A stretch of 64,000 nt of DNA from NCBI GenBank assembly GCA_944322635.1, contig CALUPL010000031.1, positions 1-64,000 of the forward strand. The letters run 5' to 3'. A model generated the notes under the pieces. That model worked only from the letters and a program-made list of their open reading frames with translations. It was not told where the DNA came from and did no database searches. This DNA comes from an uncultured Mailhella sp. (GTDB taxonomy: Bacteria > Desulfobacterota > Desulfovibrionia > Desulfovibrionales > Desulfovibrionaceae). The translations under genes were made by a program, and so were the position numbers. This document shows positions 1 through 64,000 of the stretch, piece by piece (the stretch's first letter is position 1; every line of letters starts with the position of its first letter).

Positions 1-33
1 GGCCTGTTCTGTATCGGGAACCATATCGTCCAT
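1..33 (-). CDS. ftsZ: FtsZ, N-terminal fragment (window edge)
   Basis: An ATG on the minus strand opens a frame reading MDDMVPDTEQA that runs off the left edge. Only 11 codons are present, so the protein cannot be identified from its own sequence. The call rests on position: it starts 28 bp after the ftsA stop, at the end of a dcw cluster whose last gene is normally ftsZ, the tubulin-like GTPase that forms the division ring at midcell. Confidence 0.6.
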   Translation of the reverse strand, partial: MDDMVPDTEQA

Positions 34-61
34 AATAGCATGTCTCCGGGTGTTCGACAGA

Positions 62-1312
62 TTAACGAATATCTCCGAACCAGCGCTTCATGCGTTCCCA
101 CACCCCGTGGAACAGGCTGGATTCGGCGGCGGAAGAGGGGGCGTTCGCAAAGCGGACGGGCGCTTCCTCGTTTTCTTTTTCCGCCCCATAGAAAAGCAGG
201 CCCACGGCCGTGGCGAACTTGGGGTTGTTGATGACGTCCTTCAGGCCGCCCACGTTGCGGGGATAGCCCAGCCTCGTGGGAAGCTGGAAGATTTCTTCCG
301 CAAGTTCGGCACAGCCGGGAATGAGAGCTGCGCCGCCCGTGAGAACGACGCCCGCGCCGAGCTGCCGTTTGAGCCCGGAATGTTCCAGCTCCTGATACAC
401 AAGCGCAAGGATTTCTTCCATGCGGGGTTCGCAGATTTCAGCAAGGACGCGGCGTTCCACAGTACGGGAAGGCCGTCCTCCTACGCCCGGAACCTCGATG
501 GTTTCGTCGGGACGAACCATGTCGGTGAGGGCGCAGCCGTATTTGATTTTTATTTTGTCGGCCGCGGAAATGGAGGTGCGCAGGCCGAAGGCGATGTCGC
601 TCGTAAGATTGTTGCCGCCGAGGGCCACGGCGCCGGTATGCTTGATGGCGTTGTTGGCGAAGATGGCAATGTCGCTCGTGCCGCCGCCGATGTCCACGAT
701 GGCCACGCCGATTTCCCGCTCCTCTTCCGTGAGCACGGACTTGGAGGAGGCAAGCGATTCAAGCACGATGTCGGAAACGTCGAGGTCGCTTCTGTTGCAG
801 GAACGGATGATGTTCTGCGCGGAGGTGACGGCGCCGGTGACGATGTGCACGTTGGCTTCGAGGCGCACGCCGGACATGCCTATGGGGTTGGCAATGCCGC
901 GCTGTTCGTCCACGATGTAGCCCTGAGGCAGAATGTGGATGACCTCGCGATCCATGGGAATGGCCACGGCCTTGGCCGCGTCGAGCACGCGGTCCACGTC
1001 GTGCTGGGTCACCTCGCCGCCGCCCTTGATGGCAATGACGCCGTGACTGTTCACGCCCTTGATGTGACTGCCGGCAATGCCGGCGTAAACGGACTTGATT
1101 TCACAGCCGGCCATGAGTTCGGCTTCTTCCACGGCCTTGCGTATGGACTGCACCGTCTGATCGATGTTGACCACCACGCCCTTGCGCAGGCCATTGGAGG
1201 GACTTGTGCCTATCCCGATGATATCTATTCCGTTTTCGGAGGGTTCGCCGACAACGGCGCAGATTTTTGTCGTGCCTATGTCGAGGCCGACGATGAGTTC
1301 GGATTTTGGCAT
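62..1312 (-). CDS. ftsA: Cell division protein FtsA
   Basis: FtsA is the actin-like ATPase that anchors FtsZ filaments to the inner membrane and recruits later divisome proteins. The 416-residue product begins MPKSELIVGLDIGTTKICAV, which carries the phosphate-1 motif of the actin/Hsp70 fold. A second motif, VDIGGGTSDIAIF, lies near residue 205, and an adenosine-type motif, VVLTGGAALIPG, near residue 330. An upstream in-frame start exists at 1327, but GGGGAG lies about 7 bp before the ATG at 1312, so 1312 was chosen. The C-terminus ends in SSLFHGVWERMKRWFGDIR, which fits the amphipathic membrane-targeting helix of the family. It sits between ftsQ and ftsZ. About 177 bp separate it from ftsQ, the largest gap in the cluster, so a local promoter for ftsA-ftsZ is possible but none is obvious. 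Confidence 0.97.
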   Translation of the reverse strand: MPKSELIVGLDIGTTKICAVVGEPSENGIDIIGIGTSPSNGLRKGVVVNIDQTVQSIRKAVEEAELMAGCEIKSVYAGIAGSHIKGVNSHGVIAIKGGGEVTQHDVDRVLDAAKAVAIPMDREVIHILPQGYIVDEQRGIANPIGMSGVRLEANVHIVTGAVTSAQNIIRSCNRSDLDVSDIVLESLASSKSVLTEEEREIGVAIVDIGGGTSDIAIFANNAIKHTGAVALGGNNLTSDIAFGLRTSISAADKIKIKYGCALTDMVRPDETIEVPGVGGRPSRTVERRVLAEICEPRMEEILALVYQELEHSGLKRQLGAGVVLTGGAALIPGCAELAEEIFQLPTRLGYPRNVGGLKDVINNPKFATAVGLLFYGAEKENEEAPVRFANAPSSAAESSLFHGVWERMKRWFGDIR

Positions 1313-1489
1313 TGATAAGCTCCCCATGACCTGAGCATACCTGTGAAAGGAGATGCCTCATTTAATATGGACTTGAAAAAAGCAGCACAAAAATGACGAA
1401 TTGTCCAGCATTTTTTTACCGGATAACCAGTCTGCCGCAAGGCGTTGCGGGCCTTGAAAGCCGCGCGTCATCGGAATGGAAAAGGGCTG

Positions 1490-2413
1490 CTACTGCTGAT
1501 TCGTGGCCTTTGTCATCCACACCTGGCCGTCGGCCGCGCGGATGCTGGTGACCATGACGGTTTCCTTCCTTTTTTCAATGTCCGTAACCACCGAAGCGAT
1601 GCGCCGGAGATTGTCCTTCCAGTTCTCGACGCCTATGCTCAGACGGAGTCTGCGGGTTTCCCAGTAAAGCTCGAAGCCTCCGCCTGCGCTCAATCGTATC
1701 CACGAAATCTGGGATATGTCAAAGGGAAAACCGGCATGTCGGAATTCTTCCACGAATTCGGCCACCATGGGCAGGGCTTCGTCGCCGCCGGGGCCTATTT
1801 CCAGCACGGGCAGGGAGCGGAAGTTGTCCGTGGACACGGGGGCGATGATTTCTCCCTTCGCATTGACATAGTAAAGCGTATCGTCCTTGCGCGCGCAGAA
1901 CAGGGGCACGCGTTCCTTTACGGTGATGATGAACGAGCCGGGAAGCGACCGCCGTATGGACACGTTTTCTATCCACGGATTGCTCACGAGTTTCTGCTCG
2001 GCCTCGTGCACGTTGACAAGGAGGCTGTTCTCGCCTTTGCGCAGACCGCAGGCCTCAAGAATGTCTTCGGTTTTCACCTGTGAGTTGCCCGTGATCTCTA
2101 TGCTCGTTATGGCAAAGTACCGGCTTGTGGTGCAGAAGTTGTAGGCCTTGACGAGTCCCATGCCCGCGCCGAGGAAGAAAAGGCCCACGAGCGCGAGAGC
2201 GAGAACCGCCCGGACCGCGAGAAGCACGCCGCGCGAGCTTACATGGAAGGAGGGCTGGTTGATTTTGGGCCTGCGCTTCGTCTTTTTGCCCTGATCGACG
2301 GCTTTCCTGCGGTTGGCTCCGGATTTTCTGGAGCGCGAGGGAGCTTCCGCAACGCTTTTGCGCCGCTGCGAGTAGGAGTTGCGCCGTGAGCGGCCGCCGC
2401 CTAGCAGAGACAT
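1490..2413 (-). CDS. ftsQ: Cell division protein FtsQ/DivIB
   Basis: FtsQ is a bitopic inner-membrane protein that links early and late divisome components. The 307-residue product has a strongly basic, Arg/Lys/Ser-rich cytoplasmic tail of about 55 residues. One membrane segment follows (around RAVLALALVGLFFLGAGMGL), then a POTRA-like domain beginning ITSIEITGNSQVKTEDILE, then the FtsQ domain, with IRRSLPGSFIITVKERVP typical of the family. The start at 2413 overlaps the murB stop by 13 bp and gives a normal length. A longer frame to 2527 would add 38 residues encoded inside murB and is unlikely. The basic tail is longer than in Escherichia coli. Identification rests on POTRA-like sequence, topology and position between murB and ftsA. 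Confidence 0.93.
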   Translation of the reverse strand: MSLLGGGRSRRNSYSQRRKSVAEAPSRSRKSGANRRKAVDQGKKTKRRPKINQPSFHVSSRGVLLAVRAVLALALVGLFFLGAGMGLVKAYNFCTTSRYFAITSIEITGNSQVKTEDILEACGLRKGENSLLVNVHEAEQKLVSNPWIENVSIRRSLPGSFIITVKERVPLFCARKDDTLYYVNAKGEIIAPVSTDNFRSLPVLEIGPGGDEALPMVAEFVEEFRHAGFPFDISQISWIRLSAGGGFELYWETRRLRLSIGVENWKDNLRRIASVVTDIEKRKETVMVTSIRAADGQVWMTKATNQQ

Positions 2414-3336
2414 GACGACCACTCCTTCACTTCCATGGAGAGCCTGATCCCGGAATGCTCGAACACGGCCTTCTGCGCTTCGCGGATGAGGGCGAGGGCG
2501 TCGTCGCATCTGCCGGGAAGGCCGCATTTCATGTCGTGGACAAGGAAATTGGCGTGCATGGGGGAAAAATACATGGCTCCGAGCCTTCTGCCCTTCATGC
2601 CCGCTTCATCCAGAAGCTTTCCTGCGGAGAGTCCTTCCGGGTTCTTGAACACGCAGCCGGCCGTGCGTTCGTGCACGGGCTGAACGCTCTTCTTGCGCAG
2701 AAAGTTTTCCCTTGCTGCGGCGCGCACGCTTCCGGGAGCGGCCCGGCGCAGGGAAAGAACCACGGACACGCTTATGTACCACGCGCAGTCCTCCACAAGG
2801 GAGAAATGCCGGTAGGCGGCCTTCCAGCCTTCGGGCGTGAGCGTGTGAAGCCCTCTTTCGGGCGTGAACACGTCGAGAGAGCGCATGAGAGGGGCCGTGC
2901 TGCAGCCGTAGGCTCCGGCATTCATGGCCACGGCTCCGCCCACTCTTCCGGGCACGCCCACGAGGCCTTCCAGTCCCGCAAGGTCGCGCGCGGCGCTCCA
3001 GGCCAGAAGATGCGGCACCCGCATTCCCGCCCCCGCGCGAATGAGCGTGCGCCGTCCGTCCGGGCCGTCTTCCTCGCCCAATATTTCAGGTTCGGCCGCG
3101 CCGCCGCACGGGGACTTCGCCCCGAAAAGAGGACGCAGCACCACAAACGGCAGATCGCCGTCGTGCACGAGCAGATTGCTCCCGCCGCCGAGCACGCGCA
3201 CATCCCCGCAGCCGGCAAGGACGTCGTCAAGATGCAGGCAGTCTTCCGGGCTGTCGAGGCGTATTTCCGCAAGGGCGCGGCCTCCCAGGCCGAGCGTCGT
3301 GAGCGGTGCGAGGGCAGGTCTGTCGATGATTTTCAC
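2401..3336 (-). CDS. murB: UDP-N-acetylenolpyruvoylglucosamine reductase MurB
   Basis: MurB uses NADPH and FAD to reduce UDP-GlcNAc-enolpyruvate to UDP-MurNAc in the cytoplasm. The 311-residue product starts at a GTG ([19 protein letters not shown]) whose bases overlap the murC stop as GTGA, which indicates translational coupling. Family marks are the FAD-binding stretch [10 protein letters not shown], the segment [24 protein letters not shown] and the active-site stretch TAGCVFKNP. Cys stands where many MurB proteins have the proton-donating Ser; Cys at this site is known in other MurB proteins. The open frame extends to 3810, but that region belongs to murC in another frame. The 3' end overlaps ftsQ by 13 bp. 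Confidence 0.95.
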
Positions 3337-4718
3337 GCCATGTTCTCCAGCACCCGGGGGCCTACCGTGGTCACGCTGCCCGCGCCCTGGGTGATGAGCA
3401 CGTCGCCGGGACGAAGATCGGTTTTGAGAGCCTCCACCACTTCGTCGAAATTGGGCTTGTAGCACACGTCGGTTTTGGAGAACTGACGGATGCCGAGCGC
3501 GAGATTCACGCCGTTCACGCCCGGAATGGGCGCTTCGCTCGCGGGATAGATTTCCGTAAGATACAGCTTGTCCACGTCGCCGAAGGTCTGGCAGAATTCG
3601 CCGAACAGCGCCTGCGTGCGGGAGAAGCGGTGAGGCTGGAACACCATGACGAGACGACGGCCGGGGAATACCTGACGTGCCGTGCGTATGGTGGCGCGGA
3701 TTTCCGTGGGATGATGGCCGTAGTCGTCGATGACCGTAATGCCGTTCTTTTCGCCCTTGAGCTCGAAGCGGCGTCCCACGCCGGAGAAGGAGGCAAGACC
3801 CTCCGCGCACTTTTCCGGCGATATGCCCGCCTGAAGGGCCACGCCTATGGCGGCAAGCGCGTTCAGAATGTTGTGACGGCCGGGCTGGGAAAGCGTGACG
3901 TTTTCAAGAATCTTCTTTTCCTGCCCGTCGCGGCCTCTGAGCCATACGTCGAAGCGGTTTACGGCCCCGCATTCGATGATCTGCCCGCGGATGCGGCAGT
4001 CGCGGCCGAAACCGTAGGTGATGAACGGACGCTTGATGCGGCCGATGAGCCGGCGCACGCCCGGATCGTCGGCGCAGATGACGTTCATGCCGTAGAAGGG
4101 CACCTTGTTCATGAAGGCTGCGAAGGCGTCGTCGATGGCTTCCTGGGAGCCGTAGTGGTCGATGTGGTCGTAATCCACGTTGGTGACCACGTTGATGATG
4201 GGGAAAAGACACAGAAACGAGCCGTCGGATTCGTCGGATTCGGCAATGAGGTACTCGCCCTGGCCGAGATGTCCGTTGGCGCGGTAGGCATTGAGAAGGC
4301 CGCCGATGATGACAGTGGGATCGAGACCCGCAGCATCGAAGATGGCTGCGGTGAGCGAGGTCGTGGTGGTCTTGCCGTGCGTGCCCGCCACGGCTATGCC
4401 CGTGCGAAGACGCATGAGCTCGGCCAGCATTTCCGCGCGGGGAATGACGGGAATGCCGCGTTCTCTGGCGGCCTGCACTTCGGGATTGTAGTCGGACACG
4501 GCCGAGGAGCGGACCACCACCTGGGCGTCGCCGATGTTTTCGGCGGCGTGGCCGAGATGGATGACGGCGCCGAGACTGCGCAGACGCTGAACCGTGGCGC
4601 TGTTGGCAATGTCGGAACCGTGCACGGTGTAGCCGAGGTTGAGGAGCACTTCGGCAATGCCGCTCATGCCGGAACCGCCTATGCCTATCATGTGTATGGC
4701 ACGAATCTTGTTGTTCAT
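3333..4718 (-). CDS. murC: UDP-N-acetylmuramate-L-alanine ligase MurC
   Basis: MurC is the ATP-dependent ligase that adds the first amino acid, L-alanine, to UDP-MurNAc. The 461-residue product has the N-terminal Rossmann motif [17 protein letters not shown]. The Mur-ligase P-loop [10 protein letters not shown] lies near residue 113, followed by the central-domain motif [10 protein letters not shown]. The C-terminal domain includes [12 protein letters not shown] and [10 protein letters not shown], both typical of MurC. The length matches the family. It starts 12 bp after the murG stop and overlaps murB by 4 bp. Confidence 0.98.
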
Positions 4719-4730
4719 GTGTGACTCGAA

Positions 4731-5849
4731 TTATTTGGAGTTGTCGCCCGCAAGGGCCAGAAGTTCCGCAGCCACGGCGTCCGCCGCATGGGGACGGGCC
4801 AGGGAAAGCGCGCCCCGGCGCATGGCGGCAAGGCGGTCTCCGTCTTTCAGAAGGTCGATGAGCATGGGAGCCAGTGTCCCTTCCTCCGTCATGGCCTGAG
4901 CCTTTTTCTGCGGCAGAAGAATGCCGCCGCCCGCTTCTTCCATGGCCCGGGCGTTGCTCGTCTGATGATCGTGCGCGGCGTAGGGGAAGGGAATGAACAC
5001 CGCAGGCGTGCCCGTGGCGGCCAGCTCGGCCATGCTTGTGGCCCCCGCACGGCAGAGCGCAAGGTCGCATTCGGCGTAGGCCCTTGCCATGTCGTGAATG
5101 AAGGGATGCACCATGCGGTCGGTTTCCTCGGGGGATACTCCCGCCTCAAGATAGCGGCGGCGCACGTCGTCGTACTCGTTTGCGCCGGTCTGATGCAGAA
5201 TGTCCACTCCGGCTTCCAGGAGCTTTTGCAGCATGGATATGACCATGTTGTTGATGGCCCGCGCCCCCTGGGAGCCGCCCATGACGAGAAGACGGGGAGC
5301 GCCTTCCCTTTCGCGGTGCAGGTTGCCGAGCGCGGCTATGTCGGCCCGTATGGGGTTGCCCGTAAGCACGCAGACTTCGGGAGGAAAGCTCGCGCCCACG
5401 GCGGGCTGATTCCAGGAAAGGCACACGCGGCGCACTTTTTTGCCGAGAATGCGGTTGGCCGCCCCTGCAATGGCGTTCTGTTCGTGCAGGGCGCAGGGAC
5501 GCCCCATGAGATGAGCCGCAAACACGGAGGCAAAGGCGGCATAGCCGCCGAAGCCCATGACGGCGTCGGGCCTGAACCTCCGCACTATGCCCATGGCCTT
5601 TGCTATGCCCACGGCCATGGCTCCCATGGCGGCAAGGGCCTTGGGACCGCGGCCGATGAAGCCGCGCACGGGCAGGCCCTCGAAGGGGACATTTGCCCGC
5701 TGCATGATGTTTCTTTCCGGGCCGTATTCTCCGCCCACGAAAAGAATTTCGATGTCGGGCCTGCGCTTTTTGAGCGCTTCTATGACGGCAAGGGCGGGAA
5801 AGATGTGTCCGCCGGTGCCGCCGGTGGTGATGATGATGCGAAGGGCCAT
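4731..5849 (-). CDS. murG: UDP-GlcNAc:lipid I GlcNAc transferase MurG
   Basis: MurG is the GT28 glycosyltransferase at the inner face of the inner membrane that converts lipid I to lipid II. The 372-residue product starts MALRIIITTGGTGGHIFPAL, carrying the glycine-rich G-loop of the family. Further family segments are MGFGGYAAF, LHEQNAIAGAANR, LVMGGSQGARAINN and the UDP-GlcNAc-binding stretch around CRAGATSMAELAATGTP. The frame is open to 5897, but the ATG at 5849, 2 bp after the ftsW stop, gives the canonical N-terminus. Confidence 0.98.
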   Translation of the reverse strand: MALRIIITTGGTGGHIFPALAVIEALKKRRPDIEILFVGGEYGPERNIMQRANVPFEGLPVRGFIGRGPKALAAMGAMAVGIAKAMGIVRRFRPDAVMGFGGYAAFASVFAAHLMGRPCALHEQNAIAGAANRILGKKVRRVCLSWNQPAVGASFPPEVCVLTGNPIRADIAALGNLHREREGAPRLLVMGGSQGARAINNMVISMLQKLLEAGVDILHQTGANEYDDVRRRYLEAGVSPEETDRMVHPFIHDMARAYAECDLALCRAGATSMAELAATGTPAVFIPFPYAAHDHQTSNARAMEEAGGGILLPQKKAQAMTEEGTLAPMLIDLLKDGDRLAAMRRGALSLARPHAADAVAAELLALAGDNSK

Positions 5850-5851
5850 GC

Positions 5852-6982
5852 TTACTCCCGCGCGGTTCGAGAATAGTTGAGCAGCAGGCCCGCGCATATC
5901 ATGTTTGCAAGCAGGCTGCTGCCGCCGTAGCTTATGAAGGGCATGGCAATGCCCTTGGGAGGAACATTGCCCAGAATGACGGCCATGTTGAGCAGAAAGC
6001 TCAGGGCTATGACCAGCGTGAGTCCGTAGGCGGAAAGCCGGTCACGGAGATTGCGCTGACCGAGTACCACACGATAGCAGCGATAGAAGAAGAGCGCAAA
6101 CAGCACCATGACCACGGTGATGCCCACAAAGCCCGTTTCCTCGCCGATGATGGACATGATGAAGTCGTTGTGGGCTTCGGGCAGATACACGGTTTTCTGA
6201 ATGCTGCCGCCGAGTCCCACGCCGAAAATGCCGCCGCTGCCCAGGGCCAGCAGGCTCTGCACGATCTGATAGCCCGATCCCTGCGCGTTGGCGAAGGGTT
6301 CGAGATAGGCGGTCCAGCGGGCCCAGCGGTAGGGTTCCACAATGATGAGGGCCACGACCAGCACGGCCGCCAGAATGAGCACCATGACGAGATAGCCGCC
6401 GCGCGTGCCGCCGCCGAGACACATGAAGAACAGAATGGCCAGCATGATGATGGTGCCGCCGAGGTCGGGCTGAAGAACGAGCAGCAGACACATGACGAGG
6501 GTGATGAGCGTGGGCGGCAGAAGGCCGCGGCTGAACTCGCGTATCATGGCCTGCTTGGAACTCATGAAATAGGCCAGGTACATGACGAGCGCAATGCGCG
6601 CGAACTCCATGGGCTGCACCATCATGAAATGGAAGTCGAGCCAGCGCTGGGAGCCGTTGATTTTCGGGCCGATGATAAGACACAGCACTAGCAGCACCAT
6701 GACCACGGCAATGCCCCAGTAGTGCAGCCTGTTGATGAACGAGCGGGGCAGCCAGCATAAAAGCGCCACAATGACGCCGCCGAGCAGCATGGTCTGCAGC
6801 TGACGGTGGAAGAAGTGGTAGGACTCGTTGTAGGTTCGCTGGCTTATGGGGCCGCTTGCGGAAAGCACGGCCACGAGCCCCACGCACAAAAGCAGCAGCA
6901 GCAGCGCGAGCAGCCACCAGTCCACCGGACCGGGGGGAATTGCAGGCTCGGGAGCGGGCTGTTTTTTCTTGCGCAGGTTCAT
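5852..6982 (-). CDS. ftsW: SEDS peptidoglycan polymerase FtsW
   Basis: FtsW is a polytopic inner-membrane SEDS protein that polymerises lipid II at the septum together with FtsI. The 376-residue product has about ten hydrophobic segments after a short basic cytoplasmic tail (MNLRKKKQPAPEP). Family marks are INGSQRWLDF, LVLQPDLGGTI, the extracellular loop region with PEAHNDFIMSIIGEETGF, and the C-terminal NVPPKGIAMPFISYGGSS. Its ATG overlaps the murD stop as ATGA. RodA shares this fold, but the dcw context and the PFISYGGSS ending support FtsW. Confidence 0.97.
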   Translation of the reverse strand: MNLRKKKQPAPEPAIPPGPVDWWLLALLLLLLCVGLVAVLSASGPISQRTYNESYHFFHRQLQTMLLGGVIVALLCWLPRSFINRLHYWGIAVVMVLLVLCLIIGPKINGSQRWLDFHFMMVQPMEFARIALVMYLAYFMSSKQAMIREFSRGLLPPTLITLVMCLLLVLQPDLGGTIIMLAILFFMCLGGGTRGGYLVMVLILAAVLVVALIIVEPYRWARWTAYLEPFANAQGSGYQIVQSLLALGSGGIFGVGLGGSIQKTVYLPEAHNDFIMSIIGEETGFVGITVVMVLFALFFYRCYRVVLGQRNLRDRLSAYGLTLVIALSFLLNMAVILGNVPPKGIAMPFISYGGSSLLANMICAGLLLNYSRTARE

Positions 6983-8298
6983 GCCTTTCCTTCCTGCATG
7001 GCGGTGACGAGAGCGCGGAAGTGGTTGCCGCGCTCAATGTAGTTTCTGAACTGATCGTAGCTCGACGTGGCGGGGGCGAGAAGCACGGCGTCGCCGGGGC
7101 GGGCAAGCCTGCGCGCTCTGGCAAGGGCTTCGTCCATGGTGGCATCCCAGGTGACGGGCACAACGTCCTTCCAGGCCGGTTCGAAATGTTCGCGGGATGC
7201 GCCGTAGAGCGCGACGGCCCGCACGTGTTCCTTGAGAAGCGGACGCATGCCTTCCACGTCGCCGCCCTTGAACTTGCCCCCCGCAAGCAGAACAACGGGC
7301 TTGTCGAAGGCCTGAAGCGCCACCCTGAGCGCTTCTATGGTGGTGCATTTGGAATCGTTGACGTACTGCACGCCGTCGATGTCCGCAATGTGTTCCAGCC
7401 TGTGCGCTATGGGCGTGAATTCGCGCATGGCGCGGGCGGCTTCCTCACGGGTGACGTCGAAAAGCGAGGCGGCAAGAAAGGCGGCCTCGGCGTTGCTCTG
7501 GTTGTGCGCGCCGATGAGACGGGTATCCGGGAAGGGGCGCGCGCCGGGCGTGAGGTACAGAACGCGGGCCTTCATGCCGTACTCTTCGGGAAGTCGGGAG
7601 AGCGAAGGCGGAAGAATGGCCACGTCGTGCTCGGTCTGCCGCGCAAAAAGGCGCATTTTTGCGTCGGTGTATTCCTTCATGTCCTTGTGGAAGTCGAGGT
7701 GGTTCTCGGAAATGTTGAGCAGAATGCCCACGCGCGGATGCAGGGTGCTGCACGTCTGCAGCTGGAAGCTGGAAAGCTCCAGCACAATGACGTCGGCCTT
7801 CGGGGCGCCGTGCCGTCTGGCAAGCACGTATTCCGAAAGCGGCACGCCTATGTTGCCCCCCGTGAACACGCGCAGACCGTGGGCTTCAAGCATGGCGGCA
7901 ATGAGACTCGTGGTGGTGGTTTTGCCGCTCGTGCCCGTAACGCCTATGACGGGTTCCTTGTCGAGCAGTCTCCAGGCGATTTCGGTTTCGGCACAGATGT
8001 CGGCCTTCGAACCGTCGGCCCGAACGGGCAGCAGCGGTTCTATGACGGACTTTGCCGCGGCGGGGCTGGGAATGACGAGATCCACGCCCTCGAAGTACTC
8101 GGGAGCGTGTTCCCCTCCGAAGACGGGCACATGGTTTTCAGACAGCCATGCGGAAAAATCGGCGGGCATCTGTTCCGGCTTTTTTTCCAGCAGACGGACA
8201 TCCGCGCCCAGATCGTGAAGCAGACGCACGGCGGCGCGGCCGCTTCTGCCCGCGCCTATGACGGCAACGCAGCGACGGGAAAGGAGGAGGGGACTCAT
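6979..8298 (-). CDS. murD: UDP-MurNAc-L-alanine-D-glutamate ligase MurD
   Basis: MurD adds D-glutamate to UDP-MurNAc-L-Ala using ATP. The 439-residue product starts MSPLLLSRRCVAVIGAGRSG. The frame is open to 8781, but the upstream part is the mraY region read in another frame. The ligase P-loop [14 protein letters not shown] lies near residue 125, ENHLDFH in the middle, and the C-terminal domain contains YVNDSKCTTIEA and LLAGGKFKGGD, which are typical of MurD. It lies 11 bp after mraY and overlaps ftsW by 4 bp. Confidence 0.97.
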   Translation of the reverse strand: MSPLLLSRRCVAVIGAGRSGRAAVRLLHDLGADVRLLEKKPEQMPADFSAWLSENHVPVFGGEHAPEYFEGVDLVIPSPAAAKSVIEPLLPVRADGSKADICAETEIAWRLLDKEPVIGVTGTSGKTTTTSLIAAMLEAHGLRVFTGGNIGVPLSEYVLARRHGAPKADVIVLELSSFQLQTCSTLHPRVGILLNISENHLDFHKDMKEYTDAKMRLFARQTEHDVAILPPSLSRLPEEYGMKARVLYLTPGARPFPDTRLIGAHNQSNAEAAFLAASLFDVTREEAARAMREFTPIAHRLEHIADIDGVQYVNDSKCTTIEALRVALQAFDKPVVLLAGGKFKGGDVEGMRPLLKEHVRAVALYGASREHFEPAWKDVVPVTWDATMDEALARARRLARPGDAVLLAPATSSYDQFRNYIERGNHFRALVTAMQEGKA

Positions 8299-8309
8299 GA
8301 CGTTATTCC

Positions 8310-9392
8310 TCAGCGCAGTTTGAGAACGGAAAGGGAAATGATGGCAAGAAGCACGGAGATGATCCAGAACCGGACGATGATCTTGGATTCCGGAAGGGGA
8401 TGATCTCCTTTCTGAAAATGATGATGCAGGGGCGTCATGCGGAAAAGACGCCTGCCGTGCGTGGCCTTGAAGAAGCCCACCTGCATGATGACGGACACGG
8501 TTTCCATGACGAAAACGCCGCCCGCCACGATGAGAATGAGCTCCTGCTTGCAGAGCACGGCCAGAAAGCCGAGCACGCCGCCGAGGCTGAGCGATCCCAC
8601 GTCGCCCATGAACACCTGGGCGGGAAAGCAGTTGAACCACAGAAAGCCGAGTCCCGCGCCCATGAGCGCGCAGCACAGCACCGTGACCTCGCCCACGCCG
8701 GGTACGGCGGGCACCTGAAGATAGGCGGCGAAATTCGCATGACCGGCCACATAAATGAAGATGGCATACACCATGAAGCACATGACCGCGGGCAGTATGG
8801 CCAGACCGTCGAGACCGTCGGTGAGATTGACGGCGTTGGAGGAGGCGATGAGCACCACCACGGCAAAGACCACATAGAACACGCCGAGATCGGGCATGAA
8901 CTGCTTGAAGAACGGCACGGACAGCCTGCTGGAATAGGCCGGTTCCATGAGCAGCAGGCTTATGGCCGCCACGGACACCACGATGAGGCCGAGCATTTTG
9001 GCACGGGGCGAGAGTCCCTTGTTTTCATGATGCCGTATTTTGGCGTAGTCGTCCACGAATCCCACCACGCCGAAGCCCACGAACACCAGCAGCGTGAGCC
9101 ATATGTACACGTTGGAAAGATCGGCCCACAGCAGCGTGGAAAACACGACGCCCGCCATGATGAGAAGGCCGCCCATGGTAGGCGTGCCCGCCTTGGCCTG
9201 ATGCTCGGGCACATAGGAGAGTATGGGCTGCCCCACCTTGAGGGCCGTGAGCTTTTTCAGAAACCACGGACCGGTGAGTATGGTGAAAAGCAGCGCGCAG
9301 ATGAGCGCCCCCGCGGATCGGAACGTGATGTAGCGGAAGACGTTCAGCAGGGAAACGTCCTGGCTGAAGGGGACGAGAAGGTTATAGAGCAT
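8310..9392 (-). CDS. mraY: Phospho-MurNAc-pentapeptide transferase MraY
   Basis: MraY is the integral inner-membrane enzyme that transfers phospho-MurNAc-pentapeptide to undecaprenyl phosphate, making lipid I. The 360-residue product matches the usual length and has about ten membrane helices. Signature segments are [12 protein letters not shown], the acidic [22 protein letters not shown] with conserved Asn and Asp residues, and the C-terminal [12 protein letters not shown] histidine loop. The start overlaps the end of murF by 11 bp. Confidence 0.98.
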
Positions 9393-10782
9393 GGGTTTTC
9401 TGTTCCATGAAAAGGGTTACGAGGCGTTCCATCCGATTGACGCGCGATCCTTTGAAGAGCACGAGTCCTTTTCTGCCGTCATGACGGCTTTTTTCCCAGC
9501 CTTCCAGCGCGGGCAGAAAGTCCGAAGGCTGCGGCACGGGAGCGAAGAAGCCCGAAAAGCGTGCCTCCCGCAGTCCTTCCGCAACGTCGTTTTCGTGCCC
9601 GCCCGTCCAGAACACGGCCGCGCAGCCCGATTCCGCCAGAATGCGGCCGAGCTTTCTGTGTTCGGCGGCCGCCACGTCGCCGAGCTCTCCCATGGCTCCC
9701 ATGACGCAGACGAAGGCCCTGCCTTTGGCAAGCTCTGCGGCGGCCTCTATCATGCGCGCGGCGGAAAGGGGATTGGCGTTGTAGGTGTCGTCGATGACGG
9801 TCCAGCCCGGAACTTCGTGTCTTGCGAAGCGCTGAGCGGGGAAGGGCGCGCTTTCCACGCCCTTTCGTATTTCCTCGCAGGAAAGGCCGAACAGGCGGGC
9901 GGCCGCTGCTGCGGCAATGATGTTTTCCGCGGCATAGGAGCCGGAAAGGGCGCAGGAAACGTCGAGTTCTTCGCCGTCAAGCCAGAGACGGTAGTTCCCC
10001 CGGCCGTTTTCGTCAAGTCCGAGGTAGCCCGCACGGTAGGGCACGGCGCGCCCCTGTGTGGAAAAGAACACGGCGTCGGGCCGCACGGCGCGCGCCTCGC
10101 GCACGAGATCCTCGTAATCCGCGCTCACGAGGGCCTGCCCGCCTTTTCTTATGTGGGCGAGAAGGCGCGACTTGTAGTAGGCCGTGCCGCGGCCGCCGAG
10201 ACCCAGCGCGTGTCCCGTGCCCACGTTGAGAATGACGGCCAGATCCGGTTCCATGACGGGGCCGAGCTCGTCCATGTCGTTCGGATGGCTGATGCCCGCT
10301 TCCATGACCCAGAACATCTCGTCGCCGTCTGCCGCCATCATGGAAATGGGCATGCCTATCTGCGAATTCAGGTTCATGCGGTTTTTCGCCGTCTTGCCGC
10401 GCATGGAAAGAATGTGGGCCAGCAGCTCCTTGGTGGTGGTCTTTCCGGCCGTGCCGGTAATGCCCGCCACCTTTCCGCCGAAGCTCTCGCGCCAGGCATG
10501 GCCCAGCAGGCCGAGCGCACGCACCGTGTTTTCCACGACAAGCACGGGCGCGACGTTTTCGCCGTCGAAGGGATCGCGTTCGGCAAGCACGGCGGCCGCT
10601 CCGGCCTCGACGGCGGCCCGTGCAAAGCTGTGACCGTCCGCGCGTTCTCCCACAATGGCCGCGAAAAGGTCGCCGGCCTTCACCTCACGGTTGTCGGATG
10701 CGGCGCCGCGCAGCATTGCGGGGGCGGCGTTGAGCACTTCTGCACGGGCGGCCTTTGCCGCCTCTTCCAGCGTCATCAGCAC
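9382..10782 (-). CDS. murF: UDP-MurNAc-tripeptide-D-alanyl-D-alanine ligase MurF
   Basis: MurF attaches the D-Ala-D-Ala dipeptide, completing the UDP-MurNAc-pentapeptide. The 466-residue product has the P-loop [15 protein letters not shown] near residue 106, [13 protein letters not shown] and the C-terminal [14 protein letters not shown], all typical of MurF. Two starts are possible. A GTG at 10782 has AAGGAG 8 bp upstream. An ATG at 10776 overlaps the murE stop as TGATG but is 14 bp from that site. The GTG is chosen on spacing, and the difference is two residues. No ddl gene for making D-Ala-D-Ala is in the window. Confidence 0.96.
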
Positions 10783-12290
10783 GAGACAAGCTCCTTGAGA
10801 ATTTCCTGATCACTGAAGTGATGCTTCACGGTTCCTATGATCTGATAGTTTTCATGTCCCTTTCCCGCCACGAGCAGGGCGTCGCCGGGCCTGAGCAGGC
10901 TGACAGCCAGTTCGAGTGCCTTTCTGCGGTCGCTTTCGCGGTGCACTTCCTTGGCTCCCTCAAGGCCGGGCATGATGTCGTCGATGATGAGTTCCGGATC
11001 TTCGGTGCGCGGGTTGTCGGACGTGACTATGGCAATGTCGGAAAGTTCCGCCACCGCCCGGCCCATGGGCGCGCGCTTGGTGCGGTCTCTGTCGCCGCCG
11101 CAGCCGAACACCGTGATGATGCGGGAAAACTTTGCATGGGCGAGGGTTTTGAGAACGTTGGTCAGGGCATCGGGCGTGTGGGCGTAGTCCACGAAGATGC
11201 CGGTGCCCGCGCCGGGAAGCCAGGGCTTGTCCGCGCCGGGCACGGGTATGCGTTCCAGTCGTCCGGGCACGCCCATGAATCCTTCAAGGCAGGACAGATC
11301 CTCCACGGAAAATCCCATGGAAAGCGCAATGCCGCACACCGTGGAAAGATTGCTGGCATTGTGCAGGCCTATGAGAGGACTGTGCATGTCCCAGTCGAGG
11401 CGTTCATCCCTGTTCTTCTGCCAGTAGAAATGCAGCGACAGTCCTTCGGTGTCGGCACGGCGCACGTCGGCCAGAAGGAAGGGGCGTCCGGCAAGGGGCG
11501 TGCGAAGGCCCGTGCCGAGGGCCTGGGGGAATTCCTCAAGCAGACGGTGTCCGTAGGGATCGTCGTTGTTGATGACCATGGCCTTGTCCTTTTTCGGCGC
11601 GTCGGCAAAAAGCGCGCGCTTGGCCAGAAAGTAGTTCTCCATGGTCTTGTGGTAGTCGAGGTGATCCTGCGTGAGATTGGTGAAGGCCGCGGCGCTGAAG
11701 TTTATGCCTGCAATACGCTGCTGATCTATGGAGTGGGACGACACTTCCATGATGGCGGCCCTGGCTCCTGCCTCCTGCATGGCAGCAAGAGAGCGGTGCA
11801 GGGTGAGGCAGTCCGGCGTGGTGAGGGGCGCGGCCTCCTCGTGACCGGGCCAGCGGTAGCTTATGGTGCCCATGACGCCCACGGGAATGCCCTTCGAGCG
11901 GTACAGATGTTCCAGAAGGTAGGCGCAGGTGGTCTTGCCGTTGGTGCCCGTAACCGCAATGACGGGCATGTCGAGATTTTCCGTGCCGAAGCGCGCGGCC
12001 GCAAGGACGCCGAGCTGAGCGCGCACGTCGGACACGAGAAGCCAGGCGTGCTGTCTGTCGCCGCGCAGATTGATCTTCATTCTCTCCACGGTGCGGGCGG
12101 ATGCCACGACGGCCCATGCCCCCTTCTCCAGCGCCATGCGTATGTGGCTTGCGGTCTTGCTGCGTTCCCCGGGAACGGCGGGGGGAAGGGCCACGAAGAC
12201 ATCGCCTTCGGCGACGAGACGGGAATCGGTTTGAACGTTGCGGAGTTTTTTGCGAAGTTCGTCGCAGAGCTGGGCAGAGGTTATGCGCAT
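10776..12290 (-). CDS. murE: UDP-MurNAc-dipeptide:meso-diaminopimelate ligase MurE
   Basis: MurE adds the third amino acid of the stem peptide. The 504-residue product has the P-loop VTGTNGKTT at residues 113-121, MEVSSHSID, TNLTQDHLDYHKTM and VDYAHTPDAL. The motif TSDNPRTEDP contains DNPR, which in this family marks enzymes specific for meso-diaminopimelate rather than lysine, in line with a Gram-negative wall. It begins 4 bp after the ftsI stop and overlaps murF. The C-terminal ending [10 protein letters not shown] is slightly longer than in E. coli. Confidence 0.97.
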   Translation of the reverse strand: MRITSAQLCDELRKKLRNVQTDSRLVAEGDVFVALPPAVPGERSKTASHIRMALEKGAWAVVASARTVERMKINLRGDRQHAWLLVSDVRAQLGVLAAARFGTENLDMPVIAVTGTNGKTTCAYLLEHLYRSKGIPVGVMGTISYRWPGHEEAAPLTTPDCLTLHRSLAAMQEAGARAAIMEVSSHSIDQQRIAGINFSAAAFTNLTQDHLDYHKTMENYFLAKRALFADAPKKDKAMVINNDDPYGHRLLEEFPQALGTGLRTPLAGRPFLLADVRRADTEGLSLHFYWQKNRDERLDWDMHSPLIGLHNASNLSTVCGIALSMGFSVEDLSCLEGFMGVPGRLERIPVPGADKPWLPGAGTGIFVDYAHTPDALTNVLKTLAHAKFSRIITVFGCGGDRDRTKRAPMGRAVAELSDIAIVTSDNPRTEDPELIIDDIMPGLEGAKEVHRESDRRKALELAVSLLRPGDALLVAGKGHENYQIIGTVKHHFSDQEILKELVSC

Positions 12291-12294
12291 GGGC

Positions 12295-14463
12295 TTACTC
12301 CTTGGAAGGGGGTGTCTCCGCTTCGGAAAAGGGCGGGGTGTCTGTGAGCCAGACGGTACAGGTGCTGTCGTCGGTGATGCGGCTTCCCGGAGGCGGACTT
12401 TGCTTCAGCACGAAGGTTCCGCTTCCCTGCATGGTGGGAATGATGCCGCGGGCCACGCAGGTTTCTATGGTCTTGCGCAGGGTGAGTCCCCTGAGATTGG
12501 GCATGAGCGTGTTGTCGGCCATGGTCCTGCCCGCCATTTTCTGGGCGCGTTCGCGTTCCTTCCTGGCCTTTTCGGCACGGTACTTGGCGAGATTGGCAAG
12601 GTAAATGGCGTCTTTTTTGCGCTGCGCCTTCTGGGCGGGCGTGAGCTTTTTTTCCTGCTCCTGCTCGGCCATGGCAAAGGTCACGTCGGGCAGATAGCCG
12701 TTGTAGGCCAGCGTGCGCGAGGCCACCTTCTGGAACACGGGCGCGGCAATGGCGCCGCCGTAGCCCGTGGTGGTGGGCTCGTCGAGCATGACGTAGATGA
12801 CGTAGCGCGGCGCGTCTGCGGGAACGATGCCCCCGAAGGAGGCAAGACGCTTGCGGCTGTAGCCGCGGCCGGAATGATCGGCCTTCTGCGCCGTGCCGGT
12901 CTTGCCCGCCACGCGTATGCCGGGAATGCGGGCACGGGTGCCCGTGCCGTTGCCGTCCACGGTTTCTTCCATCATTTTGAGCACGGTGCGCGTGGTCCTT
13001 TTGGAGAAGATGCGCTGTCCGGCGGCCGAGGTGGTGTTCTGTCCCGGTTCGTCCATGACCAGGCTGAGCGGCCGGAATTCGCCGCCGTCGGCCAGAATGG
13101 TGTAGGCCTGAAGCATCTGTATGCCGGTGACGGAAAGGCTCTGACCGAAGGATGTGGACATGAGGTCGAGTTCGCTCCAGTCGCGCGGGGAACGCAGAAT
13201 GCCCCGGCTTTCATGAATGCCTATGCCCGTGCGCTGGCCGAATCCCAGCCTGTCGAGATAGGAGTGGAACTTCTGCGCGCCGAGCATGAGGCCTATCTTG
13301 GCCATGCCGATGTTGCTGGAACGGGAAATGATTTCCGTGGCCGTAAGTTCGCCGTAGGCGTGGGTGTCGTCGCGTATGGGGGCGTACCTGGTGCGCCATA
13401 CGCCGTTTTCACAGAAAATCTTGGTGTTCGGCGTGACCAGCTTTTCTTCCAGCGCGGCGGCCATGAGAATGGGCTTGAAGGTGGAGCCGGGTTCCAGACT
13501 GTCGCCGGCAAGGCGGTTGCGGTAGATGTCGGAACTCGCCTCGCGGTAGTTGTTGGGATTGAAGAACGGATACTGCGCCCAGGCCAGTATTTCGCCCGTG
13601 GCCACTTCCGAAACCAGAACGCCGCCCCAGCGCGCGCCGGAGGAACGCACGGCGTCGGCCAGCACGTCTTCGGCAATGAACTGCACCTGCACGTCGATGG
13701 TAAGGGTGATGTCCTCGCCGCGCTGGTCGGCGGGATCCCGTTTTTCATTGAGAATCTGCTCGGCCGCGTTTCTCGACACGCGGCTCTTCACGCTGGTGCC
13801 GCGCAGGCGGTCGTCATAGGCCAGTTCCACGCCTTCGAGACCGTGGCTGTCCACGCCGACGAAGCCGAGGAGCTGTCCGGCCAGGTGCCGGTAGGGGTAC
13901 ACGCGCTCGAATTCGCGGGAGAGGCCTATGCCGGGAATGCCTTCCTTCTGGATGGCCGTGGCCGTGGCGTCATCCACCTTGCGTTCCAGCCATATGAAGG
14001 CCTTGTTTTTGCGGAACACGGCCGCAAGGTCGGATTCGCTTCTGTGCAGCAGCGGCGCAAGACGCTTTGCCGCATCGTTTATGTCTTCCATGACGCGCGG
14101 ATTCGCGTACACGGACTGACAGGCCACGCTGCGGGCGAGAACGCGGCCGTTTCTGTCGAGAATGTTGCCCCGCGCACCTTCTATCACTTCGGTGTAGGTG
14201 TGCTGTCTTTCGGCCATGTCGCTGTACACCGGACCGAGCAGCACCTGCACCTCGAAGGCGCGGAACCACAAAAGCAGCCAGCACACCACAAAAATGACGG
14301 CCGCATAGTGAAAGCGCTGCCCGATGAGCCAGTTCCAACGCGCGCGCAAGCGCGAGAACAGCCCTTTGCCTTGGGAGGCGGAGGGCTGGTTCTGGATGAT
14401 GCGGCGATTGAGGCGGCGTCTTCCCGTGATGCGGGAAGACGAAGAGGAACTGTTCGGGCGCAT
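12295..14463 (-). CDS. ftsI: Septal transpeptidase FtsI (PBP3) with PASTA domain
   Basis: FtsI is the class B penicillin-binding protein that cross-links septal peptidoglycan with FtsW. The 722-residue product has a Ser/Arg-rich cytoplasmic tail and one membrane anchor at about 53-70. The PBP dimerisation domain follows, starting EGARGNILDRNGRVLA, then the transpeptidase with the SxxK nucleophile in EPGSTFKP (S327), SSN at 382-384 and KTGTAQ at 521. After the transpeptidase comes a Lys/Glu-rich, coil-like stretch (about 600-645) and a single PASTA-like domain (about 654-707, MPNLRGLTLRKTIE to CTVWL). The protein is longer than E. coli FtsI (588 residues) because of this tail. PASTA domains on PBPs are best known from Gram-positives but also occur in some deltaproteobacterial FtsI proteins, as far as I recall. 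It lies 3 bp after ftsL. Confidence 0.96.
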   Translation of the reverse strand: MRPNSSSSSSRITGRRRLNRRIIQNQPSASQGKGLFSRLRARWNWLIGQRFHYAAVIFVVCWLLLWFRAFEVQVLLGPVYSDMAERQHTYTEVIEGARGNILDRNGRVLARSVACQSVYANPRVMEDINDAAKRLAPLLHRSESDLAAVFRKNKAFIWLERKVDDATATAIQKEGIPGIGLSREFERVYPYRHLAGQLLGFVGVDSHGLEGVELAYDDRLRGTSVKSRVSRNAAEQILNEKRDPADQRGEDITLTIDVQVQFIAEDVLADAVRSSGARWGGVLVSEVATGEILAWAQYPFFNPNNYREASSDIYRNRLAGDSLEPGSTFKPILMAAALEEKLVTPNTKIFCENGVWRTRYAPIRDDTHAYGELTATEIISRSSNIGMAKIGLMLGAQKFHSYLDRLGFGQRTGIGIHESRGILRSPRDWSELDLMSTSFGQSLSVTGIQMLQAYTILADGGEFRPLSLVMDEPGQNTTSAAGQRIFSKRTTRTVLKMMEETVDGNGTGTRARIPGIRVAGKTGTAQKADHSGRGYSRKRLASFGGIVPADAPRYVIYVMLDEPTTTGYGGAIAAPVFQKVASRTLAYNGYLPDVTFAMAEQEQEKKLTPAQKAQRKKDAIYLANLAKYRAEKARKERERAQKMAGRTMADNTLMPNLRGLTLRKTIETCVARGIIPTMQGSGTFVLKQSPPPGSRITDDSTCTVWLTDTPPFSEAETPPSKE

Positions 14464-14466
14464 TCG

Positions 14467-14772
14467 CTAATCTTTGCTGGAAGGTTTGAGTCGGCGGATC
14501 TGACCGGGCTCGGCCATGCTCATGCCGAGCTGCTCGGCGGTTTTGCCGAGAACGTAGGGAGAAAGGAGGCTGTCGCGTTCCACTTCGAGCTTGGCCACAT
14601 GGGCGCGCGCAGACTCCGTCTGGCGCTGCATCTTCTGTATGGTGTAGGCGGTGTCGCTGCGGTCTATGCTCAGCCAGGTGAGGGCGACGCCCATGATCAG
14701 GCTGAACAGAATGGAGACAATCAGCATGAGGAACCAGCCTCCGGAACCGAGCGTGGCGGTATGCGAATTCAT
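14467..14772 (-). CDS. ftsL: Cell division protein FtsL
   Basis: This small bitopic protein (101 residues) sits exactly where ftsL is found, between rsmH and ftsI. It has a short N-terminus, one hydrophobic segment (about 13-35, WFLMLIVSILFSLIMGVAL) and then a heptad-like coiled coil, AYTIQKMQRQTESARAHVAKLEVERDSL. It ends with a short tail, LGMSMAEPGQIRRL, as in FtsL proteins. FtsL forms a periplasmic coiled coil with FtsB and docks to FtsQ. Sequence conservation in this family is low, so the call rests on topology, size and synteny. The ATG overlaps the rsmH stop (ATGA). Confidence 0.85.
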   Translation of the reverse strand: MNSHTATLGSGGWFLMLIVSILFSLIMGVALTWLSIDRSDTAYTIQKMQRQTESARAHVAKLEVERDSLLSPYVLGKTAEQLGMSMAEPGQIRRLKPSSKD

Positions 14773-15797
14773 GACAGCTCCTTTTCAAACGGCGGCAGCT
14801 TTTCCACGACGCGGAGTTTTGCGCTGCCGGCTCTCGGGTTTATGACAAGTTCGTCCCTTCCCGGAACGATGGGTTTCTTTGTCAGGAGCGTGACCTCCGC
14901 GTGATGGCCGCACACGCAGCGGGGCAGGTGCGGCGGGCAGAGGCAGTCGGTGCTCCACTGTCGGAACCGCTGCTTGACGATGCGGTCTTCCAGAGAGTGG
15001 AACGTGATGACGGCCAGTCTTCCGCCCACGGAAAGACGGGGAAGAATGGCGTCGAGAAAACGTTCGAGCTGTCCCAATTCGTCGTTGACGACCATGCGTA
15101 TGGCCTGAAACGTGCGCGTGGCCGGATGGTTGCGCGCTTCGGCACGCCATTTGGCGGGATAGGCGTGCCATACGATTTCCGCAAGCTGCCCCGTGGTCTC
15201 TATGGGGGCTTTCTGCCGCGCTTCCACAATGGCGCGGGCTATGCGCGGCGCCTGCGGATCTTCGCCGTAGGCTTCTATGATGTGCCGGAGAGTATGCACG
15301 TCGGCCATGTTCACCACCGTGCGGGCCGACTGCGTCCACGGTTCCCTTCCTGCGGAGGAAAGACTGCCCATGTCCATGCGCATGTCGAGCGGTGCGTCGC
15401 CGTGCAGGGAAAAACCGCGTTCCGTCACGTCGAGCTGAAGCGAGGATACGCCTATGTCGAGCAGCGCGCCGTCCACGCTGTCCCAGCCGAGAGCGTCCAG
15501 CGCATCGGCAAAGGAGGCGTATTCCAGAGCAAAGAGCCGGCAGTTTTCACCGTAGGGCGCAAGGCGTTCCGCCGCGCGTTCCAGAGCCTGCGGATCTCTG
15601 TCGAGGCCGCAGAGAAAGGCCTTGCCGCCCGCGCGTTCCATGAGCGCCGAGGAGTGTCCGGCAAGACCGAGCGTGCCGTCGAGATAGCGGCCGCCCGGAC
15701 GCGGCGCAAGAGCATCCAGCACTTCGTTGAGAAGCACGGATACGTGACGGGCGTTTTGGGCGGTGACGGAGGAGGGGTGCGGCGTATGACGGAACAT
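14769..15797 (-). CDS. rsmH: 16S rRNA m4C1402 methyltransferase RsmH (MraW)
   Basis: RsmH is a SAM-dependent methyltransferase that makes N4-methylcytidine at position 1402 of 16S rRNA in the ribosomal P site. The 342-residue product contains RHVSVLLNEVLDAL, the SAM-binding stretch YLDGTLGLAGHSSALM, GLDRDPQAL, DGALLDIGVSSLQLD and AVITFHSLEDRIVKQRF. The first and last are diagnostic for RsmH. It follows mraZ by 15 bp and overlaps ftsL by 4 bp, the standard start of a dcw operon. Confidence 0.97.
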   Translation of the reverse strand: MFRHTPHPSSVTAQNARHVSVLLNEVLDALAPRPGGRYLDGTLGLAGHSSALMERAGGKAFLCGLDRDPQALERAAERLAPYGENCRLFALEYASFADALDALGWDSVDGALLDIGVSSLQLDVTERGFSLHGDAPLDMRMDMGSLSSAGREPWTQSARTVVNMADVHTLRHIIEAYGEDPQAPRIARAIVEARQKAPIETTGQLAEIVWHAYPAKWRAEARNHPATRTFQAIRMVVNDELGQLERFLDAILPRLSVGGRLAVITFHSLEDRIVKQRFRQWSTDCLCPPHLPRCVCGHHAEVTLLTKKPIVPGRDELVINPRAGSAKLRVVEKLPPFEKELS

Positions 15798-15812
15798 GGC
15801 GGGAACATCAGG

Positions 15813-16307
15813 CTAAAGGGAAAAGTCTATGCCGCTTGCGGCGAGTTCCTCCGTGACGCCTTCCAGATTTTCGGACGCCATGGAGGCACGCAGAGCGGCG
15901 GGATTCCATATTTCAAAGCGGTCCACGAGACCGAGCAGAGTGGCTTCCCTCTCGAGCCCCGCGTAGGCTCGATGGTCGGGGGAAAGAAGAATGCGTCCGT
16001 GGGCGTCCGGCGTGTGCGTTTCCGCGCCTCCTATGACGAGACGCCGGAAGGCGCGCACCTTCGGCGACGGATTGGGAATGCGCATGAATTTTTCTTCCAG
16101 CTCCACCCAGTCATTCCACGAGAAGGCCACGAGGCATCCGTCGTAGGTGGTGAGAACAAAAGTTCCCGCCGCAGGCGCAGAGGAAGATGCTCCATCGGCC
16201 GCCGCGCCCTTCGATCCCAGGGATGCCATGGCGTCGCGGAATTCCGGAGGAAGCATCAGGCGGCCTTTCGGGTCGAGACTTCGCGGGTATCTGCCTCTGA
16301 AAACCAT
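15813..16307 (-). CDS. mraZ: Transcriptional regulator MraZ
   Basis: MraZ is a DNA-binding protein of the SpoVT-AbrB fold that controls the dcw operon it heads. The 164-residue product starts MVFRGRYPRSLDPKGRLMLP and has the second half-motif DAHGRILLSPDHRAYAGL. Each half carries the DxxGR motif of the family. Between the halves is an insert, GSKGAAADGASSSAPAAG, that makes it slightly longer than the usual 140-150 residues. The frame is open to 16409, but that extension would run through the operator repeats and promoter region, so 16307 is the start. It probably represses its own transcription through the boxes just upstream. Confidence 0.95.
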   Translation of the reverse strand: MVFRGRYPRSLDPKGRLMLPPEFRDAMASLGSKGAAADGASSSAPAAGTFVLTTYDGCLVAFSWNDWVELEEKFMRIPNPSPKVRAFRRLVIGGAETHTPDAHGRILLSPDHRAYAGLEREATLLGLVDRFEIWNPAALRASMASENLEGVTEELAASGIDFSL

Positions 16308-16314
16308 GCTTGTT

Positions 16315-16340
16315 CCACTTTCTGCCACTTTTTCCCACTT
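16315..16340 (-). promoter_or_regulatory. MraZ operator: three direct repeats at 10-bp spacing
   Basis: On the minus strand AAGTGG occurs three times, at 16340, 16330 and 16320 (5' ends), with an exact 10-bp period. The last copy ends 8 bp before the mraZ ATG. Known MraZ boxes are direct TGGG-type repeats spaced one helical turn apart upstream of mraZ, so this is very probably the autoregulatory operator. A TTGACA hexamer lies at 16366-16361 and a TATAGG further down, but their spacing (10 bp) is too short for a normal sigma70 pair, so I do not call the promoter itself. Confidence 0.85.
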
Positions 16341-16432
16341 TTTGCCTATAAAACGAAATCTGTCAAGGCAAAAAGAGAGAATGACCGTGACAACGTGCGA
16401 AAATAACACGGAAAATCAGAAGTGTTACAGGA

Positions 16433-16455
16433 ATGTTCCGATTTTTCGGGAACAT
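16433..16455. promoter_or_regulatory. Inverted repeat in the mraZ-pyk intergenic region
   Basis: ATGTTCC at 16433-16439 is mirrored by GGAACAT at 16449-16455 around a T-rich centre (GATTTTTCG). The arms extend to ATGTTCCGA/TCGGGAACAT with one bulged base. It lies about 180 bp upstream of pyk, between divergently transcribed genes. It could be an operator or an RNA hairpin; there is no U-tract after it to make it a terminator. Confidence 0.35.
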
Positions 16456-16635
16456 GCGTCTCCAGTTCAAAAAAGAAAAATGCGGGCTGTCCGGCCTGAG
16501 CCGGAGCGGTCTCGACTTTTTTCCGAAAAAAGGGCAGAATGCCCGGACAGCGACGCGCGTGAGGGGAAAGCGGGTTTTCTTCCCCACAGGCCCAGTCCGT
16601 CCACCGTTTTTTCTTTAAGGAAAGGAAAGCATCGT

Positions 16636-18057
16636 ATGCGTACCAAGATTGTTGCCACCGTAGGCCCCGCCAGCTGCGACAGGGAAAAACTCGCCCAGCT
16701 CGCCGAAGCGGGCGTTTCCGTCTTCCGTCTCAACTTTTCTCACGGCGATCCCGACTTCTTCCGCGGCGTGGTCAAGAACATCCGCGAAATCGAAAAGGAA
16801 TGCGGCCGTCCGCTGGCCATCATGCAGGACCTGCCCGGCCCCAAAATTCGTATCGGCATTCTGCCTGAGGGCCGCATCGAACTGCACCGCGGCGACAAGC
16901 TCATTCTCGGCCGCGAGCGTCATGAAAAGGAAGAGCTTCCCTTCATTCCCTTCGATCATCCCCGCATTCTTGCCGCCCTCGTGCCCGGCGACACTCTCGT
17001 GCTTGCCGACGGCGGCCTGCGCTTCCGTGTTGAGGAAAAGGTTGAGGATGAACGCTTCATCATGACCGCCCAGGAAAACGGCGCCATTTCCTCCCGCAAG
17101 GGTCTGGCTCTGCCCGGCAAGTCTCTGGCTCTGCCCGCCATCACCGATCAGGACCGTGAAAAGCTGGCTCTCGGCATGGAACTCGGCGTGGATGCCGTGG
17201 CCATTTCCTTCGTGCAGACCGTGGAGGACGTGCATCAGATAAAGGCTCTGCTCCATTCCTACGGCCGCGACGACATTCCCGTGGTGGCCAAGCTGGAGCG
17301 TCAGAACGCCGCCGTGGAAAATCTCGACGAAATCGTGGCCGCTACCGACATCATCATGGTGGCCCGCGGCGACCTCGGCGTGGAATGCCCCATGCCCGAA
17401 CTTCCCGCTCTTCAGAAGCACATCATCCACACCTGCAACCGTGCGGGCAAGCCCGTCATCGTGGCCACGCAGATGCTGCTTTCCATGGTCAACACCCCCG
17501 TGCCCACCCGTGCCGAGGTGACCGACGTGGCCAATGCCGTGCTCGACGGTGCGGACTGCGTCATGCTTTCCGACGAAACCGCCGCCGGAAGCTATCCCAT
17601 CGAGGCCGTGCGCTACATGCGCAAGATTACCGATGAGGCGGAAAAGTATCTTCTCGCCACCCGTCGCCTCGAACCTCCCAAGGATGAGACCGACACGTCC
17701 CGTTTCCTTGCCTACACGGCCTGCCTGCTGGCCAGAACCGAGAACGCCTGCGCCATCGTGGCCCATTCCGTGACCGGCGGCGCGGCCAGAATGCTTGCCG
17801 AATGCCGTCCCGCTCAGACCATTTATGCGCTGACCTCCAATTCCGTGGTGGAACACGCGCTCAACTTCGTGTGGGGCGTGCAGCCGTACTTCATTCCCGT
17901 GAGCGACAGCAGCATTTCCCACCTGCGCCGCGTGCAGAACTTCATTGCCACGAGCAGCAAGTTCCCCATGGGACAGGATGTGGTCATCACCGCAGGCGAA
18001 TATGCTCCCGGCGAACAGAAGCGCCGTACCAATCTTGTGAAGATCTATCATAAGTAA
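16636..18057 (+). CDS. pyk: Pyruvate kinase
   Basis: Pyruvate kinase transfers phosphate from phosphoenolpyruvate to ADP in the last step of glycolysis. The 473-residue product starts MRTKIVATVGPASCDREKL with LNFSHGD following, the usual N-terminus. A-domain residues appear in QDLPGPKIRIG, the signature VAKLERQNAAVENLDEIV carries the catalytic Lys and a metal-binding Glu, and MVARGDLGVE and LSDETAAGSYPIEAVRYM follow. The C-terminal domain is present. An open frame extends far upstream, but AAGGAAAGG just before the ATG at 16636 and the family N-terminus fix the start. A strong terminator follows. Confidence 0.97.
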   Translation: MRTKIVATVGPASCDREKLAQLAEAGVSVFRLNFSHGDPDFFRGVVKNIREIEKECGRPLAIMQDLPGPKIRIGILPEGRIELHRGDKLILGRERHEKEELPFIPFDHPRILAALVPGDTLVLADGGLRFRVEEKVEDERFIMTAQENGAISSRKGLALPGKSLALPAITDQDREKLALGMELGVDAVAISFVQTVEDVHQIKALLHSYGRDDIPVVAKLERQNAAVENLDEIVAATDIIMVARGDLGVECPMPELPALQKHIIHTCNRAGKPVIVATQMLLSMVNTPVPTRAEVTDVANAVLDGADCVMLSDETAAGSYPIEAVRYMRKITDEAEKYLLATRRLEPPKDETDTSRFLAYTACLLARTENACAIVAHSVTGGAARMLAECRPAQTIYALTSNSVVEHALNFVWGVQPYFIPVSDSSISHLRRVQNFIATSSKFPMGQDVVITAGEYAPGEQKRRTNLVKIYHK

Positions 18058-18130
18058 TCCGCGGTTCGTCCGCGCCGTCGAAAAAGGTCTGCTTCCGTTT
18101 TGCCGGAAGTCCGCTTTTTCGATCCTATTC

Positions 18131-18186
18131 GCCCGGCCTTCCGGAGCGGCGTGAAAGCCGTTTTCCGGAGGCCGGGCTTCTTTTTT
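18131..18186 (+). terminator. Rho-independent terminator after pyk
   Basis: GCCCGGCC at 18131-18138 pairs with GGCCGGGC at 18170-18177. An inner TCCGGA/TCCGGA stem has one bulge, and the loop lies around 18147-18162. TTCTTTTTT follows. This is a classic stem plus U-tract about 75 bp after the pyk stop. Confidence 0.85.
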
Positions 18187-18686
18187 GTCGAACATCGTGC
18201 GGCGCGGCGGCGTTTCCGGCCGAAGGCACGGAACGGGACGGAGCCTCCGGCGGCTTCCGTTGCGTCGGGATTTTGCCGGAAAGCCGGATGGAGAAGGGGA
18301 AAAGAATTTTTCCCCTTCAGCGCGCGGAGCCGGGCGAAGGAGGGCGTGAGGGGCCGGCGTCAATGGCCTTTTTTCCTCATGCGCGAGGAGCCGGACTCTG
18401 CGGATGTCGTCGAAAAAGAGAATGGCCCGGCAGCGCGTTGCGGGCGGCGCAGACAATTGCGGGGAAGATTGCGGCGTTGTGGCTCTGCGTAAGGTTATGG
18501 TAAGAAAAAAAACGGATGCTTTATCCGTATGCAGATGCTGCGGGAAAGACTTCAAAGAAGAAAGTGCCGAAGAACGCATTGCCGCAGGCCGTCGTTGCGG
18601 AGCAACGCTTGCCTTTTTGCCGCGTACGCTGCTACCATGGAACAGTCTCCCCGAAGAATCCCCGAAGATTTTGAAGACGAACGCCT
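18187..18686. other. Intergenic stretch with no supported gene
   Basis: About 500 bp of GC-rich sequence lie between the pyk terminator and the dynamin-like gene. A short frame at 18497-18703 (MVRKKTDALSVCRCCGKDF...) has a C-x-C-C cluster but overlaps the next gene and lacks a convincing ribosome site, so it is not called. A small dyad, ACGGAT/ATCCGT, lies near 18512-18530. I see nothing else. Confidence 0.5.
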
Positions 18687-21464
18687 ATGGAAAAGAATCT
18701 TGATGCAGAACAAGGCATGGTCGTAACGGCTTCGCGCATCATGCCCGATCTTCCCGACGCCGCCGTGCCGGAACCTTCGGCGCAGGACGGTCTTGTCGTT
18801 CTTCTTGCCTCGGCAGCCCAGGAGGGCGGAAGGCTTTCGCCGGAATCCTGGCGGCTGGCCACGGACGCTTTTGTCGCAACGTTTTCTCCGGACGTGAGCG
18901 CGCTTTCGGAAAAGGCGCGTCAGGAAGCGGAACATCGTTTCTTTCTGCTTCAGACGCGCTTTCACGCGGCGCTTCTGAGCAGGCCGCTTGCACCCCGCCA
19001 TTTCGAGTCCGACCGGCATTTGTCCGAGGAACTGGCTGCCCTGCCTCCGGAAAGGGTCGAGGCGTACGTTTCGGCCGTGCAGACGCTTTCACCGGCTTTT
19101 GCCGACGTTCTGTGCCGTGCACTTTCGGAAGATGCGGCGGGTCGCGGCCGACTTGCGGAAAGCCTGGGCCGCACGGTGCGTCTTCTGCCCGGCGTGGCCG
19201 CGTGGGAAAGCCTGTTCGGCACGGAGGGCGACGAGGAGGATTCGCGGGGCGTGATCATGGAAGGGGGCGTGGCTCAGCGCAGGCCGCAGCCGAAGAGCAT
19301 GCTTTCTCCGGCACTGCGCAGACAGATGAGCGCGATTTCCTCCCTGCTGTCCGAGGCTGGCGCGGCCTGCACCGACATGGCCAGTTCCGCGGCGAGTCAG
19401 TACGAGGGCGCGGCGCGCTATCTGCGCGAACTCAAGGTGCAGCGCATGCTTTCCCTGTTTTCCTCCGAACGGAGGGATATGATTGTTGCTCCGGGGCTTG
19501 AGTCCGCCGTTCGGAGTGCCGGGGCACTGGAAAGGGCGGCTCTGGAAAACGGCGACATGGAAACGGCCAGAGCCCTGGGGGATTTTTGCCATCTCATGGC
19601 CGAACAGCCATTTACCGTGGTGGTCGTAGGCGAGGGCAAGCGCGGCAAGAGTTCGCTCGTCAATGCGCTGCTCGGCGGAGAATACTCTCCGGTGCGCGAG
19701 TCCGTGCCGGAAACCGCGGCCGTGGCCCGCTTCCGCTGGGGCAGGGAATTTTCCGGCCGGGTCCGCTTTCTTACGGGAGAGGAGTGCGCGCGCCTGGTGG
19801 AAGTCTTTCGTCCGCACGACGATACGGGAGAGCTTTGCGAGAGGCTCGAAGTGCTCGGGCGGGAACTGCCGCCGAGAGATGACGAGGAACTGGCTTCGCC
19901 GGGCAGGCTGCGGGAATTTCTTTCCGCTCATGAAAAGGGCAGCATGTTCGCTTCCCGCGTGGAGGTGGAACTTCCTTCCGACGTGCTCCGGCACGGCCTT
20001 GTGCTGGTGGACACGCCCGGGCTCAACGCCACCGACCCCGTGCAGAATTATCTGGCCTTTGAGGAATGTCTTGCTGCGGACTGCCTGCTTTTCGTCATGG
20101 ACGCGCGCAGGCCGGAATCCTCCTCGGAACAGGAACTTCTCCGGCAGCTTGCACGATCCGGCCGGGCGGCGGCCGTCATCGGCGTGGTGACGGGGGCGGA
20201 CAGGCTGAACGAGCAGAAAAGCCGCAGGGATGCCGTGGAGAGGGCACGACTTCTCATGGATACGGCTTCTTCCTGCGGCATGAAGGTGCTCGGTCTTCTG
20301 GAAGTGAATGCGCGCGAGGCCATGGAGCAGCGCTGCGCAGCGCCTCGCCGAAGCGGCGGACGGGAGTTTCAGAAGCTGTGCGCTCTGGTGGAAAAGGCGG
20401 CTTCCGAAAGGAGCGGCGGCGCGGAAGAGCAGCGGAGGCGCGTATGCGTCAGGGGCGAGGAGCTCGCTTCAACCGTGCGTCGCGGTGCGCTGGCCTTCCG
20501 CGAGCGGGAACTCGGCCGTCTGCCGGACGAACGGCACGAGAAGATTCTGGGGGCGCACGTTGCCAGACTGGAAGAGGCCATGAACAACTGTTCCTCACAG
20601 GCGTGGTCCGTGGTGAATGCCGCTTCCGTAGATATGGAAGCCTGGCGCAAGGAACAGGAACGGGCGCTGGACGGCTGGCAGCAGAACATTGTTCTGCGCA
20701 TCATGGACGCCGCCAACAAGCACGCCGATTCCCTGGGCTATACCGGCATGTTCCGGCAGAAGAACTGGAAGAAGTTCGACGAGGAGGAGGTGCCCCGCAT
20801 AGCGAGAGAGTCGCTTGAGGAACTGCTTGCCGGACGCAGGGACGTTCAGAAGGACTGGAATGAGAAGCTGCGTCAGTTCGGGGAGAGAATGCGCGAGATA
20901 TCCGTGCTCTGCCTTGACGCCGTTTCCGTGGACGATGAGGAACTGCGTTCCCTGGGCGACTCGGCCTTCGGCAGAGAACGCTGGCTGGTGAATGCGAACT
21001 CCGTCATGAAAAAGGTGGGGCTTGTGGCCGTGGGACTGGCCCTGCGCCGCGGCGGAGGAATCGGACTCGGCATCGTGCTCGGCAACATGGGCTGGTGGGC
21101 CGTGGTGCCCGTGGCCGTAGTCGGCAGTCTGGTGTGGACGCTCATGAAGTTCGGCAGTCCGTCGCGCTGCCGCCGCATATTCATGGAACGCAAGGAAGAG
21201 GCCGTGCGCCGCTGGGTGAACGGTCAGAGAGAACGCCTGGAAGAGCTGCTCACCCAGAATCTCGACGATCTCACCTCGGCCTACGGCAGGGCGGTGAGCG
21301 AAGGGTTCGTGCCGGCTCTCGCCGTGCTGGCGGAAGAAACGGCGGCCATGCGTGCGTACCTGGAAGTGCTGAAAAAAATGCGTTCCGGCGTGGAAGAGAG
21401 AACTCGGGAAACCCTGCGTCTTGCCGCAGAGCTGGAAAAGTCGCTGGCCCTGCCGCAAAGCTGA
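18687..21464 (+). CDS. Bacterial dynamin-like GTPase, large
   Basis: The 925-residue protein has a GTPase domain starting near residue 308. The G1 P-loop is GEGKRGKSSLVNALLG (315-330), followed by a switch-I-like PETAAVARF, G3 DTPGLN (442-447) and a G4-like TGAD (502-505). A long, largely helical Glu/Arg-rich region follows. A hydrophobic, glycine-rich hairpin at about 774-820 (VGLVAVGLALRRGGG ... VVPVAVVGSLVWTLM) precedes a final helical segment. This order of GTPase, helical stalk, membrane-insertion region and helix resembles bacterial dynamin-like proteins, which remodel or fuse membranes. About 300 residues precede the GTPase and match nothing I recognise. G4 has TGAD rather than the usual N/TKxD. 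It is a single gene, whereas many bacterial dynamins come in pairs. A later ATG at 18717 is possible. Function in this organism is unknown. Confidence 0.8.
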   Translation: MEKNLDAEQGMVVTASRIMPDLPDAAVPEPSAQDGLVVLLASAAQEGGRLSPESWRLATDAFVATFSPDVSALSEKARQEAEHRFFLLQTRFHAALLSRPLAPRHFESDRHLSEELAALPPERVEAYVSAVQTLSPAFADVLCRALSEDAAGRGRLAESLGRTVRLLPGVAAWESLFGTEGDEEDSRGVIMEGGVAQRRPQPKSMLSPALRRQMSAISSLLSEAGAACTDMASSAASQYEGAARYLRELKVQRMLSLFSSERRDMIVAPGLESAVRSAGALERAALENGDMETARALGDFCHLMAEQPFTVVVVGEGKRGKSSLVNALLGGEYSPVRESVPETAAVARFRWGREFSGRVRFLTGEECARLVEVFRPHDDTGELCERLEVLGRELPPRDDEELASPGRLREFLSAHEKGSMFASRVEVELPSDVLRHGLVLVDTPGLNATDPVQNYLAFEECLAADCLLFVMDARRPESSSEQELLRQLARSGRAAAVIGVVTGADRLNEQKSRRDAVERARLLMDTASSCGMKVLGLLEVNAREAMEQRCAAPRRSGGREFQKLCALVEKAASERSGGAEEQRRRVCVRGEELASTVRRGALAFRERELGRLPDERHEKILGAHVARLEEAMNNCSSQAWSVVNAASVDMEAWRKEQERALDGWQQNIVLRIMDAANKHADSLGYTGMFRQKNWKKFDEEEVPRIARESLEELLAGRRDVQKDWNEKLRQFGERMREISVLCLDAVSVDDEELRSLGDSAFGRERWLVNANSVMKKVGLVAVGLALRRGGGIGLGIVLGNMGWWAVVPVAVVGSLVWTLMKFGSPSRCRRIFMERKEEAVRRWVNGQRERLEELLTQNLDDLTSAYGRAVSEGFVPALAVLAEETAAMRAYLEVLKKMRSGVEERTRETLRLAAELEKSLALPQS

Positions 21465-22040
21465 AAAAGAGGCGGGCATTTTCCGTACGCCTGCTTCTGA
21501 GCGCGTTCCTGCCTTTTGGCGCTGCGTCGCAAGCTGGCAAGCTTGCACGCTTTTCGTTTCGGCCGCAGATGCTCGTTCACTGACGGAAAACCTGCGTTGT
21601 GCGTCCGGGCTGCTCAGGCAGATGGGCAGGCTGAGGGGAAAGCAGAGAGGTGCAGGCCTGTTCGGCGCAGGCGGAGCGCCTGCGTATTTGGGAATCTTCG
21701 GCCGCTTCTTGCCCCGGAACGTTCAGACCGGTTGCACCGCCGCCGTACAGAGTGCCGGCGGTCTGCCTTTGGGATAATGGCGGGAAAATATCCGCTGATG
21801 CGGGGAAAGCGGAAGATCTGCGGAGAGAAAAAGCGGGACGGAGGCTTTTGGGGAGGGTGTTCGTGAGTCCGACGCCGTGCCTGTTTTGTCTGTGCGTTCT
21901 GCGTTTTTGTCGCCCGCGCGTCGTGACCCCGATGCTGCACCGCAGGCGGCGCCGGGCATAAGGAAGAAAAGCTCAGGCAATCGGAATCCGGAACTCGAAG
22001 GCCGCTCCGGGCCCCGGCGGCAACGCGGGTTCGCCGGGTT
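21465..22040. other. Intergenic stretch with two weak hairpins
   Basis: No gene is supported in these 576 bp. GCAAGCT at 21529-21535 and AGCTTGC at 21540-21546 form a 7-bp stem followed by a short T-rich stretch, a possible weak terminator for the dynamin-like gene. A second dyad, ACCGCCG/CGGCGGT, lies around 21738-21765. Confidence 0.45.
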
Positions 22041-22325
22041 CTATTTCTTTTTCATGGAGTCGTAGGCCTTGACGGATTTTTCCTTGACCCACTCGTAGCC
22101 TTCCACGGTTTTGTCTTTGGTCCATTCGTAGCCGGAAACCACGCCTTCCTTCACTTCGTGGCCGAGTTCCCTGGCTTTGGCGGCCGTGTCGTTGGTTGTT
22201 TCGCTGGTGGTGCGGCTGGATACTTCGCGTCCCTGGGCGTCGTAGGTGACCTCGCTGCTGGTGGTGCTGGTGCTGCAGGCGGTGAGAAGAAGGGCGGTCA
22301 TGCAGAGAAGGGCGCTTTGTTTCAT
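22041..22325 (-). CDS. Small lipoprotein with 11-residue repeats
   Basis: The 94-residue protein starts MKQSALLCMTALLLTACSTS, a lipoprotein signal peptide with lipobox LTAC and Cys17 as the likely lipidated residue. It should be anchored to the inner or outer membrane facing the periplasm. A Ser/Thr-rich linker (18-48) follows. The C-terminal third is three tandem 11-residue units at 62-94: VVSGYEWTKDK, TVEGYEWVKEK and SVKAYDSMKKK. The 11-mer period with Lys/Glu at fixed positions is that of amphipathic helices seen in LEA-like and apolipoprotein-like proteins. No family is assigned. A role in envelope stability or stress is only a guess. It is a single gene with no operon partner. Confidence 0.75.
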   Translation of the reverse strand: MKQSALLCMTALLLTACSTSTTSSEVTYDAQGREVSSRTTSETTNDTAAKARELGHEVKEGVVSGYEWTKDKTVEGYEWVKEKSVKAYDSMKKK

Positions 22326-22445
22326 GAGGGATATTCCTGGCGTGAACCCCGGAAAAGAACGGGGGCTGCTGTCGCTGAACAGGGAGGCGTTGCGGCAATG
22401 GCCGGAACGTGTGAATCGTGTCCGCTGCGTTGCTGAGGCGAAGGG

Positions 22446-22468
22446 GCCGGGGAAGAGGCTTCCCCGGC
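22446..22468 (-). terminator. Perfect hairpin after the DUF815 gene (no U-tract)
   Basis: GCCGGGGAA and TTCCCCGGC form a perfect 9-bp stem around a 5-nt loop, 34 bp past the stop of the gene at 22502. There is no T-run on the minus strand after it, so it may be a weak terminator or an mRNA 3'-end stabiliser. A near-identical hairpin lies after the sirtuin gene at 59237-59262. Confidence 0.5.
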
Positions 22469-22501
22469 GTTGTTTCGGAGAGAGGCGGTCTCCCGCGACT
22501 C

Positions 22502-23692
22502 TTATTTTATGCCGGCCTTTGTCAGCTCGATGAACTGCTTGGCCACGCGCGGGCTGCGGCCGCCGTTGCGGGTGGCGTGGGCTTCGGCGCGGATGTCGAG
22601 CTGTTCCTGAGGCATGTCTATGCCGTACTGGGCCGCAAGTTTGTGCACGATGTCGAGATAGCGGTCCTTGTCGGGACGGAAGAAGGTGACAGTGAGGCCG
22701 AAGCGCGCGGAAAGGGACATGAGTTCCTGCCGGGTATCGCCTTCGTGCAGGTCGCTGCCCGTACGGTCGTCCCAGCTTTCCTTGATGAGGTGACGGCGGT
22801 TGCTTGTGGCATAGACCACGAAGTTTTCGCTGTGGCCGTTCACGCTTCCTTCAAGTATGGCTTTAAGGGCGGCAAAGTCGTTGTCGTTGCTGCTGAAGCT
22901 CAGATCGTCGATGAAAAGAATGAATTTGAGAGGATTGCGGGAAAGAGCCTCGGTGATGTCGGGAATCTGGTAGAGCTGATTCTTCTTGACTTCCACAAGA
23001 CGCAGCCCCTTGTCGCAGTAGGCATTGACGATGGCCTTCACCGTGCTGCTCTTGCCGGTGCCCGCATCGCCGTAGAGAAGCACGTTGTTGGCGGGCTTGC
23101 CCGCAAGAAGGGCTTCGGTGTTGGCGATGATCTTGGAGCGTTCCTGTTCGTAGCCGGGAAGCTGGTCGAGTGTCTGGGGATCGGGATGGCGCACCGGCAC
23201 AAGGCGGCCGTCCTTCACCGTGAACATGCGGTATTTGGCGAAAATGCCGTAGCCCTTGAGATGAATGGTGGCTATGCGTTCGTGATAGGCGCTGGCAAAG
23301 TCGGGAGAGCTGTTTTTCCAGCTCGGCAGAAAACCCTGAAAATTGAGGGATTCGCGGATGGTGCGGCCGTCGAATGCGCCGAGCTTCTGGAGAAATTCCA
23401 GTTCATGGGAAAGGCAGTCGGAAAGGAAGGGGGACACGGGCTTGCTGCCGCAGCTTTGCAGCATGTAGATGTTCTCGTCTTCCATGATGAGGTTCAGCAG
23501 ATAGGCGCTCAGATCGTCGCTGCGGGCGAAAAGCGCGGCGGCGAAGTCGCAGTAGGCGTCAACGCAGGCGGCGGTGTCGGAGGAGTCGGCGTCGAGCAGC
23601 TTCTGGAGCCGGGAAATGACGGGATCGGAGAGAATGTTGCGGAAAATGACGAGGCTGCGGAGCTGCATGCTGGTAAGAGTCAGGGATTTCAT
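22502..23692 (-). CDS. DUF815-type AAA ATPase
   Basis: The 396-residue protein has Walker A GDAGTGKS (208-215) and Walker B FILFIDD (257-263). A sensor-1-like YATSNRRHLI and a C-terminal lid with an arginine-rich ARFGLTVTFFRPD segment follow. The arrangement, with a helical N-terminal half of about 180 residues that is not a known enzyme domain, fits the uncharacterised DUF815 AAA family. These are usually annotated as ATP-binding proteins of unknown function. The start is MKSLTLTSMQLRSLV at 23692, with AAGGTG about 9 bp upstream; a frame to 23737 lacks such a site. It is cytoplasmic with no membrane segment, and monocistronic by spacing. Confidence 0.85.
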   Translation of the reverse strand: MKSLTLTSMQLRSLVIFRNILSDPVISRLQKLLDADSSDTAACVDAYCDFAAALFARSDDLSAYLLNLIMEDENIYMLQSCGSKPVSPFLSDCLSHELEFLQKLGAFDGRTIRESLNFQGFLPSWKNSSPDFASAYHERIATIHLKGYGIFAKYRMFTVKDGRLVPVRHPDPQTLDQLPGYEQERSKIIANTEALLAGKPANNVLLYGDAGTGKSSTVKAIVNAYCDKGLRLVEVKKNQLYQIPDITEALSRNPLKFILFIDDLSFSSNDNDFAALKAILEGSVNGHSENFVVYATSNRRHLIKESWDDRTGSDLHEGDTRQELMSLSARFGLTVTFFRPDKDRYLDIVHKLAAQYGIDMPQEQLDIRAEAHATRNGGRSPRVAKQFIELTKAGIK

Positions 23693-24097
23693 GGAACGGT
23701 CACCTTCAAAAATTTTCGGCAAGTATAGGTCAGGCATGAGCGTCGCGCAAGAGTGCCCGGCCCGTGTTTTTCCGCGACGTTCCGTTTTTCTTCAAGAAAG
23801 ACGAGCGGCGGTGCGATGGGGGAAGAGCCGGCAGGGCGTGCCTTTTCCGGTGGCGGCGAAGGGCCGCTGCGCTTTTTCGAAAATGTCCGCCGTGAATGGT
23901 CTTGCGAATCGTGAACGGGCAGACGGCTTTTTCAGTCCGGCACTTGCACGCGGCCCTGCGCTGTGGCACAAGCAGAAGAAAGGCCGCCGGAATCGAAAGC
24001 GCGCCAAGGGGCGTTCGATCCGTGTGCGGCGTGTTTTCCGTCATGCCGGACGTTCGTTACGGCGAATGCGCAAAACCATGAAAGAGAAGGAGTCGTC
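23693..24097. other. Divergent intergenic region, nothing recognised
   Basis: About 405 bp separate the divergent DUF815 and hydroxyacid dehydrogenase genes and must hold both promoters. I found no convincing sigma70 pair, operator dyad or small gene. Short frames here have no ribosome sites. Confidence 0.4.
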
Positions 24098-25081
24098 ATG
24101 AAGATAGTGGTACTTGACGGTTACACTCTGCGGGCCGGCATGGAAAGCCCGTGGCCCGTTTCCGATGCCGCGGACGAATGGGTCTGCTACGACCGCACGC
24201 CTGCGGACAAGGTGTCGGAACGTGCTGCCGGAGCCGACATACTCGTCGTGAACAAGGTTGTGGTGGATGCTTCCCTCATGGACGCTCTGCCTTCTCTCCG
24301 CTGCATTGCCGTCACGGCTGCGGGCACCAATGTCATAGATCTGGAGGCGGCCGGAGCGCGGGGCATAGCTGTGTGCAACACGCCCGCCTACGGCACCGAC
24401 GCCGTGGCGCAGCACGTGTTTGCCCTGCTTTTGGAGCTGTGCCGTCATACGGCGCTGCATGACGAGAGCGTGCGCCGCGGCGACTGGGCACGCTGCGAGG
24501 ATTTCTGTTACGCCCTTACGCCGCAGGTGGAGCTTACGGGCAGAACGCTGGGCATTTTCGGTTTCGGCAATCTCGGCAGGCGCGTGGCCGAAATAGGTCA
24601 TGCCTTCGGCATGAAGGTGCTGGCCTGTGCCCACAGACCCGTGCCCGCGCCGGGCTATGAACCCTTCGCCTTCGTGTCCCGCGAGGAACTTTTCCGGGAA
24701 TCGGACGTTCTTTCCCTGCATTGTCCGCTCACGGATGAAACCCGCGGCCTTGTGTGCCGCGAAACGCTGGAACTCATGAAGCCCGGTTCCTTCGTCATCA
24801 ACACCTCCCGCGGTCCCGTCGTGCGGGGGGAAGACGTGGCCCGTGCCCTGCAGGAAGGCAGACTCGGCGGTTTCGCCGCAGACGTTCTGGAGCATGAACC
24901 GCCTTCGATGGATGATCCTCTTCTTTCTGCGCCGCGTTCTCTCATTACCCCGCACATTGCATGGATGACCGACGGGGCAAGGCACAACATTGTGGCGATC
25001 ACCATGGAAAACATCCGTCGTTTCCGCGAGGGCAACCCGCAGAACGTGGTGAACGCGGCGTACATGAAGCCTCGAAACTAG
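24098..25081 (+). CDS. D-isomer 2-hydroxyacid dehydrogenase
   Basis: This is an NAD(P)-dependent 2-ketoacid reductase of the glycerate/phosphoglycerate dehydrogenase family, 327 residues. The Rossmann motif is LGIFGFGNLGRRVAEIG. The signature LHCPLTDETRGLV follows, then MKPGSFVINTSRGPVV with the substrate-binding Arg, AADVLEHEPP with the catalytic Glu, and TPHIAW with the catalytic His. The short N-terminal half (VVNKVVVDASLMDALPSL) resembles glycerate dehydrogenase (HprA). Substrate could be hydroxypyruvate, glyoxylate or another 2-ketoacid; the sequence alone does not decide. AAGGAG lies about 7 bp before the ATG at 24098, which excludes the longer upstream frame. Confidence 0.9.
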   Translation: MKIVVLDGYTLRAGMESPWPVSDAADEWVCYDRTPADKVSERAAGADILVVNKVVVDASLMDALPSLRCIAVTAAGTNVIDLEAAGARGIAVCNTPAYGTDAVAQHVFALLLELCRHTALHDESVRRGDWARCEDFCYALTPQVELTGRTLGIFGFGNLGRRVAEIGHAFGMKVLACAHRPVPAPGYEPFAFVSREELFRESDVLSLHCPLTDETRGLVCRETLELMKPGSFVINTSRGPVVRGEDVARALQEGRLGGFAADVLEHEPPSMDDPLLSAPRSLITPHIAWMTDGARHNIVAITMENIRRFREGNPQNVVNAAYMKPRN

Positions 25082-25443
25082 ATTCCCGGAACGAGCCCGG
25101 AGAAAGTCCCTTTTCGGAAAACGCGTTTTCTGAAACTTCCGGGGCGTTTTCCGGGAAAGGCGTTTCGGGGAAACTTCCGGTGCCTTTGCGAACAGAAGCG
25201 GGGGAGCTGCGCTCCGACTGCGGGAAGAAGGTCCGTTCGGAAAAATATCCGGGCGGACTTTTTGGCGTGCGGCATGCCGAGAAAAAGCGCAGCTGCGGAA
25301 GAAATTTCCGTTTCGGCGTTCGCATCGGGAGGGCGGAGGCATGGCCGTTTTTCCGATGCGGGCAGCGCGGAGCGGGATTCAGGGAAGAGGAAGAGCCGCT
25401 CATTGCCGGAAGAGCCGGCGTCCCGCCCGGAGTGTTCCGCATG
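25082..25443. other. Intergenic stretch between convergent genes
   Basis: About 360 bp are unusually rich in GGGAAAA/TTTTCCGG-type short repeats (for example CGGGGAAACTTCC and GGAAAACGCGTTTTC). These give several weak dyads but no clear gene. No terminator with a U-tract is obvious for the dehydrogenase. Confidence 0.4.
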
Positions 25444-25470
25444 AAAAAAGCCGGGGGAAAATCCCCCGGC
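25444..25470 (-). terminator. Rho-independent terminator of the dsbD operon
   Basis: GCCGGGGGA and TCCCCCGGC form a perfect stem at 25450-25470, followed on the minus strand by six T. It lies 27 bp past the stop of the small acidic gene. Confidence 0.9.
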
Positions 25471-25496
25471 CGGCCTGCGTTTCTTTTTTGCGCGCC

Positions 25497-25853
25497 TTAC
25501 GCCTTTTCGTCGTCGTCATCCTCGTCGAGCACGGCGTCGGTGACGAAGTCGAAGGCAATGCGTTCGATGGGAGCCTCGGGCTCGAAGGCGAACATTTCGG
25601 CAAGGAAGTTCTCGGAAATTTCCCTGTTCTGCGCCTTGGCTTCCACAATGAGCGCATTCATGCGGTCGGTGTAGGCACGGATGAGGCGGAACACTTCGGC
25701 GACTACGGGGCTTTCGGAGGTGGGTTCGTTTTCTTCTCCGCCGCCGCAGCTGGAATGTTCTTCTTCCACGGAGTCGTCGTAGGCGTCGAGGGCGGCGTTG
25801 ATTTCCAGCTCGGAAAGGGTGGCGAATTCAGGAAGGGTCTTGACTGTGTTCAT
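25497..25853 (-). CDS. Small acidic protein of unknown function
   Basis: The 118-residue protein starts MNTVKTLPEFATLSELEINA. It is very acidic, with stretches such as SVEEEHSSCGGGEE and the C-terminus LDEDDDDEKA. A helical central part (VVAEVFRLIRAYTDRMNALIVEAK) could mediate binding. It has no signal peptide, membrane segment or known motif. It lies 47 bp downstream of dsbD on the same strand and just before a strong terminator, so the two are probably one transcript. Whether it is linked to thiol transfer is unknown. Confidence 0.7.
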   Translation of the reverse strand: MNTVKTLPEFATLSELEINAALDAYDDSVEEEHSSCGGGEENEPTSESPVVAEVFRLIRAYTDRMNALIVEAKAQNREISENFLAEMFAFEPEAPIERIAFDFVTDAVLDEDDDDEKA

Positions 25854-25900
25854 GGAAAACCTGTGTTTGTTAGGTTGCGGAAAGAGGGACTGTGCGTCTC

Positions 25901-27934
25901 CTATTCCTTGGGTTCGCTGAGAAGTTTGACGGGATTGAGCATTTCCACCATGCGCTTGTGCGGTATTTTGGCCTGACGCAGCGCCAGGTGGAGGTCCGTT
26001 GTCGTGTAGATGTCCCGAAGAATGACGGGCCGTGAGGCGCCGTCGCCTTCCGGGAAAATGGCAAGCAGAGGAATGCTCGCGCTGTTGAGTGCCTTGAGCA
26101 GTTCCTGATGGGAGGCGTTCTTGAAGGTCATGTCGACCTTGACGGCGGTAAGCGAATACTGATCGAGAATGGGCAGCAGATTGGGGGCGGCAAGGGTTGT
26201 GCGTTCAAGCACCTTGCAGGTGGGGCACCAGTCGGCGGTGAATTCCACGATCATGGCCTTCTTTCCCATGTTGGCCCGAAATTCCTCTTCGGAAAATTCC
26301 ACCCAGGGCACGATTTCCTTCTGAGCGGGCAGAAAGGCCCAGAATCCGGAAAGGAAAATGGCGCCGAAGGCAAAGGCTCCCAGGAACATCCGCCGGGTGA
26401 TGGAGCCGCGCAGGCTTCCCCAGCGTCCCCATATCCATGCCGTGGTGGCCGCCACGAGCAGGGTGATGAGCGTTTTCACGTGCAGGGCCGGAGGCAGCAG
26501 GGAGAACAGATATATGGCCGTTCCCATGAGCAGAAAGCCGAGCACGCGTTCCAGCACGCTGAGCCACGAGCCGGGCCGGGGCAGAAAGCGTATGAGCCGG
26601 GGAAAACAGGCCAGAAGCACGTAGGGCGTGGCCATGCCTACGCCCGTGGCCGCGAATATGGTCATGAGTACGGGCAGGGGCTTGGTGATGCCCCATGCCA
26701 GCACGCCGCCGAGCAGAGGTCCGCTGCACGGCGTGGCGAGAAGCGTGGTGAACATGCCCGTGCTGAAGGCCTGCATTCTGGGCGATGAGGAGTGATGACT
26801 CTGCAGGTCGAGCACCGGCAGATGGAACACGTCGAACATGGAAAGTCCCATGCAGAACACGATGAGCAGCATGAGGAAAATGACCTCGCTGCTCTGGAAA
26901 AGCTGTCCCCACAACATGCCGGTGACGCCGGAAATGACGGCCAGAATGGCAAACCACGTGACGATGCCCGCAGCAAAGAACAGCGTGTGTTCGCGTATGC
27001 TGCGCCGTCTTTTTTCAAAATCCTCCTCCGCGTCGAGCAGCATGGAGAACTTCATGGTGAGAACGGGCAGAACGCAGGGCATGAAATTCAGAATGAGGCC
27101 CGCAAGCAGACCGAGTCCCACGGCGCGGAACCATCCGTCTATCTGAAAGCTGCCTTCCAGATTCTGCGGCGTGAAGTCGTAGCCCCTGGAGGCCGGAACG
27201 GACGAGGGCACGGGCACGGCCGGAGCCACGGCAGGTTCGCTCTGACGCTTGAATACGGAGGTCGGCGCGGAGGGCAGAAGATTGGCGTGCCGGAGAGCTC
27301 CCGTTTCATCTTCGGGCGTTTCCGCCACGGGAGGCACTTCCGGAGGCACCGAGTTTTCGCCGCAGCAGGCCTTGCTGGCGAGAAACGCGTTGAACCATGT
27401 CTGCGCGGCGGCATTGGGAAGTTCGGGCGGCGCGGTGGGCAGGAGAATGCGCGTGTGCACGGGCTGGCAATGCTGATCGGAACAGGCCAGCAGGGAAATG
27501 TCCAGCGTTACGGCGCGGGGTTCGCTTTCCCGGAATACGAGAAAGACCGGAGCGGCCTCGAAAAGCTGACGGCTCTTTCCTCCGCCGGTCAGCGAGACTT
27601 CGGTTCCCGCCGTGTAGTGCACCTGAACCTTGCTCTCGGGGAGCGGTTCTCCGTCCGCCAGCACCGTGACGGTGAGGGGAATGCCTTCATCGCCCGCTTC
27701 ATGGGCATAGGTATGATAGCCGGCGGAGGGCAGCAGCCACAGCACCGCCATGGACGTGTTTTTATCCACGGGCGGCTGAAGCTGCCTTCCGTCCACGGCG
27801 GAAAGCTTGGCCCATTCAGTAAGGAAGCGGTAGGGCGGCTCGTTGGCGGCATGAGCGAAGTCCCCTCCGGCAAGGAAGGGGAGAACGACCGCAAGAAGCC
27901 AGACGAGACCAAAGATTCGCAACAGCCTTTTCAT
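25901..27934 (-). CDS. dsbD: Thiol:disulfide interchange protein DsbD
   Basis: DsbD passes electrons from cytoplasmic thioredoxin across the inner membrane to periplasmic thiol proteins. The 677-residue product has a signal peptide (MKRLLRIFGLVWLLAVVLPF) and a periplasmic N-terminal domain with a redox pair in LLACSDQHCQP. A Pro-rich linker leads to eight or so membrane helices carrying the two key cysteines in LNFMPCVLPVL and ATPCSGPLLGG. A C-terminal thioredoxin-like domain carries WCPTCK. All three redox modules are present in the normal order, so it should be a complete DsbD. The N-terminal domain also has ACCGEN, an extra Cys pair. No clear ribosome site precedes the ATG. Confidence 0.94.
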   Translation of the reverse strand: MKRLLRIFGLVWLLAVVLPFLAGGDFAHAANEPPYRFLTEWAKLSAVDGRQLQPPVDKNTSMAVLWLLPSAGYHTYAHEAGDEGIPLTVTVLADGEPLPESKVQVHYTAGTEVSLTGGGKSRQLFEAAPVFLVFRESEPRAVTLDISLLACSDQHCQPVHTRILLPTAPPELPNAAAQTWFNAFLASKACCGENSVPPEVPPVAETPEDETGALRHANLLPSAPTSVFKRQSEPAVAPAVPVPSSVPASRGYDFTPQNLEGSFQIDGWFRAVGLGLLAGLILNFMPCVLPVLTMKFSMLLDAEEDFEKRRRSIREHTLFFAAGIVTWFAILAVISGVTGMLWGQLFQSSEVIFLMLLIVFCMGLSMFDVFHLPVLDLQSHHSSSPRMQAFSTGMFTTLLATPCSGPLLGGVLAWGITKPLPVLMTIFAATGVGMATPYVLLACFPRLIRFLPRPGSWLSVLERVLGFLLMGTAIYLFSLLPPALHVKTLITLLVAATTAWIWGRWGSLRGSITRRMFLGAFAFGAIFLSGFWAFLPAQKEIVPWVEFSEEEFRANMGKKAMIVEFTADWCPTCKVLERTTLAAPNLLPILDQYSLTAVKVDMTFKNASHQELLKALNSASIPLLAIFPEGDGASRPVILRDIYTTTDLHLALRQAKIPHKRMVEMLNPVKLLSEPKE

Positions 27935-27979
27935 GAAAAGGCAAGCTAAACTTTTTTGCAGAAAAAGGCAAAATTTTTC

Positions 27980-28008
27980 TTGACTATCGGATGGCTCGGG
28001 TCTATGAC
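27980..28008 (+). promoter_or_regulatory. sigma70-type promoter of tRNA-Lys
   Basis: TTGACT at 27980-27985 and TATGAC at 28003-28008 are separated by exactly 17 bp, 21 bp before the tRNA 5' end. Spacing and distance fit a strong stable-RNA promoter. Confidence 0.75.
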
Positions 28009-28029
28009 TCTTTCTGCGCTAAATGCACT

Positions 28030-28105
<76 letters not shown>

Positions 28106-28116
28106 GTGGCAGAACG

Positions 28117-28146
28117 GCCCCTTGCATGTCATGCAGGGGGCTTTTT
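28117..28146 (+). terminator. Terminator after tRNA-Lys
   Basis: GCCCCTTGCATG and CATGCAGGGGGC form a long stem with one mismatch, followed by TTTTTT. It begins 12 bp after the CCA end and explains the monocistronic tRNA. Confidence 0.9.
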
Positions 28147-28461
28147 TGTATCGTCTGCTCTTCGTTCATCCGTCCTGTTGCGCAGCAACGACGTTTTCCG
28201 TCCGTTTCGGTGCGGAGGAATGCGCGCAGGGTTCCGTGCCGTATGCGGTCTTTTTCCGGGAGTTCCGGCGCAGGGCGTGAAGATGGCGGATGAGAAAAAG
28301 GACGAACGCTCTTTCGGCATGTCCGGAAGATGCGGGCGCGGCCGCGGGGCCGGAGCTTTGCGACGCTTTCTTTTTACGGATGCGCCCGGTCGGCGGCTCA
28401 TGGCTGAGGATCGCCTTCGGGCGTGTCTTTCCGACAAAGGAAAGTTGAACAAGAGGTTTCC
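28147..28461. other. Intergenic stretch upstream of the D-lactate-type dehydrogenase
   Basis: About 315 bp with no gene supported. Short frames here lack ribosome sites. No strong promoter pair was recognised. Confidence 0.4.
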
Positions 28462-31284
28462 ATGCAGAGCCAGGTTTTCTTGAATCAGGTGCGGGAGTTC
28501 CTGCCCTGGTCGCAGACGCATACCGGGGCGGCGGCAAAGATTTTTTCCGTCGATGCCGGTCCCTTTGAACCCCGCGCGTTTGCCGTTGTCGACGTCACTA
28601 CCTTCGAGGAGCTTGAACGGCTTCTTGCCTGCGCCGTCTCCTGCGGCGTTTCCCTTACGTTCCGGGGCTCCGGAACGTCCCTCAGCGGCCAGAGCGTGGC
28701 CGAAAACGTTGCGGTGCGCTTTCGCGGCCCCGCGTGGCGCAACATAGAAATTCTTGACGGCGGACGTCGCGTTTGCGCCCGCTGCGGCGTGACGGGCGGA
28801 GAAATCAACGCCGCCCTCGCTCCCTACGGCCGCTTCATCTCCTCCGATCCTTCCTCCATAGCCTCCGCCACCATAGGCGGCATGGCGGCCAACAATGCCG
28901 CCGGACTCGGCTGTACCGTGGCGAACAATATCTGGCATTCCCTGGAAGCCATGGAGTTCGTTCTTGCCGACGGCACGCGCGTGGATACTTCCGATCCGAA
29001 AAGCGTTGCGCAGTTCCGCAGTTCCCACGCCGAACTTCTGGAAGGTCTTTCTTCCCTGAGAACAAAGCTTCTGTCTTCTCCCGAAAACGCGGAAAAGGTG
29101 CGGCGCAAGTTCAAAATACGCAATACCTGCGGGTATTCGCTGAATGCGTTCACGGATTTCGAGGACCCGCTCGACATACTCGCGCATCTTCTCGTGGGAT
29201 CGGAAGGCACGCTGGGCTTCATTTACTCCGTCACGCTGCGGACCGTACCCGCGCTTCCCTTCCGCGGCACGGCCATGATGCTTTTTTCCTCCATGGACGA
29301 CGCCATGGCCGCGGTGCTCGACATTCGCGCCTGCCGCGGCCTTTATGCCGGAGAGTTTCTGGATGACATTTCCCTTCGCGGTCTGGCGGAACTTCCGGGA
29401 TTTCCCCGCGAGTTCCGGCCCGGCGGCGAGAGTTCCGACGACTGCGCCCTGCTCGTGGAAACAAGGGCTGCTGACGAAGCCTCCCTTGCCGCCGACATGG
29501 CGGAACTGGAAGAACGGCTTGAAGCGCATCGTCCCCGCGCCAGACTCGGCTTTGTGACTTCCCATGAAGAGTGCGAAAGGCTCTGGAACATACGCCGCGC
29601 CCTTTTTCCGGCCATGGCGGGCACGCGTCTGCCTTCGGAATACGCGTACGTCGAGGATTACTGCGTGCCTCTTGAACATCTGCCTCAGGCCAGTCACGGC
29701 CTCGTGAGCATTCTTCAGGATCTCGGCTTCGAACGCTGCGGCGTGAACGGGCATGCCCTGCACGGCAACCTTCACTGCACCGTGCCCCTTCGCCTTTCCG
29801 AAGCCTCGGAAGTGGAGCGGCTCGGCGTGTTCATCGAGCGTGCGGCCGAACTCATCCTTTCCCTGAACGGTTCGCTCAAGGCCGAACACGGCACCGGTCG
29901 TGCCGTTGCCTCCTTCGTGCGCAGAGAGTGGGGCGAGGAGCTTTACGGCATGATGCGCGACGTGAAAAGGCTTCTCGATCCTGCGGATGTTCTGAACCGG
30001 GGCTGCCTCATGAACGACGGCGCACGCTGCCATCTGGAAGGCCTCAAGTTCGTGGGAGCCGTGGGGCAGGGCATAGACCTCTGCGTGGACTGCGGTTTCT
30101 GCGAGTCCGTGTGTCCTTCGGCGCGCAGGGGCTTCAGTCCGAGACAGCGCATTTACGCCCTGCGCGCCGTGGCCGCGCTGGAACAGGCGGGCAAGACGGA
30201 CAGTGCCGCGGAATGGAAGGCTTTTTTCCTGTCCGACGGTCTTGATCTCTGCGCTGCGGACGGTCTTTGCTCCACCCGCTGTCCGCTCGGCATAGACGTG
30301 GCCGGCTTCATGCGCCGCCTCAGGCACGACAATCTCACGAGCAGGGAAAAAAAGGCCGCCTCGTTCGTGGCCGGGCACGTCGCGTCCGTGTCCCGCACCC
30401 TGTCTCTCGGACTGGATGCGGCGTACACGACACACAGAATTCTTGGTCACGAACTGGCGGTGAAGACCGGACTCGTCACGAAAAAGCTCATGGGCATGAC
30501 GTTGCCCGATCTGGTGGAAGTCGGTCTCAGGGGCTCTTCGTGCGTGCCCGCTCCAAAGACAAGGCGCGCGGAAAAAGTGGTGTATTTCCCCTCCTGCGCC
30601 GTGCGGAGCATGGGCTATGCCGGAGATTCCGGCCGAAGCGTGGAACCCCTCATGGATACGGCACTGCGCCTTCTGGAAAAGGCGGGCTACGAGGCCGTCA
30701 TTCCCCGCCATGTGGAAAAGCTCTGCTGCGGCAAGGCCTTTGAAACCAAGGGCATGAAGGAACAGGCAGACGAGTGCGCCGCCGCTCTGAACAAGGCTCT
30801 TCTGGAGGCCTCGGAAAACGGCCGCTGGCCGGTCATGTGCGATACCAGCCCGTGCCTTGCCAGAATGAAGAAAACGCTCGATGCTTCTCTTGCCCTGTAC
30901 GAGCCTGTGGAATTCACGCTGCGCTTTCTTGCCGACAGGCTGGAGTTCCATAAAAAATACGGTCGCATAGCCGTGCATGCCACATGTTCCACACGGAGCA
31001 TGGGCCTTGTGGATTCCCTTCTTGCCGTGGCGAGACTGTGTGCCCGTGAGGTGGTGCTGCCCGAGGGCATTTTCTGCTGCGGCTTTTCCGGGGACAAGGG
31101 ATTTGCCCGTCCCGAACTCAACGCAGCCGCGCTTGCCGGACTGCGGGAACAGGTGGCCGGTTGTGAGGCCGCCTTCAGCACTTCGCGCACCTGCGAGGTG
31201 GGGCTTACCCTGCACGGCGGACTGCCGTACCGCAATGTTCTCTATCTCGTTGATGAGTGCGGACAGGCCCGTTCCGTCCGCTGA
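28462..31284 (+). CDS. FAD/FeS D-lactate-type dehydrogenase with CCG domains
   Basis: The 940-residue protein fuses an FAD-binding PCMH domain (about 35-270) and a C-terminal FAD-oxidase domain to an iron-sulfur region and two CCG (HdrB-like) motifs. FAD-domain marks are FRGSGTSLSGQ and SSIASATIGGMAANNAAG; GHALHGNLHC and KAEHGTGRAVA mark the oxidase domain. A full 4Fe-4S site, CVDCGFCESVCP, lies near residue 540. The second, CAADGLCSTRCP near 596, has Asp in place of one Cys, a form I recall from related single-chain dehydrogenases. CCG motifs are LCCGKAF and FCCGFSG, with partner cysteines in PSCAVRS and ATCSTRS. It probably oxidises D-lactate or another 2-hydroxyacid and passes electrons to the membrane pool or a heterodisulfide-type acceptor. 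The start MQSQVFLNQ at 28462 follows an AGAGG site. A TRAP transporter follows on the same strand. Confidence 0.88.
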   Translation: MQSQVFLNQVREFLPWSQTHTGAAAKIFSVDAGPFEPRAFAVVDVTTFEELERLLACAVSCGVSLTFRGSGTSLSGQSVAENVAVRFRGPAWRNIEILDGGRRVCARCGVTGGEINAALAPYGRFISSDPSSIASATIGGMAANNAAGLGCTVANNIWHSLEAMEFVLADGTRVDTSDPKSVAQFRSSHAELLEGLSSLRTKLLSSPENAEKVRRKFKIRNTCGYSLNAFTDFEDPLDILAHLLVGSEGTLGFIYSVTLRTVPALPFRGTAMMLFSSMDDAMAAVLDIRACRGLYAGEFLDDISLRGLAELPGFPREFRPGGESSDDCALLVETRAADEASLAADMAELEERLEAHRPRARLGFVTSHEECERLWNIRRALFPAMAGTRLPSEYAYVEDYCVPLEHLPQASHGLVSILQDLGFERCGVNGHALHGNLHCTVPLRLSEASEVERLGVFIERAAELILSLNGSLKAEHGTGRAVASFVRREWGEELYGMMRDVKRLLDPADVLNRGCLMNDGARCHLEGLKFVGAVGQGIDLCVDCGFCESVCPSARRGFSPRQRIYALRAVAALEQAGKTDSAAEWKAFFLSDGLDLCAADGLCSTRCPLGIDVAGFMRRLRHDNLTSREKKAASFVAGHVASVSRTLSLGLDAAYTTHRILGHELAVKTGLVTKKLMGMTLPDLVEVGLRGSSCVPAPKTRRAEKVVYFPSCAVRSMGYAGDSGRSVEPLMDTALRLLEKAGYEAVIPRHVEKLCCGKAFETKGMKEQADECAAALNKALLEASENGRWPVMCDTSPCLARMKKTLDASLALYEPVEFTLRFLADRLEFHKKYGRIAVHATCSTRSMGLVDSLLAVARLCAREVVLPEGIFCCGFSGDKGFARPELNAAALAGLREQVAGCEAAFSTSRTCEVGLTLHGGLPYRNVLYLVDECGQARSVR

Positions 31285-31296
31285 GCCGTCGTTTTC

Positions 31297-31322
31297 GGGC
31301 GCGCTGTCTTGACAGCGCGCCC
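31297..31322 (+). terminator. Perfect 12-bp inverted repeat after the dehydrogenase
   Basis: GGGCGCGCTGTC at 31297-31308 and GACAGCGCGCCC at 31311-31322 are perfect mirror arms 12 bp past the dehydrogenase stop. There is no U-tract, so it may be an incomplete terminator. Its centre also contains TTGACA, which could act as a -35 for the TRAP genes with a weak TTAGAC 17 bp further on. Confidence 0.45.
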
Positions 31323-31403
31323 TTGCGGTCGTTAGACAACGAAAGGGCGGCATTCCTTCTTTTAAAGGAAGTGTGCGCCGCAATTCTTTTCCAGGTGGTT
31401 TCG

Positions 31404-31439
31404 ATGGATAATAATACGAATCAAAAGGTGCCGTGGTGA
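31404..31439 (+). other. Possible 11-codon leader frame overlapping the TRAP start
   Basis: ATG at 31404, preceded by AGGTGG, reads MDNNTNQKVPW and stops at 31437-31439 inside the first codons of the TRAP permease, which is in another frame. It may couple translation or be chance. Confidence 0.25.
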
Positions 31440-33421
31440 CGACGGAATCGGGAGATGTCGTCGCCAGCGCGGAAGAGCAGGCCAGAGCACAGGCTCTGGT
31501 GGAGGAAAAGGACAGCGAATCGAGAACAAGGCAGTTTCGCGGCGTGTTCGCCGGAGTTGTGGCCGTCATCTGCGTGGTGTTTTCTCTGTTCCAGCTGTAC
31601 GCGTCCGTGTTCGCCACCATGGACGCCATGAAACTGCGCTCGTTTCACATCATTTTTCTGCTTGTGCTTGCTTCTCTCATGTATCCGGCGTTTCGCCGCG
31701 AGAAGAGAGTTCGGGCTCTGCCCACGCTGTGGGATCTCGTGTGCGTGTGTGCAGGTGTGTACGCCTTCGGCTATCTCATTGTGCACTACGACGCCATTGC
31801 CATGAGCGGCGGCTGGTTTACCACTCAGGACTACGTGGTGGCCGGCATAGGCATTCTTGTGTCCTTTGAATGCGCGCGTCGCGTGGTGCCCAATCTTGCG
31901 GCTCTTGCGCTGGTTTTTCTGGCCTACACCTTCCTCGGCAGGTATCTGCCCGGAGCCTTCGGTCACGTGGGCTTCTCGCTGACCCGCGTGATGGATCACA
32001 TGTTCTGGGGCAGTCAGGGCCTTCTCGGCGTGGGCGTGGGCGTTTCGGCGACCTATGTGTTTCTTTTCGTGCTGTTCGGCGCGTTTCTGCGCATCAGCGG
32101 CTTCAGCGAGTTCATCAACGACCTTGCGCTCACGCTCGTGGGGCGCACCGCGGGCGGCCCCGCCAAGGTGTCCGTCATTGCAAGCGCCCTCATGGGCATG
32201 ATCAACGGCAGCGCTCTGGCCAATGTGGCCACTACGGGCGCCATCACCATTCCCCTCATGAAGAAGACCGGCTACAAGGCCGAGTTCGCCGGAGCCGTGG
32301 AAGCCGTGGCCAGCACGGGCGGTCAGTTCGCTCCGCCCATCATGGGCGCGGTGGGCTTCATCATGGCCGAGTTCCTCGGCGTGAGCTATACCAAGGTCAT
32401 GCTGGCGGCGGCCATTCCCGCGTTCCTTTATTATCTCGCTCTCATCATGGCCGTGCATTTCGAGGCCAGAAAGCTGGGGCTCAAGGGACTTTCCAAAGAG
32501 TATATTCCCGATGCCGTGCAGGTCATCAGAAAGCGCGGTCATCTCATCATTCCCCTTGTGGTGCTCATGGTCATCATGTTTATGGGCTACACCCCGCTTT
32601 TTGCCGCCGCCATGGCCATTTTCGCCACGGTTGCCGCCTCGTGGCTCTCCAGAGACACCCGCATGGGGCCGAAGCGCATTCTTCAGGCTCTTGAGGAGGG
32701 CGCGAAAGGCGCCGTGGGCGTGGGCGTTTCCTGCGTCATCATAGGTATCATCATAGGTTCCGTGTCCCTTACCGGACTCGGACTCACCTTCGGCTTCCAG
32801 GTGCTCAAGTACGTGGGCGAAGGACAGCTTTATCTCGGCGGCGTGTTCGTCATGATCATGAGCACCATTCTCGGCATGGGCGTGCCCGGCGTGGCGGCCT
32901 ACGTCATTGTGGCGGCCGTGGCCGTGCCCGTGCTTACCGGCGTCGGCGTGGAACCCATGTCCGCCCACATGTTCTGCCTGTTCTACGCCTGCCTCTCCAA
33001 CATTACGCCGCCGGTCGCCATGTCTTCCTATGTGGCCGCAGGCATTGCCAACTCCAATGAGACCAGAACGTCACTCATTGCCGTAAGGCTGGGACTCACG
33101 GGGTTCATTCTTCCGTTCTTCTTCCTCAATAATCCGCTTCTGCTTTACAGTTCCTCCAATCCGGGACTGGCCACGGTGTGGGCGTTCATTACGGCAAGCT
33201 TCGGCGTGTGCGCTCTGGCCGTGGGGCTTGAGCGCTGGCTGTTCGGGCCGTGCACCATCGTGCAGAGTCTCATGTTCGTGGCCGGAGCGGTGCTCACCAT
33301 CGATCCCGGGCTTTCCACCGACGCCATGGGCATTGCCGTCATTCTTGCGGCAACGGCCCTCAACCGCCGCTCCTCTTCCAAGAGGCGCGGGGCGGAAGCT
33401 TCCCCGGCAGGGGCGGACTGA
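31433..33421 (+). CDS. TRAP transporter fused permease (DctQM type)
   Basis: This 662-residue inner-membrane protein combines the small (4-helix) and large (12-helix) TRAP permease subunits, as is usual for TAXI-type systems. It has about 16 or more hydrophobic segments. Characteristic stretches are SALMGMINGSALANVATTG, ASTGGQFAPPIMGAVGF, STILGMGVPGVAAYVI and FYACLSNITPPVAMSSY. TRAP systems use Na+ or H+ gradients and a periplasmic receptor to import organic anions. The start is a GTG with AAAAGG about 4 bp upstream; no ATG exists in this frame before the stop at 31412. The receptor gene follows 66 bp downstream but is interrupted. Placement after a 2-hydroxyacid dehydrogenase suggests import of its substrate; this is inference. 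Confidence 0.92.
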   Translation: MVTTESGDVVASAEEQARAQALVEEKDSESRTRQFRGVFAGVVAVICVVFSLFQLYASVFATMDAMKLRSFHIIFLLVLASLMYPAFRREKRVRALPTLWDLVCVCAGVYAFGYLIVHYDAIAMSGGWFTTQDYVVAGIGILVSFECARRVVPNLAALALVFLAYTFLGRYLPGAFGHVGFSLTRVMDHMFWGSQGLLGVGVGVSATYVFLFVLFGAFLRISGFSEFINDLALTLVGRTAGGPAKVSVIASALMGMINGSALANVATTGAITIPLMKKTGYKAEFAGAVEAVASTGGQFAPPIMGAVGFIMAEFLGVSYTKVMLAAAIPAFLYYLALIMAVHFEARKLGLKGLSKEYIPDAVQVIRKRGHLIIPLVVLMVIMFMGYTPLFAAAMAIFATVAASWLSRDTRMGPKRILQALEEGAKGAVGVGVSCVIIGIIIGSVSLTGLGLTFGFQVLKYVGEGQLYLGGVFVMIMSTILGMGVPGVAAYVIVAAVAVPVLTGVGVEPMSAHMFCLFYACLSNITPPVAMSSYVAAGIANSNETRTSLIAVRLGLTGFILPFFFLNNPLLLYSSSNPGLATVWAFITASFGVCALAVGLERWLFGPCTIVQSLMFVAGAVLTIDPGLSTDAMGIAVILAATALNRRSSSKRRGAEASPAGAD

Positions 33422-33487
33422 TCTTCAGGATTTCATCCTTCCTCCTTGCGGGGAAGGGACAACTTTCAACAGGTTCAGGAGTAACTT

Positions 33488-34459
33488 ATGTACGGTAAGG
33501 TCCTTCTTTCCATGATGGCGGCCGTGTCCATGCTCTTCGGCGGCATTGAGGCAAAGGCCGCCGACCATGCGCCCGTGACCATCAGCATTCCCACCGCGGC
33601 CACGACGAGCACGCTGTATCCCATAGGCGCGGCCCTCGGCAATCTCTGGAGCACCAGGCTCCCCTATGTGAAGGCCAGCGTGCAGTCCTCCAAGGGCGGC
33701 GTGCAGAACCTTCAGCTGCTCAGCAGAAAGGATGCGCAGGTGTCCTTCGCCATTACCAGCATCACCTATCAGGCCATGAAGGGCCTCGACATGTTCAAGG
33801 GGCACGCCTATCCCGACGTGCGCATCATTGCCGGTCTCTACTAGAATCCCAACCAGGTCATCGCCCGCGCCGACAGCAACGTGAACACCCTTCAGGACTT
33901 CAAGGGCAAGGTGTTCGCTCCCGGCGTGGCCGGCGGCACCACCATCGGCGAAACGCAGGTGCATTTTGCCGCCGCCGGTCTCAAGTATCCGGGCGACATC
34001 AAGCCCCAGTACGTGGGCCCCGCCGAAGCCGGTGACCTCATGCGCAACAAGCAGCTCGACGGTACCTGGATCATGGCCGGTCTGCCCAACGCCGGCGTGT
34101 CCGAAATGTGCGCCACCGCCGACGGCCGCCTCGTGAACATCGACGACGCCACCTTCGACAAGCTCAGCAAGAACTACCCCTGGTACGCCAAGTTCCAGAT
34201 TCCCGCCGGAACCTATCCCGATCAGGACAAGCCCGTGCAGACCACGGCCGTGAAGATGATTCTCATTACCAACGCCTCCCTGCCCGAAGACGTGGTGTAT
34301 GATCTCACCAGGTGCTTCTGGGAAAATCAGGATCTGGTGAAGAAGTCTCACGCCGTCATGAAGGACATCTCTCTTGAAGGCGCCGTCACCGATCTTGCCG
34401 GCATTCCGCTTCATCCCGGTGCGGCGAAGTACTACAGGGAAGTCGGCGTGCTGAAATAG
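33488..34459 (+). pseudogene. TAXI-family TRAP receptor, interrupted by in-frame TAG
   Basis: Two reading frames in the same phase, 33488-33844 and 33845-34459, together encode a full TAXI receptor of about 323 residues. It has a signal peptide (MYGKVLLSMMAAVSMLFGG), AATTSTLYPIGAALGNLW and the C-terminal HPGAAKYYREVGVLK. The only break is TAG at 33842-33844, after IIAGLY and before NPNQVIARADS. The intact TAXI protein at 57168-58145 aligns across this point with no gap, so there is no indel. CAG (Gln) to TAG by one C-to-T change is the simplest origin. The 5' part has a good AGGAG site. As written, the product would stop after 118 residues and could not bind substrate. Alternatives are sequencing error, amber suppression, or a recent null mutation; nothing else in the gene has decayed. 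Confidence 0.85.
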
Positions 34460-34767
34460 TCCGCGCGCAGAACGCTTTTTTGCACTTTTGTCGGGCCGTT
34501 CCCTTCCGTCGGCGGAAAGGGGCGGCCTCTTCTCTGTGCGGAAGAGCCCGGGCCGCGCGGTTCGGGACTTTACAAAGAGGGATAATCTTTCTACAAGAAA
34601 GTTTCTCCCGCGTCGGCCCGCTTTCGGCGCGAGCCTTTTTCGAACTTTTCCCGCAGGACGGGCGAACGTCCCTCCATGCCGTGCATGGCCGGAGCCTTCA
34701 GCGGAAATGCTGCGTTCCGGAGGGAGTAACAGTCAAACATGGGCGCGTGCGCCCGTGAGGTCTTGTC
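34460..34767. other. Intergenic stretch before argG
   Basis: About 308 bp that presumably hold the argG promoter. A GATAAT hexamer lies near 34580 but has no good partner at -35. No gene, operator or terminator is clear. Confidence 0.35.
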
Positions 34768-35976
34768 ATGGCTAAGAACAACAAAGTTATCCTTGCGTAC
34801 TCCGGCGGTCTCGATACCTCCGTCATCCTCAAGTGGCTCATCGTCGAGCGCGGCTATGAAGTCATTACCGTCACCGCCGATCTCGGTCAGGAGGACGACC
34901 TTGACGGCGTGGAACCCAAGGCCCTCAAGACCGGCGCCACCAAGGCCTACATAGAAGACCTGCGCGACGAGTTCGCAAGCGACTACATTTATCCCATGCT
35001 TCGTTCCGGCGCCACCTATGAAGGCCGCTACCTCATGGGTACCTCCATTGCCCGTCCGCTCATTTCCAAGCGTCTCGTGGAAATCGCCCGCAAGGAGGGC
35101 GCCGGCGCCATCGCTCACGGCGCTACCGGCAAGGGCAACGATCAGGTGCGCTTCGAGCTGTCCATCAACGCCCTCGCTCCCGACATTCAGGTGATCGCCC
35201 CCTGGCGCGAATGGGACCTCATGAGCCGTACCGCTCTTACCGCCTTTGCCGAAAAGCACGGCATTCCGGTCAATTCCTCCAACAAGCACTACAGCATGGA
35301 CCGCAACATGCTGCACTGCTCCTTTGAAGGCAGCGAACTTGAAGATCCGTGGGAAGAACCCGGCCCGAACAGCTATGTGATGGCCGTGCCCGTGGAACAG
35401 GCTCCCAACGAACCGGAATACATCACCATCGGCTTTGAGAAGGGCGACGCCGTCACCCTGAACGGCGAACGCCTCACCCCCCGCGAAATGGTCATGACGC
35501 TGAACAAGATTGCGGGCAAGCACGGCATCGGCCGTCTCGACATGGTGGAAAACCGCTTTGTGGGCATGAAGAGCCGCGGCGTGTATGAAACCCCCGGCGG
35601 CACCGTGCTGCACATTGCGCATCAGGACCTCGAAGGCATCTGCCTCGACCGTGAGGCCCTCGCCACCCGCGAAACCATCATTCCCCGTTACGCCGCAGCC
35701 GTGTACAACGGCTTCTGGTTCTCGCCCGAACGCGAGGCCATGCAGGCCCTCATCGACCAGATGCAGCGCGGCGTGACCGGCGAAGTGCGCCTCAAGCTCT
35801 ACAAGGGCAATGCCTGGCCCGTGGGTCGTTATTCTCCCCACAGCCTGTACTGCCAGGACCTCGCCACCTTCGAAGAGTGCGCCACCTACGATCACAAGGA
35901 CGCCGCCGGATTCATCCGTCTGCAGAGCCTGCGCATCCGCGGCTATGCCGACCGCGTGAGCCGCTTTCTGAAGTAG
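34768..35976 (+). CDS. argG: Argininosuccinate synthase
   Basis: ArgG joins citrulline and aspartate with ATP to form argininosuccinate, the penultimate step of arginine synthesis. The 402-residue product has the pyrophosphatase P-loop [11 protein letters not shown] at the N-terminus. It also contains [24 protein letters not shown], the region with [20 protein letters not shown], and the usual C-terminus. Length is typical. GTGAGG precedes the ATG by about 7 bp. argH follows on the same strand after 210 bp with terminator-like structures between. Confidence 0.97.
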
Positions 35977-35985
35977 TTCGACACG

Positions 35986-36015
35986 CAGGCCGGGGGAATT
36001 CCTCCGGCCTGTTTT
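35986..36015 (+). terminator. Terminator-like hairpin after argG
   Basis: CAGGCCGG at 35986-35993 pairs with CCGGCCTG at 36004-36011, with inner GGGAATTCC able to extend the stem. Only four T follow. It lies 9 bp past the argG stop. Confidence 0.7.
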
Positions 36016-36090
36016 CCGAAAGGGAAGGGGACGTTTCCGGCGCGGCCGTTCGGTTCCGCCCTGTTTCGACCGTTTCCCTTTTTCGTTTGC

Positions 36091-36147
36091 GGCAAAGGCG
36101 CCTTTTGCCTTTCTTCTTTCCCCGCCGCCTTGCGGCAGGGCTTTTTT
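36091..36147 (+). terminator. Two tandem hairpins in the argH leader
   Basis: GGCAAAGGC/GCCTTTTGCC at 36091-36109 is followed by a T/C-rich run. Then GCCGC/GCGGC (36124-36136), extended by CCC/GGG, is followed by six T ending at 36147. The second is a good intrinsic terminator only 40 bp before the argH ATG, too close for another promoter between them, so it could attenuate argH. Confidence 0.65.
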
Positions 36148-36186
36148 GTTCCGCTCCGAGCGGGCCTTAAACATTCTGGAGTTACC

Positions 36187-37575
36187 ATGTCCGACAAGCC
36201 TTGGGGCGGCCGCTTCAAAGAAAGCACCAGCCTTGCCGTGGAAGCCTATACGGAATCCATTTCTTTCGACAGCGCTCTGTATGCGCAGGATATTGCCGGT
36301 TCCAAAGCCCATGCCCGCATGCTCGGCGAGCAGGGCGTCATCACCCGCGAGGAGGCCGCCCAGCTCATTGAAGGCCTTGAACAGGTGAAACGTGAAATTG
36401 AGGCGGGCTCCTTCCCCTGGAAGCAGGAACTCGAAGATGTTCATATGAACATCGAGACCCGCCTTACCGAGATCGTGGGCGAAGTGGGCAAGAAGCTGCA
36501 CACCGGCCGCAGCCGCAACGATCAGGTGTGCCTCGATTTTCGTCTTTTCGTGTCCGACCGCATGCGCGAATGGATGCATCTCGCGCGGGCGCTCATCCGC
36601 ATGTTCGTCCGCCGTGCCGAAGAGAACCGTTCCGTGCTGCTGCCCGGATGCACCCATATGCAGCCCGCCCAGCCCGTGAGCCTGGCCCATCATCTGCTGG
36701 CCTATGCCTGGATGCTCAAGCGCGACGTGGAGCGCATGGCCGATTGCGAGCGCCGCGTGCGCGTGAGTCCTCTCGGTGCCGCCGCGCTTGCCGGAACCAC
36801 CTATCCCCTGAACCCCGGCATGGTGGCGGAAGAACTCGGCATGTACGGCATTTTCGACAACAGCATGGACGCCGTGGCCGATCGGGACTTCGCGCTTGAG
36901 GCCCTGTTCTGCGGGAGCACCTGCATGGCGCACCTTTCCCGTTTCTGCGAGGAGATCATCTGGTGGGCCAATCCGCTTTTCGGCTACATCACGCTTTCCG
37001 ACAAGCATTCCACCGGCTCTTCCATCATGCCGCAGAAGAAGAATCCCGACGTGGCCGAAATCATGCGCGGCAAGACCGGCCGCGTTTACGGGAATCTCTT
37101 CAATCTCATGACCATCATGAAGGGCATTCCGCTTACCTACAACCGCGATCTTCAGGAAGACAAGATTCCCTTCATCGACACCGACAAGACCGTGCGCCAT
37201 TCTCTTTCGCTCATGGCTGACATGCTGGAAGGCATCACCTTCCATCCCGAGCGCATGCGCAAGGCCCTTGCCGCAGGCTTTTTGAACGCTACCGAACTGG
37301 CCGACTACCTTGTCACCAAGGGCATGCCTTTCCGTGAAGCGCATCATGTGTCCGGCCGCGCCGTGGCCATGGCCGAAGAGCTCGGCATCGGTCTTGAGAA
37401 TCTTTCTCTTGAGCAGCTTCGTTCCCTGAGCGACCTCATCGACGAGGACGTGTACGCCGCGCTCGACTACGACACCGCCGTGGCCCGCCGCAACGTTCCC
37501 GGCGGTACGGGGCCGAAGTCCGTGGCCCGTCAGCTTGAGAACATCACGAAGTGGCTTGATGAGGGCGATAAATAG
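36187..37575 (+). CDS. argH: Argininosuccinate lyase
   Basis: ArgH splits argininosuccinate into arginine and fumarate. The 462-residue product starts [15 protein letters not shown], the normal N-terminus. It contains [19 protein letters not shown], the catalytic-His region in [10 protein letters not shown], and the superfamily signature [12 protein letters not shown]. An upstream TTG at 36130 is in frame but lies within the terminator-like leader, so the ATG at 36187 (GGAG 6 bp upstream) is used. A small gene follows 2 bp after the stop. Confidence 0.97.
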
Positions 37576-37577
37576 TC

Positions 37578-37835
37578 ATGCCCCGCAAAAAACGAGCTCC
37601 AGCCACGCCGCAGGAAACACGAGACTGGCTGAAAAAGGCCGTGCATTCCGCGCCCCGGCCTTTGCCGCCGGGATTTTTTCCGAGAATTCTCGAGCAGTCC
37701 GTGCATGAGGGCTTTTTGCGCGAGGAGCTTTTGAACACGCTGGATGAATGGTTGAACTACGGCTACTGCCGCATCATCGATCCCATAACGCAGGATATTG
37801 AAATTACGCGCGAGGGGGAGAGCTTCTTTTACTAG
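37578..37835 (+). CDS. Small conserved-looking protein, unknown function
   Basis: The 85-residue basic protein MPRKKRAPATPQETRDWLKK... has a positively charged N-terminus, a Pro-rich stretch (RPLPPGFFP) and a compact C-terminal part with helices and strands (LEQSVHEGFLREELLNTLDE, YGYCRIIDPITQDIEIT). No signal or membrane segment is present. It starts 2 bp after argH and so is probably translated from the same mRNA. I do not recognise the family. The tight spacing and sensible codon use support a real gene. Confidence 0.7.
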   Translation: MPRKKRAPATPQETRDWLKKAVHSAPRPLPPGFFPRILEQSVHEGFLREELLNTLDEWLNYGYCRIIDPITQDIEITREGESFFY

Positions 37836-38525
37836 CAGAGCGCATGGGGCACAGCTGCTGCTTAGGCGTCTGCGATATGTTTGAGGGCGGTTCCGAAAGG
37901 AGCCGCCCTTGCGGCATGAAGGGCCGTCGCGTTTCCACGGAGTGGGGAGACGCGGCGGCTTTCGTATTTCTGAAGCCCGGGATGTTCCGCAGGTCTGAAC
38001 CGAAATTCGTTTTGCTGACAACGGAAATCGTTTTGCATGGCGAAAATGCCTTGTGCGCGTTTTGTGCCGTGAAGTAAAAACGGGCCCAGGCGTCGCCGGG
38101 CGGGCACCGCCTTCTGAACAGTCGGCGCAGAGGGGGAAAGCTTTGGCGAGGGCGGGAGAACGGCGTTGTCTTTCCTGTGCCGTGCGGTCTCCTGTTCTGC
38201 CGGACGTCTGACAGGTTCCGGACGGGCGGCGATTGCGGCAACGTCTTTCAGAAAGGCGAGAAGGAAAAGGTTTCTGCTGCAAAGGCTTTTTGCGGAAACG
38301 CCGACCCGGGGGAAGGCCGGAGAAGCTCCGGAGCGGAAATGGCCGCGAAAGAATGCGTGTCGAAAGGAGATTGCAGGGCTGCGGCCAAAGTTCCCGCGTG
38401 ACGGAGAGTTTTTTCTTCGGGAAGGCTTTCTGCTCTTTCCGGCGTGTTCGTTCGGCGGAGCGTCATGCCTTTATCATGGTTTTTTGCCGCACAGCGGCGC
38501 ATCATGCGCGCAAAAAGGAGCGCGC
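37836..38525. other. Long intergenic region with a GAAA-loop hairpin
   Basis: About 690 bp hold no supported gene. AGGGCGGTTCC and GGAGCCGCCCT at 37884-37909 form an 11-bp stem capped by GAAA, a stable GNRA tetraloop, 49 bp after the small gene. There is no U-tract, so it may be an mRNA end-protecting or Rho-assisted structure. A frame at 37844-38077 has no ribosome site and crosses this hairpin, so it is not called. Confidence 0.5.
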
Positions 38526-39035
38526 ATGTCCATTCTGGTGCTCGGCGTGGGAAATATTCTGAGGGGAGACGACGGCATGGGCGTGTACGCGCTCAGGCGT
38601 CTTGCGGAAGAGAAATTTGAGGGCGTGGATTTTCTGGAACTCGGAACGTCGCTTTCCGACTGTTTTTTCGCTCTGGAAGGGTACGACCATGTCGTAGCTC
38701 TGGACGCCGTGGCCGGAGGAGGAGTTCCCGGAACGCCGTACTGGCTGTCGAAGGAACGTTTTGCCCGCATGCGGGAAAGACGCATGACCCTGCATGACGG
38801 CGATCTGCTGGAAGCTCTGGAACTGGCCGCACTCAGGGGAAAGGAGCCTGTTCTTCATGTCGCCGGTCTGGAGCCGCTGCGCTGCGACGAGTGGAGCACG
38901 GAGCTTTCAGAGCCCGTGCGCGTGGCCTTTCCTGCGTATCTCGACATGGTGCGTGCGCATCTGCGCGAGCTGGAAGGAGAAGGGAAGGACGGGGAACGGA
39001 TGGGCTCTGCCTCTGCGCCACGCCTGGGAGGATAA
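38526..39035 (+). CDS. Hydrogenase maturation protease (HyaD/HupD family)
   Basis: This is an endopeptidase of peptidase family M52 that trims the C-terminus of a [NiFe]-hydrogenase large subunit after nickel insertion. The 169-residue product starts MSILVLGVGNILRGDDGMGV, with the nickel-sensing Asp in GDDGMG (14-19). It continues with FLELGTSLSDCFFALEGYDHVVALDAV and a conserved-His region in VLHVAGLEPL. Length is typical. AAGGAG lies 6 bp before the ATG. It stands alone, with no hydrogenase subunit genes in the window, so its target must be elsewhere. Confidence 0.9.
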   Translation: MSILVLGVGNILRGDDGMGVYALRRLAEEKFEGVDFLELGTSLSDCFFALEGYDHVVALDAVAGGGVPGTPYWLSKERFARMRERRMTLHDGDLLEALELAALRGKEPVLHVAGLEPLRCDEWSTELSEPVRVAFPAYLDMVRAHLRELEGEGKDGERMGSASAPRLGG

Positions 39036-39457
39036 TGTTCCCCGGCCTGCGTGATTCGCCTTTCGGACTCACCGTGCGGCGGGAACGTGCGGAAGCAGAA
39101 CGAAGAGACGGCAGCCGGGCAGGGCAGAGGGGAACGGCGCAAAGAGCGGGAAGCTGAGGCGGGGGCAGGCCTGTGCGGCTGCGTCCGCCTGCGGTGGACG
39201 GTCGATGTTTCCTCTTGGCGGCGACAGAGTGCTGATGGATGAATTTTCAGCCTGTTAAAGGCGTATCAGACGCTCAGGGAATCTTTCGTTTGCAGCGGGC
39301 GGTCATCCTTACAACGCGCGCGGGTTCTGGCGACGTCGGGAATCCGGCCGATGAGCGCAGGCAGACGGAACGCATTCCGCGGCCAAGCCAGGCGGCGTGG
39401 TCGGTTCAAGAGCTGCCGGGCGTCCGGAACAGCCGGGCCTTTTGGCTGCTTCCGGGG
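39036..39457. other. Intergenic region between convergent genes
   Basis: About 420 bp between the protease gene and mgtE. No clean terminator with a U-tract was found for either gene, and no small gene is supported. Confidence 0.4.
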
Positions 39458-41134
39458 CTATAAAAGGAAGGTGGTGGCCAGGCCGAGGAAGATGAAAAAT
39501 CCGCCGGAGTCGGTGAGGGCCGTGAGAAAAATGCTGGAAGCCTGGGCCGGGTCTCTGCCGAGGGCGCGGAGCACGAGCGGAATGGCGCCTCCGGCCATGG
39601 CTCCGAGCAGCATGTCGAGCAGCAGGGCCACGCCCATGACCGTGGCAAGCATGCTGTTGTGGCTCAGAAACATGACGCCGATATAGGCCAGCAGCGCCAT
39701 GAATATGCCGGTGCCGAGACCTATCTTGCTCTCGCGGAACACCGCGCCCCACGAACGCCTGGCATCGAAACTTTCCGTGGCGAGCTGGCGGATCATGACG
39801 GCAAGGGCCTGCTGACCGGTGTTGCCCGCCTGATTGGCCACCATGGGCATGAGAACGGCAAGCAGGGCCATCTGCGCGATGGACCCCTCGAACATGGAAA
39901 CGATGAAGGCCGACAGCGAGGACGTGCACATGTTTATGACGAGCCACGGCAGACGAATGCGCACCGAACGCGTCCACGGCGTGTCCACGTTTTCATCCTG
40001 ACCGGCGCCCACCATGCCCAGCATGTCCGAACTTGCCTCATCCTGAATGATATCGAGAACGTCGTCGTGCGTGACCACGCCCATGAGGTGCTCTTCTCTG
40101 TCCACCACGGGCAGACACAGGAAGTTGTAGTGGCCGAGCAGACGGGCCACTTCCGCCTTGTCGGTATCGTACTGCACGGAAATGACGTCCTGCTTGTTGA
40201 CCATGCCGGCCAGCAGCGTGCCCGGGCGCGCCAGCATGAGGTCGCGCAGGGAAATGACGCCTTCCAGCGTTTCCTGACTGTCCACCACATACACGTAGTA
40301 GGGCATTTCCTTTTCTTCGAGCTCGCTGCGGATGAGCATGATGGCCTCGTCCACCGTGGAACTTGAGGAGACCATGATGATGTCCGTGTTCATCACGCCC
40401 GCGGCGGTATCGGGGTCGAAGCTGAGCAGCATGCGCAGCTCTTCGGCGTCGTCGGCGGGCAGATTGCTCAGCAGAATGTCGCGGTGCCCCTCTTCCACCT
40501 CATCGAGAATGTCCACGGCGTCGTCGGGATCCATTTCCGCGATGAGTCGGGCGGCATCGTCGGCATCCATGTTTTCAAGAACGTCGCCGGCCACTTCCTC
40601 ATCGAGTTCCGCAAGAGCTTCGGCGGCTTCCTCGGTGGGCAGGTGCGTGAGCACGCACAGCTGTTTGTTGAGGGGCAGCTGTTCGAGATGCTCGGCGCGG
40701 TCGGCGGGATGCACGAAATCTTCGCTGTTTATGTCGCTTCCGCAGAGCGCAAGACCGGCTTCCTTCGCGCTTGTTTCATACAGGGACAGATCTTCCTCTT
40801 CTTCCCTTTTTTTCTCCGTCTTTTTTCCCTCCGGGGAGGAAGCGACGCCTGCCTGTGCGGCGACGTCGTCCGGCCCTTCCGGAGAGGAAGAGGAGTCTTC
40901 GGGCGTCTTTTTTTCGCTGACCTCTTCCGCCTGCCGCTTCTGTGAATGGATGGAATCCGTCGTTTTTTCAGCAGATTTTACGGAACTCTCCTTCTGCGGA
41001 ACGGAAGAAGGGGAGGCACCTTCCGCAACGGGGGCGTCGTTTTCTTTTGCGTTGACGCTCGAAGGGGCGGCGGATGTGGTGGTGATGGGGGAGGTAAGTT
41101 CGATTTCCGCTTGTGATTGTGTTTTTTTACTCAT
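39458..41134 (-). CDS. mgtE: Magnesium channel MgtE with long acidic N-terminal extension
   Basis: MgtE is an inner-membrane Mg2+ channel gated by cytoplasmic Mg2+. The 558-residue product has the MgtE N domain (EHLEQLPLNKQLCVLTHLPTEEAAEAL and following repeats), two CBS domains (AGVMNTDIIMVSSSSTVDEA, and DVISVQYDTDKAEVARLLGHY), then five membrane helices. MPMVANQAGNTGQQAL in the first helices is typical. About 110-130 residues precede the N domain: low-complexity, Ser/Glu/Lys-rich (SEKKTPEDSSSSPEG, KKREEEEDLSLYE). Most MgtE proteins are about 450 residues, so this extension is unusual. The ATG at 41134 is preferred over an upstream TTG at 41152. It is divergent from nadC. Confidence 0.94.
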   Translation of the reverse strand: MSKKTQSQAEIELTSPITTTSAAPSSVNAKENDAPVAEGASPSSVPQKESSVKSAEKTTDSIHSQKRQAEEVSEKKTPEDSSSSPEGPDDVAAQAGVASSPEGKKTEKKREEEEDLSLYETSAKEAGLALCGSDINSEDFVHPADRAEHLEQLPLNKQLCVLTHLPTEEAAEALAELDEEVAGDVLENMDADDAARLIAEMDPDDAVDILDEVEEGHRDILLSNLPADDAEELRMLLSFDPDTAAGVMNTDIIMVSSSSTVDEAIMLIRSELEEKEMPYYVYVVDSQETLEGVISLRDLMLARPGTLLAGMVNKQDVISVQYDTDKAEVARLLGHYNFLCLPVVDREEHLMGVVTHDDVLDIIQDEASSDMLGMVGAGQDENVDTPWTRSVRIRLPWLVINMCTSSLSAFIVSMFEGSIAQMALLAVLMPMVANQAGNTGQQALAVMIRQLATESFDARRSWGAVFRESKIGLGTGIFMALLAYIGVMFLSHNSMLATVMGVALLLDMLLGAMAGGAIPLVLRALGRDPAQASSIFLTALTDSGGFFIFLGLATTFLL

Positions 41135-41262
41135 ATCCTGTATTCTCCCCAAACACTCTTGACGAATCGAGAGAGGTCGCCTAGCCTGTTACTTCGCTCC
41201 ATTATGTAAAAAATATCTGTGCAGGGAACCAGTCCCGCAACGGAAGAAGTAAAGAGGCAGAC

Positions 41263-42243
41263 ATGTCCAAAGACGATATTGAATATCACGCTCAGGCCGC
41301 AGGAGCAAGCTCCAATATGACCGGGCAGAGCTTTCCCGAACTTCATGCAGATCCTCCCTTCGTCATTCCTGCGGACACCGCGGCGGTGTTTTCCGGCACG
41401 GCCTGCGACTTTGCCGTAAGACTCATATGTCTGGCGCTGGAAGAAGACGGTCCCGATCTGACGAGTCTCGGCATTTTTCCTCCGCAGGAAGAGGCAAGGT
41501 CCTACATCGTGGCCAAGGAGCGCACGCTTGTCGTGGGACTGCCGCTCATAAGTCTGGTGCTTTCCGTCATCGGCATGGATCCCGGCTCCTGGAAGGCCGA
41601 GGTGGAGGAAGGCAGTCTTGTGGAAAAGGGCACCGTGGTGGCCCGTCTGCACGGGCACACCATTCAGCTGCTCAAGGCCGAGCGCGTCATTCTCAATCTC
41701 ATGACGCATCTTTCCGGCGTGGCCAATCTTACACGGGCCTATGTGGAGCGGCTGGACGGCACCGGCGTTCGTCTGCTCGACACGCGCAAGACCCTGCCCG
41801 GTCACCGCTATCTGGAAAAATATGCCGTTCGGGTGGCGGGCGGCTTCAACCATCGCATGAACCTTGCGGACATGCTGATGATAAAGGACAATCACATTGA
41901 TGCGGCCGGCTCCATCACGAAGGCCGTGGAGGCGCTGCGCAGCCGCTATCAGCCCTGTCCTCCCATCGAGGTGGAGTGCCGCAACGCGGCCGAGGTGCGC
42001 GAAGCCGCGGCCTGCCGTCCCGCGCGCATCATGCTCGACAATATGGGACCGAAGCAGCTTGCCGAGGTCCTTCCCCTGATTCCCCGCGACATAGAGGCCG
42101 AAATAAGCGGCGGCGTGACGCTCGAGACCATTCGGGAACTTGCGCTTGCAAGCCGCATTCGTCCGGCCGATTTCATTTCCGTGGGGCGCATCACGCATTC
42201 CGCGCCTTCCGCCGACTTCAGCATGAAGATGGAGCGCGGTTAA
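41263..42243 (+). CDS. nadC: Nicotinate-nucleotide pyrophosphorylase (carboxylating)
   Basis: NadC converts quinolinate and PRPP to nicotinate mononucleotide. The 326-residue product has ALEEDGPDLTSLG, the substrate-binding LLDTRKTLPGHRYLEKYAVR, GGFNHRMNLADMLMIKDNHI, EVECRNAAEV and ISGGVTLETI. It is longer than the usual 280-300 residues because of an N-terminal leader of about 30 residues. The dedicated NAD operon here runs nadC-nadA-nadB. A possible promoter, TTGACG-N17-TAGCCT, lies at 41159-41187. Confidence 0.95.
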   Translation: MSKDDIEYHAQAAGASSNMTGQSFPELHADPPFVIPADTAAVFSGTACDFAVRLICLALEEDGPDLTSLGIFPPQEEARSYIVAKERTLVVGLPLISLVLSVIGMDPGSWKAEVEEGSLVEKGTVVARLHGHTIQLLKAERVILNLMTHLSGVANLTRAYVERLDGTGVRLLDTRKTLPGHRYLEKYAVRVAGGFNHRMNLADMLMIKDNHIDAAGSITKAVEALRSRYQPCPPIEVECRNAAEVREAAACRPARIMLDNMGPKQLAEVLPLIPRDIEAEISGGVTLETIRELALASRIRPADFISVGRITHSAPSADFSMKMERG

Positions 42244-42294
42244 ATCTGCATTCTGCCGGAGCGGAAGGCTCTGGAAAAGGTCAGAGGTTTGCTT

Positions 42295-43353
42295 ATGGAT
42301 AACAAGGCATATGTGTCCGGCTCGACGGAGGCGCGCATCGAGGAGCTCAGAAAGCGCTTCGGAGGCGATCTCGTCATTCTCGGACACCATTATCAGTCCG
42401 ACGACATCATCCGCCATGTGGACATCGTGGGCGACTCCCTGGAACTCGCCCGCCGCATTCCCGACATAGAGGCCCGCAACATCGTGTTCTGCGGCGTGTA
42501 TTTCATGGCGGAATCCGCCTGTCTTCTGGCCCGTCCCGGTCAGCGTGTGTTCCTGCCCGATCACGAGGCGGACTGCGCCATGGCCCGCATGGCCCGCGCA
42601 GAAGACGTGCAGCGCGTTCTGGAAAGGCTGACCGCTTCCGGCCGGAAGGTCGTGCCGCTCGCCTATGTGAACTCCTCGCTGGCGGTCAAGGCCGTGGTGG
42701 GCCGCTTCGGCGGCGCCGTATGCACTTCCTCCAACGCCAGGGTCATGCTGGAATGGGCCCTTGCCCGCGGCGAGAGCGTGCTCTTTCTGCCCGACCGCAA
42801 TCTCGGCCGCAATACGGCGCGCACGCTCGGCATTCCCGAGGAAAAGCAGGTGCAGATCGATCTCGTGCACGACAATCTGGACAGCGCACAAGTTCTCGAG
42901 GCTAGGCTCCTGCTCTGGCCGGGCTGCTGCCCCATTCATGATGTTCTCATGAAGCCCGACATGGTGGATTCCTTCCACGCGCATTTCCCGGGCTGCCGCG
43001 TGCTCGTGCATCCCGAATGCAGTCCCGAAGTGGTGGAGCGCTGCGACGGAGCCGGTTCCACGGCCTATCTCATCAAGGAAGTGGAAAAGGCCGCCGCCGA
43101 AGGAAAAGAGAACACCCTGTGCATAGGCACGGAATTTCATCTGGTCCGCCGCCTCATGGAGAGGCATGCCGGACGCATCAATATCATTCCTCTCGCGCAG
43201 GCCACCTGCGCCGACATGGAAAAGGTGACCGCCGAAAGACTGCTGGCCACCCTGGAAGGACTGGAGGAAGGCAAGGGCGAAGTTTTTGTGGACGAAGCCC
43301 TTAAAGCTCCCGCCTGTGAGTCACTGGTGCGCATGCTCGAAAACTGCCGTTGA
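42295..43353 (+). CDS. nadA: Quinolinate synthase A
   Basis: NadA condenses iminoaspartate with dihydroxyacetone phosphate to quinolinate using a 4Fe-4S cluster. The 352-residue product contains ILGHHYQSDDI and DSLELARR. The three probable cluster cysteines are in VFCGVYFMAE (about 65), LWPGCCPIH (about 210) and QATCADMEK (about 305). The conserved HPECSPEVV is present. The start at 42295 has AGAGG about 8 bp upstream, 51 bp after nadC. The chemistry is oxygen-sensitive, in line with an anaerobe. Confidence 0.95.
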   Translation: MDNKAYVSGSTEARIEELRKRFGGDLVILGHHYQSDDIIRHVDIVGDSLELARRIPDIEARNIVFCGVYFMAESACLLARPGQRVFLPDHEADCAMARMARAEDVQRVLERLTASGRKVVPLAYVNSSLAVKAVVGRFGGAVCTSSNARVMLEWALARGESVLFLPDRNLGRNTARTLGIPEEKQVQIDLVHDNLDSAQVLEARLLLWPGCCPIHDVLMKPDMVDSFHAHFPGCRVLVHPECSPEVVERCDGAGSTAYLIKEVEKAAAEGKENTLCIGTEFHLVRRLMERHAGRINIIPLAQATCADMEKVTAERLLATLEGLEEGKGEVFVDEALKAPACESLVRMLENCR

Positions 43354-43573
43354 TTTGATGACGGCTGCGGCGGAGTTCTTCGGAAATTCCGGCGTTGCGG
43401 GCCGGAGCCTTCCGCCGCGTTCCGGGCATGAAAGGGGCGATTTTCTGCCGGGGGACGACTCCTCGGCCGGAGGGTGAGGCTCGGCCTTCGTTTCCGGAAA
43501 AATCACCCTTGAAAACGGATACGTCTCGTATCCATTCGCTGCTGCGGGTGTGCCGCAGTGCAGGCGTCGCTAT

Positions 43574-45151
43574 ATGAATTCATTACGTTATCGTTCCCAG
43601 GTTCTTGTCATCGGTTCCGGTCTTGCCGGGTGCGCGGCCGCTCTCACCATGGCCGAAAAGGGTTTCGACGTTCATCTTCTCATGCCTACGGAAGAACTGG
43701 ACGGCGGCAACTCCATCATGGCTCAGGGCGGCATAGTGTTTTCCACCGACCCGGAAGATCAGAAGTCTCTTCAGCACGACATGTTCGTCGCCGGTCATGA
43801 TTACAATTACGACGAGGCCGTGCGCTTTCTTGCCGAACACGGCGGCGAGGCCGTGCAGACCATGCTCATCGACAAGCTGCATGTTCCCTTCGACCGCAAT
43901 GCTTCCGGCAAATGGGACATGACGCTGGAAGGCGGTCATGCCGTCCCCCGCATTGCGCACTGCGCAGACTATACGGGCCGGAGCATCATCGAGCACATTC
44001 ACGCGGCCGTGGCAAAGCATCCGAACATCACCGTTCTCGGCGGCCGTTCCGCCGTGGATCTCGTGACGTCCGAGCATCATGCCCGTTCCGCGGCCTGGCA
44101 CTACCAGCTCACCAATCAGTGCCTCGGCGTGTACGCCTTCAACGAGGCCTCGCAGGAAGTGGAGCTGCATCTTGCCGAACATACCGTGCTGGCCACGGGC
44201 GGTGTGGGACAGGTATATCTGTACTCCACCAACAATCCCTGGGCCACGGGTTCCGGCATAAGCATGGCGCATCGTGCGGGCGTGCGTCTGGCCAACATGG
44301 AGTTCATGCAGTTCCATCCTACGGGACTTTTCAATCACGCCCAGCAGATTCCTCTGCTTACCGAGGCTCTCCGCGGTGAGGGCGCCCATGTGGTGAACAG
44401 CCACGGCGAGCGTTTCGTGAGCCGGTATGATCCGCGCGGAGACCTCGCACCCCGCGACATCGTGTCGCAGGCCATTGTGAGCGAAATGCTGGCCACGGGC
44501 GAAAACCACATGCTGCTCGACTGCTCCACGCTGGAATGCGACGTGACCCGTCGTTTCCCCACCGTGTTCGAGAGCTGCCGGAAAATAGGCATCGACATGC
44601 GCACGCAGCCCCTTCCCATTGTGCCCGTGGCCCATTACTTCTGCGGCGGCATTCTGGTGGATCTGCGGGGCAGAACCACGCTCAACAGACTTTATGCCGT
44701 GGGCGAATGCAGCTGCACGGGCATTCACGGCGCAAACCGTCTTGCCAGCACCTCGCTTCTGGAAGCGCTTTTGTGGGGCATTTCCGCAGGCAACGATATT
44801 TCCGGTCGCATTTCCTCCGAAGACTTCGATGCCCGCATCTTCTCCGAAATAGCCGACTGGAAGCATCCGGGCAACGAGCATAACGACGATCCCGCCCTCA
44901 TTGCCCAGGACTGGGCGACCATACGGCACATCATGTGGAACTACGTCGGCATCATACGCACGGAAAGCAGACTGCGCCGAGCCTTTGCCGACCTGCGTGA
45001 CTTGTCCAGTCATCTGCATGACTTCTACAAGCATACGCCGCTTACGCAGTCCATGGTGCATCTTTTCCACGGCTGCCAGACGGCATACCTCATCACGCAG
45101 GCCGCTCTGAGAAACAAGCAGAGCCTGGGCTGCCACTACCGCAAGGACTAG
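43574..45151 (+). CDS. nadB: L-aspartate oxidase
   Basis: NadB is an FAD enzyme that oxidises L-aspartate to iminoaspartate, using fumarate instead of oxygen in anaerobes. The 525-residue product has the dinucleotide motif VLVIGSGLAGCAAALTMAE, GGNSIMAQGG, the FAD-linked MEFMQFHPTGL and LRGEGAHVVNSHGERF. The substrate region PVAHYFCGGILVDLRG and GECSCTGIHGANRLAS follow. It is related to succinate dehydrogenase flavoproteins, but position next to nadA and nadC decides the role. The ATG at 43574 is used; a GTG at 43550 is an alternative. It lies 220 bp after nadA. Confidence 0.94.
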   Translation: MNSLRYRSQVLVIGSGLAGCAAALTMAEKGFDVHLLMPTEELDGGNSIMAQGGIVFSTDPEDQKSLQHDMFVAGHDYNYDEAVRFLAEHGGEAVQTMLIDKLHVPFDRNASGKWDMTLEGGHAVPRIAHCADYTGRSIIEHIHAAVAKHPNITVLGGRSAVDLVTSEHHARSAAWHYQLTNQCLGVYAFNEASQEVELHLAEHTVLATGGVGQVYLYSTNNPWATGSGISMAHRAGVRLANMEFMQFHPTGLFNHAQQIPLLTEALRGEGAHVVNSHGERFVSRYDPRGDLAPRDIVSQAIVSEMLATGENHMLLDCSTLECDVTRRFPTVFESCRKIGIDMRTQPLPIVPVAHYFCGGILVDLRGRTTLNRLYAVGECSCTGIHGANRLASTSLLEALLWGISAGNDISGRISSEDFDARIFSEIADWKHPGNEHNDDPALIAQDWATIRHIMWNYVGIIRTESRLRRAFADLRDLSSHLHDFYKHTPLTQSMVHLFHGCQTAYLITQAALRNKQSLGCHYRKD

Positions 45152-45202
45152 CTGCGGGAAAAGAGTCGGCGCTCTGCCGGAGGGCGGAGCCGCCATGCTT
45201 GG

Positions 45203-45252
45203 AAAACAGACGCGTCCGTCATGCGAATGGCATGACGGACGCGTCTGTTTTT
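45203..45252. terminator. Bidirectional terminator between nadB and the exporter genes
   Basis: A perfect 22-bp inverted repeat (45203-45224 and 45230-45251) surrounds a 5-nt loop, with TTTTT at the right and AAAA at the left. It can therefore stop both nadB (plus) and the convergent exporter gene (minus). This is the strongest hairpin in the window. Confidence 0.92.
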
Positions 45253-45335
45253 AACTCAGGAAAGGAAGAAAAACCGTTTTGCTTCCAGAAGCCGAAGGTA
45301 CAGGGCGTCCCGGACGAACGGAGGCGGGAATTTCG

Positions 45336-46079
45336 TCAGCTCGAAAGGTAGGGCACGACGCGCATGAACAGCGATGCGGCCGCCACGCCGAGCAGAATGA
45401 GCAGCGCGCTGTGGAAGGTTTCCTGCCGTATGCGTCTTGCAAGCGGACAGGCGCACAGAAATCCTGCCGCTGCGGCGGGAGCCACGAAGGAGGCGCTTTG
45501 AATGACCTCTTCCGTAAGAAGTCCGTGACTCACAATGACGATGAGACTGACGATGGTTGCCGGAGTGGAACTGGTAAAGAAGCCTCTGGCCTTGTTCTTC
45601 TCCATGCATATGAGTGAGGCGTACATGGCCATGACCGGCCCGTTGATGCCTATGGAGCCGCCGAAAAATCCGGCAAAGAATCCGCACACGTATTTCATGA
45701 CGGCGCGGGGAGCCATGCATGTGCCGAGCCAGTCCTGAACAAGCTGCACGATGATGTGCATGACGATGATGATGCACAGCAGAAGCTCCAGCACCTCCAT
45801 GTCCACGATCTTCAGAGTCCATACGCCGAGCAGAATGCCGGGAACCGCGGGCAGCCAGAATCCCAGAATTTCCTTCACGTTGATGTAGCGCCAGTAAAGG
45901 GTAAGGGACATGAGGCCGACCATGACGGAAGCAATGAAGCTTATGAGTATGACCGTTTTGGAGGAGACGAAAAGCGTGATGAGCGGCAGGGCTATGAGCA
46001 TGCCGCCCATGCCCGTGAGTCCGTTGATGAAGGCTCCGACGAACCATGCCGCGCCGATGATGAAAAGATCGCTGACCAT
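45336..46079 (-). CDS. TauE/SafE-family anion exporter, copy A
   Basis: The 247-residue polytopic inner-membrane protein has about eight hydrophobic segments and the family pattern AAWFVGAFINGLTGMGGMLIALP near the N-terminus and GFFGGSIGINGPVMAMY in the second half. Members export sulfite, sulfoacetate or similar anions, or act in sulfonate metabolism. In a sulfite-handling anaerobe this is plausible but unproven. Its neighbour at 46226-46969 is a paralogue of the same length, with long shared runs such as WLGTCMAPRAVMKYVCGF. The two are 146 bp apart on one strand and probably co-transcribed, copy B first. No strong ribosome site precedes the ATG. Confidence 0.85.
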   Translation of the reverse strand: MVSDLFIIGAAWFVGAFINGLTGMGGMLIALPLITLFVSSKTVILISFIASVMVGLMSLTLYWRYINVKEILGFWLPAVPGILLGVWTLKIVDMEVLELLLCIIIVMHIIVQLVQDWLGTCMAPRAVMKYVCGFFAGFFGGSIGINGPVMAMYASLICMEKNKARGFFTSSTPATIVSLIVIVSHGLLTEEVIQSASFVAPAAAAGFLCACPLARRIRQETFHSALLILLGVAAASLFMRVVPYLSS

Positions 46080-46225
46080 GACGTTTTCAGAAAAATGTGG
46101 GAGGTGGTGAATGATGTCGCCGGAGCGTGAGAAAAGAAACCTTCGGTGCGACGCAGGGCAGAGGCTGCCGGTCAGAAGTCGGAAGGGCGCGCTTCACGGG
46201 CAGGCGCGCCTGCGGAATTCCGAAG

Positions 46226-46969
46226 CTATCGGGTGAAGTAGGGCAGCAGCTGGAAGAACAGGGACACGGCGGCCACGCCGAGCAGAATGAGCAGCGCGTT
46301 GTGGAATGTTCCCTGACGGATGCGTTTTGCCAGAGGCCAGGCGCACAGAAAGCCGATGACGGCGGAGGGAGTCACCCATGACACGGTACGCAGAACGTGT
46401 TCCGTCACCAGTCCGTTGATGAGCAGAACGGTCAGACTTACGAACGAGGCCATCATGGAGCTTGTGAAAAAGCCTCTGGCTCTGTTTTTTTCCATGCACA
46501 TGAGAGACGCGTATATGGCCATGACCGGCCCGTTGACGCCCAGAGAGCCGCTGAAGAATCCCGCACCGAATCCGCAAACGTACTTCATGACGGCGCGGGG
46601 AGCCATGCACGTGCCGAGCCAGTCCTGAATGAGCTGCACGGTAATGTGCATGACAAGCAGAATGCAGAGAAAAAGTTCCAGCCAGGCGATGTTGACGATT
46701 TTCAGAGTCCACACGCCGAGCAGAATGCCGGGAACGGCCGACAGCCAGAAGCCGAGCACGTCCCTGAAGTTGATGTAGCGCCAGTAGAGCATGAGGCTCA
46801 TGAGGCCCACCATGAAGCCGGAAAGCATGCTGACGATGATGGCATCTTTGGAAGACGCGAAAAGCGATATGAGCGGAAGGGCTATGAGCGCCCCGCCCAT
46901 GCCGGTGAGTCCGTTGATGAACGCGCCTATGAACCAGGCCGCTCCTATGATGAGAATGTCGGTATCCAT
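46226..46969 (-). CDS. TauE/SafE-family anion exporter, copy B
   Basis: This 247-residue membrane protein parallels copy A segment by segment, with AAWFIGAFINGLTGMGGALIALP, VPGILLGVWTLKIV and WLGTCMAPRAVMKYVCGFG. The start MDTDILIIGAAW at 46969 aligns with that of copy A and has GAGG 6 bp upstream; a frame to 47125 would add an implausible tail. Differences cluster in the membrane helices after residue 165 (SSMMASFVSLTVLLINGL against SSTPATIVSLIVIVSHGL), which may alter substrate. It arose by tandem duplication. The two may work as one pump or on two substrates. Confidence 0.85.
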   Translation of the reverse strand: MDTDILIIGAAWFIGAFINGLTGMGGALIALPLISLFASSKDAIIVSMLSGFMVGLMSLMLYWRYINFRDVLGFWLSAVPGILLGVWTLKIVNIAWLELFLCILLVMHITVQLIQDWLGTCMAPRAVMKYVCGFGAGFFSGSLGVNGPVMAIYASLMCMEKNRARGFFTSSMMASFVSLTVLLINGLVTEHVLRTVSWVTPSAVIGFLCAWPLAKRIRQGTFHNALLILLGVAAVSLFFQLLPYFTR

Positions 46970-47122
46970 GACTGCCTCGGAAAAAGAGTGAGGCATGATT
47001 GTTATGCTTCCTCCGTCCGTTTGTAAATGAAAAAGGACACGCCCGGAGCAGGAAAGGGCAAAAGAGGAAGAAAAGCTGCGCGGACGAAACGGACTCTGCC
47101 ATGGCGCAGGGGGACTAAGGCG

Positions 47123-47153
47123 CAAAAAAGGCCGCCGGAATCTCCGGCGGCCT
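47123..47153 (-). terminator. Terminator of rubrerythrin
   Basis: AGGCCGCCGGA and TCCGGCGGCCT form a perfect 11-bp stem at 47129-47153, followed on the minus strand by TTTTTT. It lies about 33 bp past the stop. Confidence 0.92.
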
Positions 47154-47185
47154 GAAAGGCCCGCAGCCTGCGGTCAGGCGCGAAA

Positions 47186-47677
47186 TTACTTCACGGTGTA
47201 GAACTTGTCGCCGGAAGCGCCGCACACGGGGCACTTGCCTTCAAACTTGCCCTTGCTGATGAAGCCGCACACGGGGCAGATGTAGTAGTCTTCGGCATCG
47301 GTGGCGGGGTCGGTGGCCACATCCTTGTAGAGTTCGGCATGCACGCCTTCCACTTTGCACACCATGTCGAGATACTTGGCTACGGCCATTTCCTCTTCGT
47401 TTCTGGCGTCGAGGATCATGCCGGGATACATGTTCACGCATTCGTGGGTTTCACCGGCAATGGCGGCCTGAATGTTTTCGGCGGTGCTCTTCACTTCCTT
47501 GGCGTTGCGGAAATGGGCAAGAGCATGGATGGTTTCGGCTTCGGCAGCGGCACGGAACAGCTTGGCGGCCTGCTTGCAGCCTTCCTTTTCGGCCTGAGCG
47601 GCAAAGGCGAGATACTTGCGGTTGGCCTGGGATTCACCGGCAAAAGCTTCCATCAGGTTTTCATAGGTCTTGCTCAT
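47186..47677 (-). CDS. rbr: Rubrerythrin
   Basis: Rubrerythrin reduces hydrogen peroxide in the cytoplasm of anaerobes through a di-iron site fed by a rubredoxin centre. The 163-residue product has a ferritin-like four-helix part with EAFAGESQANRKYLAFA, EAETIHALAHFRNA and AGETHECVNMYPGM, whose Glu and His residues bind the iron pair. A C-terminal rubredoxin domain follows with CPVCGFISKGKFEGKCPVCG. It is shorter than the classic 190-residue form. AAGGAG lies before the ATG at 47677. A dyad upstream may be a stress operator. Confidence 0.96.
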   Translation of the reverse strand: MSKTYENLMEAFAGESQANRKYLAFAAQAEKEGCKQAAKLFRAAAEAETIHALAHFRNAKEVKSTAENIQAAIAGETHECVNMYPGMILDARNEEEMAVAKYLDMVCKVEGVHAELYKDVATDPATDAEDYYICPVCGFISKGKFEGKCPVCGASGDKFYTVK

Positions 47678-47728
47678 AAGGACTCCTTGTGCGAAAAAAC
47701 GTTGACGTTGAGTTTCTTTGTGTGGGGC

Positions 47729-47751
47729 GTTCCTTATCAGGAACAATTCCT
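47729..47751. promoter_or_regulatory. Overlapping dyads upstream of rubrerythrin
   Basis: GTTCCT-TATC-AGGAAC (47729-47744) shares its right arm with AGGAA-CAA-TTCCT (47739-47751). It lies 52-74 bp upstream of the rbr ATG, in the gap shared with the divergent yigZ-like gene, where an operator would be expected. Confidence 0.4.
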
Positions 47752-47848
47752 ATTTATGTCAGAGCTCCCGCTTTGTAAAGGATTTTTTGCGGTGAGCGGG
47801 ATTTTTTTTGTGTTTTTTTTATAATTAATTGAGATTAAAAGGTTTTTT

Positions 47849-48523
47849 ATGGCATCATCCTACATGGTTCCCAATTTGCCTCTGTTTGACGAGGCTCTCT
47901 GGGGCCGCGCGGGGCAGGAAAACTGCCGGATTCGCTTTGAAGAGGAGATAAAGCGCAGCCGGTTCATCACCACTCTGGCCCGTGCCGACAGCAGGGAAAG
48001 GGCGCTTGCCTTCGTGGAATGCATACGCCGGGAGTTTCCCGACGCGAGGCACAACTGCTGGGCCTATGCCGTAGGCAGGCCCGGCGACACGGCGAGGGTG
48101 GGACAGAGCGACGACGGCGAGCCTCACGGCACGGCGGGCAGACCCATGCTTGCGCAGCTTCTTTACGGAGGCGTGGGGGAACTCGTGGCCGTGACCACTC
48201 GATATTTCGGCGGCATAAAGCTCGGAACGGGAGGCCTCACCCGGGCGTATCAGAACGGCGTGAAGCAGGCGCTCGTGCTTTTGCCGGTAACGGAGAAGAA
48301 GGTGTTCGTGCGTGCTCTTGCGGAAGTGGACTATGCCCGCGTCGATCGCTTCTACAGGTTGCTTCCCCGCTTTCAGGCCCGCGTGGTGGAAGAGAATTTC
48401 GGAACTCGGGCGCTGTTTGTTCTGGAACTTCCCGAAGACATGGCAGAGCCGTGTCGCGTGGAACTCAGGGAAGCCACGGACGGAGCCAGCGAGCTTGTGC
48501 TGGCGGAAGAGGAGAAGGGATGA
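47849..48523 (+). CDS. YigZ/IMPACT family protein
   Basis: The 224-residue protein has the UPF0029 N-terminal fold with FEEEIKRSRFITTLARADSRERALAFV, HNCWAYAVG, DDGEPHGTAGRPML and TTRYFGGIKLGTGGLTRAY. Together these are diagnostic for YigZ/IMPACT proteins. A smaller C-terminal domain follows. Related proteins influence translation regulation in eukaryotes; the bacterial role is unclear. The ATG at 47849 has AAAAGG upstream, and TATAAT lies at 47820-47825. Its last 4 bp overlap the asparaginase start (ATGA), so the two are translationally coupled. Confidence 0.92.
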   Translation: MASSYMVPNLPLFDEALWGRAGQENCRIRFEEEIKRSRFITTLARADSRERALAFVECIRREFPDARHNCWAYAVGRPGDTARVGQSDDGEPHGTAGRPMLAQLLYGGVGELVAVTTRYFGGIKLGTGGLTRAYQNGVKQALVLLPVTEKKVFVRALAEVDYARVDRFYRLLPRFQARVVEENFGTRALFVLELPEDMAEPCRVELREATDGASELVLAEEEKG

Positions 48524-49491
48524 AAAGAATTCTCATGCTGGCCACGGGAGGAACCATTGCCTGTGAGCCTTCGGAGGACGGGCTTGTGCCGCGTCTTTCC
48601 GGCGAAGCCATGCTTCGTTTTCTGAAAGGAGCGGATCTCCCCTGCGAGGTGGAGGTGCGTGAACTCATGAATCTCGACAGCAGCAATCTTCAGCCCGAGG
48701 ACTGGGCCTCCATGGCCCGGGCTGTGGCCGAAGCGTGCCCGGAGTTCGACGGCTTCGTCATTACGCACGGCACGGACACGCTGGCCTACACGGCGGCGGC
48801 GCTGCATCAGATGCTGAAAAATCTGCCGAAGCCGGTCATCATTACCGGCTCACAGCTTCCTCTTACGGCAGAGGGCTCCGACGGCCCCCGCAATCTGCGG
48901 GAAGCCTTTTTCGTGGCCTGTGAGGGCGTGCCCGGCGTATTCGTGTCGTTCCACGGTTCCGTCATCGACGGAGCCAGGGCCAAGAAGATGCACACGGAAA
49001 GCTTTGCCGCCTATGCAAGCGTGAACGCGCCTCTTGCCCGCATCACTCCGGAAGGCGTGCTGTGGAAGGAGCGTCGTCCTCTGCCGGACGGTCCTCTGGA
49101 ACTTCTCACGGGGCTTGAGCGTCGGGTATGCGTGCTCAAGCTCGTGCCCGGCACGTCGCCCTCTCTTCTTGACATGATGGTGGATGCCGGATACCGGGGC
49201 ATCATCATAGAAGGCTTCGGGGCCGGCGGGGTACCCAACGACAGCCGGGGCAGCTTTCTTCCTTCCATACGGCGGGCCGTGGAAATGGGCGTGATCATTG
49301 TTTGCGCCTCGCAGTGCGTTTTCGACGGCGTGGATCTTTCCCGTTATCCCATAGGCGTGCTTGCCGCGAGGCTTGGCGCCGTTTCCGGAGGCGACAAGAC
49401 CGTGGAAACGCTTACCGTACGGCTCATGCAGGCGCTGCATTACTGCGGCGGCGCACAGGAGGTGCGGGCCTTTATGGAAAGACCCGTTTAG
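48520..49491 (+). CDS. ansA: Type I L-asparaginase
   Basis: Asparaginase hydrolyses asparagine to aspartate and ammonia. The 323-residue product has both catalytic Thr motifs: LATGGTIACEP (residues 7-17) and the TDT segment in ITHGTDTLAYTAAAL. PVIITGSQLPL and GVFVSFHGSVIDGARAKKMH also match the family. It lacks a signal peptide, so it is cytoplasmic and of the AnsA type. It overlaps the upstream IMPACT gene by 4 bp; the frame extends further upstream only as a shadow of that gene. Confidence 0.93.
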   Translation: MKRILMLATGGTIACEPSEDGLVPRLSGEAMLRFLKGADLPCEVEVRELMNLDSSNLQPEDWASMARAVAEACPEFDGFVITHGTDTLAYTAAALHQMLKNLPKPVIITGSQLPLTAEGSDGPRNLREAFFVACEGVPGVFVSFHGSVIDGARAKKMHTESFAAYASVNAPLARITPEGVLWKERRPLPDGPLELLTGLERRVCVLKLVPGTSPSLLDMMVDAGYRGIIIEGFGAGGVPNDSRGSFLPSIRRAVEMGVIIVCASQCVFDGVDLSRYPIGVLAARLGAVSGGDKTVETLTVRLMQALHYCGGAQEVRAFMERPV

Positions 49492-49563
49492 TCGCGGCCG
49501 TTTGCCTTGCCTTTTCCCCTTTTTTGCGTCACAAAAGAAAAAATTACCTTTGTGGAGACAATG

Positions 49564-50070
49564 ATGAGCAATCCCCTTATCCTCATGGAAACTTCCTCCG
49601 GCGACATTCTGCTGGAACTTTTTGAAGACAAGGCTCCTGCCACGGTAGCCAACTTTCTGCGCTACGTGGATGAGGAGTTCTACAACAATACCGTTTTTCA
49701 CCGCGTCATCAAGGATTTCATGATCCAGGGCGGAGGACTCGGCGTGCGCATGGACGAGAAGCCCACGCATGAACCCGTGGTCAACGAGGCCGGCAACGGT
49801 CTTTCCAACAAGCGCGGCACCCTGGCCATGGCCCGCACGTCGGAACCTCATTCCGCCGCGGCGCAGTTCTTCATCAATGTGGTGGACAACGAGGAGCTTG
49901 ACCATAAGGACGACACTCCGGAAGGGTACGGCTACTGCGTGTTCGGCCGCGTGGAAGACGGCATGGACGTGGTGGACAAGATTGCAAAACTCAAGGTCAA
50001 GCCCCAGGGTGAACATGAGGCCGTGCCTCTGGACATGGTCGTCATTACCCGCGTCAGTCGTTTTGAATAG
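49564..50070 (+). CDS. Peptidyl-prolyl cis-trans isomerase, cyclophilin type
   Basis: The 168-residue protein has LMETSSGDILLELFEDKAP, TVANFLRYVDEEFYNNTVFHRVI, FMIQGGG, GTLAMARTSEPHSAAAQFFI and VFGRVEDGMDVVD, the full cyclophilin core. It speeds proline isomerisation during folding. No signal peptide is visible, so it is probably cytoplasmic (PpiB-like). Two ATGs stand in a row; GGAG is better spaced from the second (49564). A terminator follows. Confidence 0.95.
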   Translation: MSNPLILMETSSGDILLELFEDKAPATVANFLRYVDEEFYNNTVFHRVIKDFMIQGGGLGVRMDEKPTHEPVVNEAGNGLSNKRGTLAMARTSEPHSAAAQFFINVVDNEELDHKDDTPEGYGYCVFGRVEDGMDVVDKIAKLKVKPQGEHEAVPLDMVVITRVSRFE

Positions 50071-50083
50071 CCGTCAGTGACGG

Positions 50084-50110
50084 AGAGCCGGTCTTGTGCC
50101 GGCTCTTTTT
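50084..50110 (+). terminator. Terminator after cyclophilin
   Basis: AGAGCCGG (50084-50091) and CCGGCTCT (50099-50106) form an 8-bp stem followed by TTTTT, 14 bp past the stop. Confidence 0.88.
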
Positions 50111-50177
50111 GTCTTTCCGCCGGGCTGCGGAAGCACGGACAGACGATCCGTTTCCGGGTCGATTGCAGGAGCGTTTT

Positions 50178-50618
50178 GTGGAAGCTGTTTCTGGTTCAGG
50201 CTCATTGCCGCTCTTTTGGATTGTGCTCATTCTCATATGTCTGCTGTTTTTGTTCATCCGCAAGGGAAACAAAAAGTCGGCAAGGCACGCTCATCCTTCT
50301 CCGGCTACGGGCATTCCCGAAGGCATGGAAGAGACTTATCGCTGCGGGGTGGATCCCTGCAGCTGCGGAATGCCGGTCATGTACACGCTGCATACGTGCC
50401 GCCACTGCGTGAAGCTCAAGGACTTTCTCGATCGGCACGGCATTGCTCACCGGCTCATTTATGTGGATGATTTCGCCGATCCGGCCAGAAAGGAGATCAT
50501 GACGACGCTCCGTTCCCATAACCCCCGCGGTTCCTTCCCCACTCTGGTGGTTCCGGACGGCCGCAGCGTGGTCGGCTTCCGCGAAGAGGCCGTAAAAAGT
50601 CTGTTCGGACTTGACTGA
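50178..50618 (+). CDS. Membrane-anchored glutaredoxin-like protein
   Basis: The 146-residue protein starts at a GTG with AGGAG 7 bp upstream. One hydrophobic segment at about 10-28 (LPLFWIVLILICLLFLFIRK), followed by basic residues, suggests an N-out anchor with the domain in the cytoplasm. The C-terminal domain has the glutaredoxin pair CRHC (74-77), a VKLKDFLDRHGI helix and SFPTLVVPDG with the cis-Pro. Three further cysteines in CGVDPCSCG (56-64) precede the domain and could bind metal or form disulfides. It probably reduces protein disulfides or glutathione-like mixed disulfides at the membrane. A longer frame from a TTG at 50094 has no ribosome site. Confidence 0.82.
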   Translation: MEAVSGSGSLPLFWIVLILICLLFLFIRKGNKKSARHAHPSPATGIPEGMEETYRCGVDPCSCGMPVMYTLHTCRHCVKLKDFLDRHGIAHRLIYVDDFADPARKEIMTTLRSHNPRGSFPTLVVPDGRSVVGFREEAVKSLFGLD

Positions 50619-50696
50619 GCGCCGTTCGGAAAACTTTCCACACATGTCCGCGGCCTTTGCGCAGAAAGGGCATGTTCTTAACGCCGAGGAGCTTTG

Positions 50697-52337
50697 ATGA
50701 ACAAAAAATATATCGTTGGCGGTCTTGTCTTCTGGGCCGGTCTGTCCGGCTACATGGGGCTGCGCATTCTGGAAAGCTACACGGAAGACGCCGTGTTCGC
50801 GGCGCTTTCCGCCGTACCCGCGCAGGCACAGGAGATAAGGTATTCCTTCCTCAACAACACGCTCAGTCTGAAGGGCGTGGAATACGAGCTCCCCGACGAC
50901 AAGATCATGCACAAGGGCACCATAGAAAGCGTGGAGGTGACGGGCTTCAACCGCAAGTGCATGTTCGTCAAGCCCAACATGCCCGCCTACGATCCCGACG
51001 CCCTTCCCGTTGTGGCCGAGTCCGTCACGGCTACGGGCATTGTGGACAACGTGCACGTCGGGCAGACGAGGGTGGAGCAGAGAGTCGGCGAGGCTAAGCT
51101 GCGTGGCTGGTATCAGCGACTCGGAATGCTTCTGGATCAGCACAGTCAGCACAACGGCGAGGCTTCGTTTTTTGAGGAGCTTTACCGCTGCCGTCTGGAC
51201 GGCCTGGAGCTTCGCAACATAGCGGCGGTCATTTCCGATCCCGACACGCAGCCGGTGAGACTTGAAGCGGCAGGATTTGAGCTTCCGAAGGGCGTGCGTG
51301 CGCCTCGCGGCATGGAGAATGTCTCTCCCGTGAGTGTGCGGATTTCAGGGGTTCGTTTTGCCGGTGGGAATTTTGCCGGCGCTCTTCAGCAGCTGGATCT
51401 TGAGGACGTGCTCCTGCCCGAGCCTGCCGTTACGGCGGAGTTTTTGCGTCTGAACAGAGAAGCAGATGCGTCTGATCCGGGAGAGATGGCCGGAAGCGTC
51501 GTCGATGCGCTGTCGGACAGAATGCTTGTGCTCATGGCGAAGAACTATGAAGACAGGGTCCCGGTGGCCAGAACCGCGATGCAGGGCGGAGTTTTCACCA
51601 CGTGGGAGAGCTCGGGAGGCGGCAAATCCGGGGGGGCTTCCCTGAGCGTTTCTCTGAAGAGTCTGAACCATGCGCTTTCCATGACGGAGAAAGGCAGCTT
51701 CAAGACGACTACGTCCCTTTCCGGATTGAACTTCAAGCTCCCGGACTTCATGGGAAGCAACGCCATCATTTCCCGCTATGCGCCCGACGGACTCACGCTG
51801 AACATGACCAGCGACGCGCTTGCCGGAGACACGGAACTTTCCGGAAAGGCCCGCTATGAACTGGAAGGCCTCGGCGTACTCGAAGGCGATATTGATATGA
51901 GCGGCGACATCCGTGCCCTTCGGAAGGCCACGATGGAGGGAGTTTCGGACGACGTGCTGGAAAGTCTCATGGAGAATCTGCGCCTCGGACGTTTGAACCT
52001 GATCTACCGGGATTCCGGTCTGGTTCCCATGGGCATGGAACTTGCGGCACGGTGGAAGTTCAAAAATCCTGAAGAATTTCTTCAGAATTCCGTTGCCGTG
52101 CTGAAGGCCTTTGAACATTCTCCCGAAAGCCCCGTGCAGGAACTCTGCCGTGCGCTTTCGGAGCAGCTTTCCATGCCCGGTGAGTTCACCATGACCGTTG
52201 CACCGAAGCAGCCCATGAATTTCGCGGAGGCTCTTGCTCTTGCGTCCGTGGATCCCGACGAGTTGCCCGTGACCTTTACCTCGAAGCCGGGCACGAAACC
52301 GCTGAAAGATTATATCCAGCCGGGGGATGAAAAATGA
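50697..52337 (+). CDS. Membrane-anchored protein of unknown function, paralogue A
   Basis: The 546-residue protein has one N-terminal hydrophobic segment (MNKKYIVGGLVFWAGLSGYMG) and a long soluble part that should face the periplasm. Distinct segments are VPAQAQEIRYSFLNNTLSLKG, ALPVVAESVTATGI, GWYQRLGMLL, EASFFEELYRCRLDG, SGKARYELEGLGVLEGD, LIYRDSGLVPMGMELAARW and MPGEFTMTVAPKQPMNFAEA. The repeated strand-like layout resembles DUF945/AsmA-like envelope proteins, but I cannot assign a family. GAGGAG precedes the ATG. The next gene overlaps by 4 bp and is a paralogue over its full length. No catalytic motif was seen. Confidence 0.82.
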   Translation: MNKKYIVGGLVFWAGLSGYMGLRILESYTEDAVFAALSAVPAQAQEIRYSFLNNTLSLKGVEYELPDDKIMHKGTIESVEVTGFNRKCMFVKPNMPAYDPDALPVVAESVTATGIVDNVHVGQTRVEQRVGEAKLRGWYQRLGMLLDQHSQHNGEASFFEELYRCRLDGLELRNIAAVISDPDTQPVRLEAAGFELPKGVRAPRGMENVSPVSVRISGVRFAGGNFAGALQQLDLEDVLLPEPAVTAEFLRLNREADASDPGEMAGSVVDALSDRMLVLMAKNYEDRVPVARTAMQGGVFTTWESSGGGKSGGASLSVSLKSLNHALSMTEKGSFKTTTSLSGLNFKLPDFMGSNAIISRYAPDGLTLNMTSDALAGDTELSGKARYELEGLGVLEGDIDMSGDIRALRKATMEGVSDDVLESLMENLRLGRLNLIYRDSGLVPMGMELAARWKFKNPEEFLQNSVAVLKAFEHSPESPVQELCRALSEQLSMPGEFTMTVAPKQPMNFAEALALASVDPDELPVTFTSKPGTKPLKDYIQPGDEK

Positions 52338-53968
52338 ATAAGAAGTATGTGATCGGGGCGTTCGTTCTTGTTTGTGCCGGCGTGGCCGGATGGTTCGGTA
52401 TGCGTACCGTTGAAACCCGTACCGAGGAATCCGTGGCCGAGGCTCTTGCCGCCGTGCCCGCAAAAGCCCGGGAAATACGGTATTCCTTCCTTGAAAACAC
52501 GCTTACGCTGAACGGGGTGGAATACGAGTTTGCCGACGCCGGACTTGAGCGCAGGGGCAGCATTGAAAGAGTGGAGGTAAAGGGCTTCAACCGCAAGTAC
52601 GTCTTCATCCGGTCCGACGAGCCCTACAATCCCGATGCGCTTCCCGTTGTGGCCGAATCCATTACCGCCGAGGGCATTGCCGACAAGATGACGTTCGATC
52701 GGACGAGCGTTGTGGAACAGAAGGTGGAAAAGGTGCAGCTTACAGGCTGGTATCAGAGGCTCGGCACGCTTCTCAGCCAGCGAAAGGATCACATGGGCGA
52801 GGCTTCCTTCTTTGAGGAACTGTACCGTTGCCGTATCGACGGCATGGAAGCCTCCGGCATAAGCATGAAGCTTTCCGATTCCGACATGGTCCCCGTAAAC
52901 GTCAATGTGGGGAAGATTGCGCTTGTCGAAGGCATACGCGCTCCCCGAGGGGAGGAAAAGGTTTCTCCCGTCAGTCTGGGCTTTTTCGGTCTGCGCTTTT
53001 CCGGTAAGGATTTTTCCGGCGGGCTGGATACGCTGGAGCTGCGGGACATCCTTGTGCCCGACCCCGAGATTCTTGCCGAATTCATCCGGGTGGGCAGAAG
53101 GCTGGAAGCCGTCGAAGAGGAAGATTTGCTCGACGCTGTCGGCGAGAAGCTCGTCACCGATCTTGATCTCCTCATACGCAAGGCCTATGAGGATAAAATG
53201 CCCGTAGGTCGCATATTCATGGAAGGCGGCAGCTTCGCCATTCAGGATACCCCCGCTGAGGAGGGGGCGAAGCCTTCCGTCTTCTCCATGGCGATGAACA
53301 GCCTTGATTATCGCTTGTCCGTGACGGAAGAAGGGGCAAGCAGGTATGTCACGGATCTTTCCGGACTCAAGCTGAAGTTCCCGGATACCATGGAGGAATA
53401 CGACATACTTTCCCGCTATGCTCCGGAGGGGCTGACTCTGAATGCGACCAGCGACAGTCTTCTGGGCAGGGACGCCTTTTCCGGCAAGGCCCGCTATGAG
53501 CTGGAAGGGCTCGGCGTTCTGGAAGGAGACATGGCGTTTCTCGGCGACATTCGTGGCCTTCTCGACGCTGCAGTGTACGGGGGCGCGCCGTCCGATCTGG
53601 ATGCACTCATGAACAACCTGCGGATCAAGGGCATGAACGTGGTGTACCGGGATTCCGGCCTTGTGCCCATGAGCGTGGAAATAGCGGCCCGGTGGGACGA
53701 CTCGACGGTTGAGAATGTGCTGACTGATATTTCGGGCCTTCTGCAGAAAATGACGCAGGAGAAGGAAAGACCCGTGCGGGAGTTCGGCTCTGCCATGCTT
53801 GTGATGTGCGATCACCCCGGGGAATTCACCATGACCGTTGCTCCCGAAAGGCCCATGAATTTTACGGAAGCGGTCATGCTGGCCTCTTTGAACCCCGACA
53901 AGCTTCCCATTACTTTCAGCGCAAAGCCGGGCACGAAGCCGCTGAGGGACTATCTGCCGCAAAAGTAG
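52334..53968 (+). CDS. Membrane-anchored protein of unknown function, paralogue B
   Basis: This 544-residue protein starts at an ATG overlapping the stop of paralogue A (ATGA) and matches it along its whole length. Shared blocks include EIRYSFLENTLTLNGVEYE, DALPVVAESITAEGI, GWYQRLGTLL, GEASFFEELYRCRIDG, APRG-EKVSPVS, SGKARYELEGLGVLEGD and VYRDSGLVPMSVEIAARW. It has the same N-terminal anchor (MNKKYVIGAFVLVCAGVAGW). The middle, around 200-330, is the most diverged. The pair arose by tandem duplication and is probably made in equal amounts, which would suit a heteromeric complex. Function is unknown. A terminator follows. Confidence 0.82.
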   Translation: MNKKYVIGAFVLVCAGVAGWFGMRTVETRTEESVAEALAAVPAKAREIRYSFLENTLTLNGVEYEFADAGLERRGSIERVEVKGFNRKYVFIRSDEPYNPDALPVVAESITAEGIADKMTFDRTSVVEQKVEKVQLTGWYQRLGTLLSQRKDHMGEASFFEELYRCRIDGMEASGISMKLSDSDMVPVNVNVGKIALVEGIRAPRGEEKVSPVSLGFFGLRFSGKDFSGGLDTLELRDILVPDPEILAEFIRVGRRLEAVEEEDLLDAVGEKLVTDLDLLIRKAYEDKMPVGRIFMEGGSFAIQDTPAEEGAKPSVFSMAMNSLDYRLSVTEEGASRYVTDLSGLKLKFPDTMEEYDILSRYAPEGLTLNATSDSLLGRDAFSGKARYELEGLGVLEGDMAFLGDIRGLLDAAVYGGAPSDLDALMNNLRIKGMNVVYRDSGLVPMSVEIAARWDDSTVENVLTDISGLLQKMTQEKERPVREFGSAMLVMCDHPGEFTMTVAPERPMNFTEAVMLASLNPDKLPITFSAKPGTKPLRDYLPQK

Positions 53969-54020
53969 GCTGATCCCCGATGCCGGACACGGGCCCGTTC
54001 CGTGCCGCGGAAATGACGAA

Positions 54021-54056
54021 AAGGGCGACGGAGAAATCCGCCGCCCTTGCTGTTTT
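54021..54056 (+). terminator. Terminator after the paralogue pair
   Basis: AAGGGCG-A-CGGA and TCCG-C-CGCCCTT pair around GAAA at 54021-54047, with TTTTT at 54052-54056. Confidence 0.85.
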
Positions 54057-54290
54057 TCGTTGGAGGGAAAAGAATCGTTTTTTCGGAGCGCGGGTTCGGG
54101 CCGGGCGCGTTGTCGTTTGAGTGCATGCTTTGCTCTTCTCCGCTGCGTTTCAACGAGGAATGTTTCGGGCTCGTCTGAAAGAAGTCGGCACGAAGCGTTT
54201 TTCGGAAAAGGGAGGCGGAATGTCGGCCGCTCGTCGCTTCCGAATGTGCCGGAACGTTTTGCCGACACGCCTTCTTCCTGCGGACAAAAG

Positions 54291-54338
54291 AAAAAAGCTC
54301 CCGCTCTGCGAAGAAGTTTTCTCATGCAGGGCGGGAGC
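54291..54338 (-). terminator. Terminator of the TRAP-TAXI operon
   Basis: GCTCCCGC (54297-54304) pairs with GCGGGAGC (54331-54338) around a long loop. TTTTTT follows on the minus strand, 28 bp past the zinc-ribbon gene stop. Confidence 0.85.
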
Positions 54339-54365
54339 AGGAACATCCTGTGCTTCGGAATCCGG

Positions 54366-54860
54366 TTATCTGGGAATGTGCGTTTTCCAGATATGCCTGA
54401 CGGGATGGGTTTCGTTGTAGTGTTCATGGAAGACCTTGAGACGGCGCTGTATGCGCAGCACGCGGCGCATGAGCTCGCTCAGGCTGAAGAAGGCCGTGGA
54501 AATGAGTATGCACACCACCAGCGTGGCTATGCCTGCGTAAAGGTAGAGCATGCATACTTCGGGATCGGGGTCGTCCATCTGCCAGACGAAGAGGAAAAAT
54601 CCCAGAATGCCGAGCATCCAGAGAAGATGGGCGCATCCTTTGATGATGCTTTCCATGGGAACGCGGGCATAGGGGTTTACCTCCACCAGAGCCGTCCATT
54701 CATCGCTTCCGCATTCCGGACAGCGGCCGAGATAGTCGGGAAAAATGGTCTTGCAATGAGCGCACTGCAGCTCCTGCTGCACGTTGCCGTCCATGCTTTT
54801 TCTGACGACTGCGGGACGCAGGGAGCGCTTGGCGATGATGCCTTTTCTTCTTCTGTTCAT
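54366..54860 (-). CDS. Zinc-ribbon membrane protein, last gene of the TRAP operon
   Basis: The 164-residue protein has a basic N-terminus (MNRRRKGIIAKRSLRPAVVRK) and a C4 zinc ribbon, CAHCKTIFPDYLGRCPECG (about 33-51). Two membrane helices follow (about 78-95 and 105-128), then a basic C-terminal tail. Both ends should lie in the cytoplasm. Its ATG overlaps the TRAP permease stop (ATGA), so translation is coupled. I know no established TRAP subunit of this kind; it could be an accessory or assembly factor. A terminator follows directly. Confidence 0.8.
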   Translation of the reverse strand: MNRRRKGIIAKRSLRPAVVRKSMDGNVQQELQCAHCKTIFPDYLGRCPECGSDEWTALVEVNPYARVPMESIIKGCAHLLWMLGILGFFLFVWQMDDPDPEVCMLYLYAGIATLVVCILISTAFFSLSELMRRVLRIQRRLKVFHEHYNETHPVRHIWKTHIPR

Positions 54861-56953
54861 GCCGTCGCCTCCCTGGATGCGGAAATCTTCATGCCGGCTT
54901 TCTGGCGCACGTAAACGAGTACCATGAGCACCAGACCTGCCACGTAGCCGAGATGACGCTGTTCATTGGGCAGGAAGAATCCGGTGAGCAGTGCGGGATA
55001 CATGAGAATGACCGTGGCGCCGAGAAGAAGCAGCCTGTCGATGATGCTGGTTTTCGTGATGAACCATCCCTGCACCATGGAGGAGAAGCATACCATGCCG
55101 AGTGAGGTCATGCAGAAGATCATGACGGCTTCGGGCAGGCTGTTGATGTTCCACAGAATGATGTCGTGGTTGAATATGAAGACCAGAGGCAGCAGGGCGG
55201 TGCGGATGTCGTAGAAGAAGCCCTGTATGCCCACGGAAATGGGCGAGGCATTGGCAATGGCGGCGCCGGCATAGGCGGCAAGTCCCACGGGCGGCGTGTC
55301 GTCGGCCAGAATGCCGAAGTAGAAGCAGTAGAGGTGTGCGGCCATGAGAGGCACGGCAAGCTGCATGCCGTGTATGGAAAAGCCGGACGCCAGTTCCACG
55401 AGAACGGGAGCGGTCAGAGAGGCCATGATGATGTAGTTGGCCGTGGTGGGCAGGCCCATGCCGAGCAGCAGACTTGCGGCGGCGGTGATGATGAGCAGCA
55501 GGAAAATGTTGCCCATGGAGAGCACTTCCACGAAGGAGGTGATCTGCTGTCCCAGACCGAGGGACACGCAGCCCACGATGATGCCAGCCGAGGCCGTGGC
55601 GAGAGCTACGCCGGCCATGTTGTTGGCGCCGGCGGCCATGGAGGAAATGGTGAGCTTGAAGCCTTCCTTCAGGGCTTCCCATTTGGAGGTCTTGTGTACG
55701 ACGGCAATGCACACGGGCTGGAATATCATGATGACGGCCAGCACGATGATGGCGCGGAACACGGAAAGTTCGGCGGAGTGCTGCAGAGCGATGAGTTCAT
55801 AGAGCAGCATGGCAAGCGGAAAAAGAAAGTGCATGCCGCTGCGCAGAACGTCGCGGGTACGGGGAAGTTCGTCTTTGGACAGACCGCGCAGACCGAGCTT
55901 GCAGGCTTCCACATGAGTGATCCACAGCAGGGCGGCGTAGGAGGCGAAGGCCGGAATGGCGGCGGCTTTGGCCACTTCGATGTAGGGCACGTTGACGTAT
56001 TCGGCAATGATGAAGGCGGCCGCGCCCATGACGGGCGGAGCGAGCTGTCCGTTGACCGAGGAGGCCACTTCAATGGCGGCGGCCTTGACGGCGGGATAAC
56101 CTACGCGCTTCATAAGCGGAATGGTGAAGGTGCCGGTGGTGACAACGTTGGCGATGCTGGAGCCTGAGACCATGCCGGAGAGGGCGGAACTGAGCACGGC
56201 GGCCTTGGCAGCGCCGCCGCGGTAGCGGCCGAGGCCGCTGATGGCCAGCTGTGTGAAGAAGGTGCCGCCGCCCGCACGGTCGAGCATGGTGCCGAACAGA
56301 ACGAAAAGAAACACCACCGTAGCCGACACCTGGAGAGGAATGCCGTACACGCCCTGGGTGTCCATGGTGATCTGGGAAATGAAGCGGGAGAGCGAGGCCC
56401 CCTTGAAAGCCAGAAAATCAGGCAGATACGGCCCGGTAAACACGTACAGAATGAAAACGCTGCTGATGACGGGAAGTGCGGGACCGAGCACGCGGCGCGT
56501 GGCTTCGAGCAGCAGCACCACAAGCAGTATGCCCATGACCATGTCGCGCGCGTTGGGAGAGCCGGGACGTGAGGAAAGTCCGGCATAGTCGAGGAAAATG
56601 TAGAGGGCCGCCACGGCGGCGATGATGCCGAGAATGTAATCCAGTACGGTCACCCTGTTCATGGCCAGCAGAATGCGCAGATCCCAGCGGGAAGAGGAGG
56701 AAGGCTTGATCAGGGGAATGTTGAGGTACACGAGGGTGATGGCGAAGGCCAGGTGAATGGACTTCACGAAAATGGAGTCGATGAGAAGAACGCTGGCGCT
56801 GGCCATTTGAAAAAGCGACCAGCACAGGGCAATGACGAAGGTTATCTTCCCCGTTATGCCCACGGTGTCGCCGCGCATGCCGTGCTCGGCATGGGCCAGC
56901 TCTTCCTTGTATTTGTCTCCGGCAGGAGTGTTCTGTATGTGTTTCTGGGGCAT
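54857..56953 (-). CDS. TRAP transporter fused permease (second system)
   Basis: The 698-residue inner-membrane protein fuses both TRAP permease subunits and works with the TAXI receptor upstream. Marks of the family are SSALSGMVSGSSIANVVTTG, SVNGQLAPPVMGAAAF, AASLLLGMGLPTTANYIIM and FGILADDTPPVGLAAYAG. It has about 18 hydrophobic segments. A short N-terminal tail, MPQKHIQNTPAGDKYKEE, precedes the first helix. The frame is open to 57073, but that part crosses a terminator-like hairpin, so the ATG at 56953 is chosen although its ribosome site is weak. It differs clearly from the permease at 31433. Confidence 0.92.
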   Translation of the reverse strand: MPQKHIQNTPAGDKYKEELAHAEHGMRGDTVGITGKITFVIALCWSLFQMASASVLLIDSIFVKSIHLAFAITLVYLNIPLIKPSSSSRWDLRILLAMNRVTVLDYILGIIAAVAALYIFLDYAGLSSRPGSPNARDMVMGILLVVLLLEATRRVLGPALPVISSVFILYVFTGPYLPDFLAFKGASLSRFISQITMDTQGVYGIPLQVSATVVFLFVLFGTMLDRAGGGTFFTQLAISGLGRYRGGAAKAAVLSSALSGMVSGSSIANVVTTGTFTIPLMKRVGYPAVKAAAIEVASSVNGQLAPPVMGAAAFIIAEYVNVPYIEVAKAAAIPAFASYAALLWITHVEACKLGLRGLSKDELPRTRDVLRSGMHFLFPLAMLLYELIALQHSAELSVFRAIIVLAVIMIFQPVCIAVVHKTSKWEALKEGFKLTISSMAAGANNMAGVALATASAGIIVGCVSLGLGQQITSFVEVLSMGNIFLLLIITAAASLLLGMGLPTTANYIIMASLTAPVLVELASGFSIHGMQLAVPLMAAHLYCFYFGILADDTPPVGLAAYAGAAIANASPISVGIQGFFYDIRTALLPLVFIFNHDIILWNINSLPEAVMIFCMTSLGMVCFSSMVQGWFITKTSIIDRLLLLGATVILMYPALLTGFFLPNEQRHLGYVAGLVLMVLVYVRQKAGMKISASREATA

Positions 56954-56991
56954 GAATGTTTTCCGCAGCGATGAACGCGGTTGGAGAAAGG

Positions 56992-57026
56992 AAAAAAAGG
57001 CGGGGGCAGGCTTTGGCCGCCCCCGC
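56992..57026 (-). terminator. Hairpin with U-tract between receptor and permease genes
   Basis: GCGGGGGC at 57000-57007 pairs with GCCCCCGC at 57019-57026, with an inner GG/CC pair. On the minus strand seven T follow (56992-56998). It lies about 140 bp after the TAXI stop and just before the permease ATG, so it probably lets only some transcripts enter the permease gene. Confidence 0.75.
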
Positions 57027-57167
57027 TTTGGCCGTGCTGCCTGCCGGAGCACGGCCGGTCTGAAAGTATTCATGAAAACGGCACGCTGTTGCCTCGGACT
57101 GTCGGAACTTTCGAGTTCAGAGGCGAGCGGACGATTCCTTCATCCGGCAGGATGGGAGAAAGGCAGC

Positions 57168-58145
57168 TTACTTGATGAGGCCGGCTTCTCTGAAATACTT
57201 TTCCGCACCGGGATGGAAGGGAGCGGTGCGCCCTTCCAGAAGGCTTTCCCTGGTAATGGACGCAAGAGCAGGATGAAGGCTCTTGAATTCGTCGAGATTT
57301 TCCACAACTTCCTTGGTGATGGCATACACGATGTCGTCGGGAATGTCGGCGGAAGTGACGAAGGTGGCCAGCATGCCTATGGTTTCCACACTGCCGTCGG
57401 AGGCATTGGAGGCATCGGGATACTGGCTCATGTCGATGCTGGTTTTGGAGTAGTAGGGGCATTCCTTCAGCAGGTTGTCCATGCCCGTGATGGGAACGAT
57501 GCGGCACTTGCGCTTGCCGGCCGTGGCTTCCTTGATGTTGCCGTTGGGATGGCCCAGCGTATAGAAGAATCCGTCGATGCGTCCGTCCTGCAGGGTGTGG
57601 GGGGCGTCGGCGGGCTTGAGACCTTCGCCGCGGAAATCCTTGCCGGGTTCGAGGCCCACTTCCTTGAAGACCTGAAGGGCGTTGATGCGGTTGCCGGAAC
57701 CGGGATCGCCGAGATTGATCACCTTGCCCTTGACGTCGGCAAGGGTTTTGATGCCGGAATCCTCGGCGGCCACGAACGTGACGGCCTCGGGCGCGAGAGC
57801 GAACACGAAGCGCAGCTTGCTCACGGGCTTTCCTTCCCAGTCGCCTATGCCCTTGTAGGCCTGATACTGCGTGTCGGCCTGTGCGATGCCGAATTCAATG
57901 TCGCCGTTGTTGATGGCGTTGATGTTGAACTTGGAGGCTCCGGTGGACTCCACGCTGGCGCGGATGTCATAGACGTCCTTTTTGGCGTTGATGATCTTGG
58001 CAATGGCGCCGCCCGTGGGGTAGTACACGCCGGTAATGCCGCCGGTGCCTATGGTGACGAACTTGGCGGCCATGGCGCTGCCGACCAGAGAGCCGGAAAG
58101 AAGCATGGCCGTGCCGAGGGCGACGGCAAAGAATTTTCTGAACAT
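57168..58145 (-). CDS. TAXI-family TRAP receptor (intact)
   Basis: This is a periplasmic solute receptor, 325 residues. It has a signal peptide (MFRKFFAVALGTAMLLSG with cleavage near SAMAAK), the family start FVTIGTGGITGVYYPTGGA, and FGIAQADTQYQAYKGIGDW and KTLADVKGKVINLGDPGSG. The C-terminus is HPGAEKYFREAGLIK. The TAXI type often binds glutamate or other dicarboxylic or organic anions; the substrate is not evident. GGAGG precedes the ATG. It heads a minus-strand operon with permease and zinc-ribbon protein, opposite an ArsR regulator. Confidence 0.94.
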   Translation of the reverse strand: MFRKFFAVALGTAMLLSGSLVGSAMAAKFVTIGTGGITGVYYPTGGAIAKIINAKKDVYDIRASVESTGASKFNINAINNGDIEFGIAQADTQYQAYKGIGDWEGKPVSKLRFVFALAPEAVTFVAAEDSGIKTLADVKGKVINLGDPGSGNRINALQVFKEVGLEPGKDFRGEGLKPADAPHTLQDGRIDGFFYTLGHPNGNIKEATAGKRKCRIVPITGMDNLLKECPYYSKTSIDMSQYPDASNASDGSVETIGMLATFVTSADIPDDIVYAITKEVVENLDEFKSLHPALASITRESLLEGRTAPFHPGAEKYFREAGLIK

Positions 58146-58334
58146 GAGTGCCTCCAGAGAAAGTTCAGCTTTGTCAAAAATGAGGAAAGAAAGGTCGAAA
58201 TCGACGCAGTATTCTGTTCCTTTTGCCTGAGAGCCGGATCATGTCATTGTTTTTTATGGAGCGCAATACGACGAAAATTTACGAAAATGTGAAAGTCATG
58301 GAGTTTTTATAGACAAAAAAGAAAAGATGCTTTG

Positions 58335-58362
58335 TTGACAGCATTGCTTCTTCTTGTATATT
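58335..58362 (+). promoter_or_regulatory. Promoter of the ArsR-family gene
   Basis: TTGACA at 58335-58340 and TATATT at 58357-58362 are spaced 16 bp, 38 bp before the start codon. TTTGCAAA and two direct ACAAAT repeats lie just downstream (58363-58386), where an operator would be. ACGAAAAT occurs twice at about 58270-58288, towards the divergent operon. Confidence 0.7.
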
Positions 58363-58400
58363 TTGCAAATCATACAAATACAAATTGTGGAGAAACTGAC

Positions 58401-58754
58401 ATGGCCGGTCCGACTCTGAGGCGTATGCCGAATCGAATGCACATTGAGGCTCAGGCCAGAATTTTTAAGGCCCTGGGGCATCCGAGTCGCCTCATGATGG
58501 CGGAAGCCCTGACACACGGCCCCCTTTGCGTCGCCGAGCTTCAGCATATCGTCGGGGCGGATATGTCCACAATTTCTCGCCATCTGGCCGTGATGAAGGC
58601 CGCCGACATAGTGACGGATGAAAAGCGCGGTCTGTACGTCTATTATTCGCTCAGACTCTCCTGCCTCGGGCAGTTTCTTACCGCGACCTCGGCCGCACTG
58701 GACAAAAAGACTCAGGCCCGGCAGGCTCAGCTTGCCGCTATGATGGAGCCTTGA
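58401..58754 (+). CDS. ArsR-family transcriptional regulator
   Basis: The 117-residue winged-helix protein has FKALGHPSRLMMAEAL, GPLCVAELQHIVGADMSTISRHLAVMKAADIV (the recognition helix region) and DEKRGLYVYYSL (the wing). Classical metal sensors have CxC in the ELCV position; here only one Cys (PLCVAEL) is present, so it may sense an organic or redox signal instead. GGAG precedes the ATG at 58401; an upstream open frame crosses the promoter. It is divergent from the TRAP-TAXI operon and shares a 255-bp gap with it, so it is a likely regulator of that operon. Confidence 0.9.
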   Translation: MAGPTLRRMPNRMHIEAQARIFKALGHPSRLMMAEALTHGPLCVAELQHIVGADMSTISRHLAVMKAADIVTDEKRGLYVYYSLRLSCLGQFLTATSAALDKKTQARQAQLAAMMEP

Positions 58755-59287
58755 GTTTTCTGCCGAGGGAGTGACGGCAGAGTGCTATTTTGCAAAATGG
58801 CCAAACAGCAAAGCTGTGGGGCGTTTCCTGTCTTCCTCGCTCGTCAGAAAAAAAGAAAGAAAAAAATTTGAGTCGTCCGGAAAATTTTTTCCTGCACGTG
58901 GAACGACACGGCAGCAAGGAAGGAAAACAGAAAGGAGAGGGGGAGAAAAGTCGTTCGGGAGTCGACGTATCGAAGAAAAAGGGCGTAAGCTGTCGTGCGG
59001 TCGAAAGCTCAAGCGCTCTGAAAGAAGACGGTTTCCCGGGCGGCGTCCATCCGCAGGAAGCGTTGATGCCTTATGCCCCGGGACGTTGCGCCGGAAGTTT
59101 TTACGGAGAAATGCCGTGCGCCCGTACGGGAAGCGGAGCGGGGAATGGCGGAGGGCTCACAGGGGAAAATCATGTCCGCCGTATCTGCTTTTTCTGTGGG
59201 GCATGGAGCCGACGGGCGAAGCGGCACGGCGTAAATGGCCGGGGAAAAGGCTTTCCCCGGCCGGGGACGGGATTGTTGCCGTCCTTT
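58755..59287. other. Convergent intergenic region with a hairpin after the sirtuin gene
   Basis: About 530 bp with no supported gene. GGCCGGGGAAA and TTTCCCCGGCC form a perfect 11-bp stem at 59237-59262, 25 bp past the sirtuin stop, without a U-tract. The left part (58840-58960) is unusually A-rich on the plus strand. An open frame from 58790 runs into antisense of the sirtuin gene and is not called. Confidence 0.5.
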
Positions 59288-60010
59288 TTAAATTTCAAGC
59301 TGTTCCATTTCTTTTTTCAGGTCGCGTCCTGTCCAGACGGCATAGCGGTCGAGATGGGTGGGGTCGCGATTGATGATGGCGATTTTGCCGCCGCTTTGAA
59401 GCGTGATTTCCGGCACGGCTGCGGCGGGATAGACGGTGAGGCTGGTGCCGAGCACGAGCATGAGATCGGCCGCCCGGGCTTCGCGTTCCGCTTCGGTAAG
59501 GGCGTATTCGGGCAGTCCTTCGCCGAAGAACACGATGTCCGGCTTGACTATGCCGCCGCATTTGTCGCACACGGGCACTTCTCCGGCGCGCACGCGGGGT
59601 GCGATTTCCTCGAACGTCCAGCTCTTGCCGCAGCGCAGGCAGTGGTGCAGCAGCGGGGAGCCGTGCAGTTCCAGAACCTTGCGCGAACCCGCCTTCTGGT
59701 GCAGCAGATCGATGTTCTGCGTGATGACGGCATGAATGATGCCTTTCTGCTCCAGTCGCGCGAGGGTTTTGTGCACGATGTTGGGTTCCTTCTCCTCAAG
59801 ATTGTAGAGAAAGTCCCTGGAGTGCTGGTAGTAGTAGCTCGGATCCTTCATGAAATAGTCGAGATCAAAGAGCTTGTTGGCGTCTATGTCGGTACGGGTG
59901 TAGAGGCCGCCTGCGCCGCGGAAATCGGGAATGCCGGAAAGAGTGGATATGCCCGCGCCCGTAAGAACGACGGCGTGCCTGGCGTTGGAGAGAAGTTCGG
60001 TAAGCGTCAT
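59288..60010 (-). CDS. cobB: Sir2-family NAD-dependent protein deacylase
   Basis: The 240-residue sirtuin has [19 protein letters not shown] (NAD binding) and [25 protein letters not shown] with the catalytic His. A structural zinc site uses CLRC and CDKC, followed by [13 protein letters not shown] and [12 protein letters not shown]. It removes acyl groups from lysines using NAD. The Ala-Tyr-Arg positions seen in desuccinylases are not clearly present; YYYQHSRD and [13 protein letters not shown] lie in that region. The start [10 protein letters not shown] at 60010 has GGGAG 8 bp upstream. It lies downstream of the SNF2 gene on the same strand, with a terminator between. Confidence 0.93.
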
Positions 60011-60270
60011 GATGCTGCTCCCGGAAAGTTGCGGGTGAAAAAGTAAAAGGTCGTTTTTCAGGCAGATTAATATTTTTTGCCGGGAAGGCAAGGAGGCGTT
60101 TGGGCACGGAAAGCCGCACGGGCGTGGGCGGTCTTTGTCCTGCCCCGGCGGCAAAGGCGTTTCCGCAGAAACAGAAAGACACTCACAGACAGGACAGAAG
60201 CAGGTTTGGGGCAGAAAGGCGACTTGTTCAGGATTCGTTCCGTTTTCTCGGTGGTATGGCAACGGCCATG

Positions 60271-60305
60271 AAAAAGCGGCCCGGCGCGAATGCACCGGGC
60301 CGCTT
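60271..60305 (-). terminator. Terminator after the SNF2 helicase gene
   Basis: AAGCGGCCCGG (60274-60284) and CCGGGCCGCTT (60295-60305) pair perfectly, with TTTTT after them on the minus strand. A run of ten G (60315-60324) separates it from the stop codon. Confidence 0.9.
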
Positions 60306-60326
60306 GGCGGTCTTGGGGGGGGGGCT

Positions 60327-63300
60327 CTATACCTCGAAGAGCATTTCGAGATCTTCTCTGGTGAGCGATTTCCAGGATTCCTGTCCGGGAATGACGGCTT
60401 CGGCCACGCCGCGCTTCATTTCCTGGAGCTTCAGAATCTTTTCTTCCACGGTGTTCTGGCAGATGAGCTTGTAGGAGAACACCTGCCGCGACTGGCCTAT
60501 TCTGTGGGCGCGGTCGGTGGCCTGGCTTTCCACGGCCGGGTTCCACCACGGATCGTAGTGGATGACGTAGTCTGCGCTCGTCAGGTTGAGGCCCGTACCG
60601 CCGGCCTTCAGGGAAATAAGGAATATCCTGATGGAAGGCGTGTTGTTGAAGCGGTCCACCTGTTCCAGACGGTCCTTGCTGGAGCCGTCGAGGTAACAGA
60701 ACGGTATGTCCGTCATCTGCAGCCAGGCGCGTATCTGCTGGAGCATCTGCACGAACTGCGAGAACACCAGCACCTTGTGACCTTCTTCCACGATGTCGAG
60801 TATCATGTCCTTGAAGGCCTCGAACTTGCCGGAAGGCATGTTGGCGTTGAAGCCCGGCATGTCCAGCTTGAGCAGCTTGGGATGACAGCAGATCTGACGC
60901 AGCTTGAGCAGGGCATCCAGAATGGACATCTGACTTTTGGCCATGCCCTTCTTGTCCACGTCGGCAAGCACCTGTTCACGCAGCTTGCGGGCAAGGGAGG
61001 CGTACAGTTCCGCCTGCTCTTCTTCGAGAGCGCAGTACATGACGTTTTCCACCTTGGGGGGCAGGTCCTTGACCACCTCGGCCTTGGTACGCCGCAGGAT
61101 GAAGGGCTTGACCCTCGAGCGCAGGTATTCGAGCGTTTCCGCGTCGCCTTCCTTGATGGGCTTGATGACCCCGCGCTGGAAGGCGTGCTGGCTGCCGAGG
61201 AATCCCGGCATGAGGAACTCGAACAGACTCCACAGTTCGAACAGGTTGTTTTCAATGGGCGTACCGGAAAGGCAGAGGCGCATCTTGGCGTTGATCTGCC
61301 GCACGGAGCGCGCGGTGATGGTGTTGGGGTTCTTGATGTTCTGGGCTTCGTCGAGAATGATGGAATTGAACTCGTGCTGTTCGAGCTCTTCCATGTCGCG
61401 GCGCAGCAGCGCGTAGGTGGTGATGACGAGGTCCGAAGAGGCTATCTTGCGGAACAGTCCCTCGCGGCGCGTGCCGTACACGATGACGCGTGAAAGTCCG
61501 GGCACGAACTTTGACGCTTCACGATCCCAGTTGGGCAGCACGGAGGTAGGCACCACGATGAGGTTGGGGCCCTGGGAGCCGTGATTGACCATGTGCTGGA
61601 TGAAGGCCAGGGTCTGAATGGTTTTGCCGAGGCCCATTTCGTCGGCCAGAATGCCGCCGAAGCCGTACTCGTTGAGGAAGTTGAGGTACGAAATGCCCTG
61701 AAGCTGGTATGGACGCAGCGAAGCCTGAAGGCCCTTGGGCGTTTCGATCTGCTTGACTTCGTGGAAGTTGCGGATGTTGTCGCGCAGCTTGCTCCAGAAG
61801 GAATCCTCCAGAGCGCCGGGCAGATCTTCGAGCAGGTTGTCGAGCACCGGGGCTTCGTACTGCTTGAACTTCTGCTTGGGCGGCTTTGCCGGATCGAGAC
61901 CGAGCACCTTGAGCTTGTGGGCCAGCTTTTCGAGCCAGGATTCGGGGAGACTGGCGTAGGAGCCGTCCTTGAGCTGCACGTAGCGCTTGCCCTTGAGCCA
62001 GGCCTTCCAGATGCGGTCGAGCGGCAGGTTCTGGCCGTCGTAATCCACGGAAATGTCGAGGGAGAACCACTTTTCCTTTTCGTTGCTTTCCACGCTCGCG
62101 TTGATGACCGGCGTGGAGGCGCGCACCTTGTAGCGCGAGAGCGTGGCCTCGCCATAGACGCGCCAGTTTTCCAGCAGGGTGGGGTAGGAGTCGAGCAGGA
62201 AGGAAATGGCTTCTTCCGGCTCCATGAACCACAGACGGCTGCTTCTCGGCTGGAAGCGCATGTCGGAAAGCTGGGTGATGAGGGCGTTTTCCTCCACCTG
62301 ATTGCGGCGCACGAGGAAGGTTTTGCCTTCATAGACGTAGCTGCCGGTCTGGAAATCGGGGTTCGGGCCGGGCAGTGTGAATTCGCCGTGCAGAGTTTCG
62401 TAGATGTTCTGCACTTCGAGGGTGAGCAGGCTTCCTTCTTCGTCGAGGAAGAGCTTGGGATTGTAGGTTGCCGGCTGGAACACGGGTTCCATGATCTTGA
62501 GGAACTCATCCTGTTCGTAGAGCTCCGAGGCGGGCAGGCGCGTCCACACCCTGTCGAGAAATTCGGGAATGTCTTCCTGCGGAATCACGGGGCCCTTGTG
62601 CACGAGTGCCTGAATGACGTGATGGTTCAGGCAGGTCTGCACCGGATAGAAGCCCTGATTCCAGCACACCCACAGAGGCATCTGACCGTGGAAGGTGGCG
62701 CCTTCGTGCGCGGGGGCGGGAATATCGCCGCTGTCGTCGGCTTCTTCGTCAATGATGGAAAACGGCTTCTTGCCTTCGCGCTGGAGCAGCACGTCGAAGC
62801 GCAGGCCGTCGTCGTCCAGCGAGGGACGCAGCTTGAGGGCCATGGGGGAGCTTTCAATGCGGCAGGGAATTTCCGTATCCTTCCAGTACAGGTAGTCCTC
62901 CTTGCGTATGGCCCAGAAGAACCACGAGAGCAGGCCGTCGGGAATTTCCACGCGGTGCCCGTAGTAGTCGAGATACTGCGCGATCTGACGGCAGACCACG
63001 GGCAGTTCGGGCGAATGTTCGCACCATTCGGGATTGCGCAGAATCTGCTCGAGCGTCACTTCCTGCCGCACGGAGGAAAGGCCCGTCTTGTTCTGCCTTG
63101 CGCGGTAGAACTCCACGGAAAGGCGGCCGGGCTCCGGGAAAAAGCGGAACAGAAAATAGTACCGTCCCGTTTCCGGTTCGAAGGTGCCCCCGAAGAAGTG
63201 ACGGAAGCTCTGCCTCCAGTCTTCGCGCGGGGCGGGAGTCGGGTCGGCCTTTCCTTCGGAAATGTCGAGAGAATTGATGAAATGTATGGCCGTGGCGGCG

Positions 63301-63581
63301 ACGTGGCGGCAGGGACCGTTGAAGGCTTCCATGCAGTTGCACATGGAATCGACCCTCTGTTCCCTGAGATTGATGTTGACTACCGGGCTGTAGGCTTCGA
63401 AGTCCTCTCCCTGAACGGTGCTTTCCACCGTCCACACGTCGTTTTCAAAGCGCAGCGTGAACTTGCTGAGATTACCCTCGGCCTCGATGGCGCGACCATA
63501 CTCCGTGATGTATTCGGGAATGGTGTTCTGAATGAAGTTTTCGGCAAGCCCACGGGCGGCGACTTCCTCGCGTCGGTTCAT
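60327..63581 (-). CDS. SWIM zinc-finger SNF2-family helicase/ATPase
   Basis: The 1084-residue protein has a SWIM zinc finger in [15 protein letters not shown] (C81, C83, C91, H93) and a long middle region of about 500 residues. The SNF2 ATPase follows, with [10 protein letters not shown] near 647, [10 protein letters not shown], the DEAQ box in [10 protein letters not shown] near 744 and LSGTPIENN. The helicase C half has [26 protein letters not shown] and DRAHRIGQ. Bacterial SWIM-SNF2 proteins are widespread, and their role in DNA or nucleoid transactions is poorly known. The start [11 protein letters not shown] at 63581 is preferred over the open frame to 63737. It is divergent from the gene at 63766. 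Confidence 0.93.
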
Positions 63582-63705
63582 GGCAACAGACCTCAAATGA
63601 CAGAAGTATGGACAAGGCGCGGAAACCTTGTACGGCAGGGGCCGGAACGGAAAATCGACGGAATCGGAAGACCCGGATAAAAAAGGCGATACCGACCATT
63701 GCCTC

Positions 63706-63730
63706 CTAGGATTATAGGATATTATCCTAG
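63706..63730. promoter_or_regulatory. Operator-like palindrome with three half-sites
   Basis: A perfect 15-bp palindrome, TAGGATATTATCCTA, lies at 63715-63729. A third half-site, TAGGAT, lies at 63707-63712 in direct orientation, so CTAGGATTAT and ATTATCCTAG also form a 25-bp dyad with one mismatch. It is 36 bp before the ATG at 63766 and 125 bp before the divergent SNF2 start, placed to control the former. The regulator is not identified. Confidence 0.6.
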
Positions 63731-63765
63731 TTTTCAAGAGAAGTGAACTGTGCTAGGCTTTTTTC

Positions 63766-64000
63766 ATGAAAAAAAAGTTAGATTTCTCGCAGTGTCCCGG
63801 ACGTTTCGCCTCCGCGGAACCTGTTTTTGAAGCGGGTGGAGCGGCGTTTTTTTTCTGCGCGTTGCGGCTTGTTGCAATGCTTTTCTTCTGTTTTGTCCTT
63901 TCAGCCCGGCCGGGATGGGCCGAAGAGCAAAAAAATTTTTCTCCGGACGGCCCGGATCGGGGCGGACACCTCATCATGGGCAGCATCGGCGAGCCTTCCA
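63766..64000 (+). CDS. Probable peptide/solute-binding protein, N-terminal part
   Basis: The frame from ATG 63766 runs off the right edge after 78 codons. It has a basic start (MKKKLDFSQCPGR), a hydrophobic segment (LRLVAMLFFCFVLSARPGWA) that looks like a late signal peptide, then GGHLIMGSIGEPS. That last motif resembles the mature N-terminus of family 5 (DppA/OppA-like) extracellular solute-binding proteins. The signal is unusually far from the start (about residue 33), so a downstream start such as the ATG near 63877 is possible. The call is tentative because most of the gene is missing. Confidence 0.55.
   Translation, partial: MKKKLDFSQCPGRFASAEPVFEAGGAAFFFCALRLVAMLFFCFVLSARPGWAEEQKNFSPDGPDRGGHLIMGSIGEPS

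Follow-up and report, generated by a model that had tools for sequence, protein, structure and literature searches.

A TAXI-family TRAP receptor gene carrying a single in-frame amber codon in an uncultured Mailhella

What does one stop codon signify in a gene that is otherwise well preserved? The question arises in a 64,000-nt stretch of DNA, here called the window, from the gut bacterium Mailhella, known in this case from the metagenome assembly of an uncultured member (2.59 Mb, 112 contigs, 87.8% complete). At 33488-34459 the window holds a TAXI-family TRAP solute-receptor gene with a single in-frame stop. The frame begins at an ATG with a GGAG-like ribosome site in front of it and, counting its closing TAG, spans 324 codons. 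The TAG at 33842-33844 is its sole interruption; neither a frameshift nor a second stop is present. When the stop is read through, PF16868 is matched with 278 bits over residues 34-320 and TIGR02122 with 277.5 bits against a cut-off of 84.35, a full-length family match, and solved TAXI structures including 1us4 are matched with E-values down to 4e-39. The gene and the features to which it is compared below are as follows.

28423-31284, plus strand: intact upstream gene for an FAD-linked oxidase / 4Fe-4S / CCG-domain dehydrogenase of the 2-hydroxyacid dehydrogenase type (PF02913, PF01565, Fer4_8, CCG)
31421-33421, plus strand: intact cognate fused TRAP permease of the DctQM type, start approximate (TIGR02123 TRAP_fused, 621.8 bits, 31421-33418)
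33488-34459, plus strand: gene for a TAXI-family TRAP transporter solute-binding subunit, with one in-frame TAG (PF16868 and TIGR02122 on the read-through frame; 13 uninterrupted orthologues in the genus)
33842-33844, plus strand: in-frame amber codon, codon 119 of that gene (Tyr, as TAC or TAT, in 13/13 orthologues)
34768-35976, plus strand: intact downstream argininosuccinate synthase gene, argG (PF00764, PF20979)
57168-58145, minus strand: intact TAXI paralogue, 31-33% identical, with Pro at the aligned site (alignment)

The likeness to TAXI solute-binding proteins (TIGR02122 / PF16868; VcGluP, PMC11574862; TtGluBP, 1us4) lies in the full-length family match and in the fused TRAP permease next door, and the difference lies in the amber codon at position 119. 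The gene therefore has the profile and the adjoining permease of a TAXI TRAP receptor, while its frame, because of the TAG at 33842-33844, is not intact.

To which residue the stop corresponds was read from 19 Mailhella genomes, one per species, those with a name being uncultured members of the genus; a second genome of the source species was not found. An orthologue or close homologue is present in 13 of the other genomes at 62-94% identity; none is interrupted, although one is incomplete because its contig ends there. Seven full-length orthologues (91-94% identity) align to the read-through frame without gaps, confirming that it is open on both sides of the TAG, and of the roughly 100 TAXI matches in the 19 genomes only the gene at 33488-34459 contains an internal stop. 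At the site itself the codon is TAC in 11 and TAT in 2 of the 13 orthologues, encoding the Tyr of a GLYYNPNQ motif. Since all 13 encode Tyr with codons that are one substitution away from TAG, the change is one from Tyr to amber and lies in the third base of the codon, at 33844.

This reading replaces the one in a preliminary description of the locus, which had derived the stop from a Gln codon, CAG, by a C-to-T change at 33842. Tyr in all 13 orthologues, encoded by TAC or TAT, rules out CAG as the ancestor of the TAG, and the paralogue at 57168, with which the description had aligned the gene, gave no basis for Gln because its aligned residue is Pro. The alignment does cross the site without a local gap, as had been stated, but at an identity of only 31-33%. 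The comparison with relatives that the description proposed, run here within the genus, is what yielded 13 of 13 uninterrupted genes with Tyr, and it holds a lesson: where a stop has taken the place of a residue, that residue should be identified from orthologues and not from a paralogue of 31-33% identity.

Could the amber codon be read through, by pyrrolysine or by a suppressor tRNA, so that full-length receptor is made? The preliminary description thought this conceivable and was right that Bilophila, a relative of Mailhella, is reported to have a pyrrolysine system (PMC7593587). In our family sample the pyrrolysyl-tRNA synthetase PylS was found in one of 79 genomes, a match which also indicates that the search works. 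The same search left the source genome at a best score of 23.6 bits against the TIGR02367 cut-off of 178.15, in an assembly that is 88% complete, and the other two Mailhella of the sample likewise gave nothing over the cut-off (0 of 3 for the genus). No tRNA with a CUA anticodon occurs among the 51 tRNA matches of this incomplete assembly, so the proposed search of the genome for pylT and pylS returned neither component and gives the idea no support. TAG is moreover the commonest terminator, ending 12 of the 30 conserved window genes checked, the TAXI gene among them, and the amber is not conserved, the orthologues having Tyr in every case and never TAG. In-frame UAG codons read as pyrrolysine, such as that in MttB of Bilophila, are similar in that the stop here occurs in a relative of pyrrolysine users; unlike them, the Mailhella gene is accompanied by no PylS or tRNA-Pyl that we could find, has Tyr in its orthologues and does not encode a methylamine methyltransferase. 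We consider readthrough very improbable. A narrower form of it supposes that the 12% of the genome missing from the assembly contains, besides the absent tRNA-Tyr gene, a suppressor tRNA that would decode the amber and restore the full receptor; this form draws on the fact that no tRNA-Tyr was seen in the 88%-complete assembly, and we hold it to be more improbable still. More generally, a lone in-frame stop in a draft metagenome assembly is not in itself an indication of recoding.

Several tRNA-like sequences were inspected and set aside. The TCTAA pattern expected of a CTA anticodon arm occurred twice, once in a tRNA-Arg(TCT) and once in a similar sequence without an ARAGORN tRNA call. A weak tRNA match at G000:C41:13699-13774 was rejected as tRNA-Pyl: it is 93% identical to tRNA-Ala(GGC) and its anticodon is not read as CUA. 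This sequence, which ARAGORN does not call, is a degenerate tRNA-Ala copy in its own right, 93% identical to two tRNA-Ala(GGC) genes and 99% identical to a copy in the genome G012, and it may be a pseudo-tRNA that an integrated element left behind. A scan for viral contigs gave no match.

With decoding set aside as very improbable, the two options that the preliminary description had placed alongside it, a recent null allele and a sequencing error, provide the best reading of a single-base nonsense change in a gene that is otherwise intact. We give a little better than an even chance to a very recent, real base substitution that converted the conserved Tyr codon 119 of the receptor to amber and produced a null. 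Somewhat short of even, and a serious contender, is a base-call or consensus error in the draft assembly, under which the organism would have a normal Tyr codon and an intact receptor. The real null is thus slightly favoured over a one-base consensus error, and we infer both that the change exists in the organism, as opposed to the consensus, and that function is lost.

In favour of an error, the TAXI gene shows no decay elsewhere, the assembly is a draft (112 contigs, 87.8% complete), and the names of sister-genus assemblies give contig depths of only 4-6x, a figure taken from those assemblies rather than from this contig. Nonsense changes make up 2.9% of random substitutions in the gene (84/2898), and at this proportion roughly one spurious stop would be expected in a genome this large if consensus errors occurred at ~1e-5 per base. 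In a 112-contig metagenome assembly, an error in the consensus or an allele from a minority strain fits the same letters, which counts against a real null. Against an error, on the other hand, it must have fallen on a stop-making base, and no other clear false stops are seen in the window or in a sampled 751 kb, although this is compatible with low error rates. By homology, no other long window gene with conserved counterparts in syntenic relatives is interrupted by a stop; the remaining stop-containing matches are either short frames in antisense or extensions on the upstream side. When 751 kb of the genome was scanned for coding potential, again no second clear nonsense-broken gene emerged, and the candidates, on inspection, resembled antisense shadow frames or gene boundaries. 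The scan is a weak control, as its stricter form had a sensitivity of 47% and missed the focal stop itself. With no second clear broken gene seen in either the window or the 751 kb, the assembly shows no visible abundance of false stops.

If the stop is real, how old is it? Compared pairwise with the seven full-length orthologues, this copy has dN/dS values of 0.065-0.145; among the intact ones the values are 0.051-0.154. Singletons, counted as changes unique to each of seven genomes, are also distributed as in intact genes: after the stop there are 5 synonymous and 2 non-synonymous changes versus 34 and 13 in the others (p = 1.0), and before it 3 and 4 versus 20 and 6, a difference that is not significant (p = 0.16). 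By these measures no decay has accumulated beyond the stop. Because the post-stop singletons match those of intact copies, the stop, if real, would be too young for decay to have set in and hence very recent.

Whether such a null could be borne is a matter on which the genus offers two observations. Five of the 19 Mailhella genomes, including two that are 93% and 97% complete, yield no orthologue and only paralogues of at most 31% identity, from which loss of the receptor appears tolerable. Counting against a real null, the TAXI gene is kept under purifying selection in all closest relatives. Real or not, the locus is an ordinary one, a single-nonsense allele or an assembly error. With ordinary single-nonsense pseudogenes and null alleles it shares the one stop, the otherwise intact and conserved gene and the intact operon partner; nothing sets the Mailhella gene apart from them, and only its youth (or error) is notable.

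Were the substitution real, translation would end after residue 118, and the predicted product would consist of the signal peptide and about the first 90 residues of domain 1. A TRAP permease depends on its receptor, and for this reason the intact cognate permease would probably be left idle. The null would then be another case of a transporter that loses its receptor while the permease survives. The truncated product would be missing domain 2 altogether and the greater part of the ligand cleft, and solute binding is expected to be lost; VcGluP illustrates that the two domains of TAXI proteins close around the ligand (PMC11574862), and a receptor missing domain 2 should be unable to do so. Several in-frame GTG and ATG codons follow the stop, and re-initiation at one of them, for example GTG 33881, might be imagined to yield a functional C-terminal product. 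Such a product, however, would have no signal peptide and would lack a large part of domain 1, which would make it useless as a periplasmic receptor, and a convincing ribosome-binding site is absent before the first candidate starts. We regard functional re-initiation as scarcely credible, the least probable of the explanations considered here.

Turning from the truncated receptor to its surroundings, we find permease, receptor, argG and argH in the same collinear order in syntenic relatives. The permease ends with a TGA at 33419-33421 and is 92.9% identical to its orthologue in the genome G016, which is likewise without an internal stop. The dehydrogenase gene farther upstream (28423-31284), for which the NCBIfam GlcD and YdiJ models stay below cut-off, is a possible metabolic partner of the TRAP-TAXI pair. 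It is present in G002, G014 and G012 and absent at the corresponding collinear position of G016 and G015; the alignment with G016 passes from window position 28149 straight to 31308, and G016 has only ~80 bases in between. As this gene is present in some genomes and missing in others, the surroundings of the TRAP-TAXI pair are subject to turnover within the genus. Elsewhere in the window, two adjoining similar genes on the minus strand (45256-47125) are apparent tandem duplicates; both are found in G016, and each also matches the other's counterpart there, at 63-88% identity.
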